Positions 1 through 64,000 of a DNA stretch of 64,000 bases are shown in pieces. Source of the DNA: a virus. Position numbers and translations under genes: made by a program. Below the pieces are notes generated by a model. It was not told the origin of the DNA, made no database searches, and saw only the letters and a program-made list of their open reading frames with translations. Each line of letters opens with the position of its first letter. The first letter of the stretch is position 1. The stretch covers positions 1 through 64,000 of the IMG/VR virus record IMGVR_UViG_3300035665_000004, one strand, 5' to 3'.

Positions 1-5
1 CAGTC

Positions 6-314
6 ATGTTAAGTGCAGAAGAAGCATCAAAATTATCGATTGAAGCAGTTAGATTAAAAAATGAAGAATTGGAGCGAAATATTACTTTCATCATGAATGA
101 TATAATTGAACCTCAAATAATTAAAGCCTCTTCAAATGGTAATTTCATAATAACCACTATTATTAAACCCGAAAATTTGCCATCAACAATGAGTGACGCA
201 GATATATATAACATTGTTAATTTGACAATGGTTAACCTTGGTGGTTTAGGATATGACGCAGAATTTACCAAATCTAATGGCGATTATAAATTAGTGGTTA
301 AATGGAAAAAATAA
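6..314 (+). CDS. Small hypothetical protein
   Basis: A 102-residue reading frame at the window edge; the frame could extend upstream of the window, so the start is uncertain. No family recognised. The C-terminus (LGYDAEF...YKLVVKW) has a short pattern also seen at the ends of the proteins at 4750, 11232 and 19786: a helix ending in LGY or RGY followed by a beta hairpin ending in I/V-x-W. These may be divergent members of one phage family. No signal peptide or membrane segment. Confidence 0.6.
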   Translation: MLSAEEASKLSIEAVRLKNEELERNITFIMNDIIEPQIIKASSNGNFIITTIIKPENLPSTMSDADIYNIVNLTMVNLGGLGYDAEFTKSNGDYKLVVKWKK

Positions 315-338
315 TTTTCGGTCTAACTGAAATTTTAC

Positions 339-367
339 TTGACATCATGGGCGTTTTGTGTTACAAT
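339..367 (+). promoter_or_regulatory. Early sigma70-type promoter
   Basis: TTGACA (339-344), 17 bp spacer, TACAAT (362-367), 37 bases before the ATG at 405. Confidence 0.85.
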
Positions 368-404
368 AACTCATCAATTGAAAACAATCGTGAGGAAATA
401 TTTT

Positions 405-824
405 ATGAACGGCGTGAAAGTAGTAATTAACGGTACATATGGTGGTTTCGGATTATCGGAAGAAGCAGTTAAAGAATACGCAAAATTGAAAGGGTTAACT
501 TTGACGATCACTAAAACCGAATATGGTAGCAATGTATATTGGACAAATAAATTCTGGGAAGGGAAATATAAAGGCCCATTATCACATAAAGAATTCATGG
601 CACTCGATGAAAAAAATCAAAAAGAATATTTACAATCAAGCATTTCCGCCATGTTAGTTGTAGATGAAATTCCAAGAAACGATGTGACCCTAATTCGTGT
701 AGTAGAAAAACTGGGAAACCGGGCTAATGGTCCATACGCAGAGTTGTACATAGAAGAAGTTTATGGGGAACATTATACTATTGACGAGTATGACGGTTGC
801 GAACAAATTCGGTATTTAGGATAA
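405..824 (+). CDS. Conserved phage protein with VINGTYGGFGLS motif
   Basis: 139 residues from the ATG at 405, chosen because GAGGAAAT lies just upstream and the promoter at 339-367 sits inside the longer open frame. The N-terminal motif MNGVKVVINGTYGGFGLS followed by SEEAVKEYAKLKG is typical of a small family common in unrelated large phages; I know of no proven function. Tyr/Glu/Asp-rich C-terminus (EEVYGEHYTIDEYDG). Soluble by eye. First gene of the operon driven from 339; the small gene at 848 follows after 23 bases. Confidence 0.75.
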   Translation: MNGVKVVINGTYGGFGLSEEAVKEYAKLKGLTLTITKTEYGSNVYWTNKFWEGKYKGPLSHKEFMALDEKNQKEYLQSSISAMLVVDEIPRNDVTLIRVVEKLGNRANGPYAELYIEEVYGEHYTIDEYDGCEQIRYLG

Positions 825-847
825 CCAATTAATTAATGGGGGTTACA

Positions 848-997
848 ATGGGTTTAATTAGGCAAATGGAAATGGTAGTGGATAAACGTGAATCCAAAGC
901 AAGAAAACCTTGGATTATCCGAGCGTATCCCTACCATAGATTTTATGTTTTTATCAACACAAGCAATTTTGCCCGAAATTCCCTAAGAAAAAAATAA
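848..997 (+). CDS. Small basic hypothetical protein
   Basis: 49 codons starting at ATG 848 behind a strong GGGGG ribosome site. Product is basic (many Arg/Lys, ends RNSLRKK) with a Tyr/Phe cluster (YPYHRFYVF). No family recognised. Co-transcribed with the gene at 405. Confidence 0.55.
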   Translation: MGLIRQMEMVVDKRESKARKPWIIRAYPYHRFYVFINTSNFARNSLRKK

Positions 998-1008
998 TAT
1001 GTAAACAC

Positions 1009-1037
1009 TTGACATCTTATTCAAAATACGATATAAT
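1009..1037 (+). promoter_or_regulatory. Early sigma70-type promoter
   Basis: TTGACA (1009-1014), 17 bp, TATAAT (1032-1037); drives the gene at 1104. Confidence 0.88.
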
Positions 1038-1103
1038 ATATCAACAGTCAAGTATTGATTGTATAATTTCTTTGTAATTAATCTTTTAAAGTGAGTAACC
1101 CTT

Positions 1104-1340
1104 ATGTCAATTAAATCGACAAACAATCAAAAAGGATTTCAATGGTTAATGGATAACAGAGAAGTATTGGATGAGGCATTGCGTTATTGGGCAGCAAGAG
1201 AATATAATGGTTTTGAAATTGGTGAACAATTAATTGATGAGATGTATGAAATTCTTGGAATGGAAAATGAATTATCCACAATGAATTTCACCTCAATGGG
1301 GTTATTTGAAAACAAATATATCTTAGATTCAGAAGATTAA
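1104..1340 (+). CDS. Hypothetical acidic protein, 78 aa
   Basis: Start at ATG 1104 with GTGAG upstream. Mostly helical, acidic; contains WLMDNREVLDEALRYWAAREY, suggesting amphipathic helices. No recognised domain. Followed by a hairpin at 1356-1384 that may attenuate read-through into the next genes. Confidence 0.65.
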   Translation: MSIKSTNNQKGFQWLMDNREVLDEALRYWAAREYNGFEIGEQLIDEMYEILGMENELSTMNFTSMGLFENKYILDSED

Positions 1341-1355
1341 AATAAAAACCACTGT

Positions 1356-1384
1356 AGAGACACTCTATTTTTAGTTGTGTCTCT
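1356..1384 (+). terminator. Intergenic hairpin, possible attenuator
   Basis: AGAGACAC (1356-1363) pairs with GTGTCTCT (1377-1384) around a 13-nt loop. There is no strong T-run after it, so a full terminator is doubtful. Confidence 0.4.
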
Positions 1385-1393
1385 CTTGAAATA

Positions 1394-1675
1394 GTGATAC
1401 ACAACATGGATTTAAAAATGAGAATTTCAGCAATGGGTTTTAAATGGTGGGTGTTATTTATTACACCTAATAAGGAAATTGAACACTCAGTGGGTTTCGA
1501 AGGTTTGCCAAATGTAGCTTCATTAGTAGAAATTTTAAATGAGTTGAACACAGATGTTAATGTTGAGTTCAGTGTTCCAGTGGATGAGCTCCATGTAATG
1601 ATTATCCAAAATGAGGAATATTTAGAAATCTTTGGTGATTTAGATTTAGAGGAAATTACTAATGTACACCACTAG
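1394..1675 (+). CDS. Hypothetical protein, about 85-93 aa
   Basis: Start uncertain: GTG 1394, ATG 1406 and ATG 1418 are all in frame with no clear ribosome site. Product begins with a hydrophobic beta-rich stretch (MGFKWWVLFITPN) and has an acidic C-terminus. It overlaps the next gene by 14 nt, typical of translational coupling. No family recognised. Confidence 0.5.
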   Translation: MIHNMDLKMRISAMGFKWWVLFITPNKEIEHSVGFEGLPNVASLVEILNELNTDVNVEFSVPVDELHVMIIQNEEYLEIFGDLDLEEITNVHH

Positions 1676-2153
1676 AACCAATGTTGCCCAAAACTATTAT
1701 AATCTTCGTAATCCAACAAAACAAACCAAAAGTAGTCCTGTTCCTATCATTTCCAATTTTGCGTTAATCCTACTGTATGTTTATCAGGATATGAAAAAAA
1801 ATAAATCATGTGAATACATTAAAAAAGAGTTAGTGGGTGATGCATTAGGACACATCGATCAGAAGTATGTTTTATGGAACTGGTCTTCTTCAGCATTTGG
1901 CAGAGAATTTGATGCGTTTTCCTTTAACAACTTAATCAAATATGATAAGATTAAAAAGAGATGGTATCCAACAAACCAATTGGTGGAATATATCGATTAT
2001 CATTTTGGTCCATATACTAAAATACCACTTACCTCTGCTCTCTATCCATTTAAGGAAGCTATCACTTATAATGAAAATGCAAACATACAGAAACAAAAAA
2101 ACATTGTCCTGTATCGAAAGAAGAAAGAAGTAATGAACAAATTTTTCTTCTAA
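1662..2153 (+). CDS. Hypothetical basic protein, 163 aa
   Basis: Begins within the end of the preceding gene (ATG 1662). Basic throughout, with an N-terminal Asn/Thr/Lys-rich tail and a Lys-rich end (KKKEVMNKFFF). The middle contains WNWSSSAFGREFDAFSFNN and RRWYPT-like aromatic patches that could be nucleic-acid contacting, but no known fold is evident. Confidence 0.6.
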   Translation: MYTTRTNVAQNYYNLRNPTKQTKSSPVPIISNFALILLYVYQDMKKNKSCEYIKKELVGDALGHIDQKYVLWNWSSSAFGREFDAFSFNNLIKYDKIKKRWYPTNQLVEYIDYHFGPYTKIPLTSALYPFKEAITYNENANIQKQKNIVLYRKKKEVMNKFFF

Positions 2154-2170
2154 AAAAATAAAAATAAGTG

Positions 2171-2199
2171 TTGACAACCATGTTGAGCTATGATATAAT
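2171..2199 (+). promoter_or_regulatory. Early sigma70-type promoter
   Basis: TTGACA (2171-2176), 17 bp, TATAAT (2194-2199), followed by an ATCAATTTAATAAAGGGG leader before ATG 2230. Confidence 0.88.
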
Positions 2200-2229
2200 A
2201 ACCTATCAATTTAATAAAGGGGTTCCAAA

Positions 2230-2466
2230 ATGAAAAGCAATTGGTTTGAAACATTGGTAGCAGCACTTGATTCAGAAGGTTTAAATGATAAATGGCCTTT
2301 GGGTTTAAACATTTCTTATGGTGAAACAGTTCGATTTGTCACGGATGATTTTTATTTGATTTCTGTTTATCGCAGTGACACTGGTCGCTATGAAAGACCA
2401 GTTTGGTATTCAACTATTACCGCCGCGGCAAGAAGAAAAATGGAAGACCAACTACAAGCAGTTTAA
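2230..2466 (+). CDS. Hypothetical protein, 78 aa
   Basis: ATG 2230 with AAAGGGG ribosome site. Compact soluble protein; residues ETVRFVTDDFYLISVYRSDT suggest a beta sheet, ending in a helix AAARRKMEDQLQAV. No family recognised. First gene after the promoter at 2171. Confidence 0.65.
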   Translation: MKSNWFETLVAALDSEGLNDKWPLGLNISYGETVRFVTDDFYLISVYRSDTGRYERPVWYSTITAAARRKMEDQLQAV

Positions 2467-2516
2467 CCTTACATTCTCACCAATTATACTAAATCTAATA
2501 TCAAATGGAGAACAAA

Positions 2517-2693
2517 ATGGTCGTTCAATATGTCGCAATGATTGAATTTAGCACTAGACAACAAAACGTATTAGTCACTGTAAAACGATATGGTTTGGAC
2601 ATTGATCAAGTTAAAGAACATGTTGAAAATGGTTATCCAGGTGGAAAAGTTTTACAACTTATCCAATTGCAGGGTGAAATAGAACTGTTCTAA
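2517..2693 (+). CDS. Hypothetical protein, 58 aa
   Basis: Start chosen at ATG 2517 because GGAG lies inside the alternative upstream start at 2505 and is correctly spaced from 2517. Alternating hydrophobic residues (VQYVAMIEF, NVLVTVKRYG) suggest a small beta-alpha-beta fold. Function unknown. Confidence 0.55.
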   Translation: MVVQYVAMIEFSTRQQNVLVTVKRYGLDIDQVKEHVENGYPGGKVLQLIQLQGEIELF

Positions 2694-2707
2694 CGGCCTA
2701 CTTTCAC

Positions 2708-2736
2708 TTGACATCCTGCATTAGATTTGATACAAT
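2708..2736 (+). promoter_or_regulatory. Early sigma70-type promoter
   Basis: TTGACA (2708-2713), 17 bp, TACAAT (2731-2736), upstream of ATG 2766. Confidence 0.85.
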
Positions 2737-2765
2737 AAACCGCACTTATTGATAAAGGGTACAAA

Positions 2766-2927
2766 ATGAATTATTTCACCACTCGTTATGCAGCAATGAA
2801 AGCATTCCCTAACAGTATCATCAGAAAAATTTTGAACCACCACGTAAACGCGAATGTCGGTGATTATGTGGTTTTCAATGATTATTCAACCTATGAAGAT
2901 TGGAAACAATGTGGTCATGTGAGATAA
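2766..2927 (+). CDS. Small hypothetical protein, 53 aa
   Basis: Short gene placed directly after a near-consensus promoter with AAAGGG upstream of ATG 2766. Product has a basic helical N-terminus and a polar C-terminus (GDYVVFNDYSTYEDW). No family recognised. Confidence 0.55.
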   Translation: MNYFTTRYAAMKAFPNSIIRKILNHHVNANVGDYVVFNDYSTYEDWKQCGHVR

Positions 2928-2968
2928 ATTAAACTCAATTACATCAACCACAACTAAAGGAAAGCAAA

Positions 2969-3070
2969 ATGAATTTGTTAGATGCAATCGAAGCAATAGA
3001 AAAAGAAAAAAGAAATGCAGTATGTAATAGTACCAGGGTATGGCAGAGTGTTTGTAACTGTATTTGCTAA
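2969..3070 (+). pseudogene. Possible frameshifted small gene
   Basis: ATG 2969 behind AAAGGAAAGC opens a 33-codon frame whose last part reads as Cys/Trp-rich nonsense (STRVWQSVCNCIC). The overlapping frame from ATG 3007 reads MQYVIVPGYGRVFVTVFAKN, a far more protein-like beta sequence. A single-base indel in the AAAAAGAAAAAAG run could have split one gene. Alternatively only the first short peptide is real. Confidence 0.3.
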
Positions 3071-3075
3071 AAATC

Positions 3076-3104
3076 TCGACATTATGGGCGTTATTTGTTA
3101 TAAT
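3076..3104 (+). promoter_or_regulatory. Early promoter with TCGACA -35
   Basis: TCGACA (3076-3081), 17 bp, TATAAT (3099-3104). It lies 242 bases ahead of the next confident start at 3346. Confidence 0.75.
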
Positions 3105-3345
3105 ATAGTTGTAGTATAAATTTAATCAATCTCTATAGGTAATCAAATAAACGAATTAAAAACCAATGTTTTCCCATTAAGTTATTGCGCCTCAACAGTA
3201 GCAAACGCAGTTATCGACAGCACAATTATTGCTGTAATTTTGGTTGCTATTGACTTTATGAAAAAAATTGAATACTGATATTCAAATCAGTTTATCATAT
3301 TTACGGTTTCAATCATCAATTCAACTCAATAAGAGAGTCAATATC
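3105..3345 (+). other. Leader/intergenic stretch with an orphan frame
   Basis: No convincing gene. One frame (about 3138-3278) reads as a small membrane-like peptide (DSTIIAVILVAIDFMKKIEY at its end) but has no ATG, GTG or TTG in a usable place. It may be a decayed gene or long leader of the gene at 3346. Confidence 0.3.
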
Positions 3346-3585
3346 ATGACTATCACCAGAACCGAAGCGGAACAAATCTTAACACCATTATTTCAAGCAA
3401 TTAAAAGCAAAGCAGAAGTTGGTGTACCTGACGAAGACGAAGACGAGCGTCAATTGGCTGAGTTCAGAAGTTTATACGAGTTACAGTATATGCAAGCACA
3501 TATGGCTAGTTTACTAATGATGCTCGACAACTATCAACTCGAGTGCGAACAGCAAAGAATAACTCAAATCATTGCCGGAATTTAA
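3346..3585 (+). CDS. Hypothetical acidic protein, 79 aa
   Basis: Start at ATG 3346 behind AAGAGAG; the open frame extends upstream but that part lies in the leader. Two helices joined by a very acidic linker (VPDEDEDERQ). Mostly helical with Leu/Met heptads (ELQYMQAHMASLLMMLDNYQ), possibly a small helical bundle. No family recognised. Confidence 0.6.
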   Translation: MTITRTEAEQILTPLFQAIKSKAEVGVPDEDEDERQLAEFRSLYELQYMQAHMASLLMMLDNYQLECEQQRITQIIAGI

Positions 3586-3751
3586 TTAAGAATAATACAA
3601 CTCATTGGTGGACATGGATGTCCAAATCAGTTTATCTTGTTTGTTGGAATTTGTCAATAGGACATTAATAGTGTGAAAACCAAAGGAAATTGATGCTGGG
3701 TCACTATCCGAAATTTCTTAAACATCACCACAAAAACAGTTTAAAAAATCC

Positions 3752-3780
3752 TTGACATTTAGAACCCCACCTGTTATAAT
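3752..3780 (+). promoter_or_regulatory. Early sigma70-type promoter
   Basis: TTGACA (3752-3757), 17 bp, TATAAT (3775-3780); leader then GGAG and ATG 3815. Confidence 0.88.
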
Positions 3781-3814
3781 ATCTCATCAATTAAATAATC
3801 AGTCGGAGATGAAA

Positions 3815-4060
3815 ATGAATAAAAAAATCCAAAACATTATGAAGGAATGCTACATTCCTGTAATTGATCGGGATGGTGATGGTGAGTACGATATGGAAAA
3901 ATTTGCTAAATTACTTATCCTTCACTGTGCTCAGGCGGCTGAAATGGCATCACAAACAGATATGGATTCTACAGAAATCTACATCATAGAACAAATGGGA
4001 TTGGGTACAGAAAATGGAGCTGTTAATTGGTATTATGATAACAAACATTTAGTCAAGTAA
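3815..4060 (+). CDS. Hypothetical protein with EF-hand-like loop, 81 aa
   Basis: ATG 3815 is preferred over ATG 3809 because GGAG is 6 nt away. Residues around 18-30 read DRDGDGEYDMEKF, close to an EF-hand calcium-binding loop (D-x-D-x-D-G-x-x-x-x-x-E), though with shifted spacing. The rest is helical. No family recognised. First gene of an operon running to about 5694. Confidence 0.6.
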   Translation: MNKKIQNIMKECYIPVIDRDGDGEYDMEKFAKLLILHCAQAAEMASQTDMDSTEIYIIEQMGLGTENGAVNWYYDNKHLVK

Positions 4061-4091
4061 TTCATAATTAATTGAAACTGGAAAAAACATT

Positions 4092-4394
4092 ATGCAAGCA
4101 TACTTAGAACAATTGGTTAAAGTAAATGTACTAAAATTCAACCAAGAAAATAACACATATGAAACCAGTAATGGGTTCAAAATCACTTTAGCTGATCATG
4201 GTTGTGAATGGAATATAGATTGTTTTTATATTAACAAGACATCAAATAAAGTAATGGCAGTTACCGATGAATGGGATTATGATGAATGTAATGACCTCGA
4301 AAAAGAATTTTCTAACCCCGATTATTTAACCATTGAAAAAGTTGTTGAAGTAACGCTCGAACAGTTGCTTGATGAAGCTACTAACGGACAATAA
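4092..4394 (+). CDS. Hypothetical acidic protein, 100 aa
   Basis: ATG 4092. Acidic, Asn/Asp-rich, alternating strands (YETSNGFKITLADHG) and a C-terminal helix (EVTLEQLLDEATN). No ribosome site of note. No recognised domain. Confidence 0.6.
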   Translation: MQAYLEQLVKVNVLKFNQENNTYETSNGFKITLADHGCEWNIDCFYINKTSNKVMAVTDEWDYDECNDLEKEFSNPDYLTIEKVVEVTLEQLLDEATNGQ

Positions 4395-4459
4395 AAAAGA
4401 TTGGTATTTGGAAGACGTGAAAACAGTAGTTGACCTAAACACCGAAGAGGACAAATAGT

Positions 4460-4693
4460 ATGCCACTTAACATTCACAAAGAACACTTTCAAGGTTTGGT
4501 TAACAAGAATAAAGATCTTAGACAAACATTACAGGCTGCAGCCAAAGCTAAGATAAATGGTGATTGGTGTATTATTGAAGCAGTACCATTTGATGAAGAA
4601 ATGGTCTATTGCTACAATGAAGAAACTCACGTTCAATACGCAATTCGATTTAGAGATATTGACTTTGGTAATCTCAAAACAATTTTGAAATAA
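4460..4693 (+). CDS. Hypothetical protein, paralogue of the gene at 9944
   Basis: 77 residues. It shares an ordered set of blocks with the protein at 9944: H-x2-HF-x2-LV, KDLR-x-L, W-x-IIEAVPFDE-x-M-x-YCY, and a final QY-x-I-x-F strand. The pattern (helix then beta sheet with the IEAVPFDE loop) indicates one small soluble family kept twice in this early region. Function unknown; not a family I can name. Confidence 0.7.
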   Translation: MPLNIHKEHFQGLVNKNKDLRQTLQAAAKAKINGDWCIIEAVPFDEEMVYCYNEETHVQYAIRFRDIDFGNLKTILK

Positions 4694-4749
4694 GGATATG
4701 TACGACAGCAACAACTACTCAGGTACGTGAACTACTGCGTAAACATTAT

Positions 4750-5088
4750 GTGTTTCCGAAAACAGCTGAACTCTACACAAACAAACTCCAGAATTCAATT
4801 GGTTTAGTAACAGGTTTATTTGTGGCTACATTGTTTGACAATGTGGTTAACGATGTTCTAGAACAAGTTGAGAGAGAAATTATCAACTCTTGTGGTATTG
4901 GTGAATCCTCAACAGCGTTTCATATTACAGCAAGAATTGTTCCGTATGAGTATAAACAAGAGTTGATAAAATTAGTTGCTGATGCGGTATCCGGTGAATT
5001 GATTAAATTAGGCTACATTGTTTCGATAGAAAAAGAATACTCAGAATACACGATTTACACACTTGAAATTGATTGGCATGAAGAATGA
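4750..5088 (+). CDS. Hypothetical protein, 112 aa, start uncertain
   Basis: The GTG at 4750 is the first conventional start, but the frame is open back to 4672 and upstream codons read QVRELLRKHYVFPKTAELY, which looks like genuine protein. An AAGGA site at 4692-4696 precedes an out-of-frame ATG at 4698, so either a non-ATG start or a small frameshift is possible. The C-terminus (LGYIVSIEKEY...LEIDW) has the LGY...I-x-W pattern shared with proteins at 6, 11232 and 19786. Confidence 0.55.
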   Translation: MFPKTAELYTNKLQNSIGLVTGLFVATLFDNVVNDVLEQVEREIINSCGIGESSTAFHITARIVPYEYKQELIKLVADAVSGELIKLGYIVSIEKEYSEYTIYTLEIDWHEE

Positions 5089-5120
5089 TTTAAAAACCAT
5101 TTACAACCACGGAGTGAGTT

Positions 5121-5438
5121 ATGACACACGAATTAGACGTTATTGCAAAAATTGATGGATCTACATTAGTGTTAAAAGGCCAACTGTTTGGCAAAGTTGA
5201 ATACGACTTAACTGAATGGGTAGATAGCGACGACATGTCAGAACTGACGTGTGATGTTGTAGTAGACGGCGATCCACGCTATCCAACATTAGTATTGTCA
5301 ACACGAGTTGGGTTTAGTTTAAGTCCACGTACAGGCAAGTTAGACCGTTGCTGTATCTGCTGTGCCTATAGTTCACGCGACTGTGTTTGCGGTGCATGGG
5401 ATAACGTAGATGATTACTACAATGACGACGAGTATTAA
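5121..5438 (+). CDS. Cys-rich hypothetical protein, 105 aa
   Basis: ATG 5121 after GGAGTGAG. An N-terminal beta-rich part is followed by CCICC...CVC near residues 77-91 and a very acidic Tyr/Asp tail. The six clustered cysteines could bind zinc or an iron-sulfur centre, but spacing fits no family I know. Third of the genes downstream of the promoter at 3752. Confidence 0.6.
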   Translation: MTHELDVIAKIDGSTLVLKGQLFGKVEYDLTEWVDSDDMSELTCDVVVDGDPRYPTLVLSTRVGFSLSPRTGKLDRCCICCAYSSRDCVCGAWDNVDDYYNDDEY

Positions 5439-5475
5439 ACGTCTTTACAATCCAATAACACACGCAGTGAGAAAA

Positions 5476-5694
5476 ATGGCTAAAATTAACTTAGATGTAA
5501 ACTTGTCAACAGAACAATTAATCGTTGCGTTAAAAGACGGAATCGAACAATTAGAATTATACGACCACTGTACGATAGAATTAGGTGGGGACGTAGTAAT
5601 TCAATTAGCATCACCCAGAGCAAAAAGGTTTAGTTTACACGCGGTAGATTGTGTTAAATATTCTTTGGCAACTGATGTAAATAGTCCTTCATAA
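5476..5694 (+). CDS. Hypothetical protein, 72 aa
   Basis: Start taken at ATG 5476 (GTGAG upstream) rather than 5410, which lies inside the preceding gene. Soluble alpha/beta protein with EQLIVALKDGIEQLELYDH followed by beta strands. No family recognised. Confidence 0.55.
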   Translation: MAKINLDVNLSTEQLIVALKDGIEQLELYDHCTIELGGDVVIQLASPRAKRFSLHAVDCVKYSLATDVNSPS

Positions 5695-5762
5695 TCTAAT
5701 AACACACGGTGATGAAAATGCAAACTTTTTGAGTGTGTATTAAAAAATTGTTAAAAAAGTGC

Positions 5763-5791
5763 TTGACAAACTTGCCAAAGTAAAGTATAAT
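5763..5791 (+). promoter_or_regulatory. Early sigma70-type promoter
   Basis: TTGACA (5763-5768), 17 bp, TATAAT (5786-5791), followed by the conserved TTCATACTTAATTAAACGGAGA leader. Confidence 0.88.
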
Positions 5792-5821
5792 AATTCATAC
5801 TTAATTAAACGGAGAAAAAAA

Positions 5822-6028
5822 ATGATAGACGCAACTGGTAAAGAATTACAAATTGGTGATAAGGTTGTAACTAATCAGAATGATATTCGATTAGTTGTTG
5901 GTATTGTTGAAAGTTTCACTGAAGGTTTTACTGCACAGAAAGTCAAAATTAGATTAACATCCATATCAGGTGAGTATAGCGATTATACCTGTTTAAAATT
6001 CCCTGATCAATGTGCAAAAGTAGATTAA
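5822..6028 (+). CDS. Small KOW/SH3-like hypothetical protein, 68 aa
   Basis: ATG 5822 behind CGGAGA. Begins with GKELQIGDKVV, then strand-rich segments (IRLVVGIVESFTEGF, KVKIRLTSISG), the layout of small SH3-like barrel proteins in which GDKV opens the first strand. Function unknown. Confidence 0.6.
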   Translation: MIDATGKELQIGDKVVTNQNDIRLVVGIVESFTEGFTAQKVKIRLTSISGEYSDYTCLKFPDQCAKVD

Positions 6029-6036
6029 AAAAGTGC

Positions 6037-6065
6037 TTGCTTTGTTCAAGCGGATAAGGTATAAT
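6037..6065 (+). promoter_or_regulatory. Early promoter ahead of structured element
   Basis: TTGCTT (6037-6042), 17 bp, TATAAT (6060-6065). Predicted transcription start near 6072, so the transcript would begin about ten bases before the 6082-6230 inverted-repeat element. Confidence 0.7.
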
Positions 6066-6081
6066 GAATCATAATTAAATT

Positions 6082-6230
6082 AAACGCTTTCAGGACGGCT
6101 TTGCTGGTGACCGAATCCAGCTTAACGATAGTTTGGCGAGTAGGGTGGTTCCTATGGTCTGGACTAATCGGGATACCATACTGCTGACCACAGTTACTGG
6201 CGAAAACCCAGTGCCGTCCTGAAAGCGTTT
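6082..6230 (+). ncRNA. Candidate structured RNA closed by an 18-bp stem
   Basis: Bases 6082-6099 are perfectly complementary to 6213-6230 (18 bp). The 113 nt between them are visibly richer in G and C than the surroundings and contain further short helices: GCTGG/CCAGC near 6103-6121, TAGG/CCTA near 6141-6154, TATGGT/ACCATA near 6153-6180, and ACTGG/CCAGT near 6196-6212. It begins about 10 nt after a predicted transcription start and ends 20 nt before the ATG at 6250, so it could be a stand-alone RNA or a 5' leader of that gene. It matches no riboswitch, ribozyme or tRNA I can recognise. Either orientation could be functional. Confidence 0.6.
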
Positions 6231-6249
6231 CTACAATAGCGGAGGGAAA

Positions 6250-6405
6250 ATGAATAATGAATTGCGACAAGATGTACTTAGATTAAAAGACGAGTTGTCT
6301 AAACGAGCATTTGATGAAAATCAAGAAGTCAAAAATAGCGATTTGGCTGAGGTGGTTTGGAAATTAAATAGTTGCCTTGGCCAAGGCTATCCTAGAAAAA
6401 AATAA
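6250..6405 (+). CDS. Small hypothetical protein, 51 aa
   Basis: ATG 6250 behind GGAGGG. Charged helical protein (LRQDVLRLKDELSKRAF) that ends with a basic tail. It is the first gene after the structured element at 6082-6230, so that element may govern it. Confidence 0.55.
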   Translation: MNNELRQDVLRLKDELSKRAFDENQEVKNSDLAEVVWKLNSCLGQGYPRKK

Positions 6406-6418
6406 TAGCGGCCGGGAA

Positions 6419-6631
6419 ATGAATATAAAAAATAAATTTATCGAGAATACATTTTTGTTTATTGTGATACATTTGTATTGTTTAATTGCTATGCCTTGGC
6501 ATATCTATCAAATAAAACAGCGAGATAAACAAAACCAAAAATCACAAATTACAAAAGAAATGATGGATAAAAAAATTCAAGATTTAAATAAATTTTACGG
6601 TAAAAAGTGCTTGACAAACTCGACAAAGTAA
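6419..6631 (+). CDS. Small membrane protein, 70 aa
   Basis: Start at ATG 6419. One transmembrane segment at about residues 10-28 (ENTFLFIVIHLYCLIAMPW) followed by a charged cytoplasmic-type helix rich in Lys/Gln. The end of the gene overlaps the -35 box of the promoter at 6611. Confidence 0.55.
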   Translation: MNIKNKFIENTFLFIVIHLYCLIAMPWHIYQIKQRDKQNQKSQITKEMMDKKIQDLNKFYGKKCLTNSTK

Positions 6632-6639
6632 AGTATAAT
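6611..6639 (+). promoter_or_regulatory. Early sigma70-type promoter
   Basis: TTGACA (6611-6616), 17 bp, TATAAT (6634-6639). Most of it lies inside the end of the preceding gene. Confidence 0.85.
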
Positions 6640-6665
6640 GAATCATAATTAAAGAGGAGAGGAAA

Positions 6666-6923
6666 ATGGCTAGAGAAACCACTCAACAATATATCGATAG
6701 ATATTGGAGAAAAGTGTTTAATAAATCTACAACTAAAGATAGATTAATTGAAATGGGATTAAAAATTGATCAACATGAGTTCAACCTACAAAGACTTAAC
6801 AGTCGTGTTAAGTCACTGGTAACTGTTTTAGATGATGTAGGTAAATTACTCGAAGAACAAATGTCTTTGTTAAATAAAGCCGAGACTCATATAGATAATG
6901 CAATAAAAATTTTACAGGAATGA
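6666..6923 (+). CDS. Coiled-coil hypothetical protein, 85 aa
   Basis: ATG 6666 behind GAGGAGAGG. After a basic N-terminus, residues 27-85 form a near-continuous heptad pattern (LNSRVKSLVTVLDDVGKLLE) consistent with a coiled coil. Function unknown. Bases 6924-7037 behind it hold no clear gene, only a start-less frame reading GNVDDEFWCGHESGEIQ that may be a gene remnant. Confidence 0.65.
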   Translation: MARETTQQYIDRYWRKVFNKSTTKDRLIEMGLKIDQHEFNLQRLNSRVKSLVTVLDDVGKLLEEQMSLLNKAETHIDNAIKILQE

Positions 6924-7037
6924 TGGTTTTATCAGTGGTAATGTGGATGATGAATTTTGGTGCGGTCATGAATCTGGAGAGATTCAATTGGTGAGTGATG
7001 TGCTAAGTGAACGTGGTATTACCTGATGGGAGGAATA

Positions 7038-7268
7038 ATGTCCGAAACAGCGTTTCTAATATGTTGGATGATTGTAGGTTTAGTAATTGTAGACTTAATA
7101 TTTCAGTATCTAGATAATGTGAATGACCTAATTAAAAAACGATGGTTGAGAATCACTATAAAAAGTATTGGATTAGTAGCCTGGCCATTTTATCTTATGC
7201 TAATAGGTGTAGGTGTGGCAATTACGTTCATCTTAGAAAGTGATATTTTTAAAAGATTCTTTGAATAA
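7038..7268 (+). CDS. Small membrane protein, 76 aa
   Basis: ATG 7038 selected because GGAGGA lies 6 nt upstream. Two transmembrane segments: residues about 4-23 (AFLICWMIVGLVIVDLIFQY) and about 44-66 (GLVAWPFYLMLIGVGVAIT). A basic loop lies between (KKRWLRITIK). No family recognised. Confidence 0.65.
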   Translation: MSETAFLICWMIVGLVIVDLIFQYLDNVNDLIKKRWLRITIKSIGLVAWPFYLMLIGVGVAITFILESDIFKRFFE

Positions 7269-7282
7269 ACTTTTAAAAACTC

Positions 7283-7311
7283 TTGTCATTCAATGTTGGT
7301 TGTAATATAAT
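7283..7311 (+). promoter_or_regulatory. Early sigma70-type promoter
   Basis: TTGTCA (7283-7288), 17 bp, TATAAT (7306-7311), CGGAG leader, ATG 7343. Confidence 0.8.
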
Positions 7312-7342
7312 AATTCTTATTTAATAACATCGGAGATAAAAA

Positions 7343-7477
7343 ATGAAAGATTTTCAAACAGAAATTCATTTGATGTTCACTGTTGGTGGATGCACAATGG
7401 CACAGATTGCCGCCTCACAAGGTTTAACCCTAGATGAAGTGGAAAACATTATTAAATTCATGTCATCATTGGGTTAA
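7343..7477 (+). CDS. Small HTH-like peptide, 44 aa
   Basis: The segment MAQIAASQGLTLDEVENIIKFM has the helix-turn-helix look of small DNA-binding peptides, with a short turn at SQGL. Too short for a firm call. First gene after the promoter at 7283. Confidence 0.55.
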   Translation: MKDFQTEIHLMFTVGGCTMAQIAASQGLTLDEVENIIKFMSSLG

Positions 7478-7479
7478 GT

Positions 7480-7623
7480 ATGAATTTCACCCAGGCAGAA
7501 ATAGATCTAATTAAATCGGCTATACAATATACTATGGAGCATGGGTATGTATGGCGAGATGAAGAAGAAGAACGAGAATACCAAAATTTTAAAAAACTGT
7601 TAGATAAATTGAACACCAATTAA
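7480..7623 (+). CDS. Small hypothetical protein, likely paralogue of 9727
   Basis: 47 residues; ATG begins two bases after the preceding stop. Shares the pattern F-x-AE-x-DL near the N-terminus and EYQ-x-(F/M)-x-x-LLxK near the C-terminus with the 50-residue protein at 9727, suggesting one family. Strongly acidic middle (RDEEEERE). Confidence 0.55.
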   Translation: MNFTQAEIDLIKSAIQYTMEHGYVWRDEEEEREYQNFKKLLDKLNTN

Positions 7624-7642
7624 ATAGTGTGGGGAAATTAAA

Positions 7643-7849
7643 ATGGGCATTAAAGTTAAACAAGCACCTAACATTCCAGCTATCAAACATTGTTCAGAAT
7701 GTGGTTCAGAGGCTCATTTAGTAGACTGGTATTTTCGTGGTATGTGGGCGGTAATGTGTGATTACTGTCATAACAGTAATTCAGAATGTATTAGTAAGCA
7801 TCGGGCAGTGTCTCGATGGAATAGAAAACAAGAAATGGAAATGACTTAA
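7643..7849 (+). CDS. Lar-like zinc-ribbon protein, 68 aa
   Basis: Two Cys pairs, CSECG near residue 17 and CDYCH near residue 39, followed by a short helix ending in RAVSRWNRK. This arrangement is that of the small Lar/restriction-alleviation-like zinc ribbon family common in phages (C-x2-CG...C-x2-C...A-x2-xWN). Lar itself relieves type I restriction; here only the fold is inferred, not the activity. Confidence 0.65.
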   Translation: MGIKVKQAPNIPAIKHCSECGSEAHLVDWYFRGMWAVMCDYCHNSNSECISKHRAVSRWNRKQEMEMT

Positions 7850-7918
7850 TATTCTTTAAATCCGGTTTAATGATTCGTACCTAATAAATAATATTGATTT
7901 TAAAATAGGTGAGGAAAT

Positions 7919-8170
7919 ATGAAAACATTTAAACAACTTAAAGAAGACTTCGAAATGATTGAACTGCAGGAATCTGGAGATATTACCGATGAGATTAAAG
8001 ATGGTAAAGATCGTCGGGCAGCAAAAGGATTGTTGAACATGCATAACGATGAACTTAAAAAAAGTAGAATGGCAAAGAGCCCTACTAAAAAATCTCACCA
8101 TGCAGATATGGCCGATCAGCATTTACAAGGGGTACATGATATTCTACGAAAGCACAACCTGATTGATTAA
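7919..8170 (+). CDS. Hypothetical charged helical protein, 83 aa
   Basis: ATG 7919 behind GTGAGGA. Alternating acidic and basic helical segments; ends HADMADQHLQGVHDILRKHN. A weak terminator follows at 8174-8199. No recognised family. Confidence 0.65.
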   Translation: MKTFKQLKEDFEMIELQESGDITDEIKDGKDRRAAKGLLNMHNDELKKSRMAKSPTKKSHHADMADQHLQGVHDILRKHNLID

Positions 8171-8173
8171 TTT

Positions 8174-8199
8174 AAAAGGGGTATTAAATATCCCTTTTT
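8174..8199 (+). terminator. Rho-independent terminator
   Basis: AAAAGGG pairs with CCCTTTT around a short AT loop, followed by a T-run; it ends the operon of 7343-8170. Confidence 0.7.
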
Positions 8200-8224
8200 T
8201 TATGTCTTTTTTTTTAAAAAACTC

Positions 8225-8253
8225 TTGACATTAGTTGCCCGGTAAGGTATAAT
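8225..8253 (+). promoter_or_regulatory. Early sigma70-type promoter
   Basis: TTGACA (8225-8230), 17 bp, TATAAT (8248-8253), then the conserved CATACTTAATGAATTGGAGAT leader. Confidence 0.88.
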
Positions 8254-8285
8254 GATTCATACTTAATGAATTGGAGATAAAAAAA

Positions 8286-8372
8286 ATGAATGAAGCAGCA
8301 TTGGAAAGAATGTTTGAATATGTGGTAGCTGGTACGGCGGTATTCATTGTGGTAACAATACTCGGTATGTAA
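8286..8372 (+). CDS. 28-aa membrane peptide, paralogue of 13607
   Basis: Below usual length cut-offs but well supported: near-consensus promoter, GGAGAT site, and a paralogue at 13607. Both have the form MNxxxLExxFExVxAG...VFIVVT and end within a few residues, giving one hydrophobic span at about residues 13-28. Probably a single-pass inner-membrane peptide; function unknown. Confidence 0.65.
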   Translation: MNEAALERMFEYVVAGTAVFIVVTILGM

Positions 8373-8427
8373 AAGTTTCAATCAAAAATAAATCGGCACA
8401 CTATCTTAATAAATTGGAGAAGCAAAA

Positions 8428-8685
8428 ATGATCAAATATAAAACTATAAAAAATTATGTAATCACAGAATTTGACAGAGAAGTTTCAAAACACCTAAATG
8501 ATGGATGGCAAATAACCGGTGGTATTTCGGTCACTGTAAATCTAAGTAATGAAGCTTTGTATTTCGTGGGCATGACTAAAACCGAAGTAGAAGAAAAAGA
8601 AACTAACCAAACTGTGTCACCTATTACCACACAACAACGTGATACGATGTTGGCTGGAATAACCACTAATCGTAGATACCTATAA
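8428..8685 (+). CDS. Hypothetical protein with HLNDGW motif, 85 aa
   Basis: ATG 8428 behind GGAGAAGC. The N-terminal half (ITEFDREVSKHLNDGWQITGG) matches a broken gene at 12931-13108 (MFDTEVNRHLNDVWKLQG), so both derive from one family. The pattern of an amphipathic helix plus GW resembles the small phage DUF1737-like proteins (E-x-V-x2-x-L-N-x-GW), but this is from memory. C-terminus is Thr-rich and likely flexible. Confidence 0.65.
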   Translation: MIKYKTIKNYVITEFDREVSKHLNDGWQITGGISVTVNLSNEALYFVGMTKTEVEEKETNQTVSPITTQQRDTMLAGITTNRRYL

Positions 8686-8707
8686 CAGTCCTCTATTGGT
8701 AAACAAA

Positions 8708-8899
8708 ATGAATAAAAAATTTAATTTTGATAACAAGCAAGAATGGTTAGATGCGGTGAAAGATCTGGGTTTAAAAATATATTACTGGGGAAATAACAGC
8801 ATGGAAGTGTATGACGAAAATGATAGAGTAGCGGGTAGCTGGGTTGCTGAGTTTGATTGCAACAATGGTACTAGACCTTATGGTTGGTTGAGAAGTTAA
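8708..8899 (+). CDS. Hypothetical protein, 63 aa
   Basis: Start set at ATG 8708; ribosome site is weak. Contains an N-terminal helix (DNKQEWLDAVKDLGLKIYYWG) and a beta part ending in RPYGWLRS. Soluble; family not recognised. Confidence 0.55.
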   Translation: MNKKFNFDNKQEWLDAVKDLGLKIYYWGNNSMEVYDENDRVAGSWVAEFDCNNGTRPYGWLRS

Positions 8900-8933
8900 A
8901 AAGCCCAATCAAACTTATTCTGGAGATAGAAAA

Positions 8934-9149
8934 ATGCAAGTAACTAAAAATACCACTTACCACATTAAATTTTGCGTTGTTAGTTTTGAAGGAACCGAAG
9001 GTGGGATGTGTGTCGATCATTTTGGTGATGAAGTAGATACAATAGCAGAAGCTTTGGATTTGTTAGAAACTGCCAACGCTAAAGATTCCAGTGCTGATTG
9101 GAGAATCTGTTTAAATGTAGATAAAAAAATATCAAAAATATCGGGTTAA
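8934..9149 (+). CDS. Hypothetical protein, 71 aa
   Basis: ATG 8934 behind GGAGATAG. Beta strands TYHIKFCVVSFEG and then an amphipathic helix (IAEALDLLETANAK), a layout like small DUF-type phage proteins of alpha/beta fold. No function inferred. Confidence 0.6.
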   Translation: MQVTKNTTYHIKFCVVSFEGTEGGMCVDHFGDEVDTIAEALDLLETANAKDSSADWRICLNVDKKISKISG

Positions 9150-9183
9150 GCCCAACATCTTTATTTTTAAAAGAGGAAATTAT

Positions 9184-9498
9184 ATGGATGCTTTAAAAGC
9201 ATTTGATGCAATCAAAAATGAATTTGGTGTACTAATCGCATTGAGTGTTCTCCAAATCCACACTATTAATATGGTAACGAAAGTTAAAAAATCTGACATG
9301 GGTGCTAAATCAAATAGAACTGAAAGAGTTCTAAAGAAAGCAAAAAAATTGCTAAGTGGTATTTCGGATGACGAATACGAATTGGCATTGAAAGTGTGGT
9401 CAGTATTACATGACTGGGATGTGCGTCAAAATTTAAAAGGGCTTGGTGGTTGTGAAACCAAAACATTTTTAGAGTTGATAGTTAGTACCACACCATAG
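9184..9498 (+). CDS. Hypothetical helical protein, 104 aa
   Basis: ATG 9184 behind AGAGGAAAT. All-helical by pattern; a basic middle (KSDMGAKSNRTERVLKKAKK) is followed by DDEYELALKVWSVLHDWDV. No family recognised. Confidence 0.6.
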   Translation: MDALKAFDAIKNEFGVLIALSVLQIHTINMVTKVKKSDMGAKSNRTERVLKKAKKLLSGISDDEYELALKVWSVLHDWDVRQNLKGLGGCETKTFLELIVSTTP

Positions 9499-9522
9499 TT
9501 GTACGACAGAGCAGGGGGTGAA

Positions 9523-9711
9523 ATGAAAAATCCAAATAAAAAAATGTTTGAAGTGAAATTTGAAAAATCAAACCATTTTTCAAAAAATGGGGTTGTTGCT
9601 TGTTATGATCACATTCAAGCATACGATGAAAAAGATGCTTTAATCATAGCAGTTTTAAAGCATGGTAACGGTATCACTATCACCCATGTATTAGAAGATG
9701 ATAACGAATAA
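9523..9711 (+). CDS. Hypothetical protein, 62 aa
   Basis: ATG 9523 is preferred to the upstream TTG because GGGGGTG lies just before it. Beta strands and one helix (YDEKDALIIAVLKHG). Function unknown. Confidence 0.55.
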   Translation: MKNPNKKMFEVKFEKSNHFSKNGVVACYDHIQAYDEKDALIIAVLKHGNGITITHVLEDDNE

Positions 9712-9726
9712 AAGTTGGGTGTTGGA

Positions 9727-9879
9727 ATGAGTGATGATTTCAATGCAGAGGAACTGGACCTATTGTTTATTGCTCTTTGTCACATGCTCGAAACAGGTTA
9801 TCCAGTACAGAGAGCTTCCGAGATTGAAACAGAATACCAAAAAATGTTAGATTTACTGGTAAAAGTATTTGACAAATGA
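9727..9879 (+). CDS. Small hypothetical protein, likely paralogue of 7480
   Basis: 50 residues, helical: AEELDLLFIALCHMLETG then EIETEYQKMLDLLVKVFDK. Similar spacing of conserved residues to the 47-residue protein at 7480. The last codons overlap the -35 box of the next promoter. Confidence 0.55.
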   Translation: MSDDFNAEELDLLFIALCHMLETGYPVQRASEIETEYQKMLDLLVKVFDK

Positions 9880-9897
9880 CTTTTGATTTGCTATAAT
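9869..9897 (+). promoter_or_regulatory. Early sigma70-type promoter
   Basis: TTGACA (9869-9874), 17 bp, TATAAT (9892-9897), GGAG leader, ATG 9944. Confidence 0.87.
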
Positions 9898-9943
9898 AAC
9901 CCATAGTTGAAAAAACCAGTTTAATTTTTTGGAGAATAACAAA

Positions 9944-10186
9944 ATGAATACTTTACACCATAACCACTTTGTTAATTTAGTAAAGGAAGGCAAAGATCTT
10001 AGAACGTTGTTAAAAGAAAGTAAAAAAATTAAAATGGAATCCGATGTAAATTGGTTAATCATTGAGGCAGTTCCCTTTGATGAAGATATGTTGTATTGTT
10101 ATGATGAAGTAACCTTTGAACAATATGTAATCCCATTTAAATACATCAATAAAAACACAACAGAATTTGCTACCATCGGTCAATAA
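9944..10186 (+). CDS. Hypothetical protein, paralogue of the gene at 4460
   Basis: 80 residues. Shares HF-x2-LV, KDLR-x-LL, WLIIEAVPFDED and YCYDE blocks with the protein at 4460, so the early region carries two copies of one small soluble family about 5.5 kb apart. Divergence is large enough that the duplication is old or the copies were acquired separately. Function unknown. Confidence 0.7.
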   Translation: MNTLHHNHFVNLVKEGKDLRTLLKESKKIKMESDVNWLIIEAVPFDEDMLYCYDEVTFEQYVIPFKYINKNTTEFATIGQ

Positions 10187-10214
10187 AATCACACAATTAA
10201 ACGGAGAAAATAAA

Positions 10215-10361
10215 ATGAATATTACTCAAATGTACGAAAGTTTAATCGCTGGTGAAACCACTTTGGATCAGTTTGAAATCTGGATCTGGGAACGTGAAAA
10301 TATGGCTTCATATTACACGTCTTGTGCTTTACATGAACAAACAAATGAATTGGAAGAATAG
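10215..10361 (+). CDS. Small acidic hypothetical protein, 48 aa
   Basis: ATG 10215 with CGGAGAAA site. Acidic and helical (TTLDQFEIWIWERENMASYY). No family recognised; second gene after the promoter at 9869. Confidence 0.55.
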   Translation: MNITQMYESLIAGETTLDQFEIWIWERENMASYYTSCALHEQTNELEE

Positions 10362-10362
10362 C

Positions 10363-10391
10363 TTGATTTTTGTTTTCTGATGTGTTACAAT
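10363..10391 (+). promoter_or_regulatory. Early promoter with TTGATT -35
   Basis: TTGATT (10363-10368), 17 bp, TACAAT (10386-10391), ATAGGAGATCC leader, ATG 10419. Confidence 0.75.
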
Positions 10392-10418
10392 GAATCATAA
10401 TTTAATAGGAGATCCAAA

Positions 10419-10505
10419 ATGAAAAATGTTATTGAGTGGTTACAATTGGTGGTTATTGGTTTAGGTATGGCGGTTGTGTTTGCTGGTTGGTGGTTGGGTT
10501 ATTAA
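10419..10505 (+). CDS. 28-aa single-pass membrane peptide
   Basis: Hydrophobic from residue 7 on (LQLVVIGLGMAVVFAGWWLG). Same length as, but little sequence identity with, the membrane peptides at 8286 and 13607. Support comes from the dedicated promoter and a good AGGAG site. Confidence 0.55.
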   Translation: MKNVIEWLQLVVIGLGMAVVFAGWWLGY

Positions 10506-10551
10506 GAAGAAGCCTCCTAGGCAATCAATCTTAATTCTCGGAGAAATAAAA

Positions 10552-10782
10552 ATGAATAACGAAGAACTACAAGCAAAGTTTGATGTGTTTGAAGATGTGG
10601 TTAGAGAACACAGTAAGCGTGAAACGGTCGGTGAAGGTGAAGTTTGTTATCCCTTTCTTGCGGGTTACCTTCCCTCGTTCTACAGTAGTTTGCTCACAGA
10701 CTTAGAACTAACTAATGAACAGATTAAAAAAGTTAATGCCCGAATTGATTACCACATAGATAAATTAGTACAGATAAATTAA
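10552..10782 (+). CDS. Hypothetical protein, 76 aa
   Basis: Start at ATG 10552 (CGGAGAAA upstream); the longer frame overlaps the peptide gene before it. Mostly helical and acidic, with an aromatic loop CYPFLAGYLPSFYSS in the centre. Family not recognised. Confidence 0.6.
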   Translation: MNNEELQAKFDVFEDVVREHSKRETVGEGEVCYPFLAGYLPSFYSSLLTDLELTNEQIKKVNARIDYHIDKLVQIN

Positions 10783-10804
10783 TTCAATTATTCAAAAAAA
10801 GTTC

Positions 10805-10833
10805 TTGACATTGTATGGTTGATTAGGTATAAT
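10805..10833 (+). promoter_or_regulatory. Early sigma70-type promoter
   Basis: TTGACA (10805-10810), 17 bp, TATAAT (10828-10833), CCATACTTAACAAAACGGAG leader. The spacer plus -10 sequence CATTGTATGGTTGATTAGGTATA recurs at 12877-12899. Confidence 0.88.
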
Positions 10834-10864
10834 TACCCATACTTAACAAAACGGAGAAGTAAAA

Positions 10865-11044
10865 ATGTTTAAATTAGTAATCACATTAATGTTTCACATT
10901 TCAACACCAGCTACAATCAGCACATTTGAGTACGATTCGTTAACAGACTGCTTGAAACACAGAGAAGAAAAAGTTCAAGTTCTTGATAAAATGAATCAAG
11001 AGTCAATCATCATTGGTTACAGTGCTGTTTGTGGTAAAGCGTAA
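10865..11044 (+). CDS. Small possibly exported protein, 59 aa
   Basis: Starts MFKLVITLMFHISTPATIS, a short hydrophobic segment that could be a signal sequence or just a strand; two Cys (near residues 29 and 56) could pair outside the cytoplasm. This layout (short hydrophobic start, then T/C-rich, helix, closing VCGKA) resembles small secreted phage proteins. Function unknown. Confidence 0.55.
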   Translation: MFKLVITLMFHISTPATISTFEYDSLTDCLKHREEKVQVLDKMNQESIIIGYSAVCGKA

Positions 11045-11068
11045 TTTATTGATAAACAGGTGAAGGGA

Positions 11069-11158
11069 ATGGTTGTTAATGAATTAATCGAAAAATTAAA
11101 CCAAACCAAAAATAAAAATTTAGAAGTATTGATGGACCCCTTACAGAATCATAACTAG
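11069..11158 (+). pseudogene. Truncated copy of the 15414 gene
   Basis: The first 20 codons read M-x-VNELIEKLNQ-x2-NK-x-LEV, nearly identical to the intact 51-residue protein at 15414, and then similarity is lost just before a 13-bp tandem repeat in which the stop codon falls. It looks like a remnant left by repeat-associated recombination. Confidence 0.6.
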
Positions 11159-11185
11159 AAATCATAACTAAAAATCATAAGTAGG
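11147..11185 (+). repeat. Three tandem 13-bp repeats
   Basis: Units starting at 11147, 11160 and 11173 of the form AATCATAACTARA, immediately after the truncated gene and running into the terminator hairpin. Confidence 0.75.
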
Positions 11186-11209
11186 AGCATATTAATATGC
11201 TCCTTTTTT
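11184..11209 (+). terminator. Strong rho-independent terminator
   Basis: GGAGCATATTAATATGCTCC (11184-11203) is a perfect palindrome directly followed by six T residues. Confidence 0.9.
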
Positions 11210-11231
11210 AACGACTGAGAGATCATTTACT

Positions 11232-11606
11232 ATGTTACAATTATTCAAAACTCTACTTTCAAAACCATTATCTGCAAGTGAATTGCGAGAAAAAGCAGAA
11301 AAGGTAAAATCTAAAAATATGGTGATTGGTGCTAAAAAATTAATTGATTCAATTGATAACACCCTGATTGAAAGATCTGAACAAGGTGTTAAATCTGGAA
11401 TCATTTCAGTTTATTCGTCGTTTAGTGGTTACATATTACAAGAAGGAAAATTGTGCACCCTAACGTATGTGGCGGCCGATGCTGACATTCTCAAAGTCGT
11501 AACTGCCAAATGTGTCGATGAATATCGTAGTCGGGGTTATGATGTAACCGTTGACCGAGTTGAAAGAGAAGATGGAAAATTTCAAATCATCACTATAGCA
11601 TGGTAA
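11232..11606 (+). CDS. Hypothetical protein, 124 aa
   Basis: N-terminal helical, basic part (ASELREKAEKVKSKN) and a C-terminal alpha/beta part with YRSRGYDVTVDRVE ending in IITIAW. That end matches the LGY/RGY...I-x-W pattern of proteins at 6, 4750 and 19786. No dedicated promoter is obvious after the terminator at 11184; a promoter was not found by eye. Confidence 0.6.
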   Translation: MLQLFKTLLSKPLSASELREKAEKVKSKNMVIGAKKLIDSIDNTLIERSEQGVKSGIISVYSSFSGYILQEGKLCTLTYVAADADILKVVTAKCVDEYRSRGYDVTVDRVEREDGKFQIITIAW

Positions 11607-11619
11607 CGAGGTGATTAAA

Positions 11620-12018
11620 ATGGCGTATCGCTCTACCATTGCCATTGCGGTATACGGAAACAAAGGAAAATTAACCGAGTTAAAATCCTACTATTTGCGT
11701 GAAGTGGAAAAGTTAAATGATCCCGATGTGATCGATGATTTAAATACTATGATTAGTGCAAGCATCAACCATACAGGGAAACCTATTTGGGATGACGAAT
11801 CCGGTGAATTTTTCTTCTACGCCACTAGGGTAATATGGTGGCCGAGGTATCCTACTGTTAGTTTATTTGATGGAATATTTGAGAAATCACAAGAGCTAGG
11901 ATTGTATGCAGAATCGATTCGCATTGGAGATGAATTAAAAGATATTGAGGTACATTATGCTGATGGTGATGCCGAATGTGAGCGTCGTTTAAAAGTGTCT
12001 AGAGCAATTTTATTTTAG
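11620..12018 (+). CDS. Hypothetical protein, 132 aa
   Basis: ATG 11620 with GAGGTG upstream. Begins RSTIAIAVYGNKGKLTELKSYY, an N-terminal strand plus helix, and has the aromatic segment FFYATRVIWWPRYPTV in the middle. The pattern is of a globular alpha/beta protein of unknown family that is seen near similar small genes in large phages. Operon partner of 11232. Confidence 0.6.
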   Translation: MAYRSTIAIAVYGNKGKLTELKSYYLREVEKLNDPDVIDDLNTMISASINHTGKPIWDDESGEFFFYATRVIWWPRYPTVSLFDGIFEKSQELGLYAESIRIGDELKDIEVHYADGDAECERRLKVSRAILF

Positions 12019-12026
12019 CAGAAGAC

Positions 12027-12055
12027 TTGACATTTAACATCAAGTCAATTATAAT
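12027..12055 (+). promoter_or_regulatory. Early sigma70-type promoter
   Basis: TTGACA (12027-12032), 17 bp, TATAAT (12050-12055). From 12046 the sequence is identical to 14062 onward for 107 nt. Confidence 0.9.
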
Positions 12056-12087
12056 AGCTCATACTTAATAAATTGGAGATACAGAAA

Positions 12088-12351
12088 ATGAAAAAATTAA
12101 TGGTTGCTTTGGTATTGATGGTAATCACTGGAGTGGTTGAAGCAAAAGGGTCTGCCGGTGCTGCGGGTCATGGTGGTGGTCATGCAGCATCAATCGTACA
12201 TGTAGTTAGTGCGGGTCATGTAGTTACTTATGGGTCTGCCAATAACCAATCCAATACAAATACCGGTGAATTAAAAGAGATGACAACAATCCAAAAGGTT
12301 CTTACTGGTGGAATTGTACTTTTATTTTTAGGTGCGTTTGTTAATCTTTAG
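12088..12351 (+). CDS. Exported Gly/Ala/His-rich small membrane protein
   Basis: 87 residues from ATG 12088. Signal peptide at residues 1-21 (KKLMVALVLMVITGVVEA, cut expected after VEA), then a mature part rich in Gly, Ala, His and Ser (GAAGHGGGHAASIVHVV), then a C-terminal hydrophobic span (VLTGGIVLLFLGAFVNL). Likely periplasmic with an inner-membrane anchor. One of three paralogues (also 14104, 16365); the promoter, leader and signal peptide are identical at DNA level to 14104 while the mature parts differ. Envelope-directed early proteins of this type could alter entry of other phages, but that is conjecture. Confidence 0.8.
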   Translation: MKKLMVALVLMVITGVVEAKGSAGAAGHGGGHAASIVHVVSAGHVVTYGSANNQSNTNTGELKEMTTIQKVLTGGIVLLFLGAFVNL

Positions 12352-12359
12352 ATCAGTAC

Positions 12360-12388
12360 TTGACATTTAACATTAAAACAGTTATAAT
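12360..12388 (+). promoter_or_regulatory. Early sigma70-type promoter
   Basis: TTGACA (12360-12365), 17 bp, TATAAT (12383-12388), followed by the same ACTTAATAAATTGGAGATAC leader as at 12027 and 14043. Confidence 0.9.
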
Positions 12389-12420
12389 AAATCAAACTTA
12401 ATAAATTGGAGATACAGAAA

Positions 12421-12591
12421 ATGATTAGAACTAAAGTGGATAAATCAAAAGCCTGGTTCACAGGTGACAAAGTGTGGTTAGCACAAAATGATACTAAAAC
12501 TAATCAAACCTACTTTGTTAGCAACACTGGTAACGAAATAAAAACAAGTGTACCGTGTAAAAATTATTCACAAAAACCATTTTCTTTTTAA
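12421..12591 (+). CDS. Small hypothetical protein, 56 aa
   Basis: ATG 12421 after the shared GGAGATACAGAAA leader. Polar, Thr/Asn-rich, with KAWFTGDKVWLAQND and a single Cys. No signal peptide, unlike the neighbour that shares its leader. Function unknown. Confidence 0.6.
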   Translation: MIRTKVDKSKAWFTGDKVWLAQNDTKTNQTYFVSNTGNEIKTSVPCKNYSQKPFSF

Positions 12592-12606
12592 ACCTCGGAG
12601 AAAAAA

Positions 12607-12852
12607 ATGAATATGACAGTTGCCGAGTTACTTGAAAAATTATTAGCTAAAAATGTTTTGGTAACTTTTGAAAATGATATAGTAAATTATATTAACAATA
12701 AGTGTATTGTTAATGTCAATGGTAATATTATTAATGGGATTTTTCAATACGAAAATAAATCTATTTTCATTGAATTTGACGACCAGTCAGGTAATCAATA
12801 TTATCCAGGGGAAATTGTTTCGGTTTATTTTTATCGACTAGAAGAATTATAA
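12607..12852 (+). CDS. Hypothetical protein, 81 aa
   Basis: ATG 12607 behind CGGAGAAA; second gene of the operon. N-terminal helix (TVAELLEKLLAKNVLV) then a beta-rich part with repeated Asn/Ile. The N-terminal ELLEKL start is similar in style to the proteins at 15103 and 15414, but no clear homology. Unknown function. Confidence 0.6.
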   Translation: MNMTVAELLEKLLAKNVLVTFENDIVNYINNKCIVNVNGNIINGIFQYENKSIFIEFDDQSGNQYYPGEIVSVYFYRLEEL

Positions 12853-12872
12853 TTTTCGAGATAAGAAAGTGT

Positions 12873-12901
12873 TTGGCATTGTATGGTTGATTAGGTATAG
12901 T
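12873..12901 (+). promoter_or_regulatory. Early promoter, weaker boxes
   Basis: TTGGCA (12873-12878), 17 bp, TATAGT (12896-12901). The spacer closely matches that of the promoter at 10805, suggesting duplication followed by decay; the gene behind it is frameshifted. Confidence 0.65.
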
Positions 12902-12930
12902 CCATCACACTATAAACCGGAGAAATGAAA

Positions 12931-13108
12931 ATGACTAATAAAATTAAATTTAAAACTATCATTAAATCTGACCATGACCATGTTTGACACCGAAGTCAAC
13001 AGACACTTAAATGATGTGTGGAAATTACAGGGTAGCGTGGGCGTAGGAATTAACCCTTCTAATCGAAACTATTGCTATTCAATCGATGTTATTAAAGAGG
13101 TGGAGTAA
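12931..13108 (+). pseudogene. Frameshifted paralogue of the 8428 protein
   Basis: ATG 12931 (GGAG upstream) opens a frame stopped at 12985-12987. The next frame, from ATG 12980 to 13108, reads MFDTEVNRHLNDVWKLQG, clearly related to the intact protein at 8428 (FDREVSKHLNDGWQITGG). The break is in GACCATGACCATG, a tandem repeat likely to slip. A start at 12980 could still yield a 42-residue C-terminal piece. Confidence 0.65.
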
Positions 13109-13113
13109 GCCTA

Positions 13114-13299
13114 ATGGAAAAGGATGATTTAATTGAACGTGCGGCACTAGCATTAGAAAAGGATAAAGTACGTCAATATGGTTGGTCTAAAAAAGAGTTC
13201 GAGATTTGGTGTTACTCTGATAATAGAGGAATAAAATCTTTTGCTGAGTCTAAAAAACAAGCAACAATTGTTTATGATATTATAAATGTGCTTACTTAA
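13114..13299 (+). CDS. Small hypothetical protein, 61 aa
   Basis: ATG 13114 follows GGTGGAG. Charged helical protein (LIERAALALEKDKVRQYG) with a Ser/Lys-rich end. It begins 6 bases after the frameshifted gene, so it probably relies on the promoter at 12873. Confidence 0.55.
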   Translation: MEKDDLIERAALALEKDKVRQYGWSKKEFEIWCYSDNRGIKSFAESKKQATIVYDIINVLT

Positions 13300-13313
13300 T
13301 AACGGAGAACAAA

Positions 13314-13523
13314 ATGGCTTACACATACGCGGAATTTTGTCAATGGTTGGTATCGGGCGACAGCAACTCGCTAAGACAAGGACTCTACGTCAGTGTTGAT
13401 GTTCGTAGAAATTTCTTACTAAAAGACCAAAATAAAATAATTAGACACGGTGGCGTAATTAGTCCGGAATGGGAAAACATGGGCTCTGATGTTTATTTCG
13501 TAAAATTTGTTGGAAATGAATAA
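13314..13523 (+). CDS. Hypothetical protein, 69 aa
   Basis: ATG 13314 behind CGGAGAAC. Begins AYTYAEFCQWLVSGDSNSLR and continues with strands (GLYVSVDVRRNFLL). No family recognised. Last gene before the promoter at 13532. Confidence 0.6.
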   Translation: MAYTYAEFCQWLVSGDSNSLRQGLYVSVDVRRNFLLKDQNKIIRHGGVISPEWENMGSDVYFVKFVGNE

Positions 13524-13531
13524 AAAAGTGC

Positions 13532-13560
13532 TTGACATTGTCGGAACACTAAGGTATAAT
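13532..13560 (+). promoter_or_regulatory. Early sigma70-type promoter
   Basis: TTGACA (13532-13537), 17 bp, TATAAT (13555-13560), ATCATACTTAATTGAAAA leader. Confidence 0.9.
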
Positions 13561-13580
13561 GAATCATACTTAATTGAAAA

Positions 13581-13592
13581 GGCGTTAACGCC
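13581..13592 (+). promoter_or_regulatory. 12-bp palindrome in a 5' leader
   Basis: GGCGTTAACGCC is a perfect palindrome inserted between the conserved CATACTTAAT leader and the CGGAGAG site of the 13607 gene; other leaders lack it. It could be an operator or a small RNA hairpin. Confidence 0.5.
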
Positions 13593-13606
13593 AAACGGAG
13601 AGAAAA

Positions 13607-13693
13607 ATGAATAACGAAATCCTAGAACAAGTGTTTGAATCTGTGTTAGCTGGAGCGTTTGTATTTATCGTTGTAACTGTTCTGAGCCTATAG
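13607..13693 (+). CDS. 28-aa membrane peptide, paralogue of 8286
   Basis: Matches the peptide at 8286 along its length (E-x-VFESVLAGAFVFIVVTVL versus MFEYVVAGTAVFIVVTIL), including an acidic N-terminus and a single hydrophobic span. Conservation between two copies in different operons argues that this tiny frame is a real protein. Confidence 0.65.
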   Translation: MNNEILEQVFESVLAGAFVFIVVTVLSL

Positions 13694-13703
13694 GAGAGAC
13701 CTG

Positions 13704-13850
13704 ATGAAATATCAAGAATTTGTATTTGAAACTGCGTATGATGCATGTGAGTTCGCCACAGAGTGTGGTGATAAATTCGTGAGATATAATGGTACCTCAT
13801 GGAAAACTGAAGACGAAGGCGACTATGGCGTTGTGGTAGAAGGGGAATAA
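13704..13850 (+). CDS. Small acidic hypothetical protein, 48 aa
   Basis: ATG 13704 behind GGAGAGACC. Acidic; reads KYQEFVFETAYDACEFATE with WKTEDEGDYGVVVEGE at the end. Stop is one base before the next ATG. No family recognised. Confidence 0.55.
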   Translation: MKYQEFVFETAYDACEFATECGDKFVRYNGTSWKTEDEGDYGVVVEGE

Positions 13851-13851
13851 T

Positions 13852-14046
13852 ATGCAAAGAGATTATTTAATCGATCGTATGAAACGCACGAATGCAAATG
13901 TTTTGAATTGCGTTGCTTGCTTACCGTTTTCTTTGGATTTAGACAAAGACCAACAAAAAATGATTGAAGAAATAGAATACATTTTGCTTCAGGCGTATGA
14001 ACAAATTGATGATAAAATTGCTGAATATGCGTTAAAAAGTGCTTGA
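13852..14046 (+). CDS. Hypothetical helical protein, 64 aa
   Basis: ATG 13852, with GGGGAA upstream. Helical, with CVACLPF in the centre and an acidic helix (QQKMIEEIEYILLQAYEQ). Its last codons overlap the -35 box of the promoter at 14043. Confidence 0.6.
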   Translation: MQRDYLIDRMKRTNANVLNCVACLPFSLDLDKDQQKMIEEIEYILLQAYEQIDDKIAEYALKSA

Positions 14047-14071
14047 CAATCCATAACAGAACAATTATAAT
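14043..14071 (+). promoter_or_regulatory. Early sigma70-type promoter
   Basis: TTGACA (14043-14048), 17 bp, TATAAT (14066-14071); the -10 box and leader are identical to those at 12050. Confidence 0.9.
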
Positions 14072-14103
14072 AGCTCATACTTAATAAATTGGAGATACAG
14101 AAA

Positions 14104-14361
14104 ATGAAAAAATTAATGGTTGCTTTGGTATTGATGGTAATCACTGGAGTGGTTGAAGCAAAAGGGTCCACTGCTATTGCTCATGCCGGTATTGCCCATG
14201 CAACAGTTGCAAGTCATATGGTGGTTCATAATGTTAGTGGTCAAACCAATTCAACCACCACTGGTGAAAAATTATCAGATAAAGCTAGTACAACTATTAC
14301 GGTTGCATTAATCTCACTTATTGCTATCGGGATAAGTGCTATGGCTGGGTACAGTGAATAA
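14104..14361 (+). CDS. Exported Ala/His-rich small membrane protein
   Basis: 85 residues. The first 21 residues are the same signal peptide as in 12088, with identical DNA (part of a 107-nt identical block). Mature part: alternating Ala/His/Val (IAHAGIAHATVASHMVVH), a Thr/Ser linker, and a C-terminal membrane span (ITVALISLIAIGISAMAG). The IAHAT/AHATV run also occurs in the third paralogue at 16365. Constant export signal with a changing cargo suggests recombination between copies. Confidence 0.8.
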   Translation: MKKLMVALVLMVITGVVEAKGSTAIAHAGIAHATVASHMVVHNVSGQTNSTTTGEKLSDKASTTITVALISLIAIGISAMAGYSE

Positions 14362-14369
14362 CAAAGTGT

Positions 14370-14398
14370 TTGACACTCTATAGTACATCAATCATAAT
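14370..14398 (+). promoter_or_regulatory. Early promoter with CATAAT -10
   Basis: TTGACA (14370-14375), 17 bp, CATAAT (14393-14398), then ATG 14417 after only 18 nt; TTCAGAGAT serves as ribosome site. Confidence 0.7.
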
Positions 14399-14416
14399 AA
14401 CTTCAGAGATAAAAAA

Positions 14417-14599
14417 ATGACTACATCCAAAACGAATGCTGAAAATAACTTGTCTGGTTTACGGGTTTTGATACACGACCGGTGCGAATGCTCTGTGCTA
14501 ACCAAAGAACAAATCGAAGTATCCCCAGGTTACAGTTATTATTGCCCACAATGTGATGAGGATCTATTTGCATTCGAAACTCAAACCGTGATAGTTTAA
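14417..14599 (+). CDS. Small zinc-ribbon-like protein, 60 aa
   Basis: Cys residues at CEC near residue 23-25 and CPQCD near residue 43-46 could make a zinc ribbon; the C-terminal strand is FAFETQTVIV. Rare for this region in having its own promoter at very short distance. Family not recognised. Confidence 0.6.
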   Translation: MTTSKTNAENNLSGLRVLIHDRCECSVLTKEQIEVSPGYSYYCPQCDEDLFAFETQTVIV

Positions 14600-14621
14600 G
14601 CAGAAATAATCGAAAAAACAC

Positions 14622-14650
14622 TTGACAATTACTGTGAGAACAGTTACAAT
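14622..14650 (+). promoter_or_regulatory. Early sigma70-type promoter
   Basis: TTGACA (14622-14627), 17 bp, TACAAT (14645-14650), then AGCTCATACTTAATAAATT leader and GGAGAAG. Confidence 0.88.
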
Positions 14651-14680
14651 AGCTCATACTTAATAAATTGGAGAAGAAAA

Positions 14681-15091
14681 ATGTCAATTGAACAATCATT
14701 CTTAAGCAAATTCCCTAACGGCTATTTCTCGGTTTACCAAGCAGCGTTAGGTAATAATCATAATTTTGTTCGTTTGGGGTTAATCGGTAAAACTGAATTG
14801 TGCTCTAATAAAATCCGTGAAAACGATCCAATGCACACAGTGTTATCTATCCAACAATACGATGACCAAATTACAGTAAATTTAATCTCTGGGGGTTTAT
14901 CACTTAACCCCGAAAAAGGTTCGTATTATGCTATGAACACAATTAAATTACCATTTAGAAAATTCACAGTTAAAAACGAAAAAGAGTTATTAACCAAAAT
15001 GGACAAATTTTTTGTCAAATTACGTTCGTTTGTTGATGAACACAAAGCAGAAATTTATCGTGTTGAACAGTACCCAGCTGGAATAATTTAA
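14681..15091 (+). CDS. Hypothetical protein, 136 aa
   Basis: ATG 14681. Globular alpha/beta protein: starts IEQSFLSKFPNGYFSVYQA, has a Gly-rich turn (LISGGLSLNPEKG) and a long C-terminal helix (ELLTKMDKFFVKLRSFVDEH). No recognised family. Leads an operon with the 15103 gene. Confidence 0.65.
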   Translation: MSIEQSFLSKFPNGYFSVYQAALGNNHNFVRLGLIGKTELCSNKIRENDPMHTVLSIQQYDDQITVNLISGGLSLNPEKGSYYAMNTIKLPFRKFTVKNEKELLTKMDKFFVKLRSFVDEHKAEIYRVEQYPAGII

Positions 15092-15102
15092 GGAGAAAAA
15101 AT

Positions 15103-15342
15103 ATGACCACTGTAGCCCAACTAATCGAATACCTACAAACTCTGCCACAAGACGCAGAAGTTGATGTTCTAAAAGAAGTATCCGCAAATTGGTCAACCTG
15201 GACTGAATTTACTTCACTAGAGATTCCCGATAAATACGGTTGTTCAGATAACCTGGAAGTTTACGATTACCGAGACAACCAGTTTGTAAAAGAAGGTGAC
15301 CCACGGTTCGGAAAAGTGTACGTATCTTTTGGTGAAAAATAA
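15103..15342 (+). CDS. Hypothetical protein, 79 aa
   Basis: ATG 15103 behind AAGGAGAAA. N-terminus TVAQLIEYLQTLPQDAEVDV matches the common phage pattern 'L-x-LP-x-DA-x-V' of small proteins whose start resembles YcfA/HicA-neighbour families; it is widespread but uncharacterised. Ends with beta strands. Confidence 0.65.
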   Translation: MTTVAQLIEYLQTLPQDAEVDVLKEVSANWSTWTEFTSLEIPDKYGCSDNLEVYDYRDNQFVKEGDPRFGKVYVSFGEK

Positions 15343-15355
15343 ATTTAAAAAACAC

Positions 15356-15384
15356 TTGACATTCTATCAAAAATCAATTACAAT
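15356..15384 (+). promoter_or_regulatory. Early sigma70-type promoter
   Basis: TTGACA (15356-15361), 17 bp, TACAAT (15379-15384), ACTCATACTTAATAAATC leader, GGAGAAG. Confidence 0.88.
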
Positions 15385-15413
15385 AACTCATACTTAATAA
15401 ATCGGAGAAGAAC

Positions 15414-15569
15414 ATGACTGTTAATGAATTAATCGAAAAATTAAACCAAATCGAAAATAAGGATTTAGAAGTGGGCATGGATATTGGGGGTGCTAGTAGA
15501 GATATTGGTGAAATAGTAATGCTTGAATGTTCTGATGGTTCTACCTATGTAGAATTACAAATGGGTTAG
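15414..15569 (+). CDS. Small hypothetical protein, intact copy of 11069
   Basis: 51 residues: a helix (VNELIEKLNQIENKDLEV) like that at 15103 and then a beta part (IVMLECSDGSTYVELQM). The first half is almost identical to the truncated frame at 11069, which marks this as the full-length version. Same overall style as the 15103 protein: helix, then 'x-LEV' strand. Confidence 0.6.
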   Translation: MTVNELIEKLNQIENKDLEVGMDIGGASRDIGEIVMLECSDGSTYVELQMG

Positions 15570-15601
15570 TTGAAAATTCCAAAAAAGCAGAGATCAATAC
15601 A

Positions 15602-15742
15602 ATGAATGAAGAAACAATTGAAAAATTAAAAGTGTTAGCAGAAAGAAATTCATGGGAAGAGGATTTAACCATGAACCCCAATTTTGAGGTAGGCGAATCT
15701 TTACTAGCACAAGAAATTCTGTTTAACTTAGGGTTCAACTAA
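15602..15742 (+). CDS. Small acidic hypothetical protein, 46 aa
   Basis: ATG 15602. Acidic helix (EETIEKLKVLAERNSWEED) and a second helix (GESLLAQEILFNLG). Weak ribosome site (GCAGAG). Supported mainly by operon position between 15414 and 15745. Confidence 0.5.
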   Translation: MNEETIEKLKVLAERNSWEEDLTMNPNFEVGESLLAQEILFNLGFN

Positions 15743-15744
15743 TA

Positions 15745-15912
15745 ATGAATAAAAATAGCAGTAGAATTGTTCACAGAGAATCCAACAAAGCAGATCAAAG
15801 ATTGGGCATTACTTATTATACAGTCTGTGGCAAAACCAACCCCAATGTTTTAAAAGATTCAGACCCAGCTAAAGTCACCTGCAGACATTGTATGGTTGCA
15901 CACACAGAATAA
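15745..15912 (+). CDS. Small Cys/His zinc-binding-like protein, 55 aa
   Basis: ATG 15745 follows the previous stop by two bases. Contains H near residue 10, C near 28 in TVCGKTNP and a closing CRHCMVAH, an arrangement fitting a small zinc site similar to short phage zinc-finger proteins (C-x-K-x2...VTC-x2-C). Function unknown. Confidence 0.6.
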   Translation: MNKNSSRIVHRESNKADQRLGITYYTVCGKTNPNVLKDSDPAKVTCRHCMVAHTE

Positions 15913-15932
15913 CAGAACGGAGAACATACCTA

Positions 15933-16289
15933 ATGACCACTACATTCGACACACTTTCAAAAGAGTTAACCGATCCTTCCAAAGCCGAAGAAGCATTGGT
16001 TGCTATTATCAATCATTGCACAGAACGTAATCTTTCCTTTACACGAATTTTAGAATTGGCAATTGAACGATCAGGGAATAAAGCAATCAAGAGTAACCCC
16101 AATGCCACAAACTTATTTAAGCTCGAAGGTGAACATATTGAAAGTGGCGAACCCTGGCAACCTTATGCTGATAAAATCTATACTACAAAAGAGCTAGCAG
16201 AATATCAAATGCAGCGTGAAATAATTGCCTATACCTACAAAGGTAAATGCGAATACGAATTTAAAATAAAAGAAATAACTATCAAATAA
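15933..16289 (+). CDS. Hypothetical protein, 118 aa
   Basis: ATG 15933 behind ACGGAGAAC; the longer frame to 15888 lies in the previous gene. N-terminal helices (ERNLSFTRILELAIERSG) and C-terminal strands (YKGKCEYEFKIKEITI). No family recognised. Confidence 0.6.
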   Translation: MTTTFDTLSKELTDPSKAEEALVAIINHCTERNLSFTRILELAIERSGNKAIKSNPNATNLFKLEGEHIESGEPWQPYADKIYTTKELAEYQMQREIIAYTYKGKCEYEFKIKEITIK

Positions 16290-16303
16290 ACCAAAAATAA
16301 TGC

Positions 16304-16332
16304 TTGACATCTCTGAACACACTAAGTATAAT
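16304..16332 (+). promoter_or_regulatory. Early sigma70-type promoter
   Basis: TTGACA (16304-16309), 17 bp, TATAAT (16327-16332), CCATACTTAATGAAACGGAG leader. Confidence 0.9.
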
Positions 16333-16364
16333 TAGCCATACTTAATGAAACGGAGATGTCAAAA

Positions 16365-16616
16365 ATGAAAAATGTATTATTGGTTCTGATGTTAATCTTA
16401 GCAAGTATGAATACAGTGTCTGCAAAAGGTGTTGCAGGTCATGGTGTTGCTCATGCTACTGTTGTAGGTCACAGCACTAGTCATGGTAGTCCAACAAATC
16501 ACTTTAGTCATGATAACAAGAAAGGTTTAACCAAGCAAGAAAGTGTTGCGGTGTTTATAACCTTTCTAATCGCCTCAGCATTTGGCATAACTGCCATTCG
16601 TTACTCAGACAAATAA
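16365..16616 (+). CDS. Exported Gly/His-rich small membrane protein, third paralogue
   Basis: Start at ATG 16365 rather than 16356, which abuts the ribosome site. Signal peptide (KNVLLVLMLILASMNTVSA) of different sequence from 12088 and 14104, then KGVAGHGVAHATVVGHS and a His/Ser-rich part, then a membrane span (VAVFITFLIASAFGITAI). Shares the AKG start of the mature part, the AHAT run and the layout with its two paralogues. 83 residues. Confidence 0.75.
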   Translation: MKNVLLVLMLILASMNTVSAKGVAGHGVAHATVVGHSTSHGSPTNHFSHDNKKGLTKQESVAVFITFLIASAFGITAIRYSDK

Positions 16617-16632
16617 TCAAAAATAAATCGTA

Positions 16633-16669
16633 TAAAGGTGTTGACATCGACACCTTTATTTGATACAAT
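16633..16669 (+). promoter_or_regulatory. Promoter with 26-bp palindromic operator over the -35 box
   Basis: TTGACA (16641-16646), 17 bp, TACAAT (16664-16669). TAAAGGTGT (16633-16641) is complementary to ACACCTTTA (16650-16658), so a near-palindrome covers the -35 element. The same arrangement stands before the 17756 gene, and both share a near-identical 45-nt leader. Confidence 0.85.
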
Positions 16670-16718
16670 AGCTCATCAATTTAGAAATCCACTTAATTTA
16701 ATCAAAAGGAAGGTACTT

Positions 16719-17648
16719 ATGTCAAATGCACAAATTCTCACTTTGGTTTCATCAGACAGCCACACTGTTAATTTCACCGTTGGTACAGGTAAAGCGGTTT
16801 ATTCTCGTACTGTTAATGCCGATGGTATTTTTTCTAAAAAAGGCTTTAGCTACCAAGTAACCGAAAATGGCATTGAATTGTTAGATGGTGACTATGTGAG
16901 CAATTCAGTAACAAGAACAGTGATGCCATTTAAACCCATTCAATCAGAATTTTCAATTAACCAACGATTCGATTTTTTAAATAAATTTACTAACATGGTA
17001 TTAGATGGTGAAGTGGCATCCGAAGTTATCACTGGTGAAGGTGGTCTAGGTAAAACACACACCGTTTTAACTGCCATGACAAAACGGGGTTGGGTAGAAG
17101 GAACTCACTATGTCATCATTAAAGGTTTCTCTACACCTAAAGCACTCTATGCCACTCTCTATGAGAACAATGGTAAAGTAATCATTTTTGATGACTGTGA
17201 CTCTGTATTGAAAGACCCTATTTCAGTAAACATTTTAAAAGGGGCATTAGATTCTTACGAAGTGAGAACAATTAGCTGGTTAACAAAAGGGTTTATTGAA
17301 GATGAGTACCCAGCATCTTTTGAATTCACTGGTCAAGTCATTTTTATTTCAAACATTGGTTCGGATAGATTAGATGGGGCAATTAAATCTCGGTCAATTA
17401 CAATCGATTTGAGCATGACTATCCAAGATAAAATTGAACGGATGCAATTTATTTTACCCGAGATCCTACCTAACTACGCAATGGATGTTAAAGAAGCCGC
17501 ATTGGAATTTATGGCATTTCATTCAGAAGAAGCAAGAGAATTCAATTTGAGAACCTTAATGAAAGTTACGAAAGTGATTAACTCTTATGGATTAGAAAAT
17601 TCTGACGAATGGTCACCCGCTGCAAAATACCTATTGTTGCATGTGTAA
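16719..17648 (+). CDS. AAA-type ATPase
   Basis: 309 residues from ATG 16719 (AAGGAAGG site); the longer frame runs back through the promoter. Walker A GEGGLGKTHT near residue 107, Walker B VIIFDDCDSV near residue 153, and sensor-like IFISN near 216 followed by RLDGAIKSRS, whose Arg residues may be the arginine finger. N-terminal 90 residues form a separate beta-rich domain. Similar stand-alone ATPases occur in large phages and are of unsettled function. It is by far the largest gene of the early region and shares a duplicated promoter/operator with 17756, suggesting one regulon. Confidence 0.8.
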   Translation: MSNAQILTLVSSDSHTVNFTVGTGKAVYSRTVNADGIFSKKGFSYQVTENGIELLDGDYVSNSVTRTVMPFKPIQSEFSINQRFDFLNKFTNMVLDGEVASEVITGEGGLGKTHTVLTAMTKRGWVEGTHYVIIKGFSTPKALYATLYENNGKVIIFDDCDSVLKDPISVNILKGALDSYEVRTISWLTKGFIEDEYPASFEFTGQVIFISNIGSDRLDGAIKSRSITIDLSMTIQDKIERMQFILPEILPNYAMDVKEAALEFMAFHSEEAREFNLRTLMKVTKVINSYGLENSDEWSPAAKYLLLHV

Positions 17649-17668
17649 TTAATCAAAAATAATTGACA

Positions 17669-17705
17669 TAAAGGTGTTGACACCAACACCTTTATTTGTT
17701 ACAAT
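17669..17705 (+). promoter_or_regulatory. Promoter with perfect palindromic operator over the -35 box
   Basis: TAAAGGTGTTG (17669-17679) and CAACACCTTTA (17684-17694) are perfect inverted 11-bp arms around ACAC. TTGACA (17677-17682) lies inside, then 17 bp and TACAAT (17700-17705). Confidence 0.85.
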
Positions 17706-17755
17706 AGCTCATCAATTTAGAAATCCACTCAATTTAATCAAAAGGAAGGTACACT

Positions 17756-17944
17756 ATGTCATCAACTACTTTATACGTCGAACCAGCATTTTTTGAAAAC
17801 TTTGACGGTGAAAAAAGTCCTTTCGACTACACCTTAACAGACGTCGAAAAATTGTGTTTTACCTGCCCTTTGTTGGAGTGTAAGGAGAACTCTGTGAAAT
17901 GCCCGATGAATATCGCACTCGCAGCGATGAAAAAAGGAAAATAG
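17756..17944 (+). CDS. Small Cys-motif protein, partner of the ATPase
   Basis: 62 residues. Four cysteines in C-x2-C-x5-C-x6-C spacing (CFTCPLLECKENSVKCPMN), which could hold zinc or an iron-sulfur cluster. Begins after the same AAGGAAGGTAC leader as the AAA ATPase and is controlled by the same kind of operator, so a linked role is likely. A similar Cys box is used by small phage 'zinc-knuckle' proteins that I cannot name. Confidence 0.65.
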   Translation: MSSTTLYVEPAFFENFDGEKSPFDYTLTDVEKLCFTCPLLECKENSVKCPMNIALAAMKKGK

Positions 17945-17980
17945 TTCGCTTAGAGGCGCCTCTTTTCGATGAATTTTTTA

Positions 17981-18008
17981 AAAAACCCGCCCAAAAACGG
18001 GTTTTTTT
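17981..18008 (+). terminator. Rho-independent terminator
   Basis: AAAAACCCG (17981-17989) pairs with CGGGTTTTT (17998-18006), then further T residues. A separate perfect palindrome AGAGGCGCCTCT lies at 17952-17963 just after the 17756 stop. Confidence 0.88.
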
Positions 18009-18912
18009 CCGTAAAAATGCCCACCAAACAAATTATTTACCGAAAAACGGCATAGCGAATTAAAATTTTTGTATAATAGTGACATGAAACCATTTTTTAA
18101 AAATATTCATTTAGTGGGCGAAATTAACCGTACTAGCAACTGAAAAATTGGGTTAAAAAATCGGTCGCACGGGGAAACGCTATATAAATAAGGGAAAATA
18201 GCCGAGTGTCAAAATTTTTTTACCAGATTTCGGGTTTAGAGACGGCGGAAAAATTCTCGTTGTGCCATAAGACTTCAACCAAATTTTTTCGTGAAAAGTC
18301 CCAAAAATACCTCGAAAAATCATGAAAAGTCCTTCTAAAAGTTCTCCAAATTCATGCTAGTTTTCTTCTAAAAGTTCTCCAAATTCATGCTAGTTTTCTT
18401 CTAAAAGTTCTCCAAATTCATGCTAGTTTTCTTCTAAATTTCCCCTAAATCTACTAACAGTTTCACTCTCAATATTCGGATAATTTACATGGTCACATTC
18501 ATCTCTTTCCCGTTATTTTTATGGTATTCTTCTGTATTTTTGCAGTCTTCCCAAACTGTTCCAAGCTGTATAATTTTCCAGACAATTTCCCTACCATTTC
18601 CCACACCATTCTACCGATAATTTTTCCTCTTTTAATTGCCCCGAAACAATTCCCCCAAACACTTCCCATTAATTTCGTCAACTTCCCACTTACACACCAA
18701 AAAAGCGGATTTATAACTTTTGTCCACTTGCTATATTTTATTGGCATTTCCCTCCTTCCACTTTTCACTCAACTGCGGCATCGGATGACATTCCCAAATT
18801 TAATTCGCTATATTTTAAAGGAGTTTTAACATCCACAAATCACTGCTCTACACTACACCATCTGAATTTTTACTACTTTATCATAAATATTTGGTAAAAT
18901 ACTAATAAACTC
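18009..18912. other. Gene-poor stretch, possible cis-acting region
   Basis: About 900 bases without a convincing gene. 18009-18300 is mixed-composition sequence with runs such as GGTCGCACGGGGAAACGC. 18333-18431 holds perfect 33-bp tandem repeats. 18480-18830 is pyrimidine-rich on the + strand, with TTCC recurring every 10-25 bases. Long frames there on both strands (Phe/Pro-rich on +, Gly/Lys-rich on -) look like composition artefacts. It is the largest break in the left-hand coding array and could hold an origin or a partition/packaging signal. Confidence 0.5.
18333..18431 (+). repeat. Three perfect 33-bp tandem repeats
   Basis: Units at 18333-18365, 18366-18398 and 18399-18431 are identical, each beginning TTCTAAAAGTTCTCC and ending ATGCTAGTTTTC; a fourth begins (TTCTAAAT) and decays. 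Head-to-tail without spacers. Confidence 0.95.
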
Positions 18913-19167
18913 ATGGGGAATTACTTAAAAATGAAAAAAGAAAAATTTAAATTAACGATTCACACTCTACAACAATCTTACCCAGAACATAAAAAATCAA
19001 TCACTACCTTAGTAAGATTGATCAGACAGGATTATACAAAGCATGACAAATACAGTGTCGATATTATCACTACACTTATCGATGTCTTAGCACAAATGAT
19101 AGAGAATGAACTAACACTGTTAGAAACAAAAAAAGAAATTTATTCAAAACTCTATTCTGTGTTATAA
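18913..19167 (+). CDS. Hypothetical helical protein, 78-84 aa
   Basis: ATG 18913 or ATG 18931 could be the start; GGGGAA lies between them and favours 18931. All-helical and basic (YPEHKKSITTLVRLIRQDY), ending in an acidic helix. No family recognised. First gene after the repeat region. Confidence 0.6.
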   Translation: MGNYLKMKKEKFKLTIHTLQQSYPEHKKSITTLVRLIRQDYTKHDKYSVDIITTLIDVLAQMIENELTLLETKKEIYSKLYSVL

Positions 19168-19168
19168 T
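19160..19168 (+). promoter_or_regulatory. Extended -10 promoter candidate
   Basis: TGTTATAAT: a TGn extension with TATAAT at 19163-19168 and no recognisable -35, ahead of ATG 19211. Confidence 0.5.
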
Positions 19169-19210
19169 ATAATTTTAATTTTTCGCTCTTACTTTAAAGG
19201 GATTAAGACC

Positions 19211-19534
19211 ATGATTACTGATAACCATTTAACTCATTTAAGAACCATTCATTATGATGGAACTAATGTCGAAGAAGTAGTAGATTTTATAGAATCATTC
19301 TACGATTTTCATTTTCCCTTTTCAGGAATTAAAATGGTTTCTTTTACTGAGCAAGGAGATGACATCCACCTTAACTATGAATCTCACTCTAAGGTGGATG
19401 AAGACAACAATCTAATAACCTATGTTGTCCCAATGTCATGGATTATTATTTCTGATCCTCACAACATCAATGGTATCTCATGTCTACCACATTTTAAATT
19501 CTATAACCTAGTTGCTGGTCTAGGAGCAAACTGA
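19211..19534 (+). CDS. Hypothetical acidic protein, 107 aa
   Basis: ATG 19211 after AAAGGGATTAAG. Acidic alpha/beta protein with repeated Asp/His; central strand KMVSFTEQGDDIHLNYESHS. No recognised domain. Starts an operon of three genes. Confidence 0.65.
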   Translation: MITDNHLTHLRTIHYDGTNVEEVVDFIESFYDFHFPFSGIKMVSFTEQGDDIHLNYESHSKVDEDNNLITYVVPMSWIIISDPHNINGISCLPHFKFYNLVAGLGAN

Positions 19535-19537
19535 AAT

Positions 19538-19765
19538 ATGTTAGTTGAAAAAGTATTGGAATTTTATAAATATATTGAAAACAATGAATTCAAACTAAAA
19601 AAAGGTTATACCTTTTTAATTGATGGGGATTCATTTAGTTACTACAGTGATGACAACCAGTCTGTTACCTTCTATGAGTTTGAGTTCAACTACACCATTG
19701 AAAAAAGTAAACACTTTGATGTAGAGGTTCAACTACTGTACCACAATCGAGTGATTTCTCTTTAA
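19538..19765 (+). CDS. Hypothetical protein, 75 aa
   Basis: Begins three bases after the previous stop, with GGAG upstream. Beta-rich with Phe/Tyr/Ser pattern (FLIDGDSFSYYSDDNQ). Similar in style to its neighbour; no family recognised. Confidence 0.6.
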   Translation: MLVEKVLEFYKYIENNEFKLKKGYTFLIDGDSFSYYSDDNQSVTFYEFEFNYTIEKSKHFDVEVQLLYHNRVISL

Positions 19766-19785
19766 CTTACTAAGACAAAATCAAA

Positions 19786-20352
19786 ATGCCAAAATTTATA
19801 ATTTGCAAACATAAAAAATCACAGGTGGTAGATAAATTACGAAAATTTGGTTATAACTGTGATATGTTAACTACCGATGGATATTATAACCACATGAATT
19901 CATCCAATTCAGTTAACACAGAATCCTTCAAAGAATTTATGCAACATAATGTGGTTGCTGCATTTGATAATAAAATAGTTTTCTTAATTTCTGAAAGTAA
20001 ATTTCAAACCAATAAATTGTATGATCTTTTCAAATCATCTACTCCTGTTACTATCCTCGAAGAAGATGAATTTTTAGAATTACCTCTTAGAGTTACTACG
20101 TCTGAACTAAGAGAATCTATTTTTTCATCTGTCAGTGAAGAAATGAAAGCTAACCTCGAACGTGACTTAAATAAACTAATGAATCTCATCGTAGAGAACC
20201 GAGAACAGTTCTCCTTGGTCTACGGTCTCTATGATTTAAGTTATAACACCACAACCTACCTTATGATGGTGATTACTCAGTTAACGGATTTAGGCTATGG
20301 GGTAGAACAGTCTACTCAAGAAAATACCCCTCGGTTAATAATCACATGGTAG
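19786..20352 (+). CDS. Hypothetical protein, 188 aa
   Basis: ATG 19786. N-terminal alpha/beta part (PKFIICKHKKSQVVDKLRKFG), a Ser/Asn linker, and a C-terminal domain that ends LGYGVEQSTQ...LIITW. That end has the LGY...I-x-W form of the proteins at 6, 4750 and 11232, so this could be a two-domain member of that group. Function unknown. Confidence 0.65.
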   Translation: MPKFIICKHKKSQVVDKLRKFGYNCDMLTTDGYYNHMNSSNSVNTESFKEFMQHNVVAAFDNKIVFLISESKFQTNKLYDLFKSSTPVTILEEDEFLELPLRVTTSELRESIFSSVSEEMKANLERDLNKLMNLIVENREQFSLVYGLYDLSYNTTTYLMMVITQLTDLGYGVEQSTQENTPRLIITW

Positions 20353-20483
20353 TGAACACCATTGAATTTATTGTACTAGTCGCTTATTATTTTGGCATCT
20401 TTTACTTTATTGATTACTGTGCCTTAGTCAATCGTGTTAAAAGAGAAAGTAGGAAAAAAATGATTATGGAGACCAAAAAATAG
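20352..20483 (+). CDS. 43-aa membrane peptide
   Basis: GTG 20352 overlaps the last base of the previous stop, a coupling arrangement. One hydrophobic span (IEFIVLVAYYFGIFYFIDY) followed by a strongly basic tail. Supported by position and codon pattern only. Confidence 0.5.
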   Translation: MNTIEFIVLVAYYFGIFYFIDYCALVNRVKRESRKKMIMETKK

Positions 20484-20534
20484 TATTTAGGTTATAATAT
20501 TCATTTATCTCATCTTATTTTATAGGCGGAAAAA

Positions 20535-20972
20535 ATGAATTCACAACAACAAAAAACGATTGACGATATGTTAGCTTTAATGAGTTCTCCTGAATTTATT
20601 GAAAAAGAGAAAAAACGATTTAAAATGGAAAGAATTTTAAAAGATAAACACATTTCAAAAATTAAATCGTTTTATTCATCTCCTGAGGAATTTCAAGATT
20701 TTACAAATTATAACATTCTTAGACACAACAGTGTGTGGGATCAAAAATGTTATGACTTGGGTTATCAACCTTACAACAAAAAATCAATGAATATCTTGTT
20801 TGATATTGCTTTTAATGAAGGGACAACTGAAACTATTGAGTTAGATGAATTTACCACCACCTTTCCATCTCGTGTCTGTGAATATTATGGGTTCTACTTT
20901 GTCTATGTTTATGGTCAGGGAACAGTAAGTTGCATTTATAATTTAAACAAAGAATGTATCTACAGCACTTAG
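20535..20972 (+). CDS. Hypothetical protein, 145 aa
   Basis: ATG 20535 behind AGGCGGAAAA. Helical charged N-terminus (QQKTIDDMLALMSSPEFIEK) and a mixed C-terminus with Tyr-rich strands (YGFYFVYVYGQG). TATAAT at 20493-20498 may be its -10 box. No family recognised. Confidence 0.65.
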   Translation: MNSQQQKTIDDMLALMSSPEFIEKEKKRFKMERILKDKHISKIKSFYSSPEEFQDFTNYNILRHNSVWDQKCYDLGYQPYNKKSMNILFDIAFNEGTTETIELDEFTTTFPSRVCEYYGFYFVYVYGQGTVSCIYNLNKECIYST

Positions 20973-20979
20973 GAGAATA

Positions 20980-21237
20980 ATGATGAATCCAAATTTCAGT
21001 ACATGGATAACATTTTTAAATACTCATGAAGCAATGTCGTTATTACGAGCAGAGGACACAGAGTTTTATCCTGTTGATTCCACTGTTATTTTAATTTATG
21101 GTGGGTTTGTTTTAAAAAAAATAGTCATGGATTCAGTGAATGAATCGGTAATGGGATACAACTTTTATAACCAAGAAGAAAGTTTACTACACTCTGACCC
21201 CAATGACACCGTTACATTCACAAAAATTATTGATTGA
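20980..21237 (+). CDS. Hypothetical protein, 85 aa
   Basis: Two adjacent ATGs (20980, 20983) follow TAGGAGAAT. The form ST-W-I-T-FLNTHEAMSLLRAED then beta strands is that of a small globular domain; unknown family. Stop overlaps the region used by the next start. Confidence 0.6.
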   Translation: MMNPNFSTWITFLNTHEAMSLLRAEDTEFYPVDSTVILIYGGFVLKKIVMDSVNESVMGYNFYNQEESLLHSDPNDTVTFTKIID

Positions 21238-21248
21238 AGGTGATTGTG

Positions 21249-21764
21249 ATGACAAAAAATGAAAAAGAATTGTACGATGCGTTAGAACTACTGGTAGAGT
21301 ATTCAACACTGGTGGTGCCTTATTTGTACACCAGTGGTTATCCTGGCAAATCAAAAATATTAGCAAATAAAATTGGTGGTGCATTAAAAGTAATGGAACG
21401 GTTTACCACTGTTAAAAAACCCAATTTTGTTATTGCCCCTGTAAATAACAGTGAATTTAACTATGTGGTGTTTTCTACAAATTCTACTAGCTTAAATGAA
21501 TACCTTACTCAAATCATTCAGAGTTTACAAGATAGAAATGTAAACTATGCTTTGGTAGATTTAATGTGTCAAGATACAGTAACAGAAAATAATCGGTTTT
21601 TTGAACTCAGAGTAGAACCCTTTAGATTGTCCTCTATTGAAATAAATGAATCTATGTTAGATTATTGTAATGTGTGGTATCAAAAAAATTTGGAATGGTT
21701 AGAAGACAGTAACACAATACAACAAAAATTATGTTTATTTTTAAGAAATGATATAGTAGGATAA
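21249..21764 (+). CDS. Hypothetical protein, 171 aa
   Basis: ATG 21249 with GAAGGTG upstream; TTG 21234 would overlap the prior gene. Helical N-terminus (KNEKELYDALELLVEYSTLV), then an alpha/beta half. No recognised family. Confidence 0.65.
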   Translation: MTKNEKELYDALELLVEYSTLVVPYLYTSGYPGKSKILANKIGGALKVMERFTTVKKPNFVIAPVNNSEFNYVVFSTNSTSLNEYLTQIIQSLQDRNVNYALVDLMCQDTVTENNRFFELRVEPFRLSSIEINESMLDYCNVWYQKNLEWLEDSNTIQQKLCLFLRNDIVG

Positions 21765-21770
21765 AGATAT

Positions 21771-22325
21771 ATGGAAACAGAAAAAACAGCATTAACGGGA
21801 CTTACCAACAATCAACTTGATTCCTTAGCAACCAAATTAAACGAAACATTTTTCATTTCCAAAGAGGAATTTGTCGAGGTCTACAAAGAGTGGATTAAAT
21901 TACAAGAGCCATTTGTTTTTTTACCCGACAGTGTTTTTGATTTTGGTTGGGATTCTGCACCCGATTGGGCAAATTATCAATCACAAGATATGGATGGTGA
22001 ATGGTATTGGCATCAATTTAAACCACGATTAGGAACCAACGAATGGATCCCCAATGGAAAAATTAAAAGTTGCAGACAACCTCAAGAAAATTGGGAACTT
22101 TCATTACGTGTTAGACAACCTAGGTTGGTGATGGAAGGACAAATATGGAAATGTGATACCAGTGATGAAAATAAAAATGGATTTAAAATTCATAATCTTT
22201 GTAAAACTTTATGGGATAATCAATGGATTGAGAGTGTTGTCTACCAATCACTGGATGATGATGCGTTATACTCTCGAACCTTAGAAAATTTTCTTAATAA
22301 CTTTACCATGGTGCTAACCGAATGA
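21771..22325 (+). CDS. Hypothetical protein, 184 aa
   Basis: Trp-rich: two clusters (FGWDSAPDWANYQSQD, DGEWYWHQFKPRL) near residues 63-85, then LWDNQWIESVVYQ. Such Trp/Asp-rich patches are seen in carbohydrate or protein binding modules, but no family is recognisable. Its stop overlaps the start of the lipoprotein gene (ATGA). Confidence 0.65.
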   Translation: METEKTALTGLTNNQLDSLATKLNETFFISKEEFVEVYKEWIKLQEPFVFLPDSVFDFGWDSAPDWANYQSQDMDGEWYWHQFKPRLGTNEWIPNGKIKSCRQPQENWELSLRVRQPRLVMEGQIWKCDTSDENKNGFKIHNLCKTLWDNQWIESVVYQSLDDDALYSRTLENFLNNFTMVLTE

Positions 22326-22699
22326 AAAAAATAATGTTGTTGGCTTTTTTCTTATTAGCTGGGTGTGATTCAGTTACAAACGTACTAACGGGATGTGATG
22401 CTTTAGTTGCTGCCCATAAAACGGTGGATTTAGTACCATCAAAATCCACCTCTCATATTGATACTGATCTGATTATTGATAAGGTAGTTAACCACGATTC
22501 TATGTTGGAATTATCAAACAATCATAGAACTGCCAAATATCGAAAATCTTCGATAACAAAGATTGTATCTTTTTTTAACACAGACACAGGATTTGAAGAA
22601 ATATCCATTAATGTCATCGGACAGGATGGTGCTTCAGAGTGGTTAACCAATAATATGGATATACGATTAAAAGTGCTTAATTCGATTGACAGTAAATAA
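22322..22699 (+). CDS. Small lipoprotein, 125 aa
   Basis: Signal peptide KKIMLLAFFLLAGC with lipobox LLAGC; Cys15 would be lipidated. Asp at +2 (CD) would retain it in the inner membrane by the E. coli rule. The mature part is polar with an alpha/beta C-terminus. Translationally coupled to 21771 by ATGA. Phage lipoproteins of this size often act in superinfection exclusion or lysis, but nothing here decides. Confidence 0.75.
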   Translation: MKKIMLLAFFLLAGCDSVTNVLTGCDALVAAHKTVDLVPSKSTSHIDTDLIIDKVVNHDSMLELSNNHRTAKYRKSSITKIVSFFNTDTGFEEISINVIGQDGASEWLTNNMDIRLKVLNSIDSK

Positions 22700-22727
22700 C
22701 GAGTAATACTGAGGTAGTTTGGAGAGA

Positions 22728-22874
22728 ATGATGAGTGGATTTATTTTAATATTACTACTGATTTTTTTAATACCCATTATTTTAAACGTGATATTATATA
22801 CCCTATTATTTTTATTTTGGTGGTTTATTATACTGGGATTCATCTGGTTTTTGCACCTAATCACTCATCTGTGA
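22728..22874 (+). CDS. Very hydrophobic small membrane protein
   Basis: 47-48 residues from the paired ATGs at 22728/22731 (GGAGAG upstream). Almost entirely Leu/Ile/Phe/Trp: two possible membrane helices with a Pro break (LILLLIFLIPIILNV and LFLFWWFIILGFIWFL). Only the ends are polar. Toxic-peptide or holin-like character is possible but unproven. Confidence 0.55.
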   Translation: MMSGFILILLLIFLIPIILNVILYTLLFLFWWFIILGFIWFLHLITHL

Positions 22875-22925
22875 ACTCTAAATAAAAATGTATAATACTA
22901 ACCAATTAACCTTTTAAGGAGACTT

Positions 22926-23786
22926 ATGCGAAGTTCTATTTTTTTAAATGAAATATCAGTTATCGATCATTCTTACATTGATGATACTGGGTTTTTACGT
23001 GGTGGTTCATTTCTTTGTTCGTTTATTGTAACCGGAGAAGTGGATGAAACCGAAAAAGTGGTTGTTGATTTCTCAACTATTAAAAAAGACATCAAAAATA
23101 TCATTGATAAGCACAGTAGAAACCCAAATGAAAATGGTTTCGATCACCAACTATGGGTAATAAATGGTTACTCAGATTATACAAAAACACAAAATGGTAA
23201 TGATGTTTATATTAGTACCCCAATTTGTAAATTACAAGCGCCAGGTCAATTTGTAAAAGAATTTAATGGGGTGAGTTATTTTAGTGCGGAACAGGCTATA
23301 GCCGATCATGTGTTAACTGCATTAAACGTCAATTACCCAAATATCAATCTTTCAGTAGAATGTAAATTAAGTGAAACTCCCGTATTTCCACCATTTTCAA
23401 CAAATTTCAATCACATTTTATTTAGATATGTTCATGGCTTAAAAGATAGTACCAGTATGGGTTGTAAGAATCTACATCATGGTCATCTAAGTTATATTTG
23501 TATTGAGGATACTCAGCATTTGTTGAAAATTCAAAGTGAATTGCAATCTGTAATCTTTGTAAACGAACAAAATATTATTTCACAGGTAAATGATTTATTG
23601 GAAATCGGTTATGAAATTGATGGAGAAGGAGTATTTAACGCAAAATACGATACCTCAAAATTAAAAACTATTATTTTAAAGACAGAAACCACAATCGAAT
23701 ATTTACTTGAATATTTCATTCAACATTACGATATAACAGGTAAAGTATATATTTCTGAGGGATTGAACAAAGGTGCTTGTAACTAA
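22926..23786 (+). CDS. QueD/6-pyruvoyl-tetrahydropterin synthase-like protein
   Basis: 286 residues, ATG 22926 behind AAGGAGA. T-fold signatures: VVVDFSTIKKDIKNIID near residue 47 (the D-F-x2-(L/I)-K motif), FDHQLWV near 77 (the DH-x-LN motif), SAEQAIADHV near 120 (the PTxEN-like helix), and CKNLHHGHLSYI near 178 (the C-x-LHGH zinc/catalytic site). In QueD the Cys/HGH block comes first; here it comes last, so the order is permuted or the protein is a tandem T-fold. QueD makes 6-carboxytetrahydropterin on the way to preQ0; a GTP cyclohydrolase I that could feed it lies at 60431. Twice the usual 120-140 residues. Confidence 0.55.
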   Translation: MRSSIFLNEISVIDHSYIDDTGFLRGGSFLCSFIVTGEVDETEKVVVDFSTIKKDIKNIIDKHSRNPNENGFDHQLWVINGYSDYTKTQNGNDVYISTPICKLQAPGQFVKEFNGVSYFSAEQAIADHVLTALNVNYPNINLSVECKLSETPVFPPFSTNFNHILFRYVHGLKDSTSMGCKNLHHGHLSYICIEDTQHLLKIQSELQSVIFVNEQNIISQVNDLLEIGYEIDGEGVFNAKYDTSKLKTIILKTETTIEYLLEYFIQHYDITGKVYISEGLNKGACN

Positions 23787-23821
23787 TTTAAAATATTACC
23801 ATAAATAATTACTATATTGCC

Positions 23822-23850
23822 AAAAGTGTGGTATAATATATCACACTTTT
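23822..23850 (+). promoter_or_regulatory. -10 box enclosed in an inverted repeat
   Basis: AAAAGTGTG (23822-23830) pairs with CACACTTTT (23842-23850), with TATAAT at 23832-23837 between the arms; ahead of ATG 23867. No -35 visible. The arms could be an operator. Confidence 0.6.
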
Positions 23851-23866
23851 ATATTGATAATACACT

Positions 23867-24220
23867 ATGAACGCAAAATATTACATCTATCGAAATTTAC
23901 ATCAAAAATCATTTTCCGTCCAATATAAAGGAAAGGTGATTGCTCATCCCACAAATTTTATTGCCCACAATTGTGAATTTAGAGTTTCCGAAAATGGTAG
24001 ACAAAGAGTTTTATCGGAAAAACAGAAAAATGTTCATGCAAAAATTGCGTGTGAATGGTGGGAAATACCCACAGACAGTAGCAATTTGGTTGATGAAAAC
24101 AACGATCGAATCTACTATGATCCCTATGTTACCAACCAATTTCAATTTTCTGGAAAGGATATATTTGTAGCATCACAGGTGGTTGGTATGCATGGAAAGG
24201 ATATTTACAAAAAGGTATAA
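23867..24220 (+). CDS. Conserved hypothetical protein, 117 aa
   Basis: Begins with YIYRNLHQKSFSVQYKGKVI, a pattern I know from a widespread phage/bacterial family of about 110 residues with 'YRNLHK-x-FS-(V/I)' start and an ALREK-like 'LSEKQKNVHA' block in the middle. No function is established. Basic overall. Sits behind the inverted-repeat promoter at 23822. Confidence 0.7.
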   Translation: MNAKYYIYRNLHQKSFSVQYKGKVIAHPTNFIAHNCEFRVSENGRQRVLSEKQKNVHAKIACEWWEIPTDSSNLVDENNDRIYYDPYVTNQFQFSGKDIFVASQVVGMHGKDIYKKV

Positions 24221-24225
24221 TTATT

Positions 24226-24648
24226 ATGGCGACAATATATAACGTAAGTTATAATGATATTAAAAAGGGGGATTTTTTTCACCCGCCTCCAAATAACCGC
24301 ATGATTCTTATACAAATTGTTGATCCTTGTATGGATTTTCCAATTCCATTATGTGAACATACATTTTACGAAATACATCAATTTGAATTTTCCGATGTCG
24401 ATTCACCTAACGACATCGTATGGCCGTTTAGATTTCGCATCGAACAAGCAAAAAAAATAATTCATATTTTAAAAACGGCAAAACTCAATGACGCAGATGT
24501 AATAATTCATTGTATAGCGGGCGTTAGTCGTTCGGGAGCTATTGTTGAATTTGGAATACAAGAATTGAATTTTAGTGATTGCAACCTTTATCGACATCCA
24601 AATGCATATATGTTGCGAATATTAAAAAATTGTTTCAAGTATAGATAA
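24226..24648 (+). CDS. Dual-specificity-type protein phosphatase
   Basis: 140 residues. The cysteine phosphatase signature HC-x5-R reads HCIAGVSRSGA near residue 97, with Cys as nucleophile and Arg in the phosphate loop. A conserved Asp general acid could be in DVDSPND near residue 64. N-terminal strands (MILIQIVDPC) match the start of small DSP-like phage proteins. A second phosphatase lies at 25278. Might dephosphorylate host proteins or nucleotides; substrate unknown. Confidence 0.8.
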   Translation: MATIYNVSYNDIKKGDFFHPPPNNRMILIQIVDPCMDFPIPLCEHTFYEIHQFEFSDVDSPNDIVWPFRFRIEQAKKIIHILKTAKLNDADVIIHCIAGVSRSGAIVEFGIQELNFSDCNLYRHPNAYMLRILKNCFKYR

Positions 24649-24733
24649 ATTTAATAATGTTGTTTCAACATTTAACTGTTTTCATTTTGAAACATCAAAA
24701 AAACAATACTACAACATACTAGGATTAAAAATT

Positions 24734-25249
24734 ATGTTTTCATTAAATATTAGTAAATTATCACCAGAGGAGTATTTTTCCATTTTATACAATTCCAATA
24801 AATCCGATGGTGAAGTAATGGAAAACCATTTATTGTATTACAATTTAATTAGAAATAATGAGCTTATTAATAAATGTGTTGAATCGGATACAATTTATAC
24901 AATAACTATCGGTTTTAAAAATGGGGAATATAGACTTTCATCTAATAAACTATCGGATGTGTTAAATGCTGGTATAGTTTATACATTAGAAAACAATTTC
25001 ACTATTTTTGATGGTGGATATGGGTTACATTTTAATGAATGTAATCTTTTCCAATGTACCAAAAATTTTTTAGAAACAATGGAAAGACTCAATAACAAAC
25101 CTGATTTTATTAGTGCTGAGGAATATGCTGCAGCTATCAAACATAAAAAATATTGGTTGTTTACCGGTCACAGAAATGGGGAATATTATTGCTACCATGC
25201 GTATGATGTTGAAAAATTATTATCACATGTTCTTAATAATTTAGTATAA
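24734..25249 (+). CDS. Hypothetical protein, 171 aa
   Basis: Lies between the two phosphatase genes. Asn/Tyr-rich; contains two similar segments: IYTITIGFKNGEYRLSS near residue 54 and KYWLFTGHRNGEYYCYHAYD near 140, each followed by a DVL or EKLL helix, so it may be built from two repeats. No recognised family. Confidence 0.65.
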   Translation: MFSLNISKLSPEEYFSILYNSNKSDGEVMENHLLYYNLIRNNELINKCVESDTIYTITIGFKNGEYRLSSNKLSDVLNAGIVYTLENNFTIFDGGYGLHFNECNLFQCTKNFLETMERLNNKPDFISAEEYAAAIKHKKYWLFTGHRNGEYYCYHAYDVEKLLSHVLNNLV

Positions 25250-25277
25250 TATATTAAATAATCAAAAAAATAATCTT

Positions 25278-25766
25278 ATGAAATTCATCAATACAGTTAA
25301 AACTGAAAAAATTCATTGTATCGTTTCAAAAATAGAAATTCAACACATTGACTCTACGGGATGTGTACTTATTTCAATTACCGATCCAGATAGTGATTAT
25401 ATTGGCATTACTATCCGAGAAAAATATGATGATGTGTTAAATATTCAATTTTTTGATGTTACTGAGAATACTTTTGTTCAGATTAACTCAACCTCAAAAT
25501 TACTGAGAGAACCCTTAACTTTTGAACAAGGGAGAGTAATCAAAGAATTTATCCTTAAAAACAAAGATAAAAAATTTGCAATCCATTGTTCTGCAGGTAT
25601 TAGTAGAAGTGCCGCAGTTGGATGCGCAATCAATTGCTTATTAGATTGTAATGGTGATATTTATGAATATCAAACTGGGTATTCATGTGCTGTAAAAAAA
25701 CACAACCGGTATCACCCAAATAAAACGGTATTTGATAGAATTATTGGAGTTGGAAATGTTAGTTGA
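25278..25766 (+). CDS. Second dual-specificity-type protein phosphatase
   Basis: 162 residues. Signature HCSAGISRSAAV near residue 103 is a perfect HC-x5-R(S) loop. Upstream strands (CVLISITDPDSD) and the helix FEQGRVIKEFILKNKDKK before the loop match the DSP fold. Similar to phage proteins often annotated as tyrosine phosphatases. Two such enzymes within 1.5 kb suggests duplication, although sequences outside the loop differ. Confidence 0.82.
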   Translation: MKFINTVKTEKIHCIVSKIEIQHIDSTGCVLISITDPDSDYIGITIREKYDDVLNIQFFDVTENTFVQINSTSKLLREPLTFEQGRVIKEFILKNKDKKFAIHCSAGISRSAAVGCAINCLLDCNGDIYEYQTGYSCAVKKHNRYHPNKTVFDRIIGVGNVS

Positions 25767-25986
25767 TTTATACGATTTTACAGAAACGATGAATTATATC
25801 AGTTTAATCAACGATTCAAAATTAGATGAATTGGTAATTTTGATTGATGGTGAAAAATTTAAAATCCCAGAGAATATTATTGCTGAATGGAAATATATTG
25901 GATTGAGTAATCGAGATTTATTACTATCAATCAATGAAGAAACTAAGACCTGTGGTCCTAGTGAAATTAAATTAATTAAAATATAG
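25756..25986 (+). CDS. Hypothetical acidic protein, 76 aa
   Basis: ATG 25756 with GGAGTTGG, overlapping the phosphatase stop by 11 nt. Begins LVDLYDFTETMNYISLIND; acidic alpha/beta. Coupled to the phosphatase gene, so it may be a partner. No family recognised. Confidence 0.6.
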   Translation: MLVDLYDFTETMNYISLINDSKLDELVILIDGEKFKIPENIIAEWKYIGLSNRDLLLSINEETKTCGPSEIKLIKI

Positions 25987-25995
25987 GTATCAATT

Positions 25996-26280
25996 ATGTA
26001 TCATTTGATCGATGAAAAAGGTTATCACAGTGGGATTTATTATTCGGAATTTCAAGGTGATGATTGGTTGGATTTAACAGATTATGAGCAACAGGTATTC
26101 AAATTTACAATTGATTATTGTATTGAGCATAAATTAAAAATGTTTATTATTATGGCTACTTACAATAGCTGTGTTTCACTAGGAAAAATTTTTGTAAGTG
26201 AGGATGGTGTTAATCTACCAAAATCATATATGTTGTGGAACACACCAGAACATTATAAAAATTTTATTTTTGAACTTTAA
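25996..26280 (+). CDS. Hypothetical protein, 94 aa
   Basis: ATG 25996. Tyr/Asp-rich N-terminus, followed by a hydrophobic segment IEHKLKMFIIMATYNS that seems too short and polar-flanked for a membrane helix, and an aromatic C-terminus. Unknown. Confidence 0.6.
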   Translation: MYHLIDEKGYHSGIYYSEFQGDDWLDLTDYEQQVFKFTIDYCIEHKLKMFIIMATYNSCVSLGKIFVSEDGVNLPKSYMLWNTPEHYKNFIFEL

Positions 26281-26316
26281 CCAAATTTATTAAATTTTCG
26301 GAATAGGAATAGTATT

Positions 26317-26901
26317 ATGAAAACATGCACATATACATTAATGCTGGTTATTACAACTATGGGTGTTACAGGTTGTAGCGATGACGAAAAGCAACAACAA
26401 TTATTGGCTAAGCAAAATCAACAGTTCCAACAACAACAATATGCTCCTCAAATACCACAAGCGGTTCAACAGCCTCCAGTAATTATTAATAACAGTCAAC
26501 CACAACAACAGGATTCAACCTTTACAAATTTAGCTGCTGGTGCTGCGTTAGGAGCAGTTGCGGCAAATTTAGCAAACAACAATGACAATAACCGAGTAAT
26601 TGAAAAACATTACATTGAAAATCCACACAATACAATACCTCACAAGAGTTATTTTCAACAACCGCAGAACGTACCAATTTCAAACACACAACAATTAAAT
26701 AGTGCACAATCTCAAACTGTACCACCAACACCGGCTAAAGTTGAAAAAAATTATATGGATACGAATAAATTAGCTGATTCTGCCAAATATTCGCCACAAC
26801 ACAATAATTCATCACCATTAGGTGCGACATTAAATAAATCGGTTACACGTTCATCAGGAATGAATATGTCCAAACTAGCACAATCAACACGAAAAAAATA
26901 A
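26317..26901 (+). CDS. Gln/Asn-rich lipoprotein
   Basis: 194 residues. Signal peptide with lipobox VTGC (Cys20), then SDDEKQQQLLAKQNQ and a low-complexity Gln/Pro/Asn region. A short Ala/Gly-rich segment near residue 72 (LAAGAALGAVAANLANN) resembles glycine-zipper membrane inserts seen in small outer-membrane lipoproteins. Likely envelope-located. A terminator follows at once. Confidence 0.75.
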   Translation: MKTCTYTLMLVITTMGVTGCSDDEKQQQLLAKQNQQFQQQQYAPQIPQAVQQPPVIINNSQPQQQDSTFTNLAAGAALGAVAANLANNNDNNRVIEKHYIENPHNTIPHKSYFQQPQNVPISNTQQLNSAQSQTVPPTPAKVEKNYMDTNKLADSAKYSPQHNNSSPLGATLNKSVTRSSGMNMSKLAQSTRKK

Positions 26902-26914
26902 AAAATCGTAGATT

Positions 26915-26949
26915 GAAAAGGTTGGTTAATTTTAATTATCAACCTTTTC
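26915..26949 (+). terminator. Rho-independent terminator
   Basis: GAAAAGGTTG (26915-26924) pairs with CAACCTTTTC (26940-26949), with an AT-rich inner loop; ends the 19-27 kb gene run. Confidence 0.75.
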
Positions 26950-27042
26950 AAAAATTATTTAACAATCATTTTTAAAGTATAATAATATAGATGTTTAATC
27001 AAGTAAACAAATATTTTTTAATCTACAATGTGAGTTACTATT

Positions 27043-29028
27043 ATGAGTAAATTTTTAGAATTACAATCTTTAGTGTTAGAACATGCAAAAAAATTACAAC
27101 AACACCAATTATTTAGAGTAGAATTACCAGAAGATATTTTTGATATTTATCTAAACTGTTTTGATGATGTGACTGTAAGAAATGAGCATAATTGTAACTG
27201 TTGTAGACAATTTTTAAGAAATTATGGTAATTTAGTTGCAGTTAAAGATGGAAAAGTATTAACATTATGGGATTTTGAAATTGATGGGATTTTTAACAAT
27301 GTTCCACTTGCATTAAAAAAATTGGTACATAGTGGTCAAATTTCATCAGCATTCGTAACTAAATTTAACCGAGTTGGCGTTGAACATAACTTTAGTTCAA
27401 ATACTGAGGGAAAACAACTCAAACATTCCCATTTTTTCTTTGATGTTAAAGGAAAAAATTATGTGAATGATTATGTAGATTCACGAATTGGTGAGTTAAA
27501 CACAACAAAAAATATGTTGCGTCGTGCGTTAGATGAACTAACCTTAGATTCGTTTGAAACGGTTTTGGGTTTAATTGAAACAAATTCATTATATCGAGGA
27601 ACAGAATTCAAAAAAGGAATTAACGATTTCGCAAATATTAAAAGATTATATAATAGTTTAGTTTCTGATAACGAAAAAGACTTGTTTGTTTGTGAACATA
27701 TTGATTTTCAAGCATCGAGAATTAGAAATACGGCAATTGGTACGTTATTGATTGATTTATCAGATGGTCGTGATTTAGAAAGTGCTGTTAACGCTTATGA
27801 ACGTGTAGTCGCACCAAGCAACTATAAAAGACCAACTGCGTTAGTAACACAGAAAATGGTAGATCAAGCTAAAAATAAAGTTCGGGAATTAGGTTTAGAA
27901 GATTCGTTAAAAAGACGATACGCTAAAAATACGGATATTTCCATCAACAATGTTTTATATGTGGATAGAAATAAACCAGGCGAAAGTGATTTATTTGAAT
28001 CTGTTGCAAGTGACATACCAGTCGATGCTAAAAAATTAAAAATCAATAATGAAATCAGTATTGATACCTTTTTAAAAGACATCGTACCGACAGCAAATAG
28101 TGTAGAGTTGTTATTAGAAGACAGATTGAAAAATAATTTTGTAACTTTGATTGCCCCTGCAGTAGATGATGCAAAATCATTATTTGCATGGGACAATAAT
28201 TTCAGTTGGAGTTACGCTGAAGGTATGGCGGATTCAATGAAGCAAAAAGTTAAAAATGCTGGAGGTACAGTTGACGGCGAATTGCGTATATCATTAGAAT
28301 GGTTTAACTTTGATGATTTGGATCTTCACGTAATTGAACCAGATGGGTTTAAAATTCATCACAGCACTAAAAAATCTAAGGTTACTGGTGGACAATTGGA
28401 TGTTGATATGAATATCAGTCCAGAAACACGAAACGCTGTAGAAAATGTTATATATCCAAGCAAAAATAAAATGTTGGATGGGGATTATGTGGTATTGGTC
28501 AAAAATTATACAAAACGAGAAACCGTAGATGTAGGATTTACTATTGAGCTTGAGCATGAAGGTAATGTACGTGTATATGAATCAAACCAATCACCAAATA
28601 ATCAAGCACATTTTGAAGTAGTAAAATTTAATTACTCAAAACAAAATGGAGTAACAATTATTTCAAGTATTTCTGGTGGTGTGGATAACACTAAATCAAA
28701 TACGGTTTATAATATTGGTACTAATAAATTTCATAAGGTTAATACAGTTATGTTATCACCTAATTATTGGACTAATACCAGTGGCAATAAACACTTTTTC
28801 TTCATGCTGGATGGTACAAAAACAGATTCACCACCACGAGGAATATTCAATGAATTTTTAAAACCTGAATTGAATGAACATCGCAAGGTTTTTGAGATGT
28901 TGGGTAACAAAATTGTTGTTCCGGAAAGTGATGAACAGTTGAATGGTATTGGGTTTAGTGAAACTATTCAGAACAACGCGGTTGTTAGAGTTGATGGTAA
29001 ATTATTTAAAATAAATTTTGGAGTTTAA
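27043..29028 (+). CDS. Large conserved phage protein with DUF2135-like domain
   Basis: 661 residues. N-terminal region has a Cys cluster (NEHNCNCCRQFLRNYGN near residue 46) that may bind zinc, then a helical middle. Residues about 405-500 read LRISLEWFNFDDLDLHVIEP, GGQLDVDMNIS and DGDYVVLVKNY, the order of strands in DUF2135/YfaP-type beta-sandwich domains (W-x4-DLDL-x-V-x2-P-G). Close relatives occur in many large phages as a conserved unknown. It forms a two-gene unit with 29031 (2-nt gap). TATAAT at 26978-26983 may be its -10 box. Confidence 0.75.
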   Translation: MSKFLELQSLVLEHAKKLQQHQLFRVELPEDIFDIYLNCFDDVTVRNEHNCNCCRQFLRNYGNLVAVKDGKVLTLWDFEIDGIFNNVPLALKKLVHSGQISSAFVTKFNRVGVEHNFSSNTEGKQLKHSHFFFDVKGKNYVNDYVDSRIGELNTTKNMLRRALDELTLDSFETVLGLIETNSLYRGTEFKKGINDFANIKRLYNSLVSDNEKDLFVCEHIDFQASRIRNTAIGTLLIDLSDGRDLESAVNAYERVVAPSNYKRPTALVTQKMVDQAKNKVRELGLEDSLKRRYAKNTDISINNVLYVDRNKPGESDLFESVASDIPVDAKKLKINNEISIDTFLKDIVPTANSVELLLEDRLKNNFVTLIAPAVDDAKSLFAWDNNFSWSYAEGMADSMKQKVKNAGGTVDGELRISLEWFNFDDLDLHVIEPDGFKIHHSTKKSKVTGGQLDVDMNISPETRNAVENVIYPSKNKMLDGDYVVLVKNYTKRETVDVGFTIELEHEGNVRVYESNQSPNNQAHFEVVKFNYSKQNGVTIISSISGGVDNTKSNTVYNIGTNKFHKVNTVMLSPNYWTNTSGNKHFFFMLDGTKTDSPPRGIFNEFLKPELNEHRKVFEMLGNKIVVPESDEQLNGIGFSETIQNNAVVRVDGKLFKINFGV

Positions 29029-29030
29029 CA

Positions 29031-29429
29031 ATGTTTGAATTAGCGAGTAAAATTAAATTGCGGTTTCAATACAAAGGTATTATTGGTGTTGAAGATTTAT
29101 GGGATTTACAATTAATCGATTTAAATGAGATTGCGAAAAAAGTAAATCGACAGTTAAAAAATTTAGATGATGAGGATTTTATTTCCGGTGATGTTAAAGT
29201 TACCAAAGAAAAAGAAAATCTTCAGTTGCAGTTGGATATTTTGAAACATATAATTGCAATTAAAATTGAGGATCGTGAACTAAAATTAAAAGCTAGAGAA
29301 CGATTAGAAAAAAGAAAACATTTACAGGAACTAATTTATGATAAACAAAATAAAGAATTAAGTGAAAAATCTTTAGATGAATTAGTAAAAATGTTGAATG
29401 AAGTTGACGAAAATTTAATCAACTCATAG
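29031..29429 (+). CDS. Coiled-coil protein paired with the 27043 gene
   Basis: 132 residues; GGAG lies in the end of the preceding gene, so the two are coupled. Starts FELASKIKLRFQYKGIIGVED, then a long charged helix (KLKARERLEKRKHLQELIYD). The same 'LA...LRF-x-(Y/S)-x-G-x-L-x-VEDLW-x-L' opening accompanies the large protein in other phages, suggesting the two act together. Function unknown. Confidence 0.7.
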   Translation: MFELASKIKLRFQYKGIIGVEDLWDLQLIDLNEIAKKVNRQLKNLDDEDFISGDVKVTKEKENLQLQLDILKHIIAIKIEDRELKLKARERLEKRKHLQELIYDKQNKELSEKSLDELVKMLNEVDENLINS

Positions 29430-29438
29430 TGGAGTTTT

Positions 29439-29473
29439 GGATTGGAAAGACTGGTTGTTAGTCTTTCCAATCC
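29439..29473. terminator. Bidirectional terminator hairpin
   Basis: GGATTGGAAAGACT (29439-29452) is complementary to AGTCTTTCCAATCC (29460-29473). Lies between convergent genes. Confidence 0.8.
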
Positions 29474-29500
29474 ATACTATATCATTTCTCCAAAATAAGT

Positions 29501-30733
29501 TTACATGTGATATAACTTATTCAAATAAAATTTTGAAAACTCGGATGGTATATTTTTTGATGTATCAATTCTAGGTTCTCTACCATCTTTAAATATATTT
29601 TCAAGATAAAAATACAAATCTTTAGAATCCTCACAAATTACAGTTTTTTTAATAAAATCAACTAACTGATAATTGTTGTTTATCATTACCTGCGGACTTG
29701 ATGTAATGCCTATATTTCCAAAATTTAAGAAAAAATTTTGTTTTTTGTATTTAAATTCGGGAACTTTAAATGTTAATGGTCGAAGTAAAGTATGTATTTT
29801 CAATTCATAATTAGTATCATCCTTAGTATTTTTATTGTTAGTGGTTTTGATAACATTTTTTTCAATAATACCATTTTCAAAAATATCATTTATGGATTGC
29901 ATACTATATAAAAACTTTCGATTTGAAATTTTTTTGAAATCTACCTGATTGTTTTTTCTCCAATTTGCTAATGTTTGGTCAGAAATACGTAATTTTTTCA
30001 TAACTTCGGGTGCTGTAAGATATTCATGCTTATCACCATCATTCAAAACATCAACCCCACCCATATATTTTATTTTACCATTTCCATTGTGCATACTCAC
30101 AACATCTTTCCACACCATCAATAATAGTTTCTGTTCAAAAAGTTTAATAACCTCGTCAAAATGTGACTTAACAACTATCATTTTATCAGTCTCAGACACA
30201 ATTATTTCCATCAAATCATACTTGAATCCATAAAAAACAGCTGCAGCTTCATCAAAATTAGCATAGGTTTGTTTAAAAGATTTATTTTTATTAAATTTTC
30301 CATCAATTCTATCTAATGAAATAACAATCTCATCATCACCAATATTCATATAAACGTCATATCTATTTTCAACGTGAACATCGGTTTTGGTGATTTTTTG
30401 ACACATATTTTCTTCTATGTTGACAATATCAACACCATAAACTACTTTTATACCATATTGGGTGTTATAATTGCTACTGATGTATGCAACTAAATCTTTA
30501 TAAACCTGTTCATCAATTTTTCCTCTAACTATGTGTAGGTAAAATCTCTCGTTAATTGCATTTAAAATTGTATCTAATATTTTAGAGTCACCAAAAATGA
30601 CAACAGATTTTAAGTATTCAATTTTACTTACATTATTAGCATCCATGGTTTTTATATAGTCATCAACTTCATTAAAGGTGTCAAACATATCAAAATACAC
30701 TTTTCCACCAATTTTTAAAAAAATCAAACACAT
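29501..30733 (-). CDS. Putative DNA-binding regulator with MerR/excisionase-type HTH
   Basis: 410 residues, ATG 30733 behind AGAGGT. Around residue 240 it has EYLTAPEVMKKLRISDQTLA followed by NWRKNNQVDFKKISNRKF and YSMQSINDIF, the helix-turn-helix plus wing of excisionase/MerR-like (HTH_17) proteins. The first 230 residues and last 130 are of unknown fold. Single gene on the minus strand, preceded by a T4-like late box at 30761. Could be a transcription or recombination regulator; the target is unknown. Confidence 0.6.
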   Translation of the reverse strand: MCLIFLKIGGKVYFDMFDTFNEVDDYIKTMDANNVSKIEYLKSVVIFGDSKILDTILNAINERFYLHIVRGKIDEQVYKDLVAYISSNYNTQYGIKVVYGVDIVNIEENMCQKITKTDVHVENRYDVYMNIGDDEIVISLDRIDGKFNKNKSFKQTYANFDEAAAVFYGFKYDLMEIIVSETDKMIVVKSHFDEVIKLFEQKLLLMVWKDVVSMHNGNGKIKYMGGVDVLNDGDKHEYLTAPEVMKKLRISDQTLANWRKNNQVDFKKISNRKFLYSMQSINDIFENGIIEKNVIKTTNNKNTKDDTNYELKIHTLLRPLTFKVPEFKYKKQNFFLNFGNIGITSSPQVMINNNYQLVDFIKKTVICEDSKDLYFYLENIFKDGREPRIDTSKNIPSEFSKFYLNKLYHM

Positions 30734-30760
30734 TTATAATACCTCTTACTCAAAATAATA

Positions 30761-30768
30761 TATTTATA
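30761..30768 (-). promoter_or_regulatory. T4-type late promoter box
   Basis: TATAAATA on the minus strand, 28 bases before the ATG at 30733. Confidence 0.6.
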
Positions 30769-30832
30769 ATCGATAAAAAAGTTTTTTGGTTTATTTGGGT
30801 TATTTGATTTATTATAATAAATTTGGTATAAT

Positions 30833-30841
30833 TGTTATAAT
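30833..30841 (+). promoter_or_regulatory. Extended -10 promoter candidate
   Basis: TGTTATAAT (TATAAT 30836-30841), with a second TATAAT at 30827-30832; no -35. Upstream of ATG 30875. Confidence 0.5.
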
Positions 30842-30874
30842 AATAGATTAATTCACAACTTTTTGGAGTTAAAT

Positions 30875-31276
30875 ATGAGAGTCGAAATACAAGATACATG
30901 GTTTAGTGTTGATGAATGTGACAATAATCCAACAAAACTCTTTGTATTTGGTGATAATTTAGAAAGAATTGGTACTGGTGGTCAAGCAATCATACGAAAT
31001 TGCAGTAATTCAATTGGTATCGCCACAAAGAAAAAACCATCAATGCAGGATGACTCCTTTTTCCACGATAAACCCAGTGAAGCAATAAAAATTCTAAATG
31101 ATATACAGCGATTAATAGTGGTATCATCGGATTATGAGGTAGTGGTGTTTCCTGCAGATGGTCTAGGTACAGGTTTATCAAAAATGCAAATTTTTTCACC
31201 AAAACTGTGTAATTGGTTACATAATACATTATCGGTAATTTTTAATATCGATTATACACCAAAAAATGAAAAATGA
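30875..31276 (+). CDS. Conserved protein with FGDN...GGQA motif
   Basis: 133 residues from ATG 30875 (TTGGAG upstream). FVFGDNLERIGTGGQAIIRN near residues 23-42, then SIGIATKKKPS and VVFPADGLGTG. This is a small family widespread in phages and bacteria (FGDN-x3-G-x-GGQA-x-IR...GI-x-TK) that may have a macro-like nucleotide-binding fold; I know of no proven role. Single-gene unit between terminators. Confidence 0.7.
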   Translation: MRVEIQDTWFSVDECDNNPTKLFVFGDNLERIGTGGQAIIRNCSNSIGIATKKKPSMQDDSFFHDKPSEAIKILNDIQRLIVVSSDYEVVVFPADGLGTGLSKMQIFSPKLCNWLHNTLSVIFNIDYTPKNEK

Positions 31277-31291
31277 TATGTGAAAGGTAAT

Positions 31292-31335
31292 AATTAAGAA
31301 AGTATAACTTGAATAGGTGTTATACCTTCTTAATT
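31292..31335. terminator. Bidirectional terminator hairpin
   Basis: AATTAAGAAAGTATAAC (31292-31308) pairs, with one mismatch, with GTTATACCTTCTTAATT (31319-31335). Between convergent genes. Confidence 0.75.
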
Positions 31336-31345
31336 ATTTTTAGAT

Positions 31346-32212
31346 TCACCCCAGTAATAGATCTAGAGTTTGTGGTCCGGCAATTCCATCTACAATAAGT
31401 TTATGATCCTTTTGCCATTTTTTTAATACGGTTTCTGTATTTACACCAAAAATTCCATCAGCCGAAACACCTAATTTCTTCTGAATAATTTTAACACCAT
31501 CCCCCCTAGATCCACGTCTTAAAGTTTGAGAAACATTATCATCGAGTTCATCATCATCTAATTCAACACCATCATCGGCTTTTATAAATGAATTATTTCC
31601 CAACAATTTTAGAGTGCAGTTGTAACACGAAATTCTATCATTTAAACCGTTGTAACCACCATTTATTTTTTTTGTCATCCCACGCAAGTCATTTTTATCT
31701 GCAAAATCATTTAGTTTATGTTTGTTCCAGAACCAAATAGCAGATAAAATGGATATTTTCTTATCAGTTGCAACTAAATCTGGGTTTTTTACTACATCGA
31801 TACCAGTATCATTTGAAAATGAAACATAATTTTGCTTTCCAGTTAATTGTATTGGACCACGTCCTCTATATTTCCAACCATCTCCACTAGAAACATCACC
31901 ATTTCCCATTCTATTTGCATATACAACATTTGCAATTTTTTCGGGTTTTTTTGCATATTCTGTGGAATTTCTTCCTGCATTTTTGAAATACTTTCCAAAA
32001 ATAGCATCCAACCCAGTAGCACTATAATTTAAATTTTCACTAAAAACCTTCCATCCACCGGATTCATGTCCACATTGGGCGATAAATGACGCTATTCGGT
32101 TTGGTGTATTGATGTCATACTTAGGTAAAACCTCATTTAATGCCTCTACTAATGAATTTGAGGCAGTACCACATGATGGAAACAGTTGATTAAATTGTTG
32201 TGTTGTTATCAT
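31346..32212 (-). CDS. Endolysin, GH19 domain plus peptidoglycan-binding domain
   Basis: 288 residues, GAGGAG ahead of ATG 32212. Residues about 1-205: glycoside hydrolase 19 (chitinase-like) muramidase fold with the catalytic Glu in CGHESGGWKVFSENLNY and substrate loop YRGRGPIQLTGKQNY. An acidic linker (DDGVELDDDELDD) leads to a peptidoglycan-binding repeat domain (LRRGSRGDGVKIIQKKLGV...DGIFG). No signal peptide, so it needs a holin or other route. Overlaps the upstream membrane gene by 23 nt. Confidence 0.9.
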   Translation of the reverse strand: MITTQQFNQLFPSCGTASNSLVEALNEVLPKYDINTPNRIASFIAQCGHESGGWKVFSENLNYSATGLDAIFGKYFKNAGRNSTEYAKKPEKIANVVYANRMGNGDVSSGDGWKYRGRGPIQLTGKQNYVSFSNDTGIDVVKNPDLVATDKKISILSAIWFWNKHKLNDFADKNDLRGMTKKINGGYNGLNDRISCYNCTLKLLGNNSFIKADDGVELDDDELDDNVSQTLRRGSRGDGVKIIQKKLGVSADGIFGVNTETVLKKWQKDHKLIVDGIAGPQTLDLLLG

Positions 32213-32972
32213 TATTAACTCCTCTATTGTTACCTTTAATTAAATTATGTTGTTTCTTTACTTCTTTTATATGATGTATCTGTAATGTTATTTTGTTTAC
32301 ATAATTAATGAGAATTTTAAAATTTTCATCAAAGGTTTTGTCTTTTATTGCATTTTTCAGTTCCTTTATTTCTCGTGATAAATTAAATAAAGGTGATGAT
32401 ATAGTATGCTGTAAGTGATTGATATAAAAAATCAAATTATCATTTCCGATGGTAAGTTTATTATTGTTTTCCTTTAGATTTTTTATAGTATCCATGTAAT
32501 AAGGAATTTTATACATAATAAAATCAACATAAATGACAAAAATAGTGACTACAATAAAAAAAATCATAAAAACAACAATAAAATCCTGTGAATCCAAGAC
32601 AAAATATACTGGTTCATCATAATTTTCCATTGAAACCACAACATCAAAGGAAAAATCATCACGCATAGTTAAGATTGAATTACTGTAAACTGAATTCAAA
32701 AAATGATGGTTGCTATTTTGATGTGAATTTATTTTTTTAGTATTTTTATCAAACTCGTAATATTTATTATTCTGGTATATACCCTTACAATTTAAAATTA
32801 TACATAATTCCGATACATTCAACTTTTTATAAATTGTTCGTTCATAAATTAATTTATTATACATTTTATCATAATGATTAAACAAAAATTTAGAATATAC
32901 CGTAGATGAACAGGTAGCAACAATCAAAAAAATACCAACCGCAGCCAACAATCGCATTTTAAACACCTGCAT
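32190..32972 (-). CDS. Two-span membrane protein with HisKA-like helix
   Basis: 260 residues; ATG 32972 (GGAGG site). Membrane spans at about residues 6-25 (LLAAVGIFLIVATCSSTVYS) and about 127-148 (FIVVFMIFFIVVTIFVIYVD) enclose an approximately 100-residue outer domain. After a cytoplasmic helix comes LQHTISSPLFNLSREIKEL, like the H-x-L-x-(T/S)-PL dimerisation helix of sensor histidine kinases, but no ATP-binding domain follows. It precedes the endolysin in one operon, so it may instead be a lysis-timing (holin/antiholin-like) membrane protein. Confidence 0.55.
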   Translation of the reverse strand: MQVFKMRLLAAVGIFLIVATCSSTVYSKFLFNHYDKMYNKLIYERTIYKKLNVSELCIILNCKGIYQNNKYYEFDKNTKKINSHQNSNHHFLNSVYSNSILTMRDDFSFDVVVSMENYDEPVYFVLDSQDFIVVFMIFFIVVTIFVIYVDFIMYKIPYYMDTIKNLKENNNKLTIGNDNLIFYINHLQHTISSPLFNLSREIKELKNAIKDKTFDENFKILINYVNKITLQIHHIKEVKKQHNLIKGNNRGVNNDNNTTI

Positions 32973-33012
32973 TATTACCTCCAACAGTTTTAACTGTATA
33001 GTGTAAATAAAC

Positions 33013-33020
33013 TATTTATG
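33013..33020 (-). promoter_or_regulatory. T4-type late promoter box (variant)
   Basis: CATAAATA on the minus strand, about 40 bases before the start of the lysis operon at 32972. Confidence 0.5.
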
Positions 33021-33057
33021 ATAGTTTGTTTATATGCGTTTGATTTTTACTAGTCTA

Positions 33058-33291
33058 TTATATTGCAAGAATTAACGCTGCATCATCTTTTCGTAAACTA
33101 ATAGTATAACCACGAATTTTAATTTCTATTGGATCACCCATTGGGGCATATCTAATTATTTCAAATTCAATTCCTCTTGTAATCCCCATTGCTAATAATC
33201 TTTTTCTATAGGTCTTATTGATCATTGGACAAAAACCAACAATCAATCCAGTAGTTCCAGGTAAAAACGTTGATAATGTTTTTTTTGTCAT
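33058..33291 (-). CDS. feoA: FeoA-like ferrous iron transport accessory protein
   Basis: 77 residues, the full length of E. coli FeoA (75). Matching blocks run to the end of the protein: GTTGLIVGF near residue 12, YRKRLLAMGITRG near 28, FEIIRYAPMGDPIEIKIRG near 44, and ISLRKDDAALI at the end, corresponding to the YRQKLLSLGM, APLGDPI and LRKKD blocks of FeoA. FeoA is an SH3-like cytosolic partner of the FeoB Fe(II) permease. No feoB is nearby, so it would have to act on host FeoB or has another role. The fold is also shared with DtxR-type C-terminal domains. Confidence 0.85.
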   Translation of the reverse strand: MTKKTLSTFLPGTTGLIVGFCPMINKTYRKRLLAMGITRGIEFEIIRYAPMGDPIEIKIRGYTISLRKDDAALILAI

Positions 33292-33370
33292 AACTATTAT
33301 TTAATACCCATATATTTGTAGTATAATCAATATTTATTATACAAAAAAAGTTAAACGCGGAGATTAAAAA

Positions 33371-33856
33371 ATGAGATGTTACCATTTTAGCAATATGTAT
33401 CTTAGTTCAATACAACAAGGAATTCAATCAAGTCATACACAAATGGAGTTATTCGTCAAATATAAATCACCATCAAATAAAAAAGATATTTTATTTGATT
33501 GGGCTGAAATATACAAAACTACAATCGTTTTAAATGGTGGTTTTTTATCAACAATGCAAGAATTTTTAGGATTTCTTCAAGTGGAAGATAACCCATATCC
33601 TTTTGCGGAATTTTATGAAAGTGAAGAAGCACTCGGCGGTATCTTAACCAATATTGCTATTGTATTACCTGAAAAAATATATAAGTCCTCTGAATTATTA
33701 AGAAACAAAATAATTAATTCAGAATTTACAATAACCTCTGGTCTACCAAATGTGATTTATGATGAAACTGAAAAGTTACTCAATGAATTTGGTACATTAT
33801 CTGAATTTGAAAAAGAATTGTGTTCGAGATTAAATAATTTCAGATTAGCAAACTAA
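33371..33856 (+). CDS. Conserved phage protein, possible PTH2-like fold
   Basis: 161 residues behind CGGAGATT. Starts MRCYHFSNMYLSSIQQGIQS, SH and then a helix; later KTTIVLNGG and PYPFAEFYESEEALGGILTN. Order of elements (short strand, G-x-QSSH helix, strand with I-V-L-N, 'P-F-A-x-F' strand, TNIAIVLP) recalls peptidyl-tRNA hydrolase 2, but key motifs are not clear. The 'YLS-x-IQ-x-GIQ' start is a known conserved family in large phages without assigned function. Confidence 0.6.
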   Translation: MRCYHFSNMYLSSIQQGIQSSHTQMELFVKYKSPSNKKDILFDWAEIYKTTIVLNGGFLSTMQEFLGFLQVEDNPYPFAEFYESEEALGGILTNIAIVLPEKIYKSSELLRNKIINSEFTITSGLPNVIYDETEKLLNEFGTLSEFEKELCSRLNNFRLAN

Positions 33857-33860
33857 CAAA

Positions 33861-33891
33861 AAAACCACATAATTTTAAATTATGTGGTTTT
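33861..33891. terminator. Bidirectional terminator hairpin
   Basis: AAAACCACATAATTT (33861-33875) and AAATTATGTGGTTTT (33877-33891), perfect 15-bp arms flanked by A- and T-runs. Confidence 0.9.
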
Positions 33892-33919
33892 TTTAAAATT
33901 CACATTTGACCATTAATAA

Positions 33920-34501
33920 TTAAGTGAAGGTTTGATATGACGTTAAAACCTTAGAAACATAGTTAATGGTTTCGGGATATGGTGGTATCTTTCTATTATG
34001 TCGAATTACAGCATTTTCACCTGCATTGTAACCAGCTAATGCAAGTTTTTTATCATTGTTGAATATTTCCAACAGATGTTTAATATATTTTGTACCACCT
34101 TCAATACTTTGTACTGGATCAGTTCTATCAATAACTCCAAATCTTTCCGCAGTTACCGGCATAAGTTGCATTACTCCTACCGCACCTTTACTACTAATGG
34201 CGTATGTCTTGAACGAACTCTCAGTTTTAATAACGGCTTTCACTAACTTTGGATCGACACCATGTCGTTTAGCAGATTTTTGTGCTAAATACATAATCAT
34301 TTCTTGAGTATAAACAACAGTAAGTTTTTTCTTTACTGGTTTTAATGGTGCTACAACTGTTGTTACTTGAGGTTTTAACACTACCGCATGTGACTCATTA
34401 CTAAAGTATGCTCTCCCAGTATCATCATAATATCTGTAAATGTTTGCTTGTGTTGTTGTACTAACAAATAAACCAAATGATAAAATTATGGATTTTTTCA
34501 T
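33920..34501 (-). CDS. Exported lytic transglycosylase (SLT family)
   Basis: 193 residues from ATG 34501, whose ATGA overlaps the upstream stop. Signal peptide (KKSIILSFGLFVSTTTQA), short DUF4124-like part (NIYRYYDDTGRAYFSN), then the SLT/lysozyme-like domain: catalytic Glu in IKTESSF near residue 94, GVMQLMP, GTKYI, LALAGYNAGENAV and YPETINYV, all hallmarks of family 1 lytic transglycosylases. It would cut peptidoglycan in the periplasm, as in virion entry or lysis. The N-terminal domain is typical of bacterial rather than phage versions. Confidence 0.88.
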   Translation of the reverse strand: MKKSIILSFGLFVSTTTQANIYRYYDDTGRAYFSNESHAVVLKPQVTTVVAPLKPVKKKLTVVYTQEMIMYLAQKSAKRHGVDPKLVKAVIKTESSFKTYAISSKGAVGVMQLMPVTAERFGVIDRTDPVQSIEGGTKYIKHLLEIFNNDKKLALAGYNAGENAVIRHNRKIPPYPETINYVSKVLTSYQTFT

Positions 34502-34821
34502 TTTTGCATTCCACACGTAGAATTAAATTTAATAATTGCCGCATATTCAGTATTTGTTACATTAGTCAAAATATTAACAAATAATCCACTTGCACTATAC
34601 CACAGTGGTAAAAAAATAACTAAAATACAAACTACAACCCCAACCTGTATATGTTCTGGTAATTCTTTACCTAATATTTGTCGCCATCTATTCCAATAAA
34701 ATACAGTTAATCCTGTTACTAGACAGAGAATAAGAATCAACGTAACATCAGGGATAACTTCAATTAAAACCTGATTTTTCAATAAATCTACTGGCATGTT
34801 ACAAATGTTTTTAGTTGACAT
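34498..34821 (-). CDS. Membrane protein coupled to the transglycosylase
   Basis: 107 residues. Two hydrophobic spans: about 26-43 (VTLILILCLVTGLTVFYW) and about 59-80 (VGVVVCILVIFLPLWYSASG). A further short segment follows before the C-terminal Cys. ATGA coupling to the transglycosylase gene suggests joint function; the layout (small, two spans) would fit a holin, but there is no positive evidence. Confidence 0.6.
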   Translation of the reverse strand: MSTKNICNMPVDLLKNQVLIEVIPDVTLILILCLVTGLTVFYWNRWRQILGKELPEHIQVGVVVCILVIFLPLWYSASGLFVNILTNVTNTEYAAIIKFNSTCGMQK

Positions 34822-34920
34822 AAAAATAAATTTCCTATATTAAAAAAATACATACAATATTATACTATATTTTTTTAAGTTTTACCAATTATTTTTTATC
34901 CTCCAAAAAAAAGTCGTAAA

Positions 34921-34960
34921 AAAACCGTTTCACTCACAAAATTATGGGTGAAACGGTTTT
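34921..34960 (-). terminator. Terminator of the 35548-34965 operon
   Basis: AAAACCGTTTCAC (34921-34933) pairs with GTGAAACGGTTTT (34948-34960); read on the minus strand the hairpin is followed by T residues. Confidence 0.8.
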
Positions 34961-34964
34961 TAAA

Positions 34965-35174
34965 CTATTTTGTTTTTTTATCAGTGTCCACTTCTACCTT
35001 AACACCAATTACAAAAGGTCTAATTGCTTGCATAATACCGGTATATGTTAAGAAAAAGTCGGGGTTTTGTTCATACCAACCAACCAATTTTCCATCATCA
35101 AAATCATACCCAGATACAAATTCGGCGTATTGCACAAATTGTTCACCGCTAGTGAATCTTTTACTTAAAATCAT
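34965..35174 (-). CDS. Small hypothetical protein, 69 aa
   Basis: Begins ILSKRFTSGEQFVQYAEFVS and ends in a basic tail (VDTDKKTK). Soluble; no family. Behind 35201-35548 in a two-gene minus-strand unit. Confidence 0.6.
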   Translation of the reverse strand: MILSKRFTSGEQFVQYAEFVSGYDFDDGKLVGWYEQNPDFFLTYTGIMQAIRPFVIGVKVEVDTDKKTK

Positions 35175-35200
35175 AAGTCATCTCCCATGTTTAACTAATA

Positions 35201-35548
35201 TTATATAAAAATTTCCGGGTGTGACATCTTATAACGTTCTAATGATCTATTTAAATCAAAATAATCGCTAAAATACCCATTGGATAATTCTCGTATATAT
35301 TTATTAGTGTCATCAAAAACATATTTGGTAGCAGTTGCATAAGCCAATTCTTTATTCGAAAATACCAACCCACCCAAATCTACAAAATCTATTTCTAATA
35401 TAAGATCGTCATCATGTACAACTTTAAGTATTTTATGATACTCCAAATCATAACCAACACTAACAACCATCAATTTCAAAATTGCCACTGGGTTAGTTTC
35501 AACAACATATATCCAATCACCAACGTGTATATTATGAAATTCTACCAT
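35201..35548 (-). CDS. Hypothetical protein, 115 aa
   Basis: ATG 35548 after GGTGGGGTG. Starts VEFHNIHVGDWIYVVETN, an SH3-like 'VGDWIYV' first strand, followed by beta strands and a C-terminal helix (FDLNRSLERYKMSH). Late-type box at 35595. Function unknown. Confidence 0.65.
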   Translation of the reverse strand: MVEFHNIHVGDWIYVVETNPVAILKLMVVSVGYDLEYHKILKVVHDDDLILEIDFVDLGGLVFSNKELAYATATKYVFDDTNKYIRELSNGYFSDYFDLNRSLERYKMSHPEIFI

Positions 35549-35594
35549 ATTAACACCCCACCGGAATTAAAAAACACTTTTTTTGTAAAATTAA

Positions 35595-35602
35595 TATTTA
35601 TA
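35595..35602 (-). promoter_or_regulatory. T4-type late promoter box
   Basis: TATAAATA on the minus strand, 47 bases before ATG 35548. Confidence 0.6.
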
Positions 35603-35668
35603 CACCGCCAGCATATGATGAAATATGGTATAATCACTGGAAATTTTAAACAACGTGGAACTAAAAAT

Positions 35669-36241
35669 ATGAAAAAAAGAGCATTAATATGTATAATTGG
35701 AGGTTCTGGTTCAGGCAAATCAACATTAGAAGATGAAATCGTAATTCATGATGGATTTTCTAAAGTTATTTCAACCACAACTAGAAAAAAACGTGACGGT
35801 GAACATAATGGTCGTGAATATCATTTTGTGGACATTCAAACCTTTAAAAACATCGAAGCACAGAATGAATTGTTGGAATCCATTGAATTTTCAAACAATT
35901 TTTATGGTTTGACAAAAAGTGAATTTAACAAAACAACAGATAATTTGGTTTTTGTAGTTGAACCGCATGGGTTCGTACAAATTTCAAATTATATTGCTGA
36001 TAACAATTTAAACATAGAAACTATTGTAGTTTTTATGAATATCTCTGAAAAAGAAAGATTTAAAAATATGGTTAAACGTGGAGATAGCCCTATTTCAATT
36101 CAGGACAGATTACAAAATGAAAAAATAGTAGAGGATTTTAATAACTTTGGGATTATTCCAAATATTGCAGTTACTACTTTAAACGAAAATACACATAAAA
36201 AAATAATGAACTCAATAATTAAAATTATCGAACAATACTAA
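35669..36241 (+). CDS. gmk: Guanylate-kinase-like enzyme
   Basis: 190 residues from ATG 35669; the longer frame overlaps the divergent gene. P-loop GGSGSGKST near residue 11; GMP-binding motif STTTRKKRDGEHNGREYHFV near residue 35 (TTR-x2-R-x-GE-x-G-x-YHF) with the key Arg and Tyr. Length close to bacterial Gmk (about 205). Would phosphorylate GMP/dGMP to the diphosphate to feed dGTP synthesis; T4 uses its own dNMP kinase (gene 1) for a similar need. TATAAT at 35629-35634 without -35. Confidence 0.82.
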   Translation: MKKRALICIIGGSGSGKSTLEDEIVIHDGFSKVISTTTRKKRDGEHNGREYHFVDIQTFKNIEAQNELLESIEFSNNFYGLTKSEFNKTTDNLVFVVEPHGFVQISNYIADNNLNIETIVVFMNISEKERFKNMVKRGDSPISIQDRLQNEKIVEDFNNFGIIPNIAVTTLNENTHKKIMNSIIKIIEQY

Positions 36242-36266
36242 ATCAGCACAACGTACAAAAATTAGG

Positions 36267-36304
36267 TTTAAAACCACTAGACAACTAATGTTTAGTGGTT
36301 TAAA
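36267..36304. terminator. Bidirectional terminator hairpin
   Basis: AAACCACTA (36271-36279) pairs with TAGTGGTTT (36293-36301) plus flanking TTT/AAA; between gmk and the convergent tail-fibre gene. Confidence 0.75.
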
Positions 36305-36310
36305 TATTTG

Positions 36311-39300
36311 TTAATTTGTAGTTCCATCTAAATTTATCCAAACCCCGTTTTGATAACCCTGGAATTTATTCAATTCTGAATTGTATATAACATCTCCATT
36401 ACTCACAACCAAAGCATCTCTACCAGTATTGTCGAATGTTGGAAATTGAAAAGGAGCACCGGTAATTGCAACTCTTTCGGTAGATTTCAATGTTAGTGTT
36501 GTATTTTTTGCATTGATTACATCTTTAACTATTAATTCCCCATTAGAATTCAGCAACCCATCTATTCTTGTTTTTTCAACATCAATATTGTTTTGTAACG
36601 CAATATCAGCATTTGTTCTAGCGGTAATTTCTGAGGTTAAATTATTTGATAAAGTGGTAACTGTATCCGTTAATGTAGTATCTGCAGCTTTATATGCAGT
36701 ATCTAAATCAGAAATTGCTGCTTTTCTAGCGGTAATTTCTGAGGTTAAATTATTTGATAAAGTGGTAACTGTATCCGTTAATGTAGTATCTGCAGCTTTA
36801 TATGCAGTATCTAAATCAGAAATTGCTGCTTTTCTAGCGGTAATTTCTGAGGTTAAATTATTTGATAAAGTGGTAACTGTATCCGTTAATGTAGTATCTG
36901 CAGCTTTATATGCAGTATCTAAATCAGAAATTGCTGCTTTTCTAGCGGTAATTTCTGAGGTTAAATTATTTGATAAAGTGGTAACTGTATCCGTTAATGT
37001 AGTATCTGTAGTAGTCGACCCACCTGTCCCCAATGATGATACGGTATTTGATAAAGTGGTAATTGCATCTGTCAATGTAGTATCTGCGGCTTTATATGTA
37101 GTTTCTAAATCAGAAATTGCAGTAGTCAATACTGTTATTGCTGCTTTTCTAGCTGTAATTTCATCGGTTAAATTGGATGATAAGTTAGAATCCGCAGTTT
37201 TATATGCAGTATCTAAATCAGAAATTGCAGTAGTTAATGCGTTTACTGATGACGTCAGTGTATTATCTGCAGCTTTATATGCTGTATCTAATTCGGTAAT
37301 ATAAGATTGTAATGTAGTATCTGCCGCTTTATATGCAGTATCAAGAGCACTTACGGTATTAGTTAAGGTAGTAATCGCATTTGTTCTAGCTGTAACTTCA
37401 TTAGATAAATCGGTTTTTATTTTGGTATCTGCCGCTTTATATGCCGTATCAAGAGCACTTACAGTGCCAGTCAAAGTAGTGATTGCATCTGTTCTAGCTG
37501 TAACTTCATTAGATAAATTAGTGGTTAATGTAGTATCTGCTGCTTTATATGCAGTATCAAGAGCACTTACGGTATTAGTTAAGGTAGTAATTGCATTTGT
37601 TCTATCAGTTACCTCTGCCGACAAATTATTAGTTAATGTAGTATCTGCTGCTTTATATGCAGTATCAAGAGCACTTACGGTATTAGTTAGGGTGGTAATC
37701 GCAGTAGTTCTAGCTGTAACTTCATTAGATAAATTTGTGGTTAGTGTAGCATCTGCGGCTTTATATGCTGTATCAAGAGCACTCACTGCATTTGTTCTAG
37801 CTGTAACTTCATCAGATAAATTTGTGGTTAGTGTAGCATCTGCGGCTTTATATGCTGTATCAAGAGCACTCACGGTATTAGTTAGGGTGGTAATCGCAGT
37901 AGTTCTAGCTGTAACTTCATTAGCCAACGCAGTATTGTTTGATGTTACATAACCCGCAAAGGCGGTATCATTAGTAGTATCAACTGAATTGATTAAAGTA
38001 ACAATTTCAGCAAATGAATCTTTATCAGCAGATGATGCTGATAAAATTGCATCAATTCTAGTTTTTTCAGTATTGATAGCATTTGTTAATGTGGTGTTTG
38101 CAGATTGTCTAGTTGATACCTCGGAGGATAATGATGCCTCAATAGCAGTTTTGCTATTTTTAATATTGTTTTCAATTTTAGCCAAGGTATTATAATCTGC
38201 GGATGCGGTACTTATAATAGTATCCTGTGATGTAGTTATGGAATTAATAATGTCCGAATAGGATTTAGTACCACCACCAGCATTATTTGGATCTGTGAGT
38301 AAATATTTTGAACTATATACCCCACCATTATCTTTAACCTTTTGATATATATTAGCTAAAGTTATAGTAGAGCCACCATCGGTTAATGTATCCGCTTGAA
38401 CTGCTTTATCAACTTTAATAGCAACGATCGCGAGTTTAACTTTACTATTATCAAAAAAACCAGTTACTTCACTTTGAGTCAACCCATTAGCACCAGTAGA
38501 TTGACTAAGAATGCGTTGTCTAACAGTATCAACAATATTTTCTGGTGTTTGGTTTGCAACTGTTACTGCGTTTGAAGCAGTATTTACAGTGGTAGCTTTG
38601 ATACGGGCATCCAATTCAACCAAATTCACACTCTCTGTAGTAGAACCTAACCTCGTTGCTCTGTCGGCAACAGCAGCAGTTAATGTCGCTACTTTATCTT
38701 TTAACTCTGTATGGGCGATAATCCAACTTTTAAATTCATCACCCGTTTTTATAGGAGTCGTTACATCCGTAGTTATTATTCTTCTCGATTTATATGCCTC
38801 GACTGTTGAATCATCCTTAATAAAAGTGATTATATCTGCAAAAGATTTCAAACCACTATTAGATGTAAGTGCATAAGCTGATGACGATGCGTTAGTCAAA
38901 ACAGTTTTTAATTGATCCTGAGTAACCAGCCAATCTCGCAATTGATATAAATCATATAGATTTGCACCATTTCTTAATCTTGTGGCCTCATAAACTCGCA
39001 ATTCAGATTCCTTTAACTCGGTAGTACCATCATCAGATAATAATTTAGTTGCAATTCTTGCTTTTTCTACAACTAATTTACTAGGTAATGTATTTGCCAG
39101 TAACGTTGCATTATCTGCGGTTACTGCACGGGAAACATATAATGTTGATTCCAATTTACCACCCAGTTTTTCAGAATCAGCCACCGTAAAAGTATTGATA
39201 TTTTTTATTAAATTGGACATACTAAAAGGTATGTTTATAATACCGTTGTTATATCTGATTCGATTGGCTATATCAACTTCTAAATTTATAGAATCAACAC

Positions 39301-39601
39301 CATTTAACAGTTTAGAATTATAAACACTTAGTAAATTTTCTTTGATATAAACTGGGTCACCATTACTGTTTACTTTTGCATTACCACTACTATCAAAACT
39401 TTGAAGTAATCCAGTTTTTTCAGATAAAACCGATTTATTGACACTTAGTTGACTTTCAATCTTATACCCCAATTTAGATGAATTCAATACATCTAATTCA
39501 CTCATTCTTTTACCTTCTAATAAAAGAGAATCGCCGACTCTTTTAGTTCCAGCAAATATTTTGTTGAATTCAACTACAATTCGATTTACTAATATTTTCA
39601 T
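36311..39601 (-). CDS. Long coiled-coil tail fibre protein
   Basis: 1096 residues. N-terminal 560 residues are mixed with scattered LYV-x-RAVTADNATLL-like segments; about 560-1000 is a long repetitive coiled coil built on DTAYKAADTTLT and EITARKAAIS-type units, including four near-identical 36-residue repeats. The C-terminal 60 residues (FDNTGRDALVVSNGDVIYNS, FQGYQNGVWINL) match the generic 'GDVIYN-x2-x-FQGY-x-G-W' tip found in many phage and bacterial fibres. Thr/Ala/Ser-rich composition fits a trimeric fibre shaft. Likely a late gene on the minus strand. Confidence 0.85.
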   Translation of the reverse strand: MKILVNRIVVEFNKIFAGTKRVGDSLLLEGKRMSELDVLNSSKLGYKIESQLSVNKSVLSEKTGLLQSFDSSGNAKVNSNGDPVYIKENLLSVYNSKLLNGVDSINLEVDIANRIRYNNGIINIPFSMSNLIKNINTFTVADSEKLGGKLESTLYVSRAVTADNATLLANTLPSKLVVEKARIATKLLSDDGTTELKESELRVYEATRLRNGANLYDLYQLRDWLVTQDQLKTVLTNASSSAYALTSNSGLKSFADIITFIKDDSTVEAYKSRRIITTDVTTPIKTGDEFKSWIIAHTELKDKVATLTAAVADRATRLGSTTESVNLVELDARIKATTVNTASNAVTVANQTPENIVDTVRQRILSQSTGANGLTQSEVTGFFDNSKVKLAIVAIKVDKAVQADTLTDGGSTITLANIYQKVKDNGGVYSSKYLLTDPNNAGGGTKSYSDIINSITTSQDTIISTASADYNTLAKIENNIKNSKTAIEASLSSEVSTRQSANTTLTNAINTEKTRIDAILSASSADKDSFAEIVTLINSVDTTNDTAFAGYVTSNNTALANEVTARTTAITTLTNTVSALDTAYKAADATLTTNLSDEVTARTNAVSALDTAYKAADATLTTNLSNEVTARTTAITTLTNTVSALDTAYKAADTTLTNNLSAEVTDRTNAITTLTNTVSALDTAYKAADTTLTTNLSNEVTARTDAITTLTGTVSALDTAYKAADTKIKTDLSNEVTARTNAITTLTNTVSALDTAYKAADTTLQSYITELDTAYKAADNTLTSSVNALTTAISDLDTAYKTADSNLSSNLTDEITARKAAITVLTTAISDLETTYKAADTTLTDAITTLSNTVSSLGTGGSTTTDTTLTDTVTTLSNNLTSEITARKAAISDLDTAYKAADTTLTDTVTTLSNNLTSEITARKAAISDLDTAYKAADTTLTDTVTTLSNNLTSEITARKAAISDLDTAYKAADTTLTDTVTTLSNNLTSEITARTNADIALQNNIDVEKTRIDGLLNSNGELIVKDVINAKNTTLTLKSTERVAITGAPFQFPTFDNTGRDALVVSNGDVIYNSELNKFQGYQNGVWINLDGTTN
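36621..37016 (-). repeat. Four 108-bp repeats in the fibre gene
   Basis: The string GCGGTAATTT recurs at 36621, 36729, 36837 and 36945, an exact 108-bp (36-codon) period, with nearly identical sequence between copies. Such arrays can change length by recombination. Confidence 0.92.
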
Positions 39602-39622
39602 ATATTTTTTGTCCTTTAATTA

Positions 39623-40273
39623 TTAAGATTTGTTAACATCATCAGACAAAATTGATTTATTGAATTCTGCAACTAATGACATATCAAAACTATTATCTCC
39701 ACTATCATGTAAATAATCATTGGTATAAGTAATAGATTCTGTTTTTGCGGTATTAACTAATTTCTTATATTCAGTTTGTATATCTAGTAAAGACCAATCA
39801 TTCAATTTTTTAGCATTAATCTCATTTGCAGTTTGGACGAGAATACCATCAACTTCTTTTTTCTTGTAATAATCACCAATAACATTACCACCCAAAATGT
39901 CTTTAGCAATATCATCGACATTTTTACCCTCTAAGGTAATAGCGTCAACAGCACTTAAATCAATAATATTATTCCACCAAAAATTACCAGATGAAGGTGA
40001 ATTATTTTGGTTTTGATTTTGTCGAGAAACATACACAACACCAGTAAATGCAACAATATCATTAACGTTATATTTGTAACCAGAATCCCATTCGGGAACC
40101 TTAACACCACCGGTAGATGATGTAGATGTACTAACTGCTGTACCAGGTGTTTGTGTTACTGCATTACCACCTTTATAATTATTATCGGAAACATACCATA
40201 TACCATTATCCCAATCAAGAATAATTTTTGCTTCACTCGTTGTCAAAACTGTCGAATTACTTGTCGTAGCCAT
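39623..40273 (-). CDS. Structural protein with CBM5/12-like domain
   Basis: 216 residues from ATG 40273 (AAAGGTG site, inside the longer open frame). Residues about 60-100 read VPEWDSGYKYNVNDIVAFTG, VVYVSRQNQN and a closing WW, the pattern of CBM5/12 (chitin-binding) modules (W-x2-G-x-Y-x3-D-x-V-x3-G-x-x-Y). Immediately upstream of the fibre gene on the same strand and preceded by a late box, so likely a fibre-proximal or tip protein that binds sugar. Confidence 0.7.
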   Translation of the reverse strand: MATTSNSTVLTTSEAKIILDWDNGIWYVSDNNYKGGNAVTQTPGTAVSTSTSSTGGVKVPEWDSGYKYNVNDIVAFTGVVYVSRQNQNQNNSPSSGNFWWNNIIDLSAVDAITLEGKNVDDIAKDILGGNVIGDYYKKKEVDGILVQTANEINAKKLNDWSLLDIQTEYKKLVNTAKTESITYTNDYLHDSGDNSFDMSLVAEFNKSILSDDVNKS

Positions 40274-40312
40274 GTTGTGCACCTTTGTTATTTTAATATT
40301 CAAACATATCTT

Positions 40313-40320
40313 TATTTATC
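40313..40320 (-). promoter_or_regulatory. T4-type late promoter box (variant)
   Basis: GATAAATA on the minus strand, 40 bases before ATG 40273; same variant as at 45160. Confidence 0.55.
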
Positions 40321-40380
40321 ATTCACAATTTTTTTAGTAAAATATATTTTAAAACAAAATTACCAATTTGGAGATTTTAA

Positions 40381-41076
40381 ATGGCTGAAACACCAGATAC
40401 TACAAAAATTCAAAGTAAATACCATTCATTATTTATTGAACAAATTTTAGAATCAAAAAAGAAAAAGAAAGAAAAAAACACTTTTGAAATTAAACCAGCT
40501 CATTCCAAATTTAGAATGTTTATCGATTCATTTGCAGAAGATGAAAAAGGTTTACATGAAATTTTAAACATCTTGTGGGGAGCAAAAAAATATGATACTC
40601 TCGAATTACGAATAAATAGTGGTGGTGGTTTTATTAAAGAAGGGCAACAATTAGCAAATGTTATTCAGAATAAATTTCATAACAGAACAACCACAGTATT
40701 AGATAGTGCAGCATACTCAATGGGTGCGATTACTTTCTGTTTAGGTGACACAAGGGTTGTAACAGAAAACTGTGATTTGATGTTTCATGATTTCTCTATA
40801 GGATTATGTGGAAAAGGACAAGAAATTGAAGCACAAGTTGAGCATAATAAAACCCATTTACGAAATTTCTTTAAAAAAATATTAGTTCCATCAGGCTATT
40901 TAACAGAGTTTGAATTCGAACAAATGATAATTGGTAAAGATTTTTGGATGGATGTTACAGAAATGTGTGAACGAGGTATTGCAACGCACGTTTTGGTTAA
41001 AGGTGAAAACATAAAAGCAAAAAATTACTTAACTCAAATCAAAAATAAAAATGTCAAAACTAAAAAAAGAAAATAA
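40381..41076 (+). CDS. ClpP-like serine protease
   Basis: 231 residues behind GGAGATTTT. ClpP/crotonase fold motifs: LELRINSGGGFIKEGQQLAN (the SPGG-like oxyanion loop), catalytic Ser in LDSAAYSMGAIT near residue 119, and catalytic His in LMFHDFS near residue 139. Basic Lys-rich ends. A second, different ClpP-like protein lies at 59539. T4 itself uses an unrelated prohead protease (gp21), so these may be processing or host-directed enzymes. Confidence 0.8.
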   Translation: MAETPDTTKIQSKYHSLFIEQILESKKKKKEKNTFEIKPAHSKFRMFIDSFAEDEKGLHEILNILWGAKKYDTLELRINSGGGFIKEGQQLANVIQNKFHNRTTTVLDSAAYSMGAITFCLGDTRVVTENCDLMFHDFSIGLCGKGQEIEAQVEHNKTHLRNFFKKILVPSGYLTEFEFEQMIIGKDFWMDVTEMCERGIATHVLVKGENIKAKNYLTQIKNKNVKTKKRK

Positions 41077-41620
41077 AAATACGTTGCCGGTTACAAAAAA
41101 AGAAAAACCCATTAAAAAAATAAAAAGTATGCCTCAAACATATGTCGAGGATACATTTGATATTACTAATAATGTCAATACTACACAAATCATAATTGAA
41201 AATAAAGTTAACGTTAAAACTAAAAAAATTATAACAAAAGATGAATTATTACAAATGAATCAATTTAAAATGAAAGTTGATAGATTAGTAAAAAATATCA
41301 TGTTTGAAAAAAGTTTTAATGAATTACTGGATTTTGTTAATATCGGTAAAAGATACAAAACCTATATTATTGATGAATATACCGATGAAATTGACGTAAT
41401 GTTAGAGGTAATCATCCTAACATTTAAAAAGAGACTACCAAAGATAATAATGCACTATAATGATTATCAAAAAATATCAGCCTATTTTGATAGTTTAGCA
41501 TCATTATATTCGAGGTTTAAAAATTCTGAACAACTCATCAAGGATGATTTAAAACAGGAACGAGAAAAATTACTTTCAGCGGAACTGTATATGCGTGTAA
41601 ATTTTTTCAACCATCTTTGA
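41051..41620 (+). CDS. Hypothetical basic protein, 189 aa
   Basis: Overlaps the end of the ClpP-like gene by 26 nt. First 80 residues are Lys/Thr/Asn-rich and probably disordered; the rest is helical (FKMKVDRLVKNIMFEKSFNE) and charged. No family recognised; translational coupling suggests it works with the protease gene. Confidence 0.6.
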   Translation: MSKLKKENKNTLPVTKKEKPIKKIKSMPQTYVEDTFDITNNVNTTQIIIENKVNVKTKKIITKDELLQMNQFKMKVDRLVKNIMFEKSFNELLDFVNIGKRYKTYIIDEYTDEIDVMLEVIILTFKKRLPKIIMHYNDYQKISAYFDSLASLYSRFKNSEQLIKDDLKQEREKLLSAELYMRVNFFNHL

Positions 41621-41668
41621 ATATATTTTTTTAAAAACCTAAAATCGAAATACCCAAAAGTACATTAT

Positions 41669-41711
41669 CCACAGGATTTTTCAACCAGTGTTAATTGAAA
41701 AAATCCTGTGG
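41669..41711. terminator. Bidirectional terminator hairpin
   Basis: CCACAGGATTTTTCAA (41669-41684) is complementary, allowing one bulged base, to TTGAAAAAATCCTGTGG (41695-41711). Confidence 0.82.
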
Positions 41712-41717
41712 CATTAG

Positions 41718-42029
41718 TCACAGCCAACGTTTTAATTTTTCAATTAACACCGATTTTAAAACCATACCGGTGATAGATTGTTCCATTTCACCTTTTTTAA
41801 AAATTAAAATAGTTGGTACACCTTTAATATTAAATTTTGTTGCTAACTCTTCATGTTCATCTACATCGACATTATAAAACGACACAATATCATCATATTC
41901 AATAGATAACTCCTGTAATATGGGTAATAATATTTTGCACGGTGAACACCAACTTGCGTAAAATTCAACTACAACTACACCTTTAGAAACTGCTTGATCA
42001 AAGTTTGATAAATCAACTGGTTTTATCAT
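41718..42029 (-). CDS. Thioredoxin
   Basis: 103 residues, the standard length. Active site WCSPCK near residue 28-33 and cis-proline loop GVPTILIF near residue 70. Would reduce disulfides or serve ribonucleotide reductase; T4 encodes a thioredoxin-like protein too (nrdC). A late-type box CATAAATA lies at 42053-42060. A second thioredoxin-fold gene without the CxxC is at 62651. Confidence 0.92.
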   Translation of the reverse strand: MIKPVDLSNFDQAVSKGVVVVEFYASWCSPCKILLPILQELSIEYDDIVSFYNVDVDEHEELATKFNIKGVPTILIFKKGEMEQSITGMVLKSVLIEKLKRWL

Positions 42030-42052
42030 ATATTTTTTTCCTCAAAAATGAA

Positions 42053-42060
42053 TATTTATG
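42053..42060 (-). promoter_or_regulatory. T4-type late promoter box (variant)
   Basis: CATAAATA on the minus strand, 24 bases before ATG 42029. Confidence 0.45.
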
Positions 42061-42121
42061 GGTTTTGTCGGTTAAATGAAAATAATAGTATAATATTCTT
42101 AATGAAAAAAAGGGATAAACA

Positions 42122-42406
42122 ATGAATGAAGAAAAACATAAAAAAAATAAGGTAATAAGTTACAATATACCTGAGATTGATAGTGCTATTAAAAATTTAG
42201 AAGATTTTCCACACATAATTAAAAATTTACAATTATTTTGGGGGACACAGGAATTTTACGAAATTGTTGATAATATTCTGTTTGCAAATAGATATGATAG
42301 AAATGGATTACCAAAACCTACATTCACAACATTATTAAATATTTGTGAGATACACAAGAAAAAATTTCCAAAAAAAGAAACAGTTGACATTTGGAATGGT
42401 AGATGA
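42122..42406 (+). CDS. Hypothetical protein, 94 aa
   Basis: Lys-rich N-terminus, then IPEIDSAIKNLEDFPHIIKN and TQEFYEIVDNILFANRYDRNG. All-helical. TATAAT at 42089-42094 without -35. Stop lies in a weak inverted repeat shared with the convergent gene. Family not recognised. Confidence 0.6.
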   Translation: MNEEKHKKNKVISYNIPEIDSAIKNLEDFPHIIKNLQLFWGTQEFYEIVDNILFANRYDRNGLPKPTFTTLLNICEIHKKKFPKKETVDIWNGR

Positions 42407-42444
42407 ATATCATTTTTCATCCACCATATTTAAAAAATTAATTC

Positions 42445-42861
42445 TCAACTAAGACATTCTTTGACTATTTTTGAAGTGAGTTGAGCATCTAGTGCACTAC
42501 CATAAGTTTCTTTTAATTGTGACATTACTTTACCCATCATTTTTACCGTTTTTTCATCTAAAGTCGAAATGATGGTTTCTACTGCAATTCGAGTTTCACT
42601 TTCTGTCATTACTTTCGGTAAAAAACTTTCACATACTTCAAACACAAAAGGATTAAATGGTGCACCCGAATCTTTAGATTGATGACCCATTTTTAATTCT
42701 TTTTTTGCCGCAGAAACAATGTCACTTTCAGTTACACTTCGATTGCCATCTTCTTTTGCTATCAACTGGACTAATGAAAAAATAGATGTCAATACCTTCG
42801 ATTTTTCAGGATTTTCTTTTTTCATTTTCATTAATTCGGTTCGTAACTCCTCAATATTCAT
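42445..42861 (-). CDS. YqeY/GatB-tail-like protein
   Basis: 138 residues. Ends MGKVMSQLKETYGSALDAQLTS-type pattern (MG-x-VM-x2-L...Y-G-x-A-D...IVKE-x-L), typical of the YqeY domain that also forms the tail of GatB. Middle holds the usual acidic helices (DIVSAAKKELKMGHQSKDSG). Family role in bacteria is linked to tRNA amidotransferase, but YqeY function is unsettled; a role in phage tRNA charging is only a guess. Confidence 0.75.
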   Translation of the reverse strand: MNIEELRTELMKMKKENPEKSKVLTSIFSLVQLIAKEDGNRSVTESDIVSAAKKELKMGHQSKDSGAPFNPFVFEVCESFLPKVMTESETRIAVETIISTLDEKTVKMMGKVMSQLKETYGSALDAQLTSKIVKECLS

Positions 42862-42951
42862 TTTTTACCTCCACATTGTTTAAATATACATTTGGTATTA
42901 TACAAAAAACATTGTATAATAGTATAATGAATTAATTTGGAGGTAAGTAAT

Positions 42952-43752
42952 TTGAGTGAATTAGAGAAACTGATAAATGAATTAACCGAAGAAGATATTG
43001 AATACTTAGAAAAAACAGTATTTACTGAAGATGGAGGTATAATCCCATTAAATGAATTAGATAAATTAATTTCATATGAGGCAATGATGCATTCACAAAA
43101 AGATGCAGTGCAATATGCCTTAAAAATTAATTTAAACTCGGTTTATGGTGTACAAATTATGCCACACTTTAAATTTGCCGATGAATATGGTTCTTTGGGT
43201 GCAAGTACAACACTTAGTGGCAGAATACTATCTAAATTTGGGTTGATTGAAACTATTGAACAATATTTTAACCAAGATAGAGAAATTAGATGGGAATTTC
43301 CACTTTCAAATGATATTACAGTAGCTGCAGATGATATTTCGTTTTTTAAAAATCCAGAAAATCAAATGCTAAGAACAGCAGTTATTTCAGATACAGATAG
43401 TGTCTCTGGTGATTCATTGGTAAAAACTGATAGATTTGGTGACATTTCTCTTACCGATTTAGAAGAAAAAGCTGATAGAATTGAAATTAAGAACAACAAA
43501 GAGTTTTATTTTTTTGATTCTCCACTAAACATAACAAATTATATAGATGGAAACCTGTTGTTTGATACTGTCGAATTTATATACGCTCATAACATAGAAA
43601 AAGATATGTATGAAATAGAATTAGAAGATGGTAAAATTATTCGTTGTACAAGTGATCATAGCATTATGATTTGTAATGATTGTGGTGAACCAATCATCGA
43701 AAAGAAACCAAATGAATTAACATCCGATGATTTTTGTATGATTGAAGATTAA
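42952..43752 (+). CDS. DNA polymerase fragment fused to an intein N-half
   Basis: 266 residues from TTG 42952 (GGAGG 8 nt upstream). Residues about 1-155 are the palm of a family-B (T4 gp43-like) polymerase: K-x3-NS-x-YG in KINLNSVYGVQ (motif B) and ISDTDS (motif C). Right at that Ser an intein starts: SVSGDSLV (block A) and, later, IIRCTSDHSIMI (block B with T-x-x-H). The frame stops about 117 residues into the intein, and a terminator follows, with no C-terminal intein blocks. So the polymerase is fractured: the exonuclease part and the C-half must lie elsewhere and the C-half would join by trans-splicing. Confidence 0.88.
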   Translation: MSELEKLINELTEEDIEYLEKTVFTEDGGIIPLNELDKLISYEAMMHSQKDAVQYALKINLNSVYGVQIMPHFKFADEYGSLGASTTLSGRILSKFGLIETIEQYFNQDREIRWEFPLSNDITVAADDISFFKNPENQMLRTAVISDTDSVSGDSLVKTDRFGDISLTDLEEKADRIEIKNNKEFYFFDSPLNITNYIDGNLLFDTVEFIYAHNIEKDMYEIELEDGKIIRCTSDHSIMICNDCGEPIIEKKPNELTSDDFCMIED

Positions 43753-43757
43753 AAAAA

Positions 43758-43777
43758 GCCTCACTAATCAGTGAGGC
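43758..43777. terminator. Strong bidirectional terminator
   Basis: GCCTCACT/AGTGAGGC perfect hairpin with a 4-nt loop, flanked by A7 and T5 runs, between the polymerase/intein gene and a convergent tail gene. Confidence 0.92.
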
Positions 43778-43798
43778 TTTTTCACATTTACCAAAAAA

Positions 43799-45121
43799 TT
43801 ATAAAACTCTTTTTGCATTCCAATCTGAGCCGTCAGTAGCATAACCACCAACATTAACACCCTCAACAACAATTGTAGCGGTACCACTCATTAATAAAAA
43901 CTCGGTTACATATGGAACAACATCAATATCGTTAAGAATAATATATTTGAATTGAATAAAATAACCTGATAAATCACCACCTGCAGAAATCCCTGGTAAT
44001 GTTTTTGCGTACGCACATGGCAACCAATCACTCCACACAGCACCATAATTTGCAGATACTTTAACTTGGACACTTACTTTCGAGTAATTGTTTGTTTTCC
44101 ATGTAGTAATCAATGGATGTGAAACATTAAAACTTCCTAAATCGAATACATCGGAAACTCTATCACCAAATGGTCTTATTGTTCTAATAAGTGAATTTGC
44201 ATCAAATGCAGCATAACCAAAAGTTTCTTGACCATGCAATCTTTCATTGTCAGTTTGTTGATCTTCTTCTGCATAAATTTTGACTAATTCTTTAGTCCAT
44301 GCACCTGCACCACGTGCCCAATAACCATCGGCACCATTCATTGACTGTCCTTTAACAACGATGTCTGGACGATTACTGAAACCAGATTTGAAATTAATGA
44401 TATTTTCTTTTTTGTTTTCTACCCCTGCATTAGTACCAGTATTAACAATACCTACCTCCCCTCTAACATCAGTTAAATGTCCTTTGCCAGACATTGGTTC
44501 GAAAGCAATCCAGGCAACAGTTTCATATGCTGATGCTTTTTTAGTTTCTGCAAATTCCTGTGCAATTTCAAACCCATCAGTAGTTACTTTTTGTACCATT
44601 GTAGTTGCGAATGTTTCATTTTTATAGGTATTTAAAGTGTGTAAAACTACTGGTGTTTGTGCGAATAATTTTACAAATTTTATATAATCGCCAGAAAAAG
44701 TTTCCATACCACCACGTCTACTATTTGCCGTGTTATGTAACCCAGCTTCAATTCGATAACCACCTAAAGTAATGTGTGACCCTGCTTCTATGACAATATA
44801 TGAAACTGTTTCAGTGCCATGTTTGCCATCACTCGGTTCTTCCATAAATAATGTACATTGTGTAGGAGTTACATCTTTAACTCTTACGTCGACAGATGAA
44901 TCTAAATTTCTAGTAACAATGTATGCAACCACAACCGGATTGTGATATTCTTTTTTAAATTTTAATATGGTTTGTGCAGACGCATCAATAGAACCAGTCA
45001 AATCGACTCTTCCAGTTTCACCCCTAACATCTTCTGTTAATGCGAGACCTAACCCAGTAACATTAGTACCAGTATGATGACCACTTCTTAACGCACTCTT
45101 AATTGTTGTAATATGTTCCAT
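43799..45121 (-). CDS. Receptor-binding/tail protein with duplicated H-type-lectin-like domains
   Basis: 440 residues; GGAG 8 nt before ATG 45121. Two similar halves: TILKFKKEYHNPVVVAYIVT... and later IINFKSGFSNRPDIVVKGQS, plus TPVVLHTLNTYKNETFATTM, VTTDGFEIAQE and YETVAWIAFE between, the H-type lectin pattern (F-x3-F-x2-P-x-V...N...F...V-x2-(V/I)T-x2-GF...W-x-A). Each half opens with DVRGE(T/V)G(R/I)V. The C-terminal 120 residues are a beta domain. Likely adheres to cell-surface sugar. Confidence 0.75.
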   Translation of the reverse strand: MEHITTIKSALRSGHHTGTNVTGLGLALTEDVRGETGRVDLTGSIDASAQTILKFKKEYHNPVVVAYIVTRNLDSSVDVRVKDVTPTQCTLFMEEPSDGKHGTETVSYIVIEAGSHITLGGYRIEAGLHNTANSRRGGMETFSGDYIKFVKLFAQTPVVLHTLNTYKNETFATTMVQKVTTDGFEIAQEFAETKKASAYETVAWIAFEPMSGKGHLTDVRGEVGIVNTGTNAGVENKKENIINFKSGFSNRPDIVVKGQSMNGADGYWARGAGAWTKELVKIYAEEDQQTDNERLHGQETFGYAAFDANSLIRTIRPFGDRVSDVFDLGSFNVSHPLITTWKTNNYSKVSVQVKVSANYGAVWSDWLPCAYAKTLPGISAGGDLSGYFIQFKYIILNDIDVVPYVTEFLLMSGTATIVVEGVNVGGYATDGSDWNAKRVL

Positions 45122-45159
45122 AAATATTTCTCCAGGATTTTTTTAATGAGTATTTCTCT

Positions 45160-45167
45160 TATTTATC
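45160..45167 (-). promoter_or_regulatory. T4-type late promoter box (variant)
   Basis: GATAAATA on the minus strand, about 39 bases before ATG 45121. Confidence 0.55.
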
Positions 45168-45263
45168 TTTTATTGTAAAATTTAGTTTTATCATATTTAT
45201 GCAAATTTTAAAGATTTATATTATAATATCATATGACATTTTAAAACAATCGCAAGGATTTGT

Positions 45264-45983
45264 ATGATATGCAACTGTGGAAAAAACTATGAAACAGAAA
45301 AAAAGTTTATCAACCACCAACGAACATGTAAATATGTAGAGTTAGATTTAAAAAAGGTATTGACTTTTGGGTATATGTTGGATGAAGTAGATAGACATTT
45401 ATTTCACGTTCCGTTAAGCACAATAAAAAAATATTCTAAAGATAATAATGTAAATATTGAAAATGCAAAAAAAGAGTTAAAACATGTTATTATTACACAT
45501 TATAAAAAATCGTTGTGGGATATTTTATTGGTTTGGGAACATGAACTACTCGTTAGTGAATATCGACAATTTGCGAAATGGGTATGGAAAACATATAAAG
45601 ATATTTCCCTTATTTCGTTAAGAAATATATTAAGTAATAAAAAAATAATTTATAAGTATCATTTAGAAAGTACCCCATCTACCATAAAAAAAAGAATTAA
45701 CGACAGTTTAATTTATATACATGAAATCGGAGAATTTCATAATGATTTTGAATTTGTAGATGTTCTTTTTTCTGGTAAAGTATCAATTTTCTATGTATTG
45801 TTTAACGATTGGTTAGCAACTCAGTGGTATGGTAGATTAGACAGTGATTTACAAAACGGTTTACTCGAAAATGTAAATTTGGCGAGTAAGATTATATTGG
45901 ATAGACTAAAACCCGATGAATTTGATATGCTACAAAAGTTAGCATGTTCGAATACACCAGTTATCCATGCGATAGATTTTTAA
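45264..45983 (+). CDS. Hypothetical protein with N-terminal C2H2-type finger
   Basis: 239 residues, AAGGA site. First 22 residues CNCGKNYETEKKFINHQRTC form a C-x-C-x12-H-x4-C finger of the C2H2-like kind. The rest is helical, Trp/Leu-rich (KSLWDILLVWEHELLVSEYR) and basic. No family identified. It may bind nucleic acid. Two-gene unit with 46000, which also has a zinc ribbon. Confidence 0.65.
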   Translation: MICNCGKNYETEKKFINHQRTCKYVELDLKKVLTFGYMLDEVDRHLFHVPLSTIKKYSKDNNVNIENAKKELKHVIITHYKKSLWDILLVWEHELLVSEYRQFAKWVWKTYKDISLISLRNILSNKKIIYKYHLESTPSTIKKRINDSLIYIHEIGEFHNDFEFVDVLFSGKVSIFYVLFNDWLATQWYGRLDSDLQNGLLENVNLASKIILDRLKPDEFDMLQKLACSNTPVIHAIDF

Positions 45984-45999
45984 TTTAAGGAACACAAAT

Positions 46000-46503
46000 A
46001 TGGGTATGTTTGACACATTTTTAGATAATAACGCAACAGTTATATGTCCCGCATGTGGGGAAAAACACAACATGCAAAAAGGAGTTCAGTCCAAACAATT
46101 TCAGAATATACTTGACTATTACTATGTTGGTGATATGGTTGATGATACTGAAAATATTTCAGTGATCGAAGATTGGGATTGGTGTCATGTTTGTAACGAA
46201 CAAATAACATTATTCTTTTCCTTCAAAAATAGCATTTTTTTAGGTATTTTCCAAACAGAAATTTCAGCAAAATTTGCAAATGATAATGCAAACATATATG
46301 AATTATATAAAAAATTATTTAATCAGAAGACAGAAATATCAACTCGGGTTAAAACATTAGAATCAAAAATCAGAGAAACGATATATGTTCATGGTGAAAT
46401 ACAAAAAAAGAAAAATTTTCAAATGTTTCATTTTAATCATAACAGATTTATTGATTTTGATATAATAAAAACCTTGAAAAATATTTTAATTGATGATGAG
46501 TAA
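46000..46503 (+). CDS. Zinc-ribbon hypothetical protein, 167 aa
   Basis: CPACGEKHN near residue 18 and CHVCNEQ near 63 make a four-Cys zinc ribbon; a conserved MGMFDTF start is common to small phage zinc-ribbon proteins. The C-terminal half is a charged helix (KTEISTRVKTLESKIRETIY). Function unknown. Confidence 0.65.
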   Translation: MGMFDTFLDNNATVICPACGEKHNMQKGVQSKQFQNILDYYYVGDMVDDTENISVIEDWDWCHVCNEQITLFFSFKNSIFLGIFQTEISAKFANDNANIYELYKKLFNQKTEISTRVKTLESKIRETIYVHGEIQKKKNFQMFHFNHNRFIDFDIIKTLKNILIDDE

Positions 46504-46530
46504 CCACCATCAATTTTTTCTGTGTTCCAT

Positions 46531-47658
46531 TCAATACATCTTTTTCAATCCTGTAGATTTCAATTGAATTTTCAATTTCATATTTGAAAAATCAGAGACA
46601 AATCCGGACATAATCCTATCATACGTTTCCAAAATTCCATTTTTAAGTATAGATTCGGAAACATCTTTGATATTAGTTCCAAACTTTGGTAACGATACAA
46701 ACCAATTTGATTGTTTTTCTTTAAATATGATTTTACCCATTTCACCACCCTTTAAATCTTTATCAAATTTAGTTATTGTATCGTTATCCAAAACAAAAAC
46801 TAATTTTTTATTTTGGAAATTGAAATGTTTCAAAATCTCCAACTGTTCAGTTGTTATATTTTTTGAAAGAACAGCCATACCATTTAAATGTATAGCATCA
46901 TTGATGGATTCGGTTACAAATATCTGTTTTACATCTTCAGTTTTAAATAATTTATCCAATCCATAGATTATTGTCCCTCTATTGTTGAAATTTTCATTAG
47001 ATGGTGGATATAAATATTTATTTTTAGTAGGAAATAAAGCTCTTGCTGCCCAGCTTACTAATTTATCATCAAAATAAATTGGAAAAATTAACCGATTATT
47101 ATATTCACCAACCATACAAATATATAAATCTGTGGTTTTGTAGATTTCACTCAACCCACGCTCTTTTAAATAAGCCTTAACCTTACTTTTATTATCTTTA
47201 AATCTTTTGCGATACGCAGGCGAAACTTTTGATGAATGTAAATCATATTTTATCGATACATCCGGTAATTCCACTTCTTTATAATTTATCAATTCAAAAT
47301 TATCAGAACCCACCTCGGATTTAATATCCTCTTGGTCTTTTAAACCGGAATTTAGAAATATTTTCTCTTTTTTTATTTCGAGTAAAATACTACCCATTTT
47401 TTTCCAAGCAGATTTTGATATGAAGGTTGCGAAGGTAGTAAGGTTATTACCATTAAAACGATGTTTTTTACTACAATTAAAACATTGCCAACCAATCTCA
47501 TCATTTGAAAATAAAAAATGTGATCTAGGATTTCTTGATTTACCATCATTACAATATGGACAACCAGTTAAATTTTGCCTCCAACCTTTCGATGACAATG
47601 TTCCCAATCGAAAATATCTGTCGACAAACGCTTCTTGTTTAAGGCCGTAATTTATCAC
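46531..47658 (-). CDS. DNA primase, T4 gp61-like
   Basis: 375 residues. N-terminal zinc domain CPYCNDGKSRNP near residue 33 with the second pair CFNCSKK near 59. TOPRIM core: FVTESINDAIHLNGMAVLS (the EG-like Glu as FVTES-I) near residue 246 and FVLDNDTITKFD near 286 (the DxD). Would make RNA primers with a gp41-type helicase not in this window. Overlaps the upstream 47639 gene by 20 nt in a four-gene minus-strand operon. Confidence 0.85.
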   Translation of the reverse strand: MINYGLKQEAFVDRYFRLGTLSSKGWRQNLTGCPYCNDGKSRNPRSHFLFSNDEIGWQCFNCSKKHRFNGNNLTTFATFISKSAWKKMGSILLEIKKEKIFLNSGLKDQEDIKSEVGSDNFELINYKEVELPDVSIKYDLHSSKVSPAYRKRFKDNKSKVKAYLKERGLSEIYKTTDLYICMVGEYNNRLIFPIYFDDKLVSWAARALFPTKNKYLYPPSNENFNNRGTIIYGLDKLFKTEDVKQIFVTESINDAIHLNGMAVLSKNITTEQLEILKHFNFQNKKLVFVLDNDTITKFDKDLKGGEMGKIIFKEKQSNWFVSLPKFGTNIKDVSESILKNGILETYDRIMSGFVSDFSNMKLKIQLKSTGLKKMY

Positions 47659-48004
47659 TTATTTCACCAAACCAATTACTAAGTTTTGTTCTAATGTTTT
47701 TTTTGTACATTTCTATTTTTGAATCTTTGATGAATTTATTTTTAATAACTTTGGATGCAGTTATATCAAATTTTATTTTTTCACCATTTATTTCATTTTC
47801 AAAAGTAATTATGCCAGTTTTAAATTGCCACCCACTGATTGAATATTTGTAAGTATTAATATAAAACCATCCAAACCTATTTAACGTGCCAGTTTCTTTT
47901 TTAAAATTTTCATGTGCAAATACATTGTTTGAGTCTATGCTCCAGGTTTTTAAACTGGCTATCAGTTTATCAAGATTAATAATATCATTTTTATCTCTTA
48001 ACAT
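47639..48004 (-). CDS. Hypothetical protein in the primase operon, 121 aa
   Basis: Overlaps both neighbours (20 and 14 nt). Alpha/beta: TLNRFGWFYINTYKYSISGW then FKTGIITFENEINGEKIKFD and a basic C-terminal helix. No family recognised. Confidence 0.6.
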   Translation of the reverse strand: MLRDKNDIINLDKLIASLKTWSIDSNNVFAHENFKKETGTLNRFGWFYINTYKYSISGWQFKTGIITFENEINGEKIKFDITASKVIKNKFIKDSKIEMYKKNIRTKLSNWFGEISDKLRP

Positions 48005-48317
48005 TACTACCCCATATTTTAATTAGTTTTGAATTGGAATCACTTCCCATAATAGTTAAAGTAAGTTCAGGTCTATCATTTTCAAAATTAGATATTAACC
48101 TATTTTTCGCAAAATTATTTAATATATCGACAGAAACAGTTATTCTATCATCATTAATAATACTATAAAAATGATCATCCGTTAAACTTGACATGAGAAT
48201 TATAGCCAAAACCTTACCATCAAACTCATTATAAAATTTTGATATATTTTTAATTTCCAAACATTTACTGTGTGGTAAAGCATCTTTCTGTATTTCTAAC
48301 ACAAAAATAGTAGTCAT
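47991..48317 (-). CDS. Hypothetical protein in the primase operon, 108 aa
   Basis: Begins TTIFVLEIQKDALPHSKCLE; alpha/beta with alternate Ile/Val strands (VLAIILMSSLTDDHFYSIIN). No family recognised. Begins 2 nt after the stop of the possible UvsY gene. Confidence 0.6.
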   Translation of the reverse strand: MTTIFVLEIQKDALPHSKCLEIKNISKFYNEFDGKVLAIILMSSLTDDHFYSIINDDRITVSVDILNNFAKNRLISNFENDRPELTLTIMGSDSNSKLIKIWGSNVKR

Positions 48318-48319
48318 GA

Positions 48320-48772
48320 TTAATACATTATGTTATGTTGAATTTTATGAATATCGATAATACTTTTTACTTTCCAATCAAACGAGGATAATTCCTTCTC
48401 TTTAGACTCTAATGATTTAATTGTAACATTAATTTTGTCTAATAATTTTTTATTATCAACATATTCGGGAAATTTTTTTATTTCTCTTTCATAGTCTTTA
48501 TGGGTTTTTAACAATTCGGGGAATCCATCATATTCACTTGCAACATTATGGATTTCAATGGCATACCAATTATCAAATGCTATTTCTAAATCAGCATGTG
48601 ATAATCGAAGTTTAAATATAATTTTCGTTAATTTGGCGTGGTGATAATTAGCTAGAGCAATTTTTTCTTGTATTTCCTCTAGTTTGACTTTTGGATCGAG
48701 TGAAAAATCTAAAATTTCTGTCAACTCGTATATTTGACTATCCGTTAAGATTTCTTTAAGAAAGGTTAGCAT
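48320..48772 (-). CDS. Possible UvsY-like recombination mediator
   Basis: 150 residues, all helical, GAGGA ahead of ATG 48772. Features that recall T4 UvsY (137 residues): helical N-terminus, charged middle, and a C-terminus FDWKVKSIIDIHKIQHN similar to the UvsY ending FAIKHIQDMRAFEAG. UvsY loads UvsX recombinase onto gp32-coated ssDNA. Location in the primase operon fits. Resemblance is by eye and weak. Confidence 0.4.
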   Translation of the reverse strand: MLTFLKEILTDSQIYELTEILDFSLDPKVKLEEIQEKIALANYHHAKLTKIIFKLRLSHADLEIAFDNWYAIEIHNVASEYDGFPELLKTHKDYEREIKKFPEYVDNKKLLDKINVTIKSLESKEKELSSFDWKVKSIIDIHKIQHNIMY

Positions 48773-48773
48773 T

Positions 48774-48810
48774 AAAATTCCTCATATTTAATTAAGATAT
48801 GAGGAATTTT
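48774..48810 (-). terminator. Hairpin between minus-strand genes
   Basis: AAAATTCCTCATAT (48774-48787) is complementary to ATATGAGGAATTTT (48797-48810). On the minus strand it ends the 48829-49164 gene; its arm also holds the GAGGA site of the next gene, so folding could block translation of it. Confidence 0.75.
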
Positions 48811-48828
48811 ACAATTTTTTTGCCGATT

Positions 48829-49164
48829 TTATTCTTGTGAGAAAAATGTTATTTGCAAATCATCCAACTCAAAACCATAAGCGGTAGATGCTTTTTCGAG
48901 ATCAAATAACGAATAATCGCTGCTCGACTTAATTCTTCTAATTTCTACCAACGCATTGTTTTTTAAATAAGTTTCAAAAGCACCAGCAAGGAACGAAACC
49001 TCAATACCATATTTTTCAGCAACGCCCGTAATTATATCAATATTTAAAAGTGCTGGTTTGTATTTCGTATTAATTTCAGTAACAGCATCTTGAAATTGTT
49101 TGGCTTCTTTGTGTAATTCAAGTGTTGTAGATACAACAGTTTCTTTTTTTCTAAACATAAACAT
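48829..49164 (-). CDS. Hypothetical protein, 111 aa
   Basis: ATG 49164 with GGAG upstream. Begins FMFRKKETVVSTTLELHKEA; helical; the segment IDIITGVAEKYGIEVSFLAGAF looks like a small helix-turn-helix but is not diagnostic. AATAAATA late-like boxes lie at about 49203-49210. Unknown. Confidence 0.6.
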   Translation of the reverse strand: MFMFRKKETVVSTTLELHKEAKQFQDAVTEINTKYKPALLNIDIITGVAEKYGIEVSFLAGAFETYLKNNALVEIRRIKSSSDYSLFDLEKASTAYGFELDDLQITFFSQE

Positions 49165-49283
49165 AGTTAAAACTCCTGAGTTTTTAATTATTAAGCATTT
49201 TTATTTATTTATTCGTTTTTTACATTTGTTTAAAAATTTTGTAAAATATACTATATACAGTAACAATCTTTAAAAGGAACATT

Positions 49284-50645
49284 ATGAGCCTCAATTCTTC
49301 TATTTTTGAAAAACCGAGTTGTAAATTTAAATTTTTGCAAAGAGAAGGTTTCAATACACCGAACTACTATGAGCTGTTAACATCAGATGATGTTTTGAGA
49401 GTATATCGGGATTATATGATTTCAAAAAGAGACACCCTGAGCTATGATATTGATGGATTGGTTCAAGAAATCGATGATTTTGATGCACAAAAAGAATTGG
49501 GATTTCAACCAAATGGGTTAATCCCAAAATTTGCAACATCAATAAAATTTGATAGTATGGGTGCAGTTACTAAATTAATAGATGTTCGGTGGACTGTAGG
49601 TATGACGGGCAAAATAATCCCTACTGGAATTTTTGAACCTATTGATGTTATGGGTGTTACTATTACCAAAGCATCACTTCACAATTTTGAATTATTGGAT
49701 ACTCTTATAAACAAAGATGGTTTGCGTATCGGTTCAAAAGTTTTAATTTGTAGAAAAGGTGATGTAATTCCTCAGGTTGTATCCGTAATACCTGACAAAG
49801 AAAAAAAACCTTATATCCAAATACCAGCCGAATGTCCCGAATGTGGAGAAACACTAAATAGATTTTCTGTTAATTTAGTTTGTGATAATATTGCTTGTTC
49901 TGCAAAAACAAAAGGCATTTTCACAAATATGTTTAGTACGTTAGATATTAAAGGGTTAAGTGATAAATTTGTTGAAAAAGCCACTGAAGTTTATGACATT
50001 ACAACCATCGATGAATTAATGAATTTAACAGTGGATGAAATTGAAAAATTGCCAGGGTTCGCAAAAAAATCAGCACAGAAGGCATATGATACTATCCACT
50101 CAGTTACGGATGTAACACCAGAACAATTCTTTGCATTATTAAATATACCAAATCAAGGAGTTCGAGTATTCGAAAATTTATTTTCGCAATTCCCAATGGA
50201 AAAATTACTAGATAACTCCTTCAAACCAGAAGATATTTTAGACACTAAAGGTATAGCTGAAAAATCTGCAAACGCTATTCACACTGGAATACAATCAAAC
50301 CTTGATAGATTGCGTGAAAACGCAAAATGGTTCACCATAATTAAAAAAGATGTGGTGACATCACCGGAAAATCACAAAGCCGCGATGATGGGTAAAAGTT
50401 TTTGTATTACTGGAACATTAAACTTAGGGACTAGAAAAGATTATGAAACCTTAATTTTATCTTCGGGTGGTAAAATATCAGCAGTTACAAAAAATTTAGA
50501 TTTCTTAGTTACCAATGATGCTGATACATCATCATCAAAAATGAAAAAAGCGTTAGAAATAAATTCAACCCTACACAATAACGGAGTTGATAAAAAAATC
50601 GTGATAATTGATGAAAATCAATTACGTAATATTTTAGAAATCTAG
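49284..50645 (+). CDS. NAD-dependent DNA ligase, C-terminal part only
   Basis: 453 residues behind AAAGGAAC. Aligns with E. coli LigA from its FLQ-x2-GF block onward: motif IV region YDIDGLVQEID, motif V region ATSIKF, OB fold (VGMTGKIIPTGIFEPI, GDVIPQVVSV), four-Cys zinc finger (CPECGE...CDNIACS), helix-hairpin-helix repeats, and a BRCT domain (GKSFCITGTLNLGTRKDYE). The first half of LigA, with the NAD-binding Ia domain and the catalytic K-x-DG lysine, is missing. Phage T5 also has an NAD ligase split in two genes, so a partner may lie outside this window; alone it cannot ligate. Confidence 0.88.
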   Translation: MSLNSSIFEKPSCKFKFLQREGFNTPNYYELLTSDDVLRVYRDYMISKRDTLSYDIDGLVQEIDDFDAQKELGFQPNGLIPKFATSIKFDSMGAVTKLIDVRWTVGMTGKIIPTGIFEPIDVMGVTITKASLHNFELLDTLINKDGLRIGSKVLICRKGDVIPQVVSVIPDKEKKPYIQIPAECPECGETLNRFSVNLVCDNIACSAKTKGIFTNMFSTLDIKGLSDKFVEKATEVYDITTIDELMNLTVDEIEKLPGFAKKSAQKAYDTIHSVTDVTPEQFFALLNIPNQGVRVFENLFSQFPMEKLLDNSFKPEDILDTKGIAEKSANAIHTGIQSNLDRLRENAKWFTIIKKDVVTSPENHKAAMMGKSFCITGTLNLGTRKDYETLILSSGGKISAVTKNLDFLVTNDADTSSSKMKKALEINSTLHNNGVDKKIVIIDENQLRNILEI

Positions 50646-50671
50646 TTTAAATACCTTTATGGAGTTAAAAA

Positions 50672-51163
50672 ATGGAAAATCCCGAAGTATATGAAGCAGA
50701 ATTAAATTTGGATAATTTTAGTGTTACTGAGGAAAAATCAGATGATCAACAAATGACTGATTTACAAATTTATGGAATTAACTCGGCAACTGTTAGATTA
50801 TTAAGTAAATTGCGAAAATATATTATATTAATCCAACTACAAATAGATTTAGTTTCAAAACCTCAAAGTATTCAACCAGTTATGAGAGAAATCTATCAAT
50901 ATTCTGAAACTCAAATGATCATGGATATTAGAGAAGAATTGGATATGTATCGCGTGTATGCTTCAGATAGAATAGTAATCAAAAATGTAATGCATGTACG
51001 TGAAAAATTTGAACAGGCAATAAGTTATGTTACCGAAAACATGCAAACTGTAGAATCAGTAATCGATAAAAGTTATATCGAAATATTAGATACTTTCATA
51101 GATTCACTACATCAATTAACAGATAAATTAACAAAAAAATCCATTTTATCCGACCAGTATTAA
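50672..51163 (+). CDS. Hypothetical helical protein, 163 aa
   Basis: GGAG before ATG 50672. Acidic N-terminus, then long helices (INSATVRLLSKLRKYIILIQ, VREKFEQAISYVTENMQTVE). No family recognised. Lies between ligase and clamp loader, so possibly a replication accessory, by context only. Confidence 0.6.
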   Translation: MENPEVYEAELNLDNFSVTEEKSDDQQMTDLQIYGINSATVRLLSKLRKYIILIQLQIDLVSKPQSIQPVMREIYQYSETQMIMDIREELDMYRVYASDRIVIKNVMHVREKFEQAISYVTENMQTVESVIDKSYIEILDTFIDSLHQLTDKLTKKSILSDQY

Positions 51164-51177
51164 TTAAATTTATTTGG

Positions 51178-51183
51178 TATAAT
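51178..51183 (+). promoter_or_regulatory. -10-only promoter candidate
   Basis: TATAAT preceded by TTTGG, no -35 box; ahead of the clamp-loader gene. Similar -10-only sites stand at 35629, 42089, 33322, 58346 and 56741. Confidence 0.4.
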
Positions 51184-51223
51184 AAATTTTTAATTTTAAA
51201 AAAACAATCACAGGATTATTAAC

Positions 51224-52189
51224 ATGAGTAATTTGCGAAATAGATTATGGGTAGCAAAATATGCACCTACAAACTTTGATGATACTATCATGCCTATAGA
51301 AATAAAAGAAAAAATGCAAAATTTTGTAAAAACCCAGGATATTCCTAATCTATTACTTGCAGGACCGCCCGGAACTGGCAAAACCACATCTGGACATGCA
51401 TTATTACAACAATTGAAAGTTGATAAAGGTGATATTATGTTTATCAACGCTTCAGATATTAACTCAGTTGATGCAGTTCGAAATATTATAACTCCATTTG
51501 CAATGAGCATGAGTATTAATAATGAATTACCAATTAGATTTATTTTTTTAGATGAAGCGGATCATCTTAGTCCACAAGCTCAAGCTGCTTTAAGAAATTT
51601 AATTGAAGCAACATATAATAGTGCGAGATTTATTTTAACTGCAAATTATCCTAAAAAAATTATTCCGGCATTACACAGTAGAGTACAAACTTTTGTTTTA
51701 GAAAAACCTGCACTCGATTCAATTTTAGAAAGAGTGTTAAATATTCTCGAAAGTGAGGAAGTAGAAATAGAATCGGAAGATGATTTGGTTTCATTAATTC
51801 GAAATAATAGCACTGATATTAGAAAATTAATTCAACTGTTACAACAAAATACAATCATCAATGGAAAATCTAAGATTTTAAGAGTTAAAACTAAGCAAGA
51901 TGCGTGTAGTGAAACATTTGTAGAATATATTAACTTATTTAAAAAGAATGATGGTAAGGCATTACGAAATTTAGTATTCACGGCATTCACAGATAGTGAT
52001 TGTGACGAATTTTGGTCGTTATTCATTGATGATATTATCAAAAATAGCTCAACATATGAGAATATTGGAGCTGGTATAGATAATACCATTTATCATCTGA
52101 ATGAGGGACAAAAAAACCACGAAGTTGTTGCAAACAAACAATTAAATGTGTTAGGATTTACATTGGCGGCATTAAATGTTGGTGCATAA
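51224..52189 (+). CDS. Sliding-clamp loader ATPase, T4 gp44-like
   Basis: 321 residues, nearly the 319 of T4 gp44. Walker A GPPGTGKTTSG near residue 47, Walker B FIFLDEADHLSPQAQAALRN near 107, sensor 1 ILTANYP near 138, and SRV arginine finger region LHSRVQTF near 153. It would load the gp45-type clamp with a gp62 partner; neither gp45 nor gp62 is recognisable in this window. Confidence 0.93.
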   Translation: MSNLRNRLWVAKYAPTNFDDTIMPIEIKEKMQNFVKTQDIPNLLLAGPPGTGKTTSGHALLQQLKVDKGDIMFINASDINSVDAVRNIITPFAMSMSINNELPIRFIFLDEADHLSPQAQAALRNLIEATYNSARFILTANYPKKIIPALHSRVQTFVLEKPALDSILERVLNILESEEVEIESEDDLVSLIRNNSTDIRKLIQLLQQNTIINGKSKILRVKTKQDACSETFVEYINLFKKNDGKALRNLVFTAFTDSDCDEFWSLFIDDIIKNSSTYENIGAGIDNTIYHLNEGQKNHEVVANKQLNVLGFTLAALNVGA

Positions 52190-52405
52190 ATGAATACCGA
52201 TTTGGTAAATACCACTTTAAATTATATACAACTTTTCTATGGTAATGGTCTTTTATTTTTTGTTTTTTCCGCAATAATAGTTATTTTTATTCGCAGATTT
52301 TTTTCTGTGAAGAAAGAAACAATAATAGTTTTAAATACTAAACGGATCGCACAGGAATATAAAAAAAAATTAGATGAAGAGTCAAAAATTAATAATAAAC
52401 CATGA
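52190..52405 (+). CDS. Small membrane-anchored protein, 71 aa
   Basis: Starts directly at the clamp-loader stop. One membrane span at about residues 16-35 (GNGLLFFVFSAIIVIFIRRF) and a basic cytoplasmic tail. Function unknown; the pairing with the clamp-loader gene is notable only as operon order. Confidence 0.6.
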   Translation: MNTDLVNTTLNYIQLFYGNGLLFFVFSAIIVIFIRRFFSVKKETIIVLNTKRIAQEYKKKLDEESKINNKP

Positions 52406-52464
52406 TTTATCGATTCACAACTTAGAATTTTGACAATTTTAATAACCCAACAGGATTACAAACT

Positions 52465-53076
52465 ATGAAATATATCAGTATCGATTTAGAAACTACGGGA
52501 CTAGATGAAAATAACTGTCAAATTATTGAATTTGGTGCGGTTTTAGAAGATACCAATAATATTCTACCAATGGATGAACTGCCGGTGTATCACGCATATG
52601 TTACACACCCAGACGGTAATTTATTTGGCAACGTATTTGCGTTGAATCTCAACGCAGGAATTATTGAAAAACTGAAAAATCAAAAAGAATTACAAGATTT
52701 ACACAACTATGTTCCCATTGAAGATTTAGCATTTAGTTTTATGTTTTGGCTTTATGAACAGGGGTTTCAACTAAACACAAAAAATGAGGGATTAGAAACC
52801 GAATATAAAAGTGTTGAATCTATTACCGTTGCTGGAAAAAATTTTTCAGGATTTGATAAGTTGTTTCTGAATAAGGTTCCAAACTGGAACAAATACATCC
52901 GTATGAGAACCAGAGTTTTAGATCCTGCAATTTTATTCATCGATTGGAAAAATGATAATGCACCACCATCACTCGATGAATGTAAAATTAAAGCCGGAAT
53001 TCAAGGGGTTGTGACTCATCTTGCAGTTGATGATGCGAAAGATGTTATCAAATTATTGAGAACTAAATATGTCTGA
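52465..53076 (+). CDS. DnaQ-type 3'-5' exonuclease
   Basis: 203 residues. ExoI motif SIDLETTGLD at residue 4, ExoII region NFSGFDKLFL near 130, and ExoIII HLAVDDAKDV near 187 (H-x4-D). All four acidic residues of DEDDh exonucleases appear present. Related to phage exonucleases such as T4 DexA, which degrade 3' ends. Overlaps the next gene by 8 nt. Confidence 0.85.
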   Translation: MKYISIDLETTGLDENNCQIIEFGAVLEDTNNILPMDELPVYHAYVTHPDGNLFGNVFALNLNAGIIEKLKNQKELQDLHNYVPIEDLAFSFMFWLYEQGFQLNTKNEGLETEYKSVESITVAGKNFSGFDKLFLNKVPNWNKYIRMRTRVLDPAILFIDWKNDNAPPSLDECKIKAGIQGVVTHLAVDDAKDVIKLLRTKYV

Positions 53077-53329
53077 AATTCCAACAGAAAACAATAACTA
53101 CTTTACATTTGCAACTCATAATTATTCTATTCTAACTGAAAAATTTTTACAGGAATTATATGAGTCTTATCCAGAAAAAATAGTTGTTTTGCTCAATGAT
53201 GAGTCTGGCAAAATTAGTAAATTGTCGTTGAACAATTATATAATGACATATTCTGTAACACCCGATAGTTTTGACCCATTATTGTTTAATAAATACATTT
53301 CGACAATCCGAGAAATATTCCGGAACTAA
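53069..53329 (+). CDS. YPEK-family small protein, copy 1
   Basis: 86 residues. Shares with the next two genes the ordered blocks L-x2-(L/S)-x3-YPEK(I/L), a middle L-x2-(Y)(I/F) strand or helix, and (D/N)-x-FDPLLFNKY-like ending. See copies at 53335 and 53550. Soluble. Not a family I can name. Confidence 0.65.
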   Translation: MSEIPTENNNYFTFATHNYSILTEKFLQELYESYPEKIVVLLNDESGKISKLSLNNYIMTYSVTPDSFDPLLFNKYISTIREIFRN

Positions 53330-53334
53330 AAAGA

Positions 53335-53547
53335 ATGAAACCCACAACTAGTTTAGATTATTTAGATGTTTTTATTTCAGATTTGAGTTTTCAATATCCA
53401 GAAAAATTACTACAATTAAATGAGTATATAGAGTACAAAGTTTCGTTAAATTATTTCATAATTAACAATTCAATTGATATTCATACTTTCAACCCAACAG
53501 TATTTAGAAAATATGTTCAAAGTTTACATAGAGATGGAAGAAAGTAA
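53335..53547 (+). CDS. YPEK-family small protein, copy 2
   Basis: 70 residues. Blocks: FQYPEKLLQLN, SLNYFIINNSIDIHTFNPTV and FRKYVQSL, aligned with copies 1 and 3. Begins 5 nt after copy 1 ends. Tandem divergent duplication is the simplest origin. Confidence 0.65.
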   Translation: MKPTTSLDYLDVFISDLSFQYPEKLLQLNEYIEYKVSLNYFIINNSIDIHTFNPTVFRKYVQSLHRDGRK

Positions 53548-53549
53548 CT

Positions 53550-53891
53550 ATGATAAGTAGTAGTAGTAATATTTGTCTAAATATAAATCAAAAAACTATT
53601 TTTGATGATGTTTTTGATAATGTGTTTATTCAAAACTTAGAAAATGTGTATCCAGAAAAGTTGGTATATCTTTTCGGATTAGTATTTACTCTAAAACATT
53701 TAGAGTATTTTTTAGAAAAAAACTCACTAACAATTGATAGTTTCAACCCAATTGATTTTGAAACATTTTTAAAAACTGGAATACCACTACCACCAACAGT
53801 TGGTGATGTTCGAATTGATTCTTACAAAAACATAGTATATGTCTATGCTAAGAATGATAAATCTAAAAATTATGAATGGGTTAAAATTTAA
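53550..53891 (+). CDS. YPEK-family small protein, copy 3 with extension
   Basis: 113 residues. Blocks VYPEKLVYLFG, LEYFLEKNSLTIDSFNPID and FETFLKTG match copies 1 and 2; a C-terminal extension of about 40 residues (GDVRIDSYKNIVYVYAKND) forms an added beta hairpin. Last of the operon, before a strong terminator. Confidence 0.65.
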   Translation: MISSSSNICLNINQKTIFDDVFDNVFIQNLENVYPEKLVYLFGLVFTLKHLEYFLEKNSLTIDSFNPIDFETFLKTGIPLPPTVGDVRIDSYKNIVYVYAKNDKSKNYEWVKI

Positions 53892-53923
53892 CGGTTGTGG
53901 ATTAAACTGAATCCACAACCGTT
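53890..53923. terminator. Bidirectional terminator hairpin
   Basis: AACGGTTGTGGATT (53890-53903) and AATCCACAACCGTT (53910-53923) are perfect 14-bp arms with a 6-nt loop. Confidence 0.9.
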
Positions 53924-53931
53924 AAAATAAA

Positions 53932-54660
53932 TTACAACCAGTTTGGTGTTTCATAAGATTTAATAATAAACCTAATGGGATGTTTTTCAGTTAATTGAAT
54001 CTTAACTCTATTTTCATCTAATAAAATTAAAGGAACAACATCTTTTTTCCAGTAATCGACACCCTCTACATCATCCAAAACATAAATTGTTGCATCAATA
54101 TCATAAGATCTCATATTATGTTGAATAATATATTCCAACTTTGGTATATCAGCCCCTAATACACCTACCGCAATAGAATTAAATTCTGCATCTAAATATT
54201 GTTGTAATGATCTACCAATATACTCATATACAGTAATAGTTACTTCACCGACAGGGGGTGTATTTTCAAATGATACTACCCCATTTGCATAATCAAATAT
54301 CCAATTAGATTCATGTGTGGTTGGAATTTTATCACCATTAATAAACAACTTCACAGTATAATTAATTCCGTAAGATGGTGGAATAAACCCTTTTATCTTT
54401 TCATTATTCTCATCAACAGCATACCATGATTTTCTACCTTGCACAGTTTTATCTTCAACCAATGATAAAAATACACGAGGATTGATAATAGATGTTTCAA
54501 CTGAAGGTGGTAAAACCGGAACTTTATCTACCCAAATTTCTTTAGCATGTTGAAAGAGGATAATTCCATCATCCTCTTCATACCATTTTTTACTATTCCA
54601 GGTATGCTGTTTTCCAGATAATTTCTTTTGAGAAAAATTAATTTTGGTACTATCTAGCAT
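53932..54660 (-). CDS. Virion structural protein, tail/baseplate-type
   Basis: 242 residues, GGAG ahead of ATG 54660, 3 nt after the large structural gene. Beta-rich; segments GINYTVKLFINGDKIPTTH and GVVSFENTPPVGEVTITVYE look like the 'V-x-F-x2-PP-x-G-x-(V/I)-x-V' strand pairs of phage tail and fibre proteins. Exact role unknown. Confidence 0.6.
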   Translation of the reverse strand: MLDSTKINFSQKKLSGKQHTWNSKKWYEEDDGIILFQHAKEIWVDKVPVLPPSVETSIINPRVFLSLVEDKTVQGRKSWYAVDENNEKIKGFIPPSYGINYTVKLFINGDKIPTTHESNWIFDYANGVVSFENTPPVGEVTITVYEYIGRSLQQYLDAEFNSIAVGVLGADIPKLEYIIQHNMRSYDIDATIYVLDDVEGVDYWKKDVVPLILLDENRVKIQLTEKHPIRFIIKSYETPNWL

Positions 54661-54663
54661 GAT

Positions 54664-56646
54664 TTATCTCCAATTCTCAGAAATTTCTTCAATTTCAGTT
54701 ATTATACATTTATTCGTTTTCAATACAATTTCAATCAAATAACCAAAATCAGATTGTACGGTTGATAATGTTCCTACAGTCCAGGGACATTCGTATCCAG
54801 TTGTAGTTTTTGATATTGTGGCTGCACATCCAGTACCATCAACGGTAAATTCCTCTGTAAACTCAAGGGTATCAAACAATTTGTTAATATTCAACCAACC
54901 AGTAATACCAGGAAATTTAATATGTACGTCAAAATCAATACCAATTATATTTTCAGTAGTTATCTTCAATACACCGTTTGAATTTGGTTTATTATTAGCA
55001 TATATTCTTCTATAATAATACTGTGGACTAGTTGACAGTGATGAATAATCGGTGTTTATGTTATAATCGATAAAATTTGATTTTGCTCTTATTAACGAAC
55101 CCATATATTGTTGTGCATTTCCAGTTTTCAAGTTTGTGGTAGAATCCCACGTACCTACAGTGTTACTACTAACACTCGTAGAGTCATTTTGGTTAATCAC
55201 ATTAATGTTGATTCTATACTCCTCATCAACAAAAGTTTCTTTTAACGGTGTTGAATTGCCTGTCGATGGGTAAGTATCTATTAAAATTTTATGAACCAAT
55301 GTATCAGATGGACCCCATCCAGTGATAGGTTTACCAGCCTTAGCTGTAATGGTAACGTTATCAGCGAAAGTTGAAGGTGAATCATAAGAAATAGTATAAC
55401 CCACTAAACTAAATTCATGATTCCATAACGGAACTTTTAAACCTTTCATAGTTGACTTAGTGGAATTCCATTCAAGGAGATCGTGTGTTGACCCATCCAT
55501 TTTAATAGAAATTGGTTTATCCCAATAAGTATAAGTGAAAACATTTTTAGCCACATAATCAAATACAAATGAAATTTTAGTATTTAAAAAAGGAATTCCA
55601 GATAAAAATTTAGGTATTCCACTTTTTGAATTAAACCCATTAATTTTTGATGATGGTGGCACACTATTTGGATCATAAAACAACTCCATTGTATTTGTTT
55701 TGAACGGTGGGGTTGGTATCTCTGCATTAACATCGGTTATATCGTGCTCAACTCGAAAAGTGTGTCTTCCCGGTGAAATATTACAGTTTATAATTCCCGA
55801 ACCACATTGCCATCTTTTAAAATCATTATATCTTTCAATTTTAGTTATTATCAATGATCCAGTTGAACTCTTATATTTTTCTTTATTTGGATTTGCATTG
55901 ATAGATAGTGGATTACCATCAAAATCATGTGTGTCTTGCTTTATTGTGGGGTCATATCCCTGTGTAACACCAAAATAATCTCGGCTTGGTTCATTGAACA
56001 ATCCATATAAATCTACCCCTGCATCAACCAGAACTTCATCAGAATATACAACGATTTTCCCTTTATCTGCCTTACCAAATTGGCGTTGTAACTTCCCTTT
56101 AGTTACTGTACCGTCAACAGGTAATGTTGCCTTTACATTCGATGAACCAATAATATATGAAATCTCATCACCTGCGGAGACACCATTTAAATTTATTTTA
56201 TCAGGAGCTGTATCTGTCAGCGATGAGATTTTGCCAACATATTGTTTTTGTTCAATTAAAACCAAATCACCTCTAAGCATAGTTGCTGCAGGTGGTGCTA
56301 AATCTTTCAACGCCTCATTAACATCATCCATGGCATCTGAAATTTTAGTCTGTTCGGTAAAATCAAATAAGCCGTCGGGCCAATAACCACCATCCTTGGT
56401 TGGACCTAATGCGTCAACACCAACTACTCTAACTTCCATTTCTTCAGGTTTAACTGGTAAACCTGTTGTTTTATCCAATTTTAAAAAAACACCTTGTAAC
56501 TTTCCAATAGAGGTATTAAACCAAAAACGTCCTAATTTCCATTCTTTTTCTGCTGGAACAGTATCTAAATTTTCGGGAACAAGATTTTTAATTTGTGCAT
56601 TTGGACTTAACCGTAAATGTTGCTTCAATTTAAACTCAGCAGACAT
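54664..56646 (-). CDS. Large virion structural protein
   Basis: 660 residues from ATG 56646 (GGAG 8 nt upstream; the GTG 9 nt earlier overlaps that site). The N-terminus LRLSPNAQIKNLVPENLDTV and LGRFWFNTSIGKLQGVFLKL match the opening of tail-fibre-like and 'long tail fiber proximal' proteins that trimerise. The remainder is beta-rich with no catalytic motif. A consensus late box stands at 56681. With 53932 it makes a two-gene late unit. Confidence 0.7.
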   Translation of the reverse strand: MSAEFKLKQHLRLSPNAQIKNLVPENLDTVPAEKEWKLGRFWFNTSIGKLQGVFLKLDKTTGLPVKPEEMEVRVVGVDALGPTKDGGYWPDGLFDFTEQTKISDAMDDVNEALKDLAPPAATMLRGDLVLIEQKQYVGKISSLTDTAPDKINLNGVSAGDEISYIIGSSNVKATLPVDGTVTKGKLQRQFGKADKGKIVVYSDEVLVDAGVDLYGLFNEPSRDYFGVTQGYDPTIKQDTHDFDGNPLSINANPNKEKYKSSTGSLIITKIERYNDFKRWQCGSGIINCNISPGRHTFRVEHDITDVNAEIPTPPFKTNTMELFYDPNSVPPSSKINGFNSKSGIPKFLSGIPFLNTKISFVFDYVAKNVFTYTYWDKPISIKMDGSTHDLLEWNSTKSTMKGLKVPLWNHEFSLVGYTISYDSPSTFADNVTITAKAGKPITGWGPSDTLVHKILIDTYPSTGNSTPLKETFVDEEYRININVINQNDSTSVSSNTVGTWDSTTNLKTGNAQQYMGSLIRAKSNFIDYNINTDYSSLSTSPQYYYRRIYANNKPNSNGVLKITTENIIGIDFDVHIKFPGITGWLNINKLFDTLEFTEEFTVDGTGCAATISKTTTGYECPWTVGTLSTVQSDFGYLIEIVLKTNKCIITEIEEISENWR

Positions 56647-56680
56647 ATGTAACACTCCATAATATTCAATTTAATTCACT

Positions 56681-56688
56681 TATTTATA
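56681..56688 (-). promoter_or_regulatory. T4-type late promoter box
   Basis: Perfect TATAAATA on the minus strand, 35 bases before ATG 56646, the best-placed late box in the window. Confidence 0.75.
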
Positions 56689-56782
56689 CCACAACAAAAG
56701 TTAATCATAACTACTTTTTTAATTTTTATATTTTTTTGTGTATAATTTAAAATAACTAATTTAACTTTCAAAGGAAAATAAA

Positions 56783-57520
56783 ATGAACCAACAATTATTA
56801 GACAATTTGGCGATGTTACAAGATGGATTAAACGAATACATTACTAAAGATTGGAAAAACAATAGAACTGAATTAGATTTTATGATTTGCTCACATCAAG
56901 AAATGTCAGAATTAATTGATACCACTTGTGATGTTGACGGTGCTAAACATTCATTAGACTGGAAATGGTGGAAACAAAAAAGTGGTAGTGGTGCAAGAAC
57001 AATGGATACTGTTAAGTGGAATGAATTACACCAATCCGTAATTGATAACATTAAAATTGAATTAACCGATTTAGTTTTCTTCACATTATCACAACGCATA
57101 TTAGAAGATCTCACCGATCCAGATGAACCAGTGGTATTAAGTGAAAACGATTGGTTGAATTTTATGAGTATTACCGCAAATAACCTGTTACAACGACCAA
57201 GTATGTCACTAGGAATTGTATTGGAACTTTCCAAAAAAATTGATTTCAATATTGCAGCATATTACATTGTAAAACATCTTTTAAACTATTATCGACAAAT
57301 TTCAAAATACGGTGATGGTTACGAAAAAATTAAAAATGGTAAAGAGGATAATGAGTTATTACACGATATTATCAACGACATCACAGTTGAAAATTTAATT
57401 ATCGATTTTGATAACGCATATAATTTAATTGCATCGAGATTTTTTGAAATTTTTACTGCACCAAAAGAAAAAGAAATTACAATCGAATTTTGGAGAAACT
57501 TTCAACATCCTAAGAGTTAA
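56783..57520 (+). CDS. dUTPase/dCTPase-like all-alpha NTP pyrophosphatase
   Basis: 245 residues behind AAAGGAAA. Motifs of the dimeric dUTPase/MazG superfamily: CSHQEMSELIDTT near residue 36 (E-x2-E), LDWKWWKQKSG near 58, and IKIELTDLVFFTLSQ near 92 (E-x3-D metal site). The family includes T4 gp56 (dCTPase-dUTPase) and Campylobacter-type dimeric dUTPases. Would remove dUTP (and perhaps dCTP) from the pool and make dUMP for thymidylate. Confidence 0.8.
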   Translation: MNQQLLDNLAMLQDGLNEYITKDWKNNRTELDFMICSHQEMSELIDTTCDVDGAKHSLDWKWWKQKSGSGARTMDTVKWNELHQSVIDNIKIELTDLVFFTLSQRILEDLTDPDEPVVLSENDWLNFMSITANNLLQRPSMSLGIVLELSKKIDFNIAAYYIVKHLLNYYRQISKYGDGYEKIKNGKEDNELLHDIINDITVENLIIDFDNAYNLIASRFFEIFTAPKEKEITIEFWRNFQHPKS

Positions 57521-57526
57521 CTGAAA

Positions 57527-57814
57527 GTGTATCTTAAATTTCAAATTTCGGGAGTAAAAAAAAATAAAATTTCCACTGAGGAAGTAAGAATTGAAATTAG
57601 AAAAATAGAAGAATCCTTATATGGTGAATCAATGGATTATATTAAAATGATAAAACTGAACGATATTTTAAACCATAAAATTAATATACCTTTTAACTTA
57701 ATGATAAAAGCCGAATTAATATCAGGAAGCATAAAATTAGTTGGTTACACCGATGATTCTAAAGCAGTATTAGATCCAAACTGTGGAATAAATCACATTT
57801 CAAAAATACGTTAA
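57527..57814 (+). CDS. Hypothetical basic protein, 95 aa
   Basis: GTG 57527 is the start, 6 nt after the dUTPase stop; no ATG fits. Lys/Ile-rich alpha/beta protein (MDYIKMIKLNDILNHKINIP). No family recognised. Confidence 0.55.
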   Translation: MYLKFQISGVKKNKISTEEVRIEIRKIEESLYGESMDYIKMIKLNDILNHKINIPFNLMIKAELISGSIKLVGYTDDSKAVLDPNCGINHISKIR

Positions 57815-57828
57815 TTAGGAGTTTATAT

Positions 57829-58254
57829 ATGCAACATACGGAAAACTATACAATCACACATGAAGACATTGTTGATGGAGAATTTACAGAAATTCAACCA
57901 TCTATCAATGCAATGGAAAATGGTGATGAATTACGAGCTATGGGATTTAGAGATATTAGTAAAGCTGGTGATTATGAATCTCAAATAAGAGATGAAATAT
58001 TAAATTCTGTACAAATCCAACGGACATTACAAGATTATCAACGCAATTCATCCGATAAACGGTCGACTAGAGATTATTTAAAACAACATATTGATTTTTT
58101 GGTTAATGTTTCCCCAGGTAAAACAAAAAAAGATATTGTTTCCAAAATGACAATTGAACATGCGGCAGCCATTATGAAGATAGCTGCAAAAGCAGATGTT
58201 CCTGAAAAACTATTAAAGAAACATTTAAAACATCTCAAAAAAGAATACACATAA
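57829..58254 (+). CDS. Hypothetical helical protein, 141 aa
   Basis: AGGAG before ATG 57829. N-terminal acidic segment, then RDEILNSVQIQRTLQDYQRN and a basic C-terminus with KTKKDIVSKMTIEHAAAIMK. Helical, no recognised family. Confidence 0.6.
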   Translation: MQHTENYTITHEDIVDGEFTEIQPSINAMENGDELRAMGFRDISKAGDYESQIRDEILNSVQIQRTLQDYQRNSSDKRSTRDYLKQHIDFLVNVSPGKTKKDIVSKMTIEHAAAIMKIAAKADVPEKLLKKHLKHLKKEYT

Positions 58255-58261
58255 CATAACG

Positions 58262-58316
58262 TCTACACCCCACTACAAAAGTAAATTGATGTCAACTATG
58301 TTTGTAGTGGGGTAGA
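58262..58316. terminator. Long inverted repeat, possible terminator
   Basis: CCCCACTACAAA (58268-58279) pairs perfectly with TTTGTAGTGGGG (58301-58312), extended by outer TCTA/TAGA. No T-run on the + side. Confidence 0.55.
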
Positions 58317-58393
58317 AATAATTGTAACACTGAAACATTTTTAGTATAATTTATTTGTAGTTGAAATTTTAATTTTTTATAAGGAAAAACAAA

Positions 58394-58708
58394 ATGATTG
58401 AATTCGATAATGGTCGAGTAACTGAAGTATTACGTGCATGTTTAATTATCGTTCAGCAGCAAGAAATGATTGATGAAGTAATTCCAGATATTGCTGATGA
58501 ATTTGGTGTTAGTAAAGGTTCAGTTAAGAAAATTTGTATGGCATACGCAAAAGATACATTGCAGAAAACACAGGAAAAATTAGAAGATGAACGGTCAATG
58601 CTCGCAAACATTGAATTATTGATAGAAGCGGTTGAAAACATATCACCTTCAGATATTAAAGAAGTATATGAAGAATCAGATTTAAAAAAACCAGATGTTG
58701 AAGATTAG
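58394..58708 (+). CDS. Small DNA-binding-like protein, 104 aa
   Basis: Helical; begins with FDNGRVTEVLRACL, with an HTH-like IPDIADEFGVSKGSVKKICM near residues 31-51 and an acidic tail. Size and layout (N-terminal 'EFD', HTH with 'K' pair, acidic end) recall T4 DsbA, a late-transcription dsDNA-binding protein, but similarity is weak. TATAAT at 58346-58351. Confidence 0.5.
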   Translation: MIEFDNGRVTEVLRACLIIVQQQEMIDEVIPDIADEFGVSKGSVKKICMAYAKDTLQKTQEKLEDERSMLANIELLIEAVENISPSDIKEVYEESDLKKPDVED

Positions 58709-58780
58709 TTACATTATTAAAAATTTTCTTTAGTTTTAACGTTAAAGAATTTATAAATTACTTTTTTTGGGAGATTAACC

Positions 58781-59188
58781 ATGCATTTCAAAGGAAACAT
58801 TATTATTACAGATCCATGTTATATTATTGATGAAGAAAATACTGACGATTGGGATGATTGTGAGTATGGTTGTAATATGGAAGAATTAGGTATCACCAAC
58901 TATATTTGTCGGGATACACTTTATGGTGATTGGTCTTGTACTGTATTCGATACTGTCAACGAAAACAAAATAGGAAATTTTTCTGCAGATGCTGGTATGG
59001 TTGCTGTTTTTTTACTTGATGAGGTTTTAAAATACAATCCACATTTCAACTATCATACCGAAAAACCAAATACCACAACACTTATTAAAAATTTTGATGG
59101 TGATGTAACTTTTGAGTTAAATGGAGATAATGTTCATGTAGTTGGTAAAGGAAACATCAATTTCAAATCAACACAAAATCAATTTTAA
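58781..59188 (+). CDS. Conserved phage protein with GNIIITDPCYI motif
   Basis: 135 residues, GGGAG site. Begins FKGNIIITDPCYIIDEENTD and later has GDWSCTVFDT and GNFSADAGMVAVFLLDEVL. This 'I-x-DPCY' plus 'G-x-F-x-ADAG-x-(V/A)' pair marks a small family common in large phages and bacteria; no function known to me. Confidence 0.7.
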   Translation: MHFKGNIIITDPCYIIDEENTDDWDDCEYGCNMEELGITNYICRDTLYGDWSCTVFDTVNENKIGNFSADAGMVAVFLLDEVLKYNPHFNYHTEKPNTTTLIKNFDGDVTFELNGDNVHVVGKGNINFKSTQNQF

Positions 59189-59228
59189 TATAGAAGTAAA
59201 ATTTATTAGCTAAGTAGCAAAAAAAAAT

Positions 59229-59266
59229 AAACCCAATTAAAATTAAAAACTTTAATTGGGTTTTTT
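59229..59266 (+). terminator. Rho-independent terminator
   Basis: AAACCCAATTAAA (59229-59241) and TTTAATTGGGTTT (59251-59263), followed by T residues. Confidence 0.88.
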
Positions 59267-59538
59267 AAAATATTTTTTTCAAATATAGAAAAGGAATTAT
59301 CTATGACTACTCAAAAAAGAAATTTAAACTACCTTATTCTTTAGGGTGGGGTAGTTCACATTTTCATCCCTTATATTGTATAATTACTTAATAGAAGTTA
59401 GAGAACAGTTGGTATTCATTCCACTATTTTCTCTAGTACGGTAAATACTTTAGATTACTTTTCTTCTTTCTTAGTTATACAACTTAAAACTTTCTTTCAC
59501 CAAATTTCATATTTTTAACGAAAATAACCGAGGCATAA
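59267..59538 (+). other. Leader region with hairpins and a short frame
   Basis: About 270 bases before the ClpP-like gene. A 13-codon frame (ATG 59302, AAGGAATT site) is followed by AACTACC...GGGTAGTT that can form a hairpin around its stop, and by TAGAGAA...TTCTCTA near 59397-59439. TATAAT at about 59379-59384 may be a -10 box. A leader peptide or structured 5' UTR is possible. Confidence 0.35.
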
Positions 59539-60438
59539 ATGAGAAAAAAATTACACAAACATACATCACATGATACCGAATTGATTCCTCAAAATATTTT
59601 TCCAAAACAAAAGAATGTCTACGTTGGTGAGGACCAAGATAGAAATATAGCGATTGTACTAATATATGGTGTTATTGATGAACCCGATGAGTATGTTGAT
59701 GAACTATTAAAATTAAACTGTTTATCATCAAAATATGATGTTGTTGAAGTCACGTTAAATTCACCTGGTGGTAGTTTAAATACAACTGTTGATATGCTTT
59801 CAACAATTAATAAATTTGAGGTTGTTATTACTATTGGTAAAGGTGAGGTTGCATCTGCGGCATTTATGTTATGGGCAAGTGGTGATATTAGAGTAGTTAC
59901 AGATTATTCAATGTACATGGCTCATAGAGAATCGTATGGTATGTATGGAAAAACATCCGAACATAGAGATGCTGCTCAAACATTTGGTAAAGTGTATGAG
60001 GAGCTATTTGAGGAATGTTTTGGTGATTTATTAAATGATAAGGAAAAACTTATTGCTGAAAGATCTGAAACTTGGCTATCTTATAAAGATCTATTAGAAA
60101 GAGATAGAGTTATTAGTTATGATAAATATGTTGTTCCTACAAATCTTTATTCTGTTGTTGAATTGTTTGTTACCGATTCTGGTTCAATATTTATGAAGGA
60201 CCCTGATTCGGATTCATTCAGAAGTGTAACTCTACAATATGGTGACGAAGCTCTCGAAAATATGACCAACTATCTTTATGGTATTGCACCAATAACTAAA
60301 ATGCCAACTGAGGTACCTACAACAAAACCTAAAGCGAATATATCTTCAAGATTGAAAAACAAAAATGTAAAATCTACCGATGATACGACATCGACAAACA
60401 AAAAACCAAAAAATAAAACTGGAGAAAACAATGAGTGA
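59539..60438 (+). CDS. ClpP-like serine protease, second
   Basis: 299 residues, GAGG site. VEVTLNSPGGSLNTTVDMLS is the SPGG oxyanion motif near residue 73, catalytic Ser in GEVASAAFMLWASGD near 108, and catalytic His in MYMAHRESYG near 134. The last 50 residues are a Lys/Thr/Pro-rich tail. Longer than and only distantly similar to the ClpP-like protein at 40381. Overlaps the GTP cyclohydrolase gene by 8 nt. Confidence 0.8.
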   Translation: MRKKLHKHTSHDTELIPQNIFPKQKNVYVGEDQDRNIAIVLIYGVIDEPDEYVDELLKLNCLSSKYDVVEVTLNSPGGSLNTTVDMLSTINKFEVVITIGKGEVASAAFMLWASGDIRVVTDYSMYMAHRESYGMYGKTSEHRDAAQTFGKVYEELFEECFGDLLNDKEKLIAERSETWLSYKDLLERDRVISYDKYVVPTNLYSVVELFVTDSGSIFMKDPDSDSFRSVTLQYGDEALENMTNYLYGIAPITKMPTEVPTTKPKANISSRLKNKNVKSTDDTTSTNKKPKNKTGENNE

Positions 60439-61306
60439 TTTATCTGAATTAGAAATCGAAAGAGCATTAGAAATAGCAAATATACACAAAGAGGGTAATA
60501 ATATTACTCTGACTGATATTGACCATTATATAAAAAATGCTATAAGTGTTGAATTTAAATCTAAATTCCCAAATGACAATTTTGATGTATCGTGGCATAC
60601 CTACAAAGCTATTGGTTGTTTCCCAGCATTGGGAAATGCCTATGATATTGGTATTTCAATTGATAAACCAACTCATTATCTAATGCGATTAGTTGCTACC
60701 TGGCATATTGAAAAAGCATTGAAAGCATTAAAATTTGACACCGATAACGATCCAAATTTATTAAGTGAACCGGAATTTGCAAACATTGGTACTGCAGGTA
60801 GAATTGCGAAAATTTGGGCTGGTAGTAGTTTAGATCCAGAAAATATTAGAGAATATGGTGATGGTAGATGGGTAAAACCACCAAGATTAGCAACTTTCCC
60901 TGCAAAAGATGCAGATCGTGGAAGACCAGTTACAGTAGTTATTAATAATCCAGGTATTGGTAGTGTATGTTCACATCACTTTTTACCATACAGCATACAA
61001 AATTCTGAGAACAGCAAAATTGTTATTTCTTATATTCCCAACAAAAAATTATTGGGATTATCAAAAATTGGTAGATTTGTAGAATGGTGTTTAAATAGAC
61101 CTTCTTTACAAGAAGAAGCGACTGAATTAATCTTTAAAAAAATTAAAGAAATTGCCGAAACAGATGATGTTTATGTTGGGTTGATTGAGTTAGAGCATAG
61201 CTGTGAGACCACACGAGGTAGCAAACAACATAGCACAACCACTACTGAGGATTATAGTGGTGCGTATAATGATATTACATATCGAAATTCGATTCTTAAA
61301 TACTAG
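60431..61306 (+). CDS. folE: GTP cyclohydrolase I
   Basis: 291 residues from ATG 60431 (GGAG 6 nt upstream). C-terminal 110 residues match FolE: SVCSHHFLPYS (zinc Cys and His plus catalytic His), LLGLSKIGRFVEWCLNRPSL (GLSKI-x-R substrate block), and LEHSCETTRGSKQHSTTTT with the third zinc ligand Cys. The N-terminal 160 residues are longer than in FolE and are shared by phage versions. Converts GTP to 7,8-dihydroneopterin triphosphate, first step for folate, pterins, and 7-deazaguanine; the QueD-like protein at 22926 could follow. Confidence 0.88.
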   Translation: MSDLSELEIERALEIANIHKEGNNITLTDIDHYIKNAISVEFKSKFPNDNFDVSWHTYKAIGCFPALGNAYDIGISIDKPTHYLMRLVATWHIEKALKALKFDTDNDPNLLSEPEFANIGTAGRIAKIWAGSSLDPENIREYGDGRWVKPPRLATFPAKDADRGRPVTVVINNPGIGSVCSHHFLPYSIQNSENSKIVISYIPNKKLLGLSKIGRFVEWCLNRPSLQEEATELIFKKIKEIAETDDVYVGLIELEHSCETTRGSKQHSTTTTEDYSGAYNDITYRNSILKY

Positions 61307-61313
61307 TTTGTCG

Positions 61314-61344
61314 ACCACATCATATAATTCATATATGATGTGGT
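61314..61344 (+). terminator. Rho-independent terminator
   Basis: ACCACATCATATA (61314-61326) pairs with TATATGATGTGGT (61332-61344). Confidence 0.82.
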
Positions 61345-61367
61345 TAAAAAAATAAAGGTATCAAAAC

Positions 61368-61880
61368 ATGCAATACAATGAAAAATTATCGAATGAAAAA
61401 TTAGGTGCATTTCAACAAGTTTCATCTGGTTATGATATTGGCAATTTATCAACACAAAACAAATCATTTATAAAATCAAAAACTAAAAATCCATTATCGT
61501 TCAAAATTAAAGATATTGAAACTGTTGGTAACTCCAGTGAAATATTAAAAGTTTTATTTTCTAATGGATTAGTAGCAAGGATAATTAAATTCACAGATAA
61601 AGAAAATCGTGCCTCATCATCATTCGATATAGTTGATGAATTAAAAAAAGAAATCTTAGTCAATACCGATAAATCATTTACTGGTGGTACTGGTATAGCA
61701 GAATCATTATTCAAAATAAATTTTATATCTCAATGGGAGGTGCCAATATTTACAAAACTGTGTCGGGGTTTTATTTTAGGTGATCCAGAATCAATAAAAA
61801 AACTTATGTTTGACTACAACTTAAAAATAACAGAAGATACCGAATGGAAAATAAAAGAAATCATTGGAGTTAGCAAATGA
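61368..61880 (+). CDS. Hypothetical protein, 170 aa
   Basis: ATG 61368 behind AAAGGTATC. Ser/Lys/Asn-rich; a Gly turn (DKSFTGGTGIAESLFK) is followed by an Ile/Trp-rich helix. ATGA coupling with the nuclease gene points to related roles. No family recognised. Confidence 0.6.
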   Translation: MQYNEKLSNEKLGAFQQVSSGYDIGNLSTQNKSFIKSKTKNPLSFKIKDIETVGNSSEILKVLFSNGLVARIIKFTDKENRASSSFDIVDELKKEILVNTDKSFTGGTGIAESLFKINFISQWEVPIFTKLCRGFILGDPESIKKLMFDYNLKITEDTEWKIKEIIGVSK

Positions 61881-62599
61881 AATATGCCCCCTATTCTTTC
61901 TCCAAGATTCAAACCTTTTTTGAATGTCAGAAAAAATTTGAATACACTTACGTTAATAAAATACCAATCGATTATGATTATGTTGACCCAATATACTTTA
62001 AAAGAGGTAGATTTTTACACGCCTATATAGCAGATAGATTAAATGGTGGTGATGGGCTAACTATAAGTCGACACAATATTGATATTGGTGAAAAACTAAA
62101 ATTAGTAGAATTTGCAGATGTAACATTAAACAATGAATATATCAGTCTAACTTATGATTTTAATACCAATAAGGTTGAATCATTCGTTGCACTAGATCAC
62201 GAATTAAAACCATCAAATAAAAAAAATAAATCGGCATTAAGTGGGTATATTGATTATTATGCTGTTCATGATGATTATGGAATGATTGTAGATTGGAAAT
62301 CAGGAAAATATCATAGTACCCCACACTACTTTCAACTCGAACTATATGCGATTTGGATCTTCCAAAAATACCCAGAGGTAACAGAATTAGATTTAGTGTT
62401 TTATTATGTTGAGCATAATAAATTTCAAGTCAAAACAATAAATCCCAATGATGTTTTTGAATTAAAAACCACCCTTTCTGCAAAAATAACTATCATTGAA
62501 AATACAAACACCTTTGAGGTAAACAAATCAAAAAAATGTACATCCTGTCAATTTTTTAATGTGTGTAATTCTGAATTTGGTGTTGTTGGTGATATTTAA
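61877..62599 (+). CDS. PD-(D/E)XK nuclease, Cas4/RecB-like
   Basis: 240 residues. YSFSKIQTFFECQKKFEYTY at the N-terminus (first Cys), GRFLHAYIAD (the G-x-x-x-H motif) near residue 49, SGYIDYYAVHDDYGMIVDWKSG near 115-136 giving D...D-x-K, the QLELYA motif IV near 147, and a C-terminal C-x2-C-x5-C (CTSCQFFNVC), making with the first Cys a possible 4Fe-4S cluster as in Cas4 and AddB. Likely processes DNA ends or acts in phage recombination. Confidence 0.85.
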   Translation: MKYAPYSFSKIQTFFECQKKFEYTYVNKIPIDYDYVDPIYFKRGRFLHAYIADRLNGGDGLTISRHNIDIGEKLKLVEFADVTLNNEYISLTYDFNTNKVESFVALDHELKPSNKKNKSALSGYIDYYAVHDDYGMIVDWKSGKYHSTPHYFQLELYAIWIFQKYPEVTELDLVFYYVEHNKFQVKTINPNDVFELKTTLSAKITIIENTNTFEVNKSKKCTSCQFFNVCNSEFGVVGDI

Positions 62600-62610
62600 A
62601 AAAATGTATT

Positions 62611-62640
62611 TTTAAATCCTATATAATCATAGGATTTAAA
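62611..62640. terminator. Bidirectional terminator hairpin
   Basis: TTTAAATCCTAT (62611-62622) and ATAGGATTTAAA (62629-62640), perfect 12-bp arms between convergent genes. Confidence 0.85.
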
Positions 62641-62650
62641 TACGAAAATA

Positions 62651-63091
62651 TTATGTGATAGTTTTATAACCACCACCACTTTTATTAATACTACTATAAA
62701 CTGAACCAATGTCAGTAGATATAGGTTTAGTTGCCACAGATTCGTTAGATGTATTCTGCTCGTTCATAATTTGAATAAGTGCTTTCTTTATAGCTTCCTC
62801 ATATATAAAATTTGATACTTGACCAGCAATGTTTGCGTAAGGTTTATTATTTTTCATAATCACCATTGCTGGAACGGTACTCATCAAAAAATACTGTGCC
62901 AATTTACCTGTTTCCTCATCTATTGCACAGGTATATATGTCAATTTTTCCACAAAATTTTTCATCAAAATTATCAAACATCTTGAAAATATTTTCTAAAT
63001 TTGGGAGTTTATTAGAATAAAATAAAATCATAAATGTTCGACCATTAAATAAAACATCATCGATAATATCATCGGTTATCTTAGCAATCAT
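62651..63091 (-). CDS. Thioredoxin-fold protein lacking the CxxC site
   Basis: 146 residues. FMILFYSNKLPNLENIFKMF is the strand, active-site position and helix of a thioredoxin, with NKLPN where WCxxC would be; the cis-proline loop is TVPAMVIMKNNKPY near residue 71. The C-terminal 35 residues are Ser/Thr/Gly-rich and flexible. It is therefore likely non-catalytic, perhaps a binding or assembly protein. Compare the canonical thioredoxin at 41718. Confidence 0.7.
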   Translation of the reverse strand: MIAKITDDIIDDVLFNGRTFMILFYSNKLPNLENIFKMFDNFDEKFCGKIDIYTCAIDEETGKLAQYFLMSTVPAMVIMKNNKPYANIAGQVSNFIYEEAIKKALIQIMNEQNTSNESVATKPISTDIGSVYSSINKSGGGYKTIT

Positions 63092-63433
63092 ATTTTTTCT
63101 CCTTGGTATTATTAATCTACAGGATTATACAAAAAATATTTCTTAGTAATCTTTGAATTTTGTAGTTAAAGAATAAGATTTACTAGAATATGATAGTGGT
63201 GTTAAAACTATATATTAATAAGGTGTTTTTTTGCACATATTCCAACAAAATTTATTTCATATGTATATTCGTATATTATTATCAAATCTGAATTTAATTT
63301 TGGTTTTTGTTATTGCTGAAAGCAATTATTCCTCAGAGGCTCCTCTTTAATATTCTTTAATATCTATTCTTTAGGAAAATATTTTTCATTTTTATGCTAT
63401 ATTAATAAAGTGTTTTAACTGGCAAGATGTGAA
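63092..63433. other. Non-coding stretch before the iteron array
   Basis: No gene seen. AT-rich, with short palindromes ATTGCTGAAAGCAAT (near 63313) and CAGAGGCTCCTCT (near 63336). Part of a possible replication origin given the repeats and Rep-like gene that follow. Confidence 0.4.
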
Positions 63434-63552
63434 AAATCCATTTTAGTTTTGGTTGTGGTGGGAAAAAATCAATTTTAGTTTTGGTTGTTTTGACATGAAA
63501 TCCATTTTAGTTTTGGTTGTGGTGGGAAAAAATCAATTTTAGTTTTGGTTGT
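63434..63552 (+). repeat. Four iteron-like direct repeats at 32-bp period
   Basis: A 23-bp unit starting AAATC(C/A)ATTTTAG and ending GGTTGT begins at 63434, 63466, 63498 and 63530, exactly 32 bp apart (about three helical turns). C and A alternate at position 6, and 63434-63488 is identical to 63498-63552. Placed 110 bases ahead of a Rep-like gene, with a long A/T tract between them. Confidence 0.93.
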
Positions 63553-63589
63553 TTGCTAATTGAAACAAATTTTGCAAGTATATTCAAAA

Positions 63590-63618
63590 TTGATAAAAAA
63601 CAATTTTTTTTATATAAT
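63590..63618 (+). promoter_or_regulatory. Sigma70-type promoter for the Rep-like gene
   Basis: TTGATA (63590-63595), 17 bp, TATAAT (63613-63618), then GAGG and ATG 63663. Confidence 0.75.
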
Positions 63619-63662
63619 AAAAATGTATAATATGATTATGAAATAATCTTTGAGGTAAAAAA

Positions 63663-64000
63663 ATGAAAACTCCCGATAAAATAAATACGGATCGGTATGA
63701 AGTAAACAAACCATCAGAACTGTGTCAAGTAATATTCATCAAGAATTTTAAAAATGATTTTGAAATTTACAAAATTAGTCCTATGCAATTGGATCTAATA
63801 AATGGTATAATTTATAAGGTTCGGGAAATCATAATTAAGGAAAATTTAAACATCGATGATGAAATTCCATCTACATTATTCGACATAAAACTAAATGATT
63901 TTGCAAATATGTTTTCCGCTTATACTAATAACGACTATAAGGTTTTACTTGAAAAACTTATAGAATTGTCAGAAATGAAAATTATTATAAATGCCCTAGG
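63663..64000 (+). CDS. Rep_3-like replication initiator, N-terminal part
   Basis: 112 codons before the window ends. Pattern resembles the N-terminal winged-helix of iteron-binding plasmid initiators (Rep_3/RepE type): a strand-rich start, YKISPMQLDLINGIIYKVRE (the S-x-x-(E/Q)-x-(K/L)-L-x2-x-I helix), then FDIKLNDFANMFSAYTNNDY and LLEKLIELSEMKIII. In plasmids the protein binds direct repeats upstream of or beside its gene, which is what stands at 63434-63552. Incomplete, so the diagnostic C-terminal half cannot be checked. Confidence 0.5.
   Translation, partial: MKTPDKINTDRYEVNKPSELCQVIFIKNFKNDFEIYKISPMQLDLINGIIYKVREIIIKENLNIDDEIPSTLFDIKLNDFANMFSAYTNNDYKVLLEKLIELSEMKIIINAL

What the first reader, a model, noticed from the sequence alone, without database searches (positions are those of the whole stretch)
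42952..43752. Fractured replicative DNA polymerase carrying the N-half of a split intein
The frame holds only the palm segment of a family-B polymerase (KINLNSVYG, then ISDTDS). At the motif-C Ser it switches into an intein (SVSGDSLV block A; TSDHS block B) and stops after about 117 intein residues, at once followed by a strong terminator. Intein insertion at DTDS and split inteins in phage replication genes are established. Here the polymerase would need a separate N-terminal piece (exonuclease domain) and a C-terminal piece with an intein-C. Neither is in this window, so at least three genes would build one enzyme.
Basis: partly seen in the sequence, partly recalled or inferred. Interest (0 to 1): 0.9.

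Follow-up and report, generated by a model that had tools for sequence, protein, structure and literature searches.

The report
Phage polymerase split across distant genes
A large phage stores its DNA-copying enzyme in pieces: the gene seen here ends in half of a self-splicing protein tag (an intein), its matching half sits 27,000 bases away in the same genome, and the pieces are probably stitched together only after both proteins are made.

Summary
The window gene (42952-43752, +) is the fingers/palm part of a T4 gp43-type family-B polymerase (motif B KINLNSVYG, motif C ISDTD). It runs into a 117-residue intein-N and ends at a strong hairpin. The C-half lies in the same virus record, just outside the window, at 70900-72045 (+): a 40-residue intein-C ending ...NNILVHN|S, fused to the gp43 palm-thumb region. 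All core class-1 splicing residues are present and splicing would restore ISDTD^SCYF. Two relatives (290 and 172 kb contigs) carry both halves, 20 kb apart, under strong purifying selection (dN/dS 0.00-0.28), so this is not a remnant. The exonuclease/motif-A piece is in none of the three incomplete contigs; diverse phages encode it as a separate gene, sometimes tens of kb away, so a three-gene enzyme is likely but unproven. Split-intein and three-gene PolB are already known (Aes508/Aes123, PTm1, PA5oct/MIJ3). What is unusual is that the intein halves are unlinked: in 57 other split loci the gap is 7.8 kb or less (median 0.96 kb). The same lineage also splits topoisomerase II into intein halves 116 kb apart on opposite strands. 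Trans-splicing itself is inferred.

The parts
42952..43752 (+). polB middle piece plus intein-N (N-half precursor, 266 aa). Its partner is OUTSIDE the window in the same record: C-half precursor at record position 70900-72045 (+), intein-C 70900-71019 and C-extein 71020-72045 (locus L004:7900-9045)
   Evidence: ORF with SD; Pfam/PHROG; ortholog 63% identical in a 290-kb relative. Partner:
42952..43398 (+). N-extein: fingers/palm segment with motif B KINLNSVYG and motif C ISDTD (149 aa)
   Evidence: dN/dS 0.15 vs G001, 0.04 G001 vs G002
43399..43749 (+). intein-N, 117 aa: Ser1, block A SVSGDSLV, block B TSDHS
   Evidence: Pfam PF14890; AF2/Foldseek to inteins incl. 9HTH
42937..42951 (+). ribosome-binding site region (GGAGG) before the TTG start at 42952
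   Evidence: sequence
42892..42928 (+). promoter-like boxes (TTGTATAATAGTATAAT) that would give the N-half its own transcription unit; the palindrome also supplies a -10-like box to the divergent gene at 42445-42861
   Evidence: consensus match only
43753..43782 (.). 13-bp hairpin AAAAAGCCTCACT-aatc-AGTGAGGCTTTTT, terminator-like, between convergent genes
   Evidence: -18.2 kcal/mol, z -9

Best explanation
The gene encodes the middle part of the phage's T4 gp43-type replicative DNA polymerase fused to the N-half of a split class-1 intein inserted at motif C (ISDTD|S). The C-half precursor (intein-C plus the rest of palm and the thumb) is encoded 27 kb away on the same strand, behind its own promoter-like sequence. 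After separate translation the intein halves associate and trans-splice, giving a continuous palm-thumb polypeptide with an intact motif C (ISDTD^SCYF). By analogy with other phages, that product then pairs non-covalently with a third gene product carrying the exonuclease domain and motif A, expected in the unassembled part of the genome. Shown: both halves, all core catalytic residues, conservation, purifying selection, separation. Inferred: the splicing reaction, the third gene, and non-covalent pairing.
For: N-half. C-half in the same record. Intein catalytic residues Ser1, T-x-x-H, penultimate His, Asn and +1 Ser present in G000, G001, G002, PTm1, PAC2, F379 and VPALA. Both halves conserved and about 20 kb apart in two relatives, with the intervening genes largely collinear with those in this record. 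dN/dS: N-extein 0.04-0.15, intein-N 0.11-0.28, intein-C 0.00-0.28, C-extein 0.04-0.12. Three-gene precedents: PTm1 ORF-236/239/241, Aes508 gp43A/43B-1/43B-2, and several IMG/VR loci. Separate N-pieces 14-90 kb away from M/C in other phages. The related Aes123 PolB1 intein trans-splices in vitro (PMC11923092). Split 43A/43B of phage 25 co-purify and have polymerase activity (PMC2988022).
Against: No exonuclease/motif-A gene in G000 (122 kb), G001 (290 kb) or G002 (172 kb) by PF03104, phrog_262, or an HMM built from 58 N-terminal regions (in G000 and G001 also searched in segments). Without motif A there is no active polymerase. No transcript or protein data. Motif C is slightly unusual (IS-DTD rather than YG/YI-DTD).
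Confidence: 0.85

Rival explanations
1. Dead remnant: the fragment is a decaying piece of an old polymerase, replaced by another enzyme.
For: No exonuclease/motif-A piece found in any of three contigs.
Against: Intact partner in the same record; both halves intact in three contigs; dN/dS 0.00-0.28, also in the intein parts. No other PolB in the record.
Confidence: 0.04
2. The halves assemble without splicing: intein pieces act only as a docking module, and the polymerase works as a non-covalent complex of precursors.
For: Phage 25 gp43A/43B and Aeh1 NrdA work as non-covalent pieces (PMC2988022); the ligase of this lineage is fractured with no intein seen.
Against: Every core catalytic residue of the intein is kept in three phages although splicing is the known reason to keep them; a homologous intein is active (PMC11923092); unspliced intein would sit in motif C of the active site.
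Confidence: 0.07
3. The polymerase is two-part only: the N-terminal exonuclease function is replaced by the separate DnaQ-like exonuclease (window 52465-53076), and motif A comes from an unrecognised diverged protein.
For: A conserved 203-aa DnaQ-like exonuclease lies in the same cluster (PF00929 E 5.5e-7; ortholog); a four-piece polymerase with its palm piece 38 kb from the rest exists in another contig.
Against: T4-type phages often have a separate DexA/DnaQ exonuclease as well (own knowledge); no conserved motif-A protein found. The motif-A-like ORF h239355 of G001 belongs to a small paralogous protein group, so its match is probably chance.
Confidence: 0.06
4. Assembly artefact: the 27-kb separation comes from a mis-joined contig.
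For: All are metagenome assemblies.
Against: Three separate records, one only 63-75% identical to the others in these genes, show the same unlinked arrangement with largely collinear genes between the halves.
Confidence: 0.02

Closest known systems
Aeromonas phage Aes508/Aes123 PolB1 split intein (gp43A, gp43B-1, gp43B-2)
   Same: T4-type PolB in three genes; split intein at motif C DTD|S; Ser1, TxxH, HN|S; about 120 + 40 residues
   Different: Halves about 1 kb apart with a VSR-like endonuclease gene between them, and a group I intron in the N-half; only about 24% identical over the C-half
Tenacibaculum phage PTm1 split polymerase (ORF-236/239/241)
   Same: Three genes, similar split points, same intein site and lengths 118 + 43
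   Different: Genes clustered within about 6 kb with a VSR endonuclease gene between the halves; about 22-23% identical
Pseudomonas phages PA5oct/MIJ3/PAC2 split PolB intein (PMC6892783)
   Same: Same insertion site, block residues and class
   Different: N-half contains the whole N-terminal domain (two genes, not three); halves flank a homing endonuclease gene 1.7 kb long
Cyanobacterial DnaE split inteins (Ssp/Npu; own knowledge)
   Same: Replicative polymerase whose intein halves are encoded at distant loci and trans-spliced
   Different: Different polymerase family (DnaE type), a cellular chromosome, Cys1 chemistry; not homologous in extein
Fractured genes of Dassa et al. 2009 (cited in PMC6892783 and PMC10448857; original not readable here)
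   Same: Essential phage genes broken by split inteins
   Different: The defining homing-endonuclease gene between adjacent halves (as I recall that paper) is absent here; 20-27 kb of other genes lie between them

Membership tests
T4 gp43-type family-B DNA polymerase | Motif B KxxxNSxYG | tested here: met
   KINLNSVYG, invariant K, N, Y, G in 38-sequence alignment A7
T4 gp43-type family-B DNA polymerase | Motif C DTD(S) | tested here: met
   ISDTD, completed by SCYF after splicing
T4 gp43-type family-B DNA polymerase | Palm-thumb C-terminal domain | tested here: met
   phrog_262 E 3.5e-32; Foldseek RB69 gp43 E 2e-10, model pLDDT 85
T4 gp43-type family-B DNA polymerase | 3'-5' exonuclease domain and motif A DxxSLYP | tested here: inconclusive
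   Not in G000, G001 or G002; all three records are incomplete
Class-1 intein | Nucleophilic residue 1 (Cys/Ser) and block A | tested here: met
   Ser1, SVSGDSLV; Ser1 conserved in both relatives
Class-1 intein | Block B TxxH | tested here: met
   TSDH / TEDH
Class-1 intein | Blocks F and G ending His-Asn followed by Ser/Thr/Cys | tested here: met
   KVYDVVMKSNPHTFFANNILVHN|S
Split intein (trans-splicing) | N- and C-parts encoded by separate genes with matching insertion point | tested here: met
   Record positions 43399-43749 and 70900-71019; PF14890 hit on each
Split intein (trans-splicing) | Protein trans-splicing activity | not testable with these tools
   No experiment possible; homologous Aes123 PolB1 is active (PMC11923092)
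Fractured gene with split intein and intervening homing endonuclease | Endonuclease gene between the two halves, halves adjacent | tested here: not met
   27,148 bp of DNA with other genes between the halves (20.2 kb in relatives). The GIY-YIG gene at 69766-70809 (-), just upstream of the C-half, is 26 kb from the N-half and is not at that place in G001
Three-gene PolB (gp43A/43B-1/43B-2 format) | Middle piece begins between motif A and motif B | tested here: met
   57 residues before the motif-B Lys, against 21-63 in ten other stand-alone middle pieces
Three-gene PolB (gp43A/43B-1/43B-2 format) | A separate gene for exonuclease and motif A | tested here: inconclusive
   Not found in three incomplete records

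The most novel reading that the evidence does not exclude
In this huge-phage lineage unlinked split inteins are a fixed genome organisation, not an accident. At least two essential replication enzymes (PolB, 20-27 kb; topoisomerase II large subunit, 116 kb and opposite strand) exist only as intein halves encoded at distant loci and independently transcribed, so each enzyme is active only when both loci are expressed.
Probability: 0.5. Interest if true: 0.7.

Novelty: new variant of a known kind. Interest (0 to 1): 0.55.

Why it matters
The phage split inteins examined here nearly always have their halves side by side, often around a homing endonuclease gene, which fits the view that they are traces of gene invasion. 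In this lineage the halves have drifted 20-27 kb apart, no endonuclease is left between adjacent halves, and selection still holds both halves, including the intein. It shows a possible later stage of such invasions: the split intein becomes the only thing holding an essential enzyme together, so its gene can be scattered over the genome. It makes a testable prediction (a spliced ISDTD-SCYF junction in infected cells) and offers small Ser1 split inteins of about 157 residues.

Tried and rejected
1) Exonuclease/motif-A gene in G000, G001, G002: PF03104, phrog_262, HMMs from 11 and 58 N-terminal regions, 180-column segment HMMs (G000, G001), motif-A regex, blastp; nothing credible. Weak motif-A and motif-B-like hits in G001 ORFs h239355 and h237666 were rejected: both belong to a set of small ORFs with shared C-termini. 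2) A shared operator: an exact palindrome TTATACAA-N-TTGTATAA occurs in G000 only upstream of the two halves. But the relatives lack an exact copy, and both G000 sites sit between divergent genes, so back-to-back -10 boxes explain it. 3) A genome-wide habit of missing N-termini (SbcC, helicase) was suggested by PHROG coordinates but rejected on reading the proteins, which start normally; only the ligase is truly fractured. 4) Close relatives by single-protein scan found none; alignment scans found them. 6) An 'N-half without partner' reading was abandoned.

Full report
Observation. The window is bases 1-64000 of a 121,946-bp linear virus record, called G000 below. The gene at 42952-43752 (+) has a TTG start behind GGAGG, encodes 266 aa, and ends at a strong hairpin (-18.2 kcal/mol, z -9). 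It holds family-B motif B (KINLNSVYG) and motif C (ISDTD). From the motif-C serine it reads into an intein N-part of 117 residues with block A SVSGDSLV and block B TSDHS. Pfam, PHROG, PDB-sequence and tblastn searches agree. AlphaFold places the intein part with confidence near 90, and Foldseek returns inteins, among them the crystallised Aes123 PolB1 split intein.

The partner. Searching the rest of the record with PTm1 and PAC2 polymerase pieces gave the C-half at 70900-72045 (+). It begins MLKKVKVKSVKKIDYSGKVYDVVMKSNPHTFFANNILVHN|SCYF. The first 40 residues match the C-end of the Pfam intein model (positions 119-155). The rest is gp43 palm-thumb: phrog_262 E 3.5e-32; Foldseek to RB69 gp43 E 2e-10. 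The halves are 27,148 bp apart on the same strand. All residues needed for a class-1 splicing pathway are present: Ser1, T-x-x-H, penultimate His, Asn, and Ser +1. The product would read TAVISDTD^SCYFRVME.

Relatives and selection. An alignment scan of IMG/VR found a 289,880-bp contig (G001) whose C-half is 75% identical and N-half 63% identical, and a 172,404-bp contig (G002) 93-98% identical to G001 in these two genes. Both halves are intact in both, 20.2 kb apart, and the genes between are largely collinear with those in this record, which makes misassembly unlikely. dN/dS between G000 and G001 is 0.15 (N-extein), 0.28 (intein-N), 0.28 (intein-C) and 0.12 (C-extein). Between G001 and G002 it is 0.04, 0.11, 0.00 and 0.04. 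Synonymous distances between G000 and G001 are near saturation, so those ratios are rough, but the direction is clear: both halves, inteins included, are under purifying selection. A remnant would not look like this.

How unusual is the arrangement? Of 80 IMG/VR loci recovered with a C-half profile, 57 had the intein-N half in a separate ORF. The gap between halves has a median of 957 bp and a maximum of 7.8 kb. The only locus with full upstream flank and no N-half match within 10 kb was this lineage. In isolates (PTm1, Aes508, PAC2, KP13-7, F379, VPALA) the halves are also neighbours. An endonuclease gene between the halves is annotated for PTm1, Aes508 (a VSR-like domain) and PAC2; for the other three only ORFs of unassigned function were seen.

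The third piece. The middle piece starts 57 residues before motif B. Stand-alone middle pieces of other phages start 21-63 residues before it, and their N-terminal genes end 90-193 residues after motif A. The gene boundary therefore matches an established three-gene format (gp43A/43B-1/43B-2 of Aes508; ORF-236/239/241 of PTm1). The N-terminal gene itself was not found in G000, G001 or G002. All three records appear incomplete: G002 runs about 15.7 kb beyond the left end of G001 with genes not found in G001, and IMG/VR classes such linear records as often fragments. In other large phages the N-terminal gene lies far from the rest: 90 kb and opposite strand in a 352-kb record, 33 kb in a 246-kb record, about 20 kb in a 181-kb record. 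One 227-kb record has a four-piece polymerase whose palm piece is 38 kb away. Absence from these contigs is therefore weak evidence.

A wider pattern. The same lineage breaks other replication genes. Topoisomerase II large subunit: the N-half (ATPase and gyraseB domains...AFSEGD|CVKSDTLI..., block B SENHKHP) is at 113870-115507 (-) in this record and 176790-178421 (+) in G001. The C-half (...ENGLLTHN|SAIASFTEIRD, then TOPRIM) is at 59244-60476 (-) in G001, 116 kb away and on the opposite strand; it is not in this record. NAD ligase: the adenylation domain is broken with no intein seen; the C-part is at 49284-50645 here, and the N-part is 175 kb away from the C-part in G001. G001 also has a TerL split-intein pair with an endonuclease-like gene between, and one more intein-C ORF.

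Mechanism. Shown by sequence: both halves, matching insertion point, complete catalytic set, conservation, physical separation, and a promoter-like box before each (consensus matches only). Inferred: translation of two precursors, association, trans-splicing, then non-covalent pairing with a gp43A-like protein. The inference rests on relatives: Aes123 PolB1 trans-splices in vitro (PMC11923092), and phage 25 43A and 43B co-purify with polymerase activity (PMC2988022).

Known or new. Split-intein PolB is known (MIJ3: PMC6892783; PTm1 and Aes508 annotations). The new element is unlinked halves, conserved in the lineage, for at least two enzymes. I found no description of that in the papers I could search, but most subscription papers are not held, and Dassa et al. 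2009 could not be opened. I class it as a new variant of a known kind.

Noticed in passing
G000 113870-115507 (-) (outside window); G001 176790-178421 (+) and 59244-60476 (-): Topoisomerase II large subunit encoded as a split-intein pair whose halves are 116 kb apart on opposite strands in G001 (AFSEGD|C... and ...LLTHN|SAIASF, TOPRIM).
   Followed up: partly
window 49284-50645 (+); G001 10239-11600 and 186057-186632: NAD-dependent DNA ligase broken inside the adenylation domain into two genes 175 kb apart in G001, with no intein seen at the break; the N-part is not in this record.
   Followed up: partly
G000 69766-70809 (-) (outside window, L004:6766-7809): GIY-YIG (Seg-like) homing endonuclease gene divergent from and directly upstream of the polymerase C-half; not at that place in G001.
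   Followed up: partly
G004 (locus L058, IMGVR_UViG_3300037010_003311): L139 and L140: A four-gene family-B polymerase: exonuclease piece, palm piece with motif A 38 kb away, a 152-aa motif C + intein-N piece with about 30 extein residues, and an intein-C + thumb piece.
   Followed up: partly
G001 275194-280170: Terminase large subunit split by an intein with a short N-part (about 33 aa, Cys1) and long C-part; a 711-aa homing-endonuclease-like ORF lies between.
   Followed up: partly
G001 236-283 kb: About 30 otherwise different proteins, mostly in tandem, share a C-terminal motif like LPxEVKDIFIF; a second set ends in YPELWI/HPEWLI. This looks like a C-terminal tag of unknown purpose.
   Followed up: no
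G001 28322-29125 (L022:12799-13602) and 27158-28159: A phage-encoded flagellin (Pfam Flagellin_N E 1e-35) next to a DnaJ gene.
   Followed up: partly
G000 72155-74647 and 76118-77401 (outside window): ORFs that read like a PAS/histidine kinase/receiver hybrid sensor kinase and a second kinase-like protein, just downstream of the polymerase C-half; not checked with profiles.
   Followed up: no
window 40381-41076 and 59539-60438: Two ClpP-like proteases in one phage genome, with a ClpA-like ATPase at 118030-120339 of the record.
   Followed up: no
window 52465-53076: Separate DnaQ-like exonuclease conserved in the relatives; could supply proofreading if the PolB exonuclease domain is truly missing.
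   Followed up: partly
window 41718-42029 (-): Small ORF with a thioredoxin-like WCSPC motif near the polymerase N-half; not checked with profiles.
   Followed up: no
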